DNA of 17,081 nt, taken from contig DUTZ01000561.1 of NCBI GenBank assembly GCA_012841845.1, positions 1 to 17,081 of the forward strand. Reading direction: 5' to 3'. Each line of letters begins with the position of its first letter. Within the stretch, counting starts at the first letter, position 1. Of the stretch, positions 1-17,081 are shown piece by piece. Both the position numbers and the translations under genes were made by a program. This stretch comes from Actinomycetales bacterium. GTDB taxonomy: Bacteria > Actinomycetota > Actinomycetes > Mycobacteriales > Mycobacteriaceae. The notes below the pieces were generated by a model. That model was given only the letters and a program-made list of their open reading frames with translations, did no database searches and was not told the DNA's origin.

Positions 1-67
1 CGGCGGGTAACCCGCCGGGTGCACCCCGACGGCGGGCCCGCCGATGCGGCATCCGGGCCCCCGGATG
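1..67. repeat. Cluster of four GC-rich palindromes upstream of dxr
   Basis: Four inverted repeats are packed into the first 67 bases. They are 1-17 (GGCGGGT/ACCCGCC arms around a central A), 17-26 (GGGTGCACCC), 31-42 (GGCGGGCCCGCC) and 50-67 (CATCCGGG, two bases, CCCGGATG). Each arm match is exact. They could form the terminator of an upstream gene lying outside the window, or a structured leader of dxr. No T-tract follows, so neither role is proven. Their presence argues that the upstream in-frame GTG at position 19 is not the dxr start. Confidence 0.5.
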
Positions 68-81
68 TGGACAATGGCGGG

Positions 82-1245
82 GTGACCACGCGCGTTCTCG
101 TCCTCGGCAGCACCGGCTCGATCGGCACCCAGGCCCTCGAGGTGACCTCCGGTGCCGAGCCCGGCCGCTTCACGGTGGTGGGGCTGGCCGCCGGGGGTGG
201 CCGGATCGACCTGCTGGCCGAGCAGATCGCGGCCACCGGGGCGCGCGCGGTGGCCGTCTCCGATCCCGCCGCCGCGGACCGGATCCGGACGGAGTTCCCC
301 GACGCCACGGTGTTCGACGGGCCCGGCGCGGCCACGGCTCTCGTCGAGGAGGTGGGCGCCGACGTCGTCCTCAACGGCATCGACGGCTCGATCGGGCTCG
401 GCCCGACCCTCGCCGCGCTCCGGACGGGGGCCCGCCTGGCGCTGGCCAACAAGGAGTCGCTCGTGGCCGGCGGCGCGCTCGTGACCGGCGCGGCGGCCCC
501 CGGACAGCTGGTCCCCGTGGACTCCGAGCACTCGGCCATGGCGCAGTGCCTGCGAGCGGGTACCGCCGACGAGGTGGACCGGCTCGTGCTCACCGCCTCC
601 GGCGGGCCGTTCCGTGGCCGCACCCGCGCGGAACTGGCCGACGTGACCGCCGAGCAGGCGCTCGAACACCCGACGTGGGCGATGGGCCGGATGATCACCC
701 TCAACTCGGCCACGCTGGTCAACAAGTCGCTCGAGCTCATCGAGGCCCACCTGCTGTTCGGGGTGCCGTACGAGCGGATCGACGTCACCGTCCACCCGCA
801 GTCCGTGGTCCACTCCGCCGTCACGTTCGTCGACGGCGCCACGGTGGCCAAGGCCTCGCCGCCGTCCATGAAGCTGCCCATCGCGCTCGCGCTGGGGTGG
901 CCGGACCGTGTCCCGGGGGCCTCGACGCCCCTGGACTTCACGCGGACCCACACGTGGACCTTCGAGCCCGTGGACACCGGGACGTTCCCCGCGATCACCG
1001 TGGCCCGCGCCGCCGGCGAGGCGGGCGGGTTGCGCACCGCCGTGTTCAACGCCGCCAACGAGGAGGCGGCGCCGGCGTTCCTCGACGGCCGGATCGGGTT
1101 CTGCGACATCGTGGACGTCGTGGCGGAGACCGTGGAGGCCGCGGACGCGTGGTCGGCCGACCCCCGCGACCTGGACGACGTCACCGCCGCGGAGGACTGG
1201 GCCCGCCGTCACGCCGCCGGGCTCGTCGCCGGCCGGGAGCGCTGA
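82..1245 (+). CDS. dxr: 1-deoxy-D-xylulose 5-phosphate reductoisomerase
   Basis: This cytoplasmic enzyme converts 1-deoxy-D-xylulose 5-phosphate to 2-C-methyl-D-erythritol 4-phosphate with NADPH and a divalent metal; it is the committed step of the MEP isoprenoid pathway. From the GTG at 82 the protein has 387 residues, normal for the family. The NADPH-binding loop GSTGSIG is at residues 9-15. [12 protein letters not shown], the metal-binding PVDSEHSA (Asp147, Glu149) and NKSLELIEA (Glu218) follow, then HPQSVVHS and the C-terminal NAANEEA. An in-frame GTG at 19 would add 21 residues, but that stretch is full of palindromes and has no family similarity I recognise, so 82 is preferred. GACAAT at 70-75, six bases before the start, could be a -10 box for a leaderless transcript. 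The next gene, rip1, begins 3 bases after the stop. Identification is firm; the start is likely. Confidence 0.97.
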
Positions 1246-1248
1246 GTC

Positions 1249-2493
1249 GTGCTCGCCGTCGGCATCGTCCTCTTCGCGCTCGGGATCATGGTCTCGATCG
1301 TGCTCCACGAGTACGGGCACATGCGGGTCGCGCAGGCCACGGGCATGAAGGTCCGCCGCTTCTTCGTGGGCTTCGGCCCCACCCTGTGGTCCACCCACCG
1401 CGGGGGTATCGAGTACGGGCTCAAGGCGATCCCGCTCGGCGGATTCTGCGACATCGCCGGCATGACGGCGTACGACCGGCTGGATCCGGAGGACGAACCC
1501 AGGGCGATGTGGCGCCAGGCGTGGTGGAAGCGCGTCGCCGTCCTGCTCGCCGGCCCCGTGATGAACATCATCCTGGCGATCGTCCTGTTCTACGTGGTGG
1601 CCGTGGGCTGGGGACTCGCCAACCAGGACGTCAAGTCCATCCCGACGCAGGAGGTGGCGGCCCTCGTCGGCGAGACCTGCGAACCCGGGGCGGTCGACGC
1701 GGACGGCGCCCCGGTCTGCGGGGAGGGCGTGGGACCGGCGGGTACCGCGGGGATCCGGGCGGGCGACCGCATCACCGCCGTCGACGGCGAGGCGGTCCAC
1801 AACTGGGCCGAGGTCGCCCCGCTCGTGACCGGCCGGGCGGGCGAGACCGTCACGGTCACCGTGGACCGGGCGGGGGAGCAGGTGACGGCCGGGGTGGACG
1901 TGGCGGCGCTCCCGGTGGCGGGGCAGGCGGACCGGGGCGTGCTCGGTGTCTCGCTCGACGAGGACGCGATCCCCGCGCACTACCGCGACGACCCCGACTA
2001 CCAGCCCTGGCACACGTACGACGCCGTGGCGGCGATCCCGGCGACGTTCGTGTTCACCGGCCAGATGATCGAGCTCACTCTGGAGGGGCTCGCCTCGTTC
2101 CCGTCCAAGATCCCCGGAGTCGCGGCGTCGATCTTCGGGGCCGAGCGGGCCGAGGACTCGCCCGTGTCGGTCGTGGGTGCGAGCCACATCGGCGGGCAGG
2201 CCGTCGAGCGGGGCATGTGGGAGGTGTTCCTGCTCTTCCTCGCCGGACTCAACCTGTTCCTCGGGGCGTTTAACCTCGTCCCGCTGACGCCCTTCGACGG
2301 CGGACACATCGCGGTGGTGTTCTACGAGAAGATCCGCGACGCGCTGCGCCGCGTCCGCGGCCTGGCCCCCGGCGGGCCGGCCGACTACGAGAAGCTTGCT
2401 CCGCTGACGATGGGGGTGTTCGTGATCCTCATCGGCGTCTCCGCGATCGTCATCACCGCCGACTTCGTCAACCCCATCCTCCTCCCCGGGTGA
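1249..2493 (+). CDS. rip1: Rip1-type site-2 intramembrane zinc metalloprotease (RseP/S2P family)
   Basis: This is a membrane-embedded zinc protease that makes the second cut in regulated intramembrane proteolysis. The mycobacterial orthologue Rip1 cleaves anti-sigma factors and affects envelope composition. The 414-residue product carries HEYGH at residues 20-24 in the first membrane helix (zinc ligands His20 and His24, catalytic Glu21). A second hydrophobic segment containing LAGPVMN lies around 96-120, a PDZ-like region around 160-220, and the third-ligand motif [13 protein letters not shown] near 340-352 with Asp350. A last helix lies near the C-terminus. The GTG start is 3 bases after the dxr stop, so the two are co-transcribed. 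The order dxr - rip1 - ispG is conserved in Mycobacterium, which supports orthology. Substrates cannot be read from the sequence. Confidence 0.95.
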
Positions 2494-2524
2494 GGCGCCC
2501 CTCGCGCGTCCGCCCACGGACCCG

Positions 2525-2530
2525 GATAAT
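2525..2530 (+). promoter_or_regulatory. Possible -10 element upstream of ispG
   Basis: GATAAT lies 51 bases upstream of the preferred ispG start, in the short gap after rip1. It keeps the key A and final T of an actinobacterial -10 box, and AT-rich hexamers are rare in this DNA. No -35 match is visible at the expected spacing. It could provide ispG with transcription independent of dxr-rip1. The assignment is weak. Confidence 0.3.
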
Positions 2531-2567
2531 GGCGTGCGGGACGCACGACCACCCCTGCAGCCCCTAC

Positions 2568-2573
2568 GGAAGG
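2568..2573 (+). promoter_or_regulatory. Ribosome binding site that decides the ispG start
   Basis: GGAAGG lies 8 bases before the GTG at 2582. The alternative upstream GTG at 2534 has no comparable site and would add 16 residues not typical of IspG. Confidence 0.7.
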
Positions 2574-2581
2574 CCCTAGAC

Positions 2582-3775
<1,194 letters not shown>

Positions 3776-3779
3776 GGCC

Positions 3780-4631
3780 GTGACCGACACGGTTCCGGCC
3801 CCGACGGGGACCGACGGCTGCCGCGCGGTGCGCCCCGGCGAGGCCCGGGCCGTGGCCGAGGTGCTGGCGGGGGACCCGCTGGTGGCCTGTCCGTCCGCGG
3901 AGGCGTTCGCCCGGACCGGCGTCCGGCCGGGCCCCGAGGGGCGCTTTCTCACGCACGGCGGTCCCGGGCGGTCTCTGCTCTTCGTGGGGAACTCGGTGCT
4001 GCCCCTGCGGGGCGGACGCGACGACCTGCGCGCGTTCGGCCACGCCGTGGCCGACGTGGCCGCGGGCCCGCTGTCCGTGCACGGACGCCGCGAGTACGTC
4101 GCCGCCGTGTGGGACACGCTCGGTGACTACTGGGATGCGCGGGAGATCCGCGACCGCCAGGTCCTCATGGTCGACCGGGGCCGGGCCTCCGTCGGTCCCG
4201 CCCACCCCGGCGTCCGCCCGGCGGCGCTCGGGGAGTTCGATCTCGTCCTGCCCGCGGCCGCGGCGATGTACCGGGAGGAACTCGGCGCGGACCCCTTCGA
4301 GGTGGGCGGGGGTGTGCCGTTCCGGCGGCGGGTGGCCCGGGCGCTCGCCCGGGGCCGCACGTGGGTGTGGGTGGACCGCGGCGAGGTGGTGTTCAAGGCC
4401 GACGTGTCGGCGGAATCGACCCGGGTCGCCCAGCTCCAGGGGATCTGGGTGCGCCCGGAGCGGCGGGGGACCGGGGTGGGTACGGCCGGTACGGCCGCCG
4501 TCTGCGCCGCGCTCCGGCGCCGCGGTCTCACCCCGTCGCTCGTGGTCAACGAGACCAACGTGGCGGCGGTCCGGGCGTACCGACGCGCCGGCTTCACCGT
4601 CGCCGTCGCCTACACCACTGTACTGGTGTAG
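3780..4631 (+). CDS. GNAT-family N-acetyltransferase with N-terminal DUF4081-like domain
   Basis: The 283-residue product resembles the actinobacterial family of M. tuberculosis Rv2867c, which sits in the same place after gcpE. Residues of about 20-110 form the family's N-terminal DUF4081-like region. The C-terminal half is a GNAT acetyltransferase fold. The acetyl-CoA pyrophosphate-binding loop is RRGTGVG at 228-234, preceded by the beta-strand LQGIWVRPE, and NETNVAAVRAYRRAGF at 257-272 is the usual alpha4 region. The acceptor substrate is unknown. GTG at 3780 is 4 bases after the ispG stop, indicating the same transcript. A hairpin downstream may end that transcript. Confidence 0.88.
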   Translation: MTDTVPAPTGTDGCRAVRPGEARAVAEVLAGDPLVACPSAEAFARTGVRPGPEGRFLTHGGPGRSLLFVGNSVLPLRGGRDDLRAFGHAVADVAAGPLSVHGRREYVAAVWDTLGDYWDAREIRDRQVLMVDRGRASVGPAHPGVRPAALGEFDLVLPAAAAMYREELGADPFEVGGGVPFRRRVARALARGRTWVWVDRGEVVFKADVSAESTRVAQLQGIWVRPERRGTGVGTAGTAAVCAALRRRGLTPSLVVNETNVAAVRAYRRAGFTVAVAYTTVLV

Positions 4632-4655
4632 AGGGCATTTCCCGGCGGAGAGTAG

Positions 4656-4673
4656 CAGGGGCGCCGGCTCCTG
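4656..4673 (+). terminator. Candidate hairpin terminator after the dxr-ispG-GNAT operon
   Basis: Positions 4656-4662 (CAGGGGC) pair with 4667-4673 (GGCTCCTG region) through seven pairs including one G-T wobble, around a four-base loop. It begins 24 bases after the GNAT stop. A T-tract is missing, which is common in high-GC actinobacteria, so this is a plausible rather than proven terminator. Confidence 0.35.
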
Positions 4674-4738
4674 TGGGGCTGTTCCCGCCTTCCGGAAAAC
4701 CACTTCTCCACGAGTGCATTTGCGCTGGTCGGGCCCGG

Positions 4739-4765
4739 TAAAATCTCTTCGAGAATAGTGATTTT
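4739..4765 (+). promoter_or_regulatory. norZ promoter region: TAAAAT -10-like box overlapping an interrupted palindrome
   Basis: TAAAAT at 4739-4744 is one of the best -10-like hexamers in the window. It overlaps an inverted repeat with arms AAAATC (4740-4745) and GATTTT (4760-4765), six exact base pairs around 14 bases. An operator laid over a promoter in this way would suit a dimeric repressor or activator. A NO- or oxygen-responsive regulator is the natural guess because norZ is downstream, but the sequence does not identify the protein. The -35 region is poor (TGCATT at 4715-4720, 18 bases upstream). The stretch 4632-4870 is clearly AT-richer than the flanking genes. Confidence 0.45.
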
Positions 4766-4870
4766 GAAAGTGGCCGAACCTCTGTCGCGAACGGGGGGAC
4801 GGGGGCTATGTTGTCTGCGCGAGACTTCGTTCCACTCCCGTCCTCTTCGTCTGTAGCAAAGGTGGCCATC

Positions 4871-7306
4871 GTGGCGTTCAGCGTTGATCAGCAGCCCTCG
4901 AAGGCGGAGATCGCGATCTCCAAGGGATGGGTCCAGGGCGTCGCCCTGGTCATGATCTTCGGGTTCCTCATCATGGGGGTCCTCGCGTTCCGCACCTACT
5001 CCGACTCGATGCCCCAACCGAGCCGGGTCGTCACCACCGAGGGCGACGTCGTCTTCACCGGCGAGGACATCACCTCCGGGCAGGAGATCTTCCTCCGCCG
5101 TGGCCTCCAGCAGTACGGGTCGATCGTCGGCCACGGCGGCTACCTCGGGCCCGACTACACGGCCGAGTACCTCCGGCTCTCCAGCGAGCACGTGCTCGAG
5201 GACCTGCGCTCCCAGGGGGTCCGGGACCCGTCGGTGGCGCTCGTGGAGATGATGCGGGACAACCGCTACGACGAGGCGAGCGGCACGCTCGTGTTCACCC
5301 CCGAGCAGGCCCGGGCCTTCGAATCGATCCGTGCCCACTACGCCGAGTTCTTCGGGGTGGACACGACCGAGCACGGACTCATCCCGTCGGCGATCACCGA
5401 CCCGGACCAGATCCACGACCTCACGGCCTTCTTCGGCTGGACCGCGTGGGCCGGCGCCGCCGAACGCCCGGGACTCGACTACTCGTACACCAACAACTGG
5501 CCCCCGGAACCGATGGTCGAGAACCATCCCACCGCCGAGGTCCTCGTGTGGTCCGCGATGTCGCTGGTGGCGCTCCTGGGCGGACTGGGGCTGCTGTTCG
5601 CGCTCTACGGACGGTGGAGCAAGACCATCGGGTGGCACGGCAGCGAGTCACCGACGCTGGCGTTCCTCCAACCGGGGCAGGTGGGGATCACCAAGGCCCA
5701 GAAGGCCACGGCGTGGTTCTTCCTCGTCGTCGCCGTCCTGTTCCTCATCCAGCTCATGGTCGGCGGCGCGATCCAGCACTACCGCTCCGACCTCACCAGC
5801 TTCTTCGGCATCGACCTCGCGCAGGTGCTGCCGTTCAACCTCGCCCGGACGTGGCACGTTCAGCTCTCGCTGCTGTGGACCGCCGCGGCCTTCCTCGCCG
5901 CGGCGATCTTCCTCGCGCCCATCATCTCCGGCCGGGAACCGAGGCGGCAGCACTGGCTGGCGTACGGGCTGCTCGGCGCGCTGGCGGTCGTGGTCGCCGG
6001 CACGCTGGTCGGGACCGCGGTGAGCACCTTCGGCCCGGAGTGGGCGGAGGGGTCGATCTTCTTCGACCAACAGTGGGAGTACCTGGACCTGCCGCGATTC
6101 TGGCAGATCCTGCTGGTGATCGGCCTCTTCCTCTGGTTCGTCATCATCTACCGGGCGATCCGGTCGCGGCTGCGCACGGAGTCGAAGTTCAACATGCCGT
6201 GGCTGTTCCTCTACGCGGCCCTGGCGATCCCGGCCTTCTACGCGGTGGGGCTGCTCGCCGGCACCGAGACGCACCTCACGGTGGCCGAGTTCTGGCGGTT
6301 CTGGGTGGTCCACCTGTGGGTCGAGGACTTCCTCGAGCTGTTCACCACGGTGATGGTGGCCTACATCTTCGTCATGCTCGGGGTGGTCCGGCGCAAGATC
6401 GCCATCCAGATCATCTTCCTCGACATCATCCTCTACTCGGCCGGCGGCGTGATCGGCACGATGCACCACCTGTACTTCTCGGGGACACCCGTCGAGCACA
6501 TGGCCCTGGGCGCGTTCTTCTCCGCGCTCGAGGTGATCCCGCTGACCTTCCTCACCGTCGAGGCCTGGACGTTCCTCCAGCTCGGCGCCCGGCAGGAGTC
6601 GCGCAGCGCCGCCCCGTTCCCGCACCGGTGGGCGGTGATGTTCCTCGTGGCCGTGGGCTTCTGGAACTTCGTCGGCGCAGGGGTCTTCGGCTTCCTCGTC
6701 AACCTGCCGATCGTGTCCTACTACCAGATCGGCACGGCGCTCACCGCCAACCACGCGCACGGCGCGATGATGGGCGTCTACGGCATGCTGGCGATCGGCC
6801 TCGCGCTCTTCGCCCTGCGCTACGTCATCCCGCCGCAGCGCTGGCCCGACAAGCTGGCCAAGATCTCCTTCTGGTCGCTCAACATCGGTCTGGCGTGGAT
6901 GGTGTTCGCCACCCTCCTCCCGCTGGGCGTGCTGCAGCTGTGGTCGTCGGTCAACGACAGCTACGTGGAGGCCCGCTCCCTGCGCTACCTCACCGAACCC
7001 GGCAACGCCGTCCTCGAGTGGATGCGCCTGCCCGGCGACTTCCTCATGATCCTCGGCGGCGCCCTGCCGTTCCTCTGGATCGCGTGGCTCGGCGTCCGGC
7101 ACGGCATCAGGGCCACGGTCACGCGGATGGAGCCGGAGACCCTCTTCGTCGAGGAGCACGAGGCCGCCCGCGGGGACCGGACCGGTGAGATGGCCGGCGT
7201 CGGCGCGGGGACCGGGGCACAGGGTGACGACGAGGTGATCCCGCCGAGCCGGAGCCGCTACGCCTCGGACCGGCGGACGGCCGAGGACCCGGAGGCCGGG
7301 TCGTGA
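4871..7306 (+). CDS. norZ: Quinol-dependent nitric oxide reductase (qNOR, NorZ)
   Basis: This integral membrane heme-copper-oxidase relative reduces two NO to N2O with electrons from (mena)quinol, for NO detoxification or denitrification. The product has 811 residues, slightly longer than typical qNOR because of a polar C-terminal tail. After a first membrane helix comes the extracytoplasmic cytochrome-c-like region without heme c (GQEIFLRRGLQQYG), then about 13 membrane helices. Expected ligands are present: His329 (TWHVQLS), His481 and Glu485 (VHLWVED), His532-His533 (MHHLYF), and His628 and His630 (NHAHG) for the hemes and non-heme iron. I prefer GTG 4871, which has AAAGG 8 bases upstream, over ATG 4808: the intervening codons are poor in G/C third positions, unlike the genome. 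The tail contains RYASDR at 796-801. The stop overlaps the next gene by 4 bases. Confidence 0.95.
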   Translation: MAFSVDQQPSKAEIAISKGWVQGVALVMIFGFLIMGVLAFRTYSDSMPQPSRVVTTEGDVVFTGEDITSGQEIFLRRGLQQYGSIVGHGGYLGPDYTAEYLRLSSEHVLEDLRSQGVRDPSVALVEMMRDNRYDEASGTLVFTPEQARAFESIRAHYAEFFGVDTTEHGLIPSAITDPDQIHDLTAFFGWTAWAGAAERPGLDYSYTNNWPPEPMVENHPTAEVLVWSAMSLVALLGGLGLLFALYGRWSKTIGWHGSESPTLAFLQPGQVGITKAQKATAWFFLVVAVLFLIQLMVGGAIQHYRSDLTSFFGIDLAQVLPFNLARTWHVQLSLLWTAAAFLAAAIFLAPIISGREPRRQHWLAYGLLGALAVVVAGTLVGTAVSTFGPEWAEGSIFFDQQWEYLDLPRFWQILLVIGLFLWFVIIYRAIRSRLRTESKFNMPWLFLYAALAIPAFYAVGLLAGTETHLTVAEFWRFWVVHLWVEDFLELFTTVMVAYIFVMLGVVRRKIAIQIIFLDIILYSAGGVIGTMHHLYFSGTPVEHMALGAFFSALEVIPLTFLTVEAWTFLQLGARQESRSAAPFPHRWAVMFLVAVGFWNFVGAGVFGFLVNLPIVSYYQIGTALTANHAHGAMMGVYGMLAIGLALFALRYVIPPQRWPDKLAKISFWSLNIGLAWMVFATLLPLGVLQLWSSVNDSYVEARSLRYLTEPGNAVLEWMRLPGDFLMILGGALPFLWIAWLGVRHGIRATVTRMEPETLFVEEHEAARGDRTGEMAGVGAGTGAQGDDEVIPPSRSRYASDRRTAEDPEAGS

Positions 7307-7938
7307 CGGGGATCGCCGTGTCGGCCTGGCTCGCCGCCGGCTACGGTGCGGTCCTCGTCCTGGTGGCCTACGCCATCGACAGGATGGCGCGCCGCGCGCA
7401 GACCAGGCTGCAGGAGCAGCGCACGCCGGGGTTCGTCTACCACGAGGACCACGACGCCTGGCTGTGCCCCGAGGACCAATGGCTGTGGCCGCGGTCGTTC
7501 GACCCGGACAACAGGGTGATGCGCTACCGGGGAAGCCCCTCGGTGTGCAACTCGTGCCCGGTCAAGGAGAGCTGCACCAGCTCCGCGGACGGGCGCGAGA
7601 TGCGCCGGATGGTCGACACGTGGCCGGCGTCGGAGTCGGCGCGCTTCCACCGCGGGATCGCCTGCGCGGTCACGGTCGCGGCGGTGGCGTGGCCGCTCGC
7701 GTCGGTCCTCGCCGAGGACGGCTGGGCCGCCCGCGGATTCCTCCTCGGTGTCTCCCTCGCCCTGGTCGTGGCGTCCCTCCCGCTGTGGGCGCACCTGCGC
7801 CGGACGCCGGCGGACCCGCACGGCGTGCTCGTCCAGACGGTGGACCAGAACCTCGAGGTCCGCACGTCCGACGCCGACGCGCTGGCGCGCCGGCGTACCC
7901 GTTACGCCTCCGACCGGAAGGTGGTTCGTGATGTCTAG
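7303..7938 (+). CDS. Membrane-anchored four-cysteine protein, zinc-ribbon-like, unknown function
   Basis: The 211-residue protein has one membrane helix at about 5-26, a soluble region at 27-115, and a membrane hairpin at about 116-136 and 143-164. Positive charges after the first and last helices (RMARRAQTR, HLRRTP) place the soluble part in the cytoplasm. This part holds Cys55, Cys82, Cys85 and Cys91 in the pattern C-X26-C-X2-C-X5-C, with YHEDHDAWLCP, VCNSCPVKESC and GREMRR. That layout resembles the cysteine-rich segment near the C-terminus of IS1182-type transposases, but the DDE catalytic part is absent. It probably binds zinc or an iron-sulfur centre (inference). The C-terminal RYASDR at 200-205 repeats a motif in the NorZ tail. 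The start overlaps norZ as GTGA; the end overlaps the slipin gene by 8 bases. The function is not known to me. Confidence 0.85.
   Translation: MTGIAVSAWLAAGYGAVLVLVAYAIDRMARRAQTRLQEQRTPGFVYHEDHDAWLCPEDQWLWPRSFDPDNRVMRYRGSPSVCNSCPVKESCTSSADGREMRRMVDTWPASESARFHRGIACAVTVAAVAWPLASVLAEDGWAARGFLLGVSLALVVASLPLWAHLRRTPADPHGVLVQTVDQNLEVRTSDADALARRRTRYASDRKVVRDV
7916..7921 (+). promoter_or_regulatory. Ribosome binding site deciding the slipin start
   Basis: GGAAGG lies 9 bases before ATG 7931, inside the end of the preceding gene. It favours 7931 over longer in-frame starts. Confidence 0.7.
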
Positions 7939-8773
7939 TGTGGTGATCGCCCTCGTCGCGGTGATCGTCGTGGTGGGGCTGCTCGTGGCCTCGCTCCGCG
8001 TGGTCCGCGAGTACGAGCGGGTGGTGGCCTTCCGCCTGGGCCGGCTCCGCGGGGCGCTCGGGCCGGGGCTGGTGTTCATGATCCCGCTCCTCGACTCGTT
8101 GGTGAGGGTGGATCTGCGCGTGGTGACGCTGACGATCCCGCCGCAGGAGGTCATCACGCGCGACAACGTCACCGCGCGGGTCAACGCCGTGGTGATGTTC
8201 AGGGTCTCCGACCCGGTCAAGTCGGTCATGGCGGTCGAGAACCACGCCGTGGCCACCTCCCAGTTCGCGCAGACCACCCTCCGCTCCGTGGTGGGCCGCG
8301 CGGACCTCGACACGCTGCTCGCGCACCGGGCGGACCTCAACGAGGACCTCGCCGCCTCCATCGCCCGGCAGGCCGAACCGTGGGGCGTCGAGGTGTCGGT
8401 GGTGGAGATCAAGGACGTCGAGATCCCCGAGATGATGCAGCGCGCGATGGCGCGGGAGGCCGAGGCCGAGCGCGAGCGCCGCGCCAAGGTGATCAGCGCC
8501 CACGGTGAGCTCCAGGCGTCCGAGGAGCTGCGGGACGCCGCGCTGACGCTGAGCGAGGCACCGGCGTCGCTGCAGCTGAGGTACCTGCAAACCCTCCTCG
8601 AACTGGGCGCCGACCAGAACTCGACGGTCGTGTTCCCGCTCCCGATGGACGTCGTGGGCCCGCTGGTCGACGCGGTCGGGCGCATGGCCCCCGACCACGG
8701 CGCCGGGACCCGCGGACGCAACGGCGTGACCCGTAGGCCGGACATCCCCGCAGAGGAAGGTGTGACCCGATGA
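7931..8773 (+). CDS. Slipin/stomatin-type SPFH (band 7) membrane protein
   Basis: SPFH proteins oligomerise on membranes and act as scaffolds or modulators for proteases, transporters and respiratory complexes. This 280-residue example has an N-terminal hydrophobic anchor (about 4-22) and the slipin start VREYERVVAFRLGRL. A band-7 domain to about residue 180 follows, including GPGLVFMIPLLDSLVRVDLR, and then a charged helical, probably coiled-coil stretch (MAREAEAERERRAKV, about 175-215). It lacks the long repeat region of flotillins. The start overlaps the four-cysteine gene by 8 bases and the stop overlaps the next gene as ATGA, so it is translated as part of the norZ chain. A role in organising or stabilising NorZ is an inference from position only. 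Confidence 0.92.
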   Translation: MSSVVIALVAVIVVVGLLVASLRVVREYERVVAFRLGRLRGALGPGLVFMIPLLDSLVRVDLRVVTLTIPPQEVITRDNVTARVNAVVMFRVSDPVKSVMAVENHAVATSQFAQTTLRSVVGRADLDTLLAHRADLNEDLAASIARQAEPWGVEVSVVEIKDVEIPEMMQRAMAREAEAERERRAKVISAHGELQASEELRDAALTLSEAPASLQLRYLQTLLELGADQNSTVVFPLPMDVVGPLVDAVGRMAPDHGAGTRGRNGVTRRPDIPAEEGVTR

Positions 8774-9069
8774 CGGACGCTGCGAACGACCCCGCGCCCC
8801 CCGGACGGCCGGTGGTGTTGGTGCCGACCCCGCCGGGGTTCTGGATGGCGGTCCTCGGGGTGTGCATGGCCGCGATCTCCCCGCTGTTCGGGTTCCTCGT
8901 CGGCACGATCCTCGGGACCCCCGCCGGGGACCAGGTCTTCGGCCCGGCGTTCCTCGGGCTGTTCATCGGCATCGCGTTCGGTGCGGTCGGCGTGGTGGCG
9001 GCGGTGATCGGCGGACGCCGGCTCTGGGTGGCCCTGCACCGGGACGGAACCGCGGAGCCGGCGTCGTGA
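8770..9069 (+). CDS. Small membrane protein, 99 residues, unknown function
   Basis: The product has a short proline-rich cytoplasmic N-terminus and two predicted membrane helices (about 24-46 and 62-84), with a short polar C-terminus. I recognise no domain. AGGAAGG at 8754-8760 is 9 bases before the ATG, and the ATG overlaps the slipin stop by 4 bases (ATGA). Third positions are G/C as in the neighbouring genes, which supports real coding. It belongs to the norZ chain. Confidence 0.8.
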   Translation: MTDAANDPAPPGRPVVLVPTPPGFWMAVLGVCMAAISPLFGFLVGTILGTPAGDQVFGPAFLGLFIGIAFGAVGVVAAVIGGRRLWVALHRDGTAEPAS

Positions 9070-9488
9070 CCTCGACCGTGACGCCGACGGGTCCGGCCAC
9101 CGGGGCGCCGGCCCCCCGGTTCCGCTCCGACGCCCCCGTCGAGCGGGGCATGCGCCGTGTCCTGCGGGTCGACCGCCCCGACCGGGCCGCCGGGGCCGGC
9201 GCACACCGGGCGTTCCGGGTCTCCGTGGCGGTCTCTGCGGTGCGGTGCGTCATCACCTACCTCGCGGTCCCGGTCCTGGTCCCGCTGGTGAGCCTGTCCG
9301 GCTGGGTCGCCGCCCCGGTGGGCATCGCCCTGTGCGTGGTCGCCGTGGTCAACGGGATCGTCAGTGTCCGCCGCTTCTGGGCCGCCGACCACCCGCGGCG
9401 GTGGATGTACACCGGCTTCATGGGAGTCGTCTTCGTGATCCTCGGGATCGCCCTGGTCTCCGAGCTGACCCGATGGGGGGTGATGTGA
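9066..9488 (+). CDS. Small membrane protein, 140 residues, unknown function
   Basis: From the GTG at 9066 the protein has a polar, proline- and arginine-rich N-terminus (about 1-50) and three predicted membrane helices (about 52-77, 81-101 and 115-134). The loop RRFWAADHPRRW between the last two helices carries aromatic and basic residues. No family is recognised. The GTG overlaps the previous stop by 4 bases (GTGA). An upstream in-frame start exists within the 99-residue gene but would require a long overlap and a non-hydrophobic arginine-rich extension, so it is rejected. Confidence 0.72.
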   Translation: MTSTVTPTGPATGAPAPRFRSDAPVERGMRRVLRVDRPDRAAGAGAHRAFRVSVAVSAVRCVITYLAVPVLVPLVSLSGWVAAPVGIALCVVAVVNGIVSVRRFWAADHPRRWMYTGFMGVVFVILGIALVSELTRWGVM

Positions 9489-9622
9489 TGACCGCGGGTG
9501 CACACGACCGGGAGTCCGACCTCCCGGACGAGAAGCCGAGCGAACTGGAGAGCGCGCTGCTCACCCTGTCGATGTTCGGCGGGCTCGTCCTCTTCGGCCT
9601 CGGCTGCCTGGTGATGTGGTGA
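9488..9622 (+). CDS. Very small single-helix membrane protein, 44 residues
   Basis: ATG 9488 shares one base with the stop of the preceding gene (TGATG), a classic translational coupling junction. The product has an acidic, hydrophilic N-terminus ([14 protein letters not shown]) and one membrane helix at about 23-43, ending two residues or so after it. This is the shape of small subunits of respiratory oxidases and reductases, but sequence similarity was not established. It is the last gene of the norZ chain. Confidence 0.65.
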
Positions 9623-9666
9623 GGGCGCCCCGGCCCCGGGCCCTCGACCGGCCCGCGGCCGCGGGC
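9621..9666 (+). terminator. Two GC-rich hairpins closing the norZ chain
   Basis: GAGGGC at 9621-9626 pairs with GCCCTC at 9640-9645, with further pairing inside the loop; it begins at the stop of the 44-residue gene. A second, perfect 16-base palindrome follows at 9651-9666 (centre GCGGCCGC). No T-tract follows. They sit just upstream of the map promoter-like box, so termination of the norZ transcript is the simplest reading. Confidence 0.45.
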
Positions 9667-9671
9667 GGACC

Positions 9672-9677
9672 TATCCT
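9672..9677 (+). promoter_or_regulatory. -10 element of map, leaderless configuration
   Basis: TATCCT fits the actinobacterial TANNNT -10 pattern and ends 6 bases before the map ATG. Transcription would begin at or very near the A of the start codon. GGAG at 9678-9681 is only 2 bases from the ATG, too close for a normal ribosome binding site, which favours the leaderless reading. Confidence 0.5.
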
Positions 9678-9683
9678 GGAGCA

Positions 9684-10559
9684 ATGACCTCCGCGACCCG
9701 TCCGCCCCTGACCCCCGGTGAGCCCACCCCGATCCGGACCGTGCCCGAGTCCGTCCCGCGTCCCGAGTACGTGTGGAAGGACCGGGTGGCGGAGAACATC
9801 GGCGAACCGTGGGTGCAGACGCCCGAGGTGATCGAGGCGATGCGGGCCGCGTGCACGCTCGCGGCGGACGCGCTCGCCGTGGCGGGCGCGGCGGTGGCGC
9901 CCGGGGTGACGACGGACGAGATCGACCGGATCGCCCACGAGTACCTCTGCGACCACGGCGCCTACCCCTCGACCCTCGGCTACAAGGACTTCCCCAAGTC
10001 CTGCTGCGTCTCGCTCAACGAGGTGATCTGCCACGGCATCCCCGACTCGACCGTGATCGCCGACGGCGACATCGTCAACATCGATGTCACCGCCTACCTC
10101 GGGGGCGTCCACGGCGACACCAACGCCACGTTCCTCGCCGGGGACGTGAGCGAGGAGAACCGGCTCCTCGTGGAGCGCACCGAGGAGGCCATGAACCGGG
10201 GGATCCGGGCCATCCGGCCGGGCCGCGAGGTCAACGTCATCGGCCGGGTGATCGAGTCCTACGCCCGCCGCTTCGACTACACGGTGGTGCGCGCCTTCAC
10301 CGGCCACGGCGTGGGTCCGACCTTCCACAACGGCCTCGTGGTGTTGCACTACGACGACCCGGCGCGCACCGAGGTGCTCGAGCCGGGGATGACGCTGACG
10401 GTGGAGCCGATGATCGCGCTCGGCGGGGACGGCTACGACGTGTGGGACGACGGGTGGACCGTCACCACCGCGGACAAGGCCTGGACGGCCCAGTTCGAGC
10501 ACACCGTCCTGGTCACCGAGGACGGCCACGAGGTCCTCACGCTCCCGTCCGACCGGTGA
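9684..10559 (+). CDS. map: Methionine aminopeptidase, type I (MapB-like)
   Basis: This cytoplasmic metalloenzyme removes the initiator methionine from nascent proteins. The 291-residue product aligns with mycobacterial MapB, including its N-terminal extension of about 40 residues with the SH3-binding-like proline-rich stretch. All five metal ligands are visible: Asp134, Asp145, His208, Glu241 and Glu272. His117 in ICHGIP is the substrate-binding histidine, and [12 protein letters not shown] and [15 protein letters not shown] are family hallmarks. The ATG at 9684 is supported by a leaderless-type promoter. The stop overlaps the cobQ GTG by 4 bases. Confidence 0.96.
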
Positions 10560-12133
10560 CCGCGGGCGCGCTGCTCGTCGCCGGCACCACCTCGGACGCC
10601 GGCAAGAGCGCGGTGGTGGCCGGGCTCTGCCGGCTGCTCGCGCGGCGCGGGGTCTCTGTGGCGCCGTTCAAGGCGCAGAACATGTCCAACAACTCGGTGG
10701 TCACCGCCGACGGCGGCGAGATCGGCCGGGCGCAGGCACTGCAGGCCGAGGCCGCCGGCATCCCGGCGACCGTGGACCTCAACCCCGTGTTGCTCAAGCC
10801 CGGCTCCGACCGCACCTCGCAGCTCGTCCTGCGCGGCCGGGCGGTGGCCGAGGTCGGCGCCCGCGACTACCACGCTCACCGCGGCGCGCTGCTCGCCGAG
10901 GTGACGGCCGCGCTCGCGGACCTGCGCTCCCGCCACGACGCGGTGATCTGCGAGGGCGCGGGCTCGCCGGCGGAGATCAACCTGCGTGCCACGGACCTGT
11001 CCAACATGGGTCTGGCCCGCGCCGCGGACCTGCCGGTCGTCGTGGTGGGGGACATCGACCGCGGCGGGGTGCTGGCCCACCTCGCCGGGACGGTGGGCGT
11101 CCTCGAGCCCGCCGACCAGGCGCACGTGGCCGGCTTCGTCGTCAACAAGTTCCGCGGTGACCCCGCGCTGCTCGCACCGGGGCTGGACATGGTCGCCGGT
11201 CTCACCGGCCGCCCGGTGCTCGGCGTCCTGCCGTTCCTCGAGGACCTGTGGATCGACGCCGAGGACTCCCTCGGCACGACCGTCGGCAGCGTCGTCGGGC
11301 GGCCCGGACCACCCCGGGGCTCCCGGGGCCTGAGGGTGGCCGCGGTCCGCCTGCCCCGCGTGTCCAACTCGACGGATGTGGAGGCGCTGGCGTGCGAGCC
11401 CGGCGTCCGGGTGACGTGGGTGGACCACCCGGCCGCGCTGGTCGGGGCGGACCTCGTCGTGCTGCCCGGCACCCGCGCCACCGTGTCCGACCTGGGCTGG
11501 TTGCGGCGGACCGGGCTCGCGGACGCCGTCCTCGGCCATGCCCGCGCCGGGGGAGCCGTGCTCGGGATCTGCGGCGGCTTCCAGATGCTGGGCCGACGGA
11601 TCGTCGACCCGGTGGAGTCCGGGTCCTCGACACCCGTCGAGGGCCTGGGTCTGCTCGACGTGGAGGTGGACTTCGCGCCCGACAAGGTGGTCCGTCGACG
11701 CGCGGGGGTCGACCGGTCGTCCGGGGGCGGGGTGGCGGTCGAGGGCTACGAGATCCACCACGGACGGGTGACCCGGGCCGCCGAGGCACCCCTGCTCGAC
11801 CTCGGCGACGACGAGGGGGAGGGGGCGCGCCGCGGTGCCGTCGCCGGGACGCACTGGCACGGACTGCTCGCCTCCGACGCCTACCGCCGCGGGTTCCTCA
11901 CCGACCTCGCCCGGCGCATCGGGGCCGACGGGTTCCGCGTGGCCCCGGACGTCTCCGTCGCCGCGGTGCGCACCGCGCAACTCGACCTGCTCGCCGACGC
12001 GATCGAGGAGCACTGCGACGTCCCCGCGCTGCTGCGCCTGCTCGAGGCCGGCGTGCCCGCCGGGCTCCCCACCCTCGCCCTCACCCGGTCCGACGCCGCG
12101 CGAGCGGCCGGGCGGCGCGGCGGGCCCGCCTAG
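10556..12133 (+). CDS. cobQ: Cobyric acid synthase (CobQ)
   Basis: CobQ amidates four carboxylates of adenosylcobyrinic acid a,c-diamide with glutamine and ATP, a late step of cobalamin synthesis. The 525-residue protein starts with the P-loop-like GTTSDAGKS, the signature [10 protein letters not shown] and [12 protein letters not shown] typical of CobQ rather than CobB. The C-terminal half is a class I glutamine amidotransferase domain with nucleophile Cys339 in [11 protein letters not shown] and the His433/His435 region in THWHG. The GTG start overlaps the map stop (GTGA), so the two are co-translated. The stop codon overlaps the convergent mtr stop. It lies apart from the other cob genes; a chelatase subunit gene lies 4 kb downstream. 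The BioD-like P-loop is intact, so the enzyme should be active. Confidence 0.95.
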
Positions 12134-13530
12134 AACCCGCGGTCCGGGAAGTCGAGCCCCAGCAGCGCGTTCTCGACGACCTCGGCCAGGGCCGGGTGGA
12201 TCCAGTACTGGCCGCGGGCGAGCTGCGGCACGGTCTGCCCGAACTCCATGGCCTGGACGAGGATCTGGACGAGCGACGGCGCGTGCGCGCCCATGAGGTG
12301 GGCGCCGAGCAGCAGGCCCGTGGCCCGGTCGGCGACGAGCTTGCAGCAGCCCACCGAGTCCTCCATGGCCCAGCCATAGGCCACGTCGCCGTAGTCCTGG
12401 CACTTCACCGTGACGTCGTACCCGGCCTCGCGCGCCTCGGCCTCGGTCATCCCCACCGAGGCCACCTGGGGCCAGGAGAACACCGCGTACGGGACGGTGC
12501 TGTGGTGGAACGGCTGGAGGTCGTCCGGGTGGCGGAGGTTGTGGCCCACGACCCGCTGCTCGTGGTTGGCCACGTGCTTGAGCTGGAAGGGCGAGGACAC
12601 GTCGCCGAGTGCCCACACGCCGTCGGCGGTGGTACGCCCGTATTCGTCCACGCGCACCCGGTCGCCGTCCAGCTCCACACCGGCGGCCCCGAGCCCCAGC
12701 CGGTCGGCGTTGGGCGTGCGGCCGGTGGCCACGAGCAGGGCGTCGCCGGAGCACGTGGTGCCGTCGGAGAACGTGATCTCCACGCCGCGGTGGTCCTCGC
12801 CGGTGGCCGTCATCGCCGTCACCGGGTGGCCCAGGCGGACGTCCCAGCGCGAGCGCGCGGCCTCGGTGAACCGCTCGGCGAGCTCGCGGTCCAGGTGCTT
12901 GAGCAGCACGTCGGAGCGGCCGATCACCGTGACCTCCACGCCGAGCGAGGAGAACACGTGCGCGAACTCGCAGGCGATGAACCCGGATCCCTGGATGACG
13001 AGCGACCGGGGCAGCTCGGGGAGCCGCATGATGTCGTCGCTCGTGTAGTAGGCCACCCCGGCGTCGGTGACGATCTCCGGGACCGACGGGCGGGCCCCGG
13101 CCGCGATGACGACCTGGTCGGCGGAGATGACCGCCCCCGTCCCGGTGTCGATGGTGCGTTCGCCGACGAACGTCGCGTGACCGTCGTACACCGTCACGTT
13201 GTCGCAGCGGTTCCGCCGGTAGTCCTCGCCGCTCGAGGCGATGGGGTCGATCCGGCGGTCGAAGATCCGGGAGACTATGTCGGGCCAGCGCACGCCGTCG
13301 AGCGTCGAGTCCACCCCGTAGGCCGCGGAGTGCCGCACCGCCATCGCGGTGTCCGCGGCGTAGACGAACATCTTGGTGGGGATACACCCCACGTTGAGGC
13401 AGGTGCCCCCGAACGTCCCCTGTTCGCAGATCGCGACGGACTTGTCGGCGAAGGACTCGTCGATGAGCGAGTTGCCGGAACCGGTGCCGATGACGACGAG
13501 GTCGAAGTGGCGGGTGGGGGACGGCGTCAT
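12130..13530 (-). CDS. mtr: Mycothione reductase (NADPH, FAD)
   Basis: This flavoprotein reduces mycothiol disulfide with NADPH and keeps the actinobacterial thiol pool reduced. The 466-residue product has the FAD-binding IGTGSGN near residue 14-20 and the redox disulfide in [14 protein letters not shown] (Cys44, Cys49). The NADPH-binding [19 protein letters not shown] follows, with ATGR, then [18 protein letters not shown], and the interface His445-Glu450 dyad in [23 protein letters not shown] is distinctive of mycothione reductase within the glutathione-reductase family. On the minus strand it follows the hydrolase with a 3-base gap; AGGAG at 13544-13540 is 9 bases before its ATG. Its stop overlaps the cobQ stop. 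Confidence 0.96.
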
Positions 13531-13533
13531 GGG

Positions 13534-14574
13534 TCAGGACTCCTGGGGGTCGGGGGCGGGGGTGCGGGATCCGAGGACGAGGTCGAGCCAGTCGCCGAGG
13601 TGACCGAAGACCGTCTCGAGGACGTCGGGGCGGGAGAGGAACACGTCGTGCCGGGCCCCCGGGACGGGACGGTCGGTGACGTCGCGGGACACGCGGTCGA
13701 CGTAGCGCTCCATCGACCGTACGTCCAGGATGAGGTCGGTGTGGACGTCGACGACGTCCTCGCGCCGACGGGCGCCGAGCGACGAGGCCGACGACCGCAG
13801 CAGCAGGACCGGCATGGGTAGGTCGAGGCCCTGCTGCAGCCGGCGCTGCCCGCGGCGGATCGCGAGGAGCCAGCCGGCGCGCACGCCCACCCCGCCGAAG
13901 GGCTTGAGGGTGGTGTCGAAGGCGAAGTCGCCGTCGTGGTCGGCGTGGGTACTGCGCCCGTACAGGTCGGAGGTGCGCAGCGGGAGCCGGTAGTAGGGGC
14001 GCTGCGTGCCGAGGACCCGGATGACGCGGTCGAGCACGCCGCGGGCGCGGTCCGGCGCGTCGAGTTGGAACCACGGCGCGTTGAGGACCAGCCCGGCGAC
14101 CGGGTCGAGTTCTCCGCGGTCGCGGCGGCGGGCCAGCCACAGGGGGACGACCAGGCCCCCCGTCGAGTGGGCCGCCACGAGGACGGGCAGGCCGGGCCGT
14201 TCCGCGACGATCACGGCCAGCGCCTGATCGAGCTCGTCGTCGTAGCACCGCAGGTCGGTCGTGAAGTGCGGCGTGAGGCCGTCGCGGCGCGAGCGGCCGC
14301 ACTTGCGCAGATCCAGCGCGTAGGTGGCGACGCCGTGTCCGGCGAGGAACTCGGCGAGATGGGCGTGGAAGAAGTAGTCGGTGAGCCCGTGCACGTAGAG
14401 CAGGACGGCCCGCGCGTCGGCGGGGGCGTCCTCGTGGCGGACCAGGGTCGCGCTGATGGGGCCCTCGCCGTCGGGGTCGTCGCCGAGCGGGAGCTCGCGC
14501 CGGCGGTACGACGGGCCCAGCAGGTCCGCGGTCCACGGCGTGCCGGGCGCGGTGGAGGGGACGGGGGTGGTCAC
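13534..14574 (-). CDS. Alpha/beta hydrolase (monoacylglycerol lipase/lysophospholipase-like)
   Basis: The protein has 346 residues from the GTG at 14574. It shows the serine-hydrolase layout: oxyanion motif VHG at 61-63, LDLRKCGRS at 88-95, nucleophile Ser137 in AAHSTGG, an acidic residue among Asp273-Asp284, and His309 in GARHDVFLS. This matches the Hydrolase_4 (lysophospholipase) group. The substrate is unknown; a lipid ester is likely from the family. No secretion signal is visible, so it should be cytoplasmic. In M. tuberculosis a hydrolase gene (Rv2854) also neighbours mtr. The start is chosen because a TAGTGT box lies 7 bases upstream (leaderless type); GTG 14583 is an alternative 3 codons earlier. 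Confidence 0.88.
   Translation of the reverse strand: MTTPVPSTAPGTPWTADLLGPSYRRRELPLGDDPDGEGPISATLVRHEDAPADARAVLLYVHGLTDYFFHAHLAEFLAGHGVATYALDLRKCGRSRRDGLTPHFTTDLRCYDDELDQALAVIVAERPGLPVLVAAHSTGGLVVPLWLARRRDRGELDPVAGLVLNAPWFQLDAPDRARGVLDRVIRVLGTQRPYYRLPLRTSDLYGRSTHADHDGDFAFDTTLKPFGGVGVRAGWLLAIRRGQRRLQQGLDLPMPVLLLRSSASSLGARRREDVVDVHTDLILDVRSMERYVDRVSRDVTDRPVPGARHDVFLSRPDVLETVFGHLGDWLDLVLGSRTPAPDPQES
13540..13544 (-). promoter_or_regulatory. Ribosome binding site of mtr
   Basis: AGGAG on the minus strand, 9 bases before the mtr ATG and inside the last codons of the hydrolase gene, consistent with coupled translation. Confidence 0.65.
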
Positions 14575-14581
14575 GGCGACC

Positions 14582-14587
14582 ACACTA
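14582..14587 (-). promoter_or_regulatory. -10 element of the hydrolase-mtr operon
   Basis: TAGTGT on the minus strand fits TANNNT and ends 7 bases before GTG 14574, so the transcript would be leaderless or nearly so. It is part of the longer TAGTGTGGT repeated in mirror orientation at 14619-14627. Confidence 0.45.
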
Positions 14588-14618
14588 GTCCGATGTGTCG
14601 GCCCGTCCGTCCGGTGAG

Positions 14619-14624
14619 TAGTGT
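14619..14624 (+). promoter_or_regulatory. -10 element of mqo
   Basis: TAGTGT fits TANNNT and mirrors the hydrolase box. Transcription would begin near 14631, giving mqo a leader of about 80 bases. No convincing -35 sequence is visible. Confidence 0.4.
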
Positions 14625-14667
14625 GGTAACCCGGCGGTCGGGCGTTCTCCGTCCCCACGGGGACGCC

Positions 14668-14706
14668 ATGACCACATTCGGTCCACGACGAGGCGAACGA
14701 GGGTAA
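14668..14706 (+). CDS. Possible 12-codon leader ORF upstream of mqo
   Basis: An ATG at 14668 opens a short reading frame encoding MTTFGPRRGERG and ending in TAA 3 bases before the mqo start. GGGGA at 14659-14663 lies 4 bases upstream and could bind ribosomes; it is also part of a hairpin (GTCCCC/GGGGAC, 14651-14664). The mqo ribosome binding site GAGGG (14699-14703) lies inside this frame. It may tune mqo translation. Chance occurrence is quite possible for so short a frame. Confidence 0.3.
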   Translation: MTTFGPRRGERG

Positions 14707-14709
14707 CCG

Positions 14710-16206
14710 GTGACTGCGGATCAGGTGGCAAAGCACGGAACGACGGACGTCGCGCTCATCGGCGCCGGCACCATGAGCGCCACGCTGGGCGCCCTTCTGC
14801 GACGGCTGCAGCCGGAGTGGAACATCGAGGTGTTCGAGCGGCTCGAGGGCCCGGCCCTGGAGTCGTCGGACGCGTGGAACAACGCGGGTACCGGCCACTC
14901 GGCGCTGTGCGAGCTCAACTACTCGCCCAAGACCGCCGACGGTGGCGTGGACATCACCAAGGCCGTCAGCGTCAACGAGAAGTTCCAGGTGTCGCGCCAG
15001 TTCTGGTCGTACGCCGTGGAGAACACGATCCTCGGTGACCCCACCGAGTGGATCCGCCCCGTCCCGCACATGAGCTTCGTGACCGGCGCGGACGGCCAGG
15101 ACTACCTGCGCAAGCGCTACGACGCGCTCGCCGGGCACACCCTGTTCCCCGGCATGAACCACACCACCGACCACGCCGAGCTCGAGCGCCTGGTGCCCCT
15201 CATGGCGCGTGGGCGCTCGGCGGAGCAGCCCTTCGCCCTGAGCTACTTCGACAACGGCACGGACGTCAACTTCGGCGCCCTCACCCGCCAGCTCATCAAG
15301 TACCTCACCCGCACCGGCACCGAGGTCCACTACCAGAACCAGGTCAAGGACCTCGAGCGGAACACCGACGGCTCCTGGCGTCTGACCGTGGTCAACCGCC
15401 ACACCGGTGACGAGCGGACGATCGACGCCAAGTTCGTCTTCGTGGGTGCCGGCGGCGGTGCCCTGCACCTGCTGCAGAAGTCCGGGATCCCGGAGATCCG
15501 CGGCATCGGTGGCTTCCCGGTGGGCGGCCAGTGGCTGCGCTGCACCAACGAGGAGCTGGTCCAGCAGCACCAGGCCAAGGTGTACAGCCAGGCCTCGGTG
15601 GGCGCCCCGCCCATGTCCGTGCCGCACCTGGACACCCGCGTCATCGACGGCAAGAAGGGCCTGCTCTTCGGCCCGTTCGCCGGCTGGACTCCGAAGTTCC
15701 TCAAGCAGGGCAGCTTCACCGACCTGCCGCGCAGCGTCAAGCCGGGCAACCTGCTGCCCATGGCCAACATCGGCATCACCGAGATGGGCCTGGTCAAGTA
15801 CCTCATCACCGAGCTCGCCAAGAACCACTCGGCGCGCGTGGACACCCTGCGCGACTTCGTGCCCTCGGCCGTGGACGGCGACTGGGAGAAGGTCGTCGCC
15901 GGGCAGCGCGTCCAGGTGATCAAGCCCAACGGCCGCGGGGGGACGCTCGAGTTCGGCACCGCCGTGGTCAACTCCGCAGACGGCTCGATCGCTGGCCTGC
16001 TGGGCGCCTCGCCGGGCGCCTCGACGGCCGTGGACGCCATGGTGGACGTGCTCCGGCGCTGCTTCCCGAGCCGCTTCGCCGACTGGAAGCCCGCGCTCGA
16101 GGAGATGATCCCGTCGCTCGGCCGCAACCTCGCCGAGGAGCAGGCCCTGTTCACCGAGCAGTTCGAGCGCTCCACCAAGACCCTCAAGCTCGACCAGCAG
16201 GCGTGA
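14710..16206 (+). CDS. mqo: Malate:quinone oxidoreductase
   Basis: This peripheral membrane FAD enzyme oxidises malate to oxaloacetate and passes electrons to menaquinone, linking the TCA cycle to respiration. The 498-residue protein has the FAD-binding [12 protein letters not shown] at residues 16-27, then [16 protein letters not shown] and [12 protein letters not shown]. These are followed by [48 protein letters not shown] and the C-terminal [15 protein letters not shown]. All are hallmarks of Mqo. The GTG at 14710 has GAGGG 6 bases upstream. The reading frame is intact. The stop overlaps the chelatase GTG by 4 bases. Both NorZ and Mqo meet at the quinone pool, but they are in separate transcripts. 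Confidence 0.97.
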
Positions 16207-17081
16207 CGGGCGGGGGCGCACGCCCGTCCTTCCCCTTCTCGGCGGTCGTCGGCCAGGACGGGCTGCGGCTCGCCCTGACCCTGCTCGCCGTGGACCCGGG
16301 GATCGGGGGCGTGCTCATCCGCGGGCAGAAGGGGACGGCCAAGACCACCGCCGTCCGCGGGCTCGCGGCCCTCGTGCCGTCGTCGGACGGCGGCGGCCGC
16401 GCCCCCTTCGTGGAACTCCCCCTCGGGGCCACCGAGGACCGGGTCGTGGGCTCCCTCGACCTCGAGGCCCTCGCCGACTCCGGCCGCCCCTCGTTCCGCC
16501 CCGGCCTGGTGAGCGACGCCCACGGGGGCCTGCTCTACGTTGACGAGGTCAACCTCCTCGCCGACCACCTCGTGGACGTCCTGCTCGACGCGGCCGCCTC
16601 GGGTCGGCTCACCGTGGAACGCGACGGTGTGTCCCACACCGCGCCGGCGCGCTTCGCACTGGTGGGCACCATGAACCCCGAGGAGGGGGAGCTCCGGCCG
16701 CAGCTCCTCGACCGCTTCGGCCTGGCCGTGGACGTGGTGGGGTCGGACGACGCCGCCGAGCGTGTGGAGATCGTCCGTCGCCGGCGGGCCTACGACGCCG
16801 ACCCCGCGGGCTTCGCCGCCCGGCACGCCGCCGCCGACTCCGCGGTGGGCGCCGAGATCGAAGCGGCCCGCGCCCGGCTGGCCTCGGTGACCGTGCCCGA
16901 CCGCGAACTCACCCGCATCGCGCTGGTCTGCCTCGAGGTGGGCGTGGAGGGCATGCGTGCCGACGTGGTGATCGCCCGCACCGCCGCCGCCCACGCCGCA
17001 CTGCGGGGACGCGACCGGGTCAGCGAGGAGGACGTGCGCGTGGGCGCGGAGTTGGCGCTGCCGCACCGGCGCCGCCGCGAC
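16203..17081 (+). CDS. Magnesium/cobalt-chelatase AAA+ subunit (ChlI-like), 3' end beyond the window
   Basis: The reading frame is open from GTG 16203 to the window edge, giving 293 residues without a stop. It is a ChlI/BchI-type AAA+ ATPase. Walker A is GQKGTAKTT at 41-49, Walker [11 protein letters not shown] at 110-119, with [20 protein letters not shown] near 154-173 and a helical lid domain after it. In mycobacteria the homologue Rv2850c is a longer protein with a ChlD-like part and lies beside cobO and cobB, so a role in cobalt insertion for cobalamin synthesis is likely; cobQ upstream fits. The GTG overlaps the mqo stop (GTGA), so translation is coupled. The C-terminal domain cannot be judged here. 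Confidence 0.9.

Follow-up and report, generated by a model that had tools for sequence, protein, structure and literature searches.

Linkage of an actinobacterial quinol-type nitric oxide reductase gene to genes for an undescribed membrane protein and a stomatin-family protein

Quinol-type nitric oxide reductase (qNOR, the norZ product) draws on the quinol pool for the electrons with which it converts NO to N2O. The enzyme is described, in the accessible part of PMC9976466, as expressed from norZ alone, a single gene sufficing. The window (the whole stretch of DNA analysed here, 17,081 nucleotides) places norZ at the head of a chain of genes, and raises the question of which downstream products belong with the enzyme. 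The initial annotation described a six-gene overlapping chain, and this is real: six open frames, all on the + strand, lie within 4871..9622, with overlaps of exactly 4 (7303-7306), 8 (7931-7938), 4 (8770-8773), 4 (9066-9069) and 1 base (9488). In 72 of 72 relatives the gap from norZ to the second gene, here called B, falls within -8 to +9 bases; in 79 of 79 the gap from B to the slipin gene falls within -22 to +5 bases. The choice of starts close to that of the query biases these counts toward short gaps. Because these junctions stay short in relatives whose B proteins are 47-77% identical, the chain is more than chance. A scan for promoters and terminators gave nothing exceeding shuffled sequences.

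The first gene (4871..7306, +, 811 aa, with ATG 4808 as an alternative to the GTG start at 4871) encodes a NorZ that looks catalytically complete. It matches PF00115 (2.2e-55) and PF22085 (1.8e-52), both above cut-off, giving the COX1 catalytic domain and the fused NorB cytochrome-c-like domain; the protein has no cysteine and no CxxCH heme c site, as in a qNOR. HxxxE (residues 481-485) and HH (532-533), which we take to be Fe_B ligand motifs, are both present in all 72 intact NorZ sequences, the window's included. Residues 32-735 align with the solved single-subunit enzyme 3ayf, and across the solved qNORs (3ayf; the 28pn/8bgw and 6qq5 groups) the alignments span 32-735 and 23-748, with the same catalytic motifs and the same lack of a heme c site. 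What distinguishes NorZ here from single-subunit qNOR is a YASDRR C-terminal tail and, in most actinobacterial loci seen, its gene partners. Searching its own genome for copper nitrite reductase turned up a single match, which scored below the family cut-off.

Two of these partners, B (7303..7938, +, 211 aa) and the slipin (7931..8773, +, 280 aa), follow norZ in this order and on one strand in 80/80 loci (those of the best 80 among 95 B relatives), a sample that started from B and in which several norZ genes are fragmentary or cut by a contig end. Among 394 genomes of the class norZ is patchy (17 genomes); 15 of the 17 near-full-length qNORs adjoin a full B and the 16th a short B. Strong B occurs in none of the other 377 genomes, all without norZ, by a scoring of a few first-look candidates per genome that may miss weak or short B. 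Among 21 norZ loci read in the phylum and class samples, B stands without slipin in four (L113, L114, L117, L182) and L188 has a short B and no slipin; at L115, L116 and L189 these profiles show neither. (A short B-like protein at L189 scored 6.9 bits, against up to 4.7 in negative controls, and was left uncounted.) Since B occurs without slipin in some loci and norZ without B in others, slipin is not a requirement for B, nor B for every norZ. No B was matched in 72,556 plasmid records, among them 70 with a NorZ relative that covers 80% or more of the query; the search missed the short B of L225, and so leaves room for short forms. Pairwise divergence of NorZ and of B is correlated at 0.92 over 72 loci, a figure confounded by shared ancestry, as is the pairing of tail motifs described below. 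Flanking genes vary between lineages while norZ-B-slipin stays constant, by a gene clustering that is noisy and is used for this statement only. Non-pathogenic carriers of the chain include Georgenia satyanarayanai and Tessaracoccus rhinocerotis. Thus norZ, B and slipin are supported as the core of the chain, with D looser and E and F separable. The proposal that all five partners are linked to norZ is supported for B, whose strong matches among the 394 genomes are confined to those with norZ, and for slipin, whose norZ-linked forms make one clade; it is weaker for D (8770..9069, +, a 99-aa small membrane protein found by HMM in 59 of those 80 loci, with no match in 22 other genomes of the genus), and does not extend to E and F.

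The slipin carries a Band_7 (SPFH) domain (PF01145, 1.7e-39), and its residues 18-247 align nearly full length with stomatin chains (5.9e-68), the family that forms stomatin/slipin domes (9oh9 and others; PH1511). The stomatin structures matched are entries with 16 chains, a likeness that is homology only. In distinction from those domes, the chain slipin is linked to norZ, with a candidate client in the same operon. A single branch (support 100/99) parts the 39 norZ-linked slipins from the 19 unlinked ones, and the scores of the linked type are set apart, with 11 linked places at 310 bits or above and the next at 280. Most slipins in general are found away from norZ (among 77 genomes with a slipin match, 11 have the norZ-linked type and 66 lack it), so the objection foreseen in the initial annotation, that partners might occur mostly without norZ, applies to slipins at large and not to B or the norZ-type slipin. 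An NfeD partner gene in the operon is common for SPFH1 according to the available text of PMC2636767, where some NfeD relatives are described as very weakly conserved; NfeD is absent among the matches at E 0.1 for the ten window proteins scanned. As a point beside this comparison, B also combines membrane helices with a small strand-rich domain, in its model. Flotillin-associated rhodopsin offers a precedent, with an SPFH gene adjoining that of one membrane energy protein and forming its own clade (PMC10308929, in the part available). It differs in joining flotillin to rhodopsin, not stomatin to NO reductase, and no B-like protein is seen in that part of PMC10308929.

B is an undescribed family with three predicted membrane helices and a four-cysteine domain. 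One helix is N-terminal (6-40) and two come later (111-135, 141-163), around a soluble domain with the pattern C55-x26-C82-x2-C85-x5-C91; a conserved WPxSExxRFH motif starts the second helix, and the four Cys columns are invariant across 103 aligned sequences. The Cys domain is missing altogether from two short relatives beside norZ, at L188 and at the Streptomyces plasmid locus L225. A Pfam scan of B, D, E and F gave no match above cut-off. The B family has 947 database matches, for which a role is suggested here; among the matches listed (120), most are unnamed and the rest are called hypothetical or transposase. The transposase label is a misnomer: residues 43-109 match positions 357-422 of NF033551, the IS1182 C-terminal region (E 4.5e-10), but B shares only that part, inside a membrane protein, and its score of 39 bits over 67 residues falls short of the 270-bit cut-off. 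Assignment of B to the WhiB proteins was likewise rejected (PF02467, 15.5 bits against a cut-off of 23.6; E 0.027). A model of B from 103 sequences improves on the first, from 44, which was poor in the Cys region; its pLDDT drops in part of that region (block means 56 and 67, residues 81-100). With the B model, Foldseek found nothing at E 0.001 or better, VIA-align gave mostly helical bundles, and a PDB profile search gave two matches, both at chance level.

Unexpectedly, NorZ and B often have one peptide, YASDRR, in common in their C-terminal tails. The window's NorZ has RYASDRR at residues 796-802 and its B has RYASDRK. The two tails share a 5-mer in 27 of 72 loci (shuffled B tails: mean 0.6, maximum 4 in 200 rounds), and the NorZ and slipin tails do so in 2 of 72. 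Within 1,118,702 bases of loci the motif is confined to norZ and B. The YxSD form is missing from 31 of 72 NorZ and 39 of 72 B sequences; the loci without it include the 20 of that set that lack D, every one of them mycobacterial.

With a probability of about 0.6, we read B as an accessory subunit of actinobacterial qNOR, the slipin as its dedicated scaffold, perhaps a cage, and the tails as docking motifs, the whole making an actinobacterial NO reductase module. B would sit beside NorZ in the membrane as a three-helix scaffold. Its four-cysteine domain, present in most lineages seen and resembling the C-terminal domain of IS1182 transposases, would be cytoplasmic and probably metal-binding. 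The slipin would gather or enclose NorZ and B as a complex, in the manner of stomatin and HflKC with their clients; stomatin domes enclose AQP1 and UT-B (PMC12407830, a preprint available in part). YASDRR-type tails, presumably cytoplasmic as well, would dock on slipin or another common partner, and translational overlap would help the products meet as they are made. D is probably in the same assembly in most lineages, and E-F would be an optional add-on, able to persist alone. The strongest form of this proposal, NorZ and B held by the YASDRR-type peptide inside a private bacterial stomatin dome, is rather doubtful. If true, the dome would confine NO/N2O chemistry, or a lipid and quinol pool, B's metal domain would report on NO, and stomatin and client would form a genetically linked pair whose docking code can be recognised.

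Other roles for B must be weighed. It might be a maturation or metal-delivery factor for Fe_B, with slipin as a quality-control platform and neither staying in the finished enzyme. The invariant cysteines and the near-constant pairing of B with norZ fit such a role, and cNOR needs NorQ/NorD for Fe_B insertion (PMC9976466, accessible part), a likeness in that these too are accessory genes of an NO reductase. NorQ/NorD, however, are an AAA+ ATPase and a VWA-domain protein, and B and slipin match neither; the same part of PMC9976466 reports no need of additional genes for Fe_B maturation in qNOR. The loss of the Cys domain from the short B at L188 and L225 further shows that the domain is not needed at every norZ. 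Maturation is possible but, in our judgement, unlikely. A membrane-bound sensor, whose cysteines hold an NO-reactive Fe-S cluster or zinc as in WhiB, and which tunes NorZ or transcription, is the reading to which we give least credence. The cysteine spacing recalls WhiB to our eye, a WhiB match exists (weak, below cut-off), and the B gene comes after that of an NO-consuming enzyme; but the IS1182 C-terminal region, of a domain type generally regarded as zinc-binding, is the better match, and domain scans found no regulatory output domain in B.

A passive linkage is also quite unlikely: in that case an old operon would have spread laterally without physical assembly, and slipin would do general membrane work. 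The patchiness of norZ, the commonness of other slipins and the persistence of E alone are what such an operon would leave. Against it, norZ-B-slipin stays together while the flanks differ across lineages (noisy clustering), the slipin forms a clade of its own, and two tails carry one motif. The preferred reading, a module of NorZ, B and slipin, suggests that many actinobacteria with this NO reductase encode an unstudied membrane protein beside it, often with a private stomatin, pointing to a larger assembly. In many Actinobacteria, a near-constant B together with a private stomatin would call for revision of the one-protein view of qNOR (PMC9976466, accessible part). Because enzyme, scaffold and candidate docking peptide share one operon, this would be a compact genetic system for the open question of how stomatin-family scaffolds choose clients. 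No published norZ-slipin/SPFH linkage was found among the papers listed on NO reductase with SPFH/slipin and on qNOR gene context, a body of literature that takes in few subscription papers.

E (9066..9488, +, a 140-aa membrane protein) and F (9488..9622, +, 44 aa, one predicted membrane helix), which travel together, were rejected as dedicated NorZ subunits: they occur in only 16 of the 80 loci (best 80 of 95), and E is kept in congeners without norZ. The chain lies between native neighbours, a GNAT/DUF4081 gene (3780..4631, +) on the left and map, for methionine aminopeptidase (9684..10559, +, TIGR00500 above cut-off), on the right. In all 22 other Dietzia genomes gnat is followed by map, either directly (11) or with E between (11), the latter without norZ, B, D or norZ-type slipin. 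An F-like frame follows solitary E in four congeners by BLAST and by eye in translations, where the F profile reported none. When the solitary E sites were compared against the window to look for traces of the norZ-to-D segment, the matches listed were only short and scattered. An N-terminal FRSD-type motif of E, considered as a third copy of the tail motif lost with norZ, was dropped, as the counts do not support it (strict SD in 10 of 17 versus 4 of 11, p 0.44). Under a relaxed test the figures became 14 of 17 versus 4 of 11 (p 0.02), but two of those 17 rows, L016 and that of the window, went unparsed and L004 was misread. The chain probably reached this Dietzia by lateral transfer, and its tree position fits.

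Six genes on the forward strand, norZ (4871-7306), B (7303-7938), the slipin gene (7931-8773), D (8770-9069), E (9066-9488) and F (9488-9622), form a chain in which every junction overlaps; the window sequence confirms the 4, 8, 4, 4 and 1 bases claimed in the initial annotation. Domain content and alignment with solved quinol-type NO reductases (qNORs) identify NorZ as a member of this class, with the HxxxE and HH motifs present and cysteine absent. The slipin carries a Band_7 domain; none of B, D, E and F reaches the cut-off of any Pfam model. The chain is flanked by a GNAT gene and map, and dxr, a gene for an RseP-like protease, and ispG precede it. The window also encodes a pyridine nucleotide-disulphide oxidoreductase (12130-13530, reverse strand) and a malate:quinone oxidoreductase (14710-16206, forward strand).

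A scan of named genome records seeded with B, retaining the best 80 of 95 relatives, found norZ, B and slipin in the same order and on the same strand at all 80 loci of this B-seeded sample, with norZ truncated by a contig end or fragmented at some (e.g. loci L033, L069 and L016). D is present at 59 of the 80, E and F at 16; every one of the 21 loci lacking D comes from mycobacteria (Mycolicibacter, Mycolicibacillus and one Mycobacterium sp.). Two genomes carry two norZ-B-slipin modules each: Brevibacterium daeguense (L008 and L011, where a contig end cuts norZ) and Mycolicibacter sp. MYC340 (L067 and L069, where the norZ frame is short).

Because that sample was seeded with B, the converse was examined, starting from norZ. 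Among 394 class genomes norZ is matched at E 1e-60 or better in 18, reduced to 17 by excluding one partial match (G173, 43% identical). B, at E below 1e-50, occurs in 15 genomes, all within the 17 and adjoining norZ by coordinates. The two norZ genomes without a full B are G750, which has a short B, and G529, whose norZ match contains three stops; weak B matches appear in four further genomes, one of them (G750) next to norZ. Near-full-length norZ occurs in 12 of 396 genomes of a phylum sample (once in two pieces), with B in 10 of the 12 and slipin in 7. Seventy of 72,556 plasmid records carry a NorZ relative that covers 80% or more of the query (14 Proteobacteria and one Streptomyces among the 15 matches listed), and B has no match at E 1e-5 on the same 72,556 records.

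The slipin is matched at E 1e-50 in 77 of 296 class genomes; the 11 top places, each with at least 310 bits and at least 65% identity, lie in norZ-bearing genomes and adjoin norZ, and the next place scores 280 bits. A tree built from 39 linked slipins (the window's, 33 from the 80 loci and five others) and 19 unlinked places with a locus available has a single branch, support 100/99, that splits linked from unlinked.

NorZ and B share a C-terminal tail motif, which in the window reads RYASDRR followed by nine residues in NorZ and RYASDRK followed by five in B. Across 72 loci with intact norZ and B (71 plus the window; the frame-shifted L016 and incomplete loci were excluded), a YxSD-type motif is present in the tail of NorZ in 41, of B in 33, of both in 29 and of neither in 27. 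The two tails have a 5-mer in common at 27 loci, where shuffled B tails give 0.6 on average and at most 4, and reversed ones 2; shared ancestry inflates these counts. When the window and the 80 loci (1,118,702 bases) are searched in all six frames, the motif proves confined to norZ and B; two matches in L016 were labelled "other", yet are located at norZ/B positions. A back-translated pattern, which misses the variant in the window's B, has two matches in the window's own genome, in norZ and within one unrelated 448-aa frame, and the reversed control pattern has one. Many lineages whose B has no YASDRR show an alternative conserved tail, [YF][AST][AST][RKQ]WG, seen in its place in the B tails of mycobacterial and other lineages (L187, L109-L112, L056). 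At L007 and L027 the B tail has two YxS[DE]RR repeats, spaced roughly 20-26 residues.

The predicted structure of B (mean pLDDT 82.5) has one long helix ahead of a small, strand-rich domain and two more long helices after it, and four cysteines are invariant in an alignment of 103 sequences. Hydrophobicity and charge suggest three membrane-spanning helices with the Cys domain and tail in the cytoplasm. Similarity between the Cys domain and the C-terminal part of IS1182 transposases probably explains the name "transposase" for B in some public records. At L188 and at the Streptomyces plasmid locus L225, a short protein immediately 3' of norZ has B's WPH[ST]E motif and later helices, without the Cys domain, and scores 34.8 and 33.3 bits, respectively, with the B profile, versus at most 4.7 for D/E controls. 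Judging by these short forms, which keep the later helices, the membrane part of B seems to be what is always present, and the Cys domain seems to have been either inserted or secondarily lost. At L225 (Streptomyces sp. NBC_00271), annotated truncated haemoglobin and Rrf2 regulator genes lie near norZ and the short B, with transposase genes flanking; it is perhaps a mobile NO-defence island.

The simplest reading would be that NorZ and B form a complex and that their own slipin gathers or encloses it. Among solved structures the window slipin has its best relatives in stomatin chains, which number 16 in each entry and align with its residues 18-247. Stomatin assembles into a cage of 16 subunits, about 12 nm across (PMC12344292); red-cell stomatin encloses membrane proteins and HflKC is known to enclose FtsH (PMC12407830, a preprint), and SPFH proteins matter for E. 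coli respiration (PMC12005517). B might instead mature the Fe_B site of NorZ, but this is less likely, since qNOR is reported to require no extra gene (PMC9976466) and since short forms of B lack the Cys domain. Among the matches listed for NO reductase with SPFH or slipin and for qNOR gene context, no published description of the norZ-B-slipin linkage appeared; a 2026 paper describes the Rhodococcus equi qNOR, the terms slipin and SPFH being absent from its main text (PMC13332983).

Among 23 Dietzia genomes, norZ, B, D and the norZ-type slipin occur only in the window's own (the B search covered 41 genomes, including the 22 congeners), and the congeners carry only a 33-35% identical slipin paralogue. 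The gnat-map interval (window 3780-10559; L120-L141) is variable in the genus, with no recognised gene in 11 of the 22 congeners, E in 11, and all six chain genes in the genome of the window; 4 of the 11 E-bearing congeners have an F-like frame after E. The window's E has close homologues in Dietzia sp. B32, D. aurantiaca and D. kunjamensis, names that place the window in Dietzia, and is rare outside the genus (2 of 345 class genomes, its own counted, the second a weak match). As E occupies the gnat-map site of norZ-less congeners, it is able to persist independently of norZ. The slipin tree places the window in a group with Georgenia, Brachybacterium, Brevibacterium, Ornithinimicrobium and L014, then with Tessaracoccus and Propioniciclava, apart from the mycobacterial and Rhodococcus loci. 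Mycobacteria and Rhodococcus are nearer kin of Dietzia than the groups it joins there, and this grouping against kinship fits a lateral arrival of the chain. L014, from a MAG labelled Acidobacteria, has the entire norZ-to-F chain, with a slipin sister to that of Ornithinimicrobium (L027), perhaps by transfer or perhaps through misbinning.
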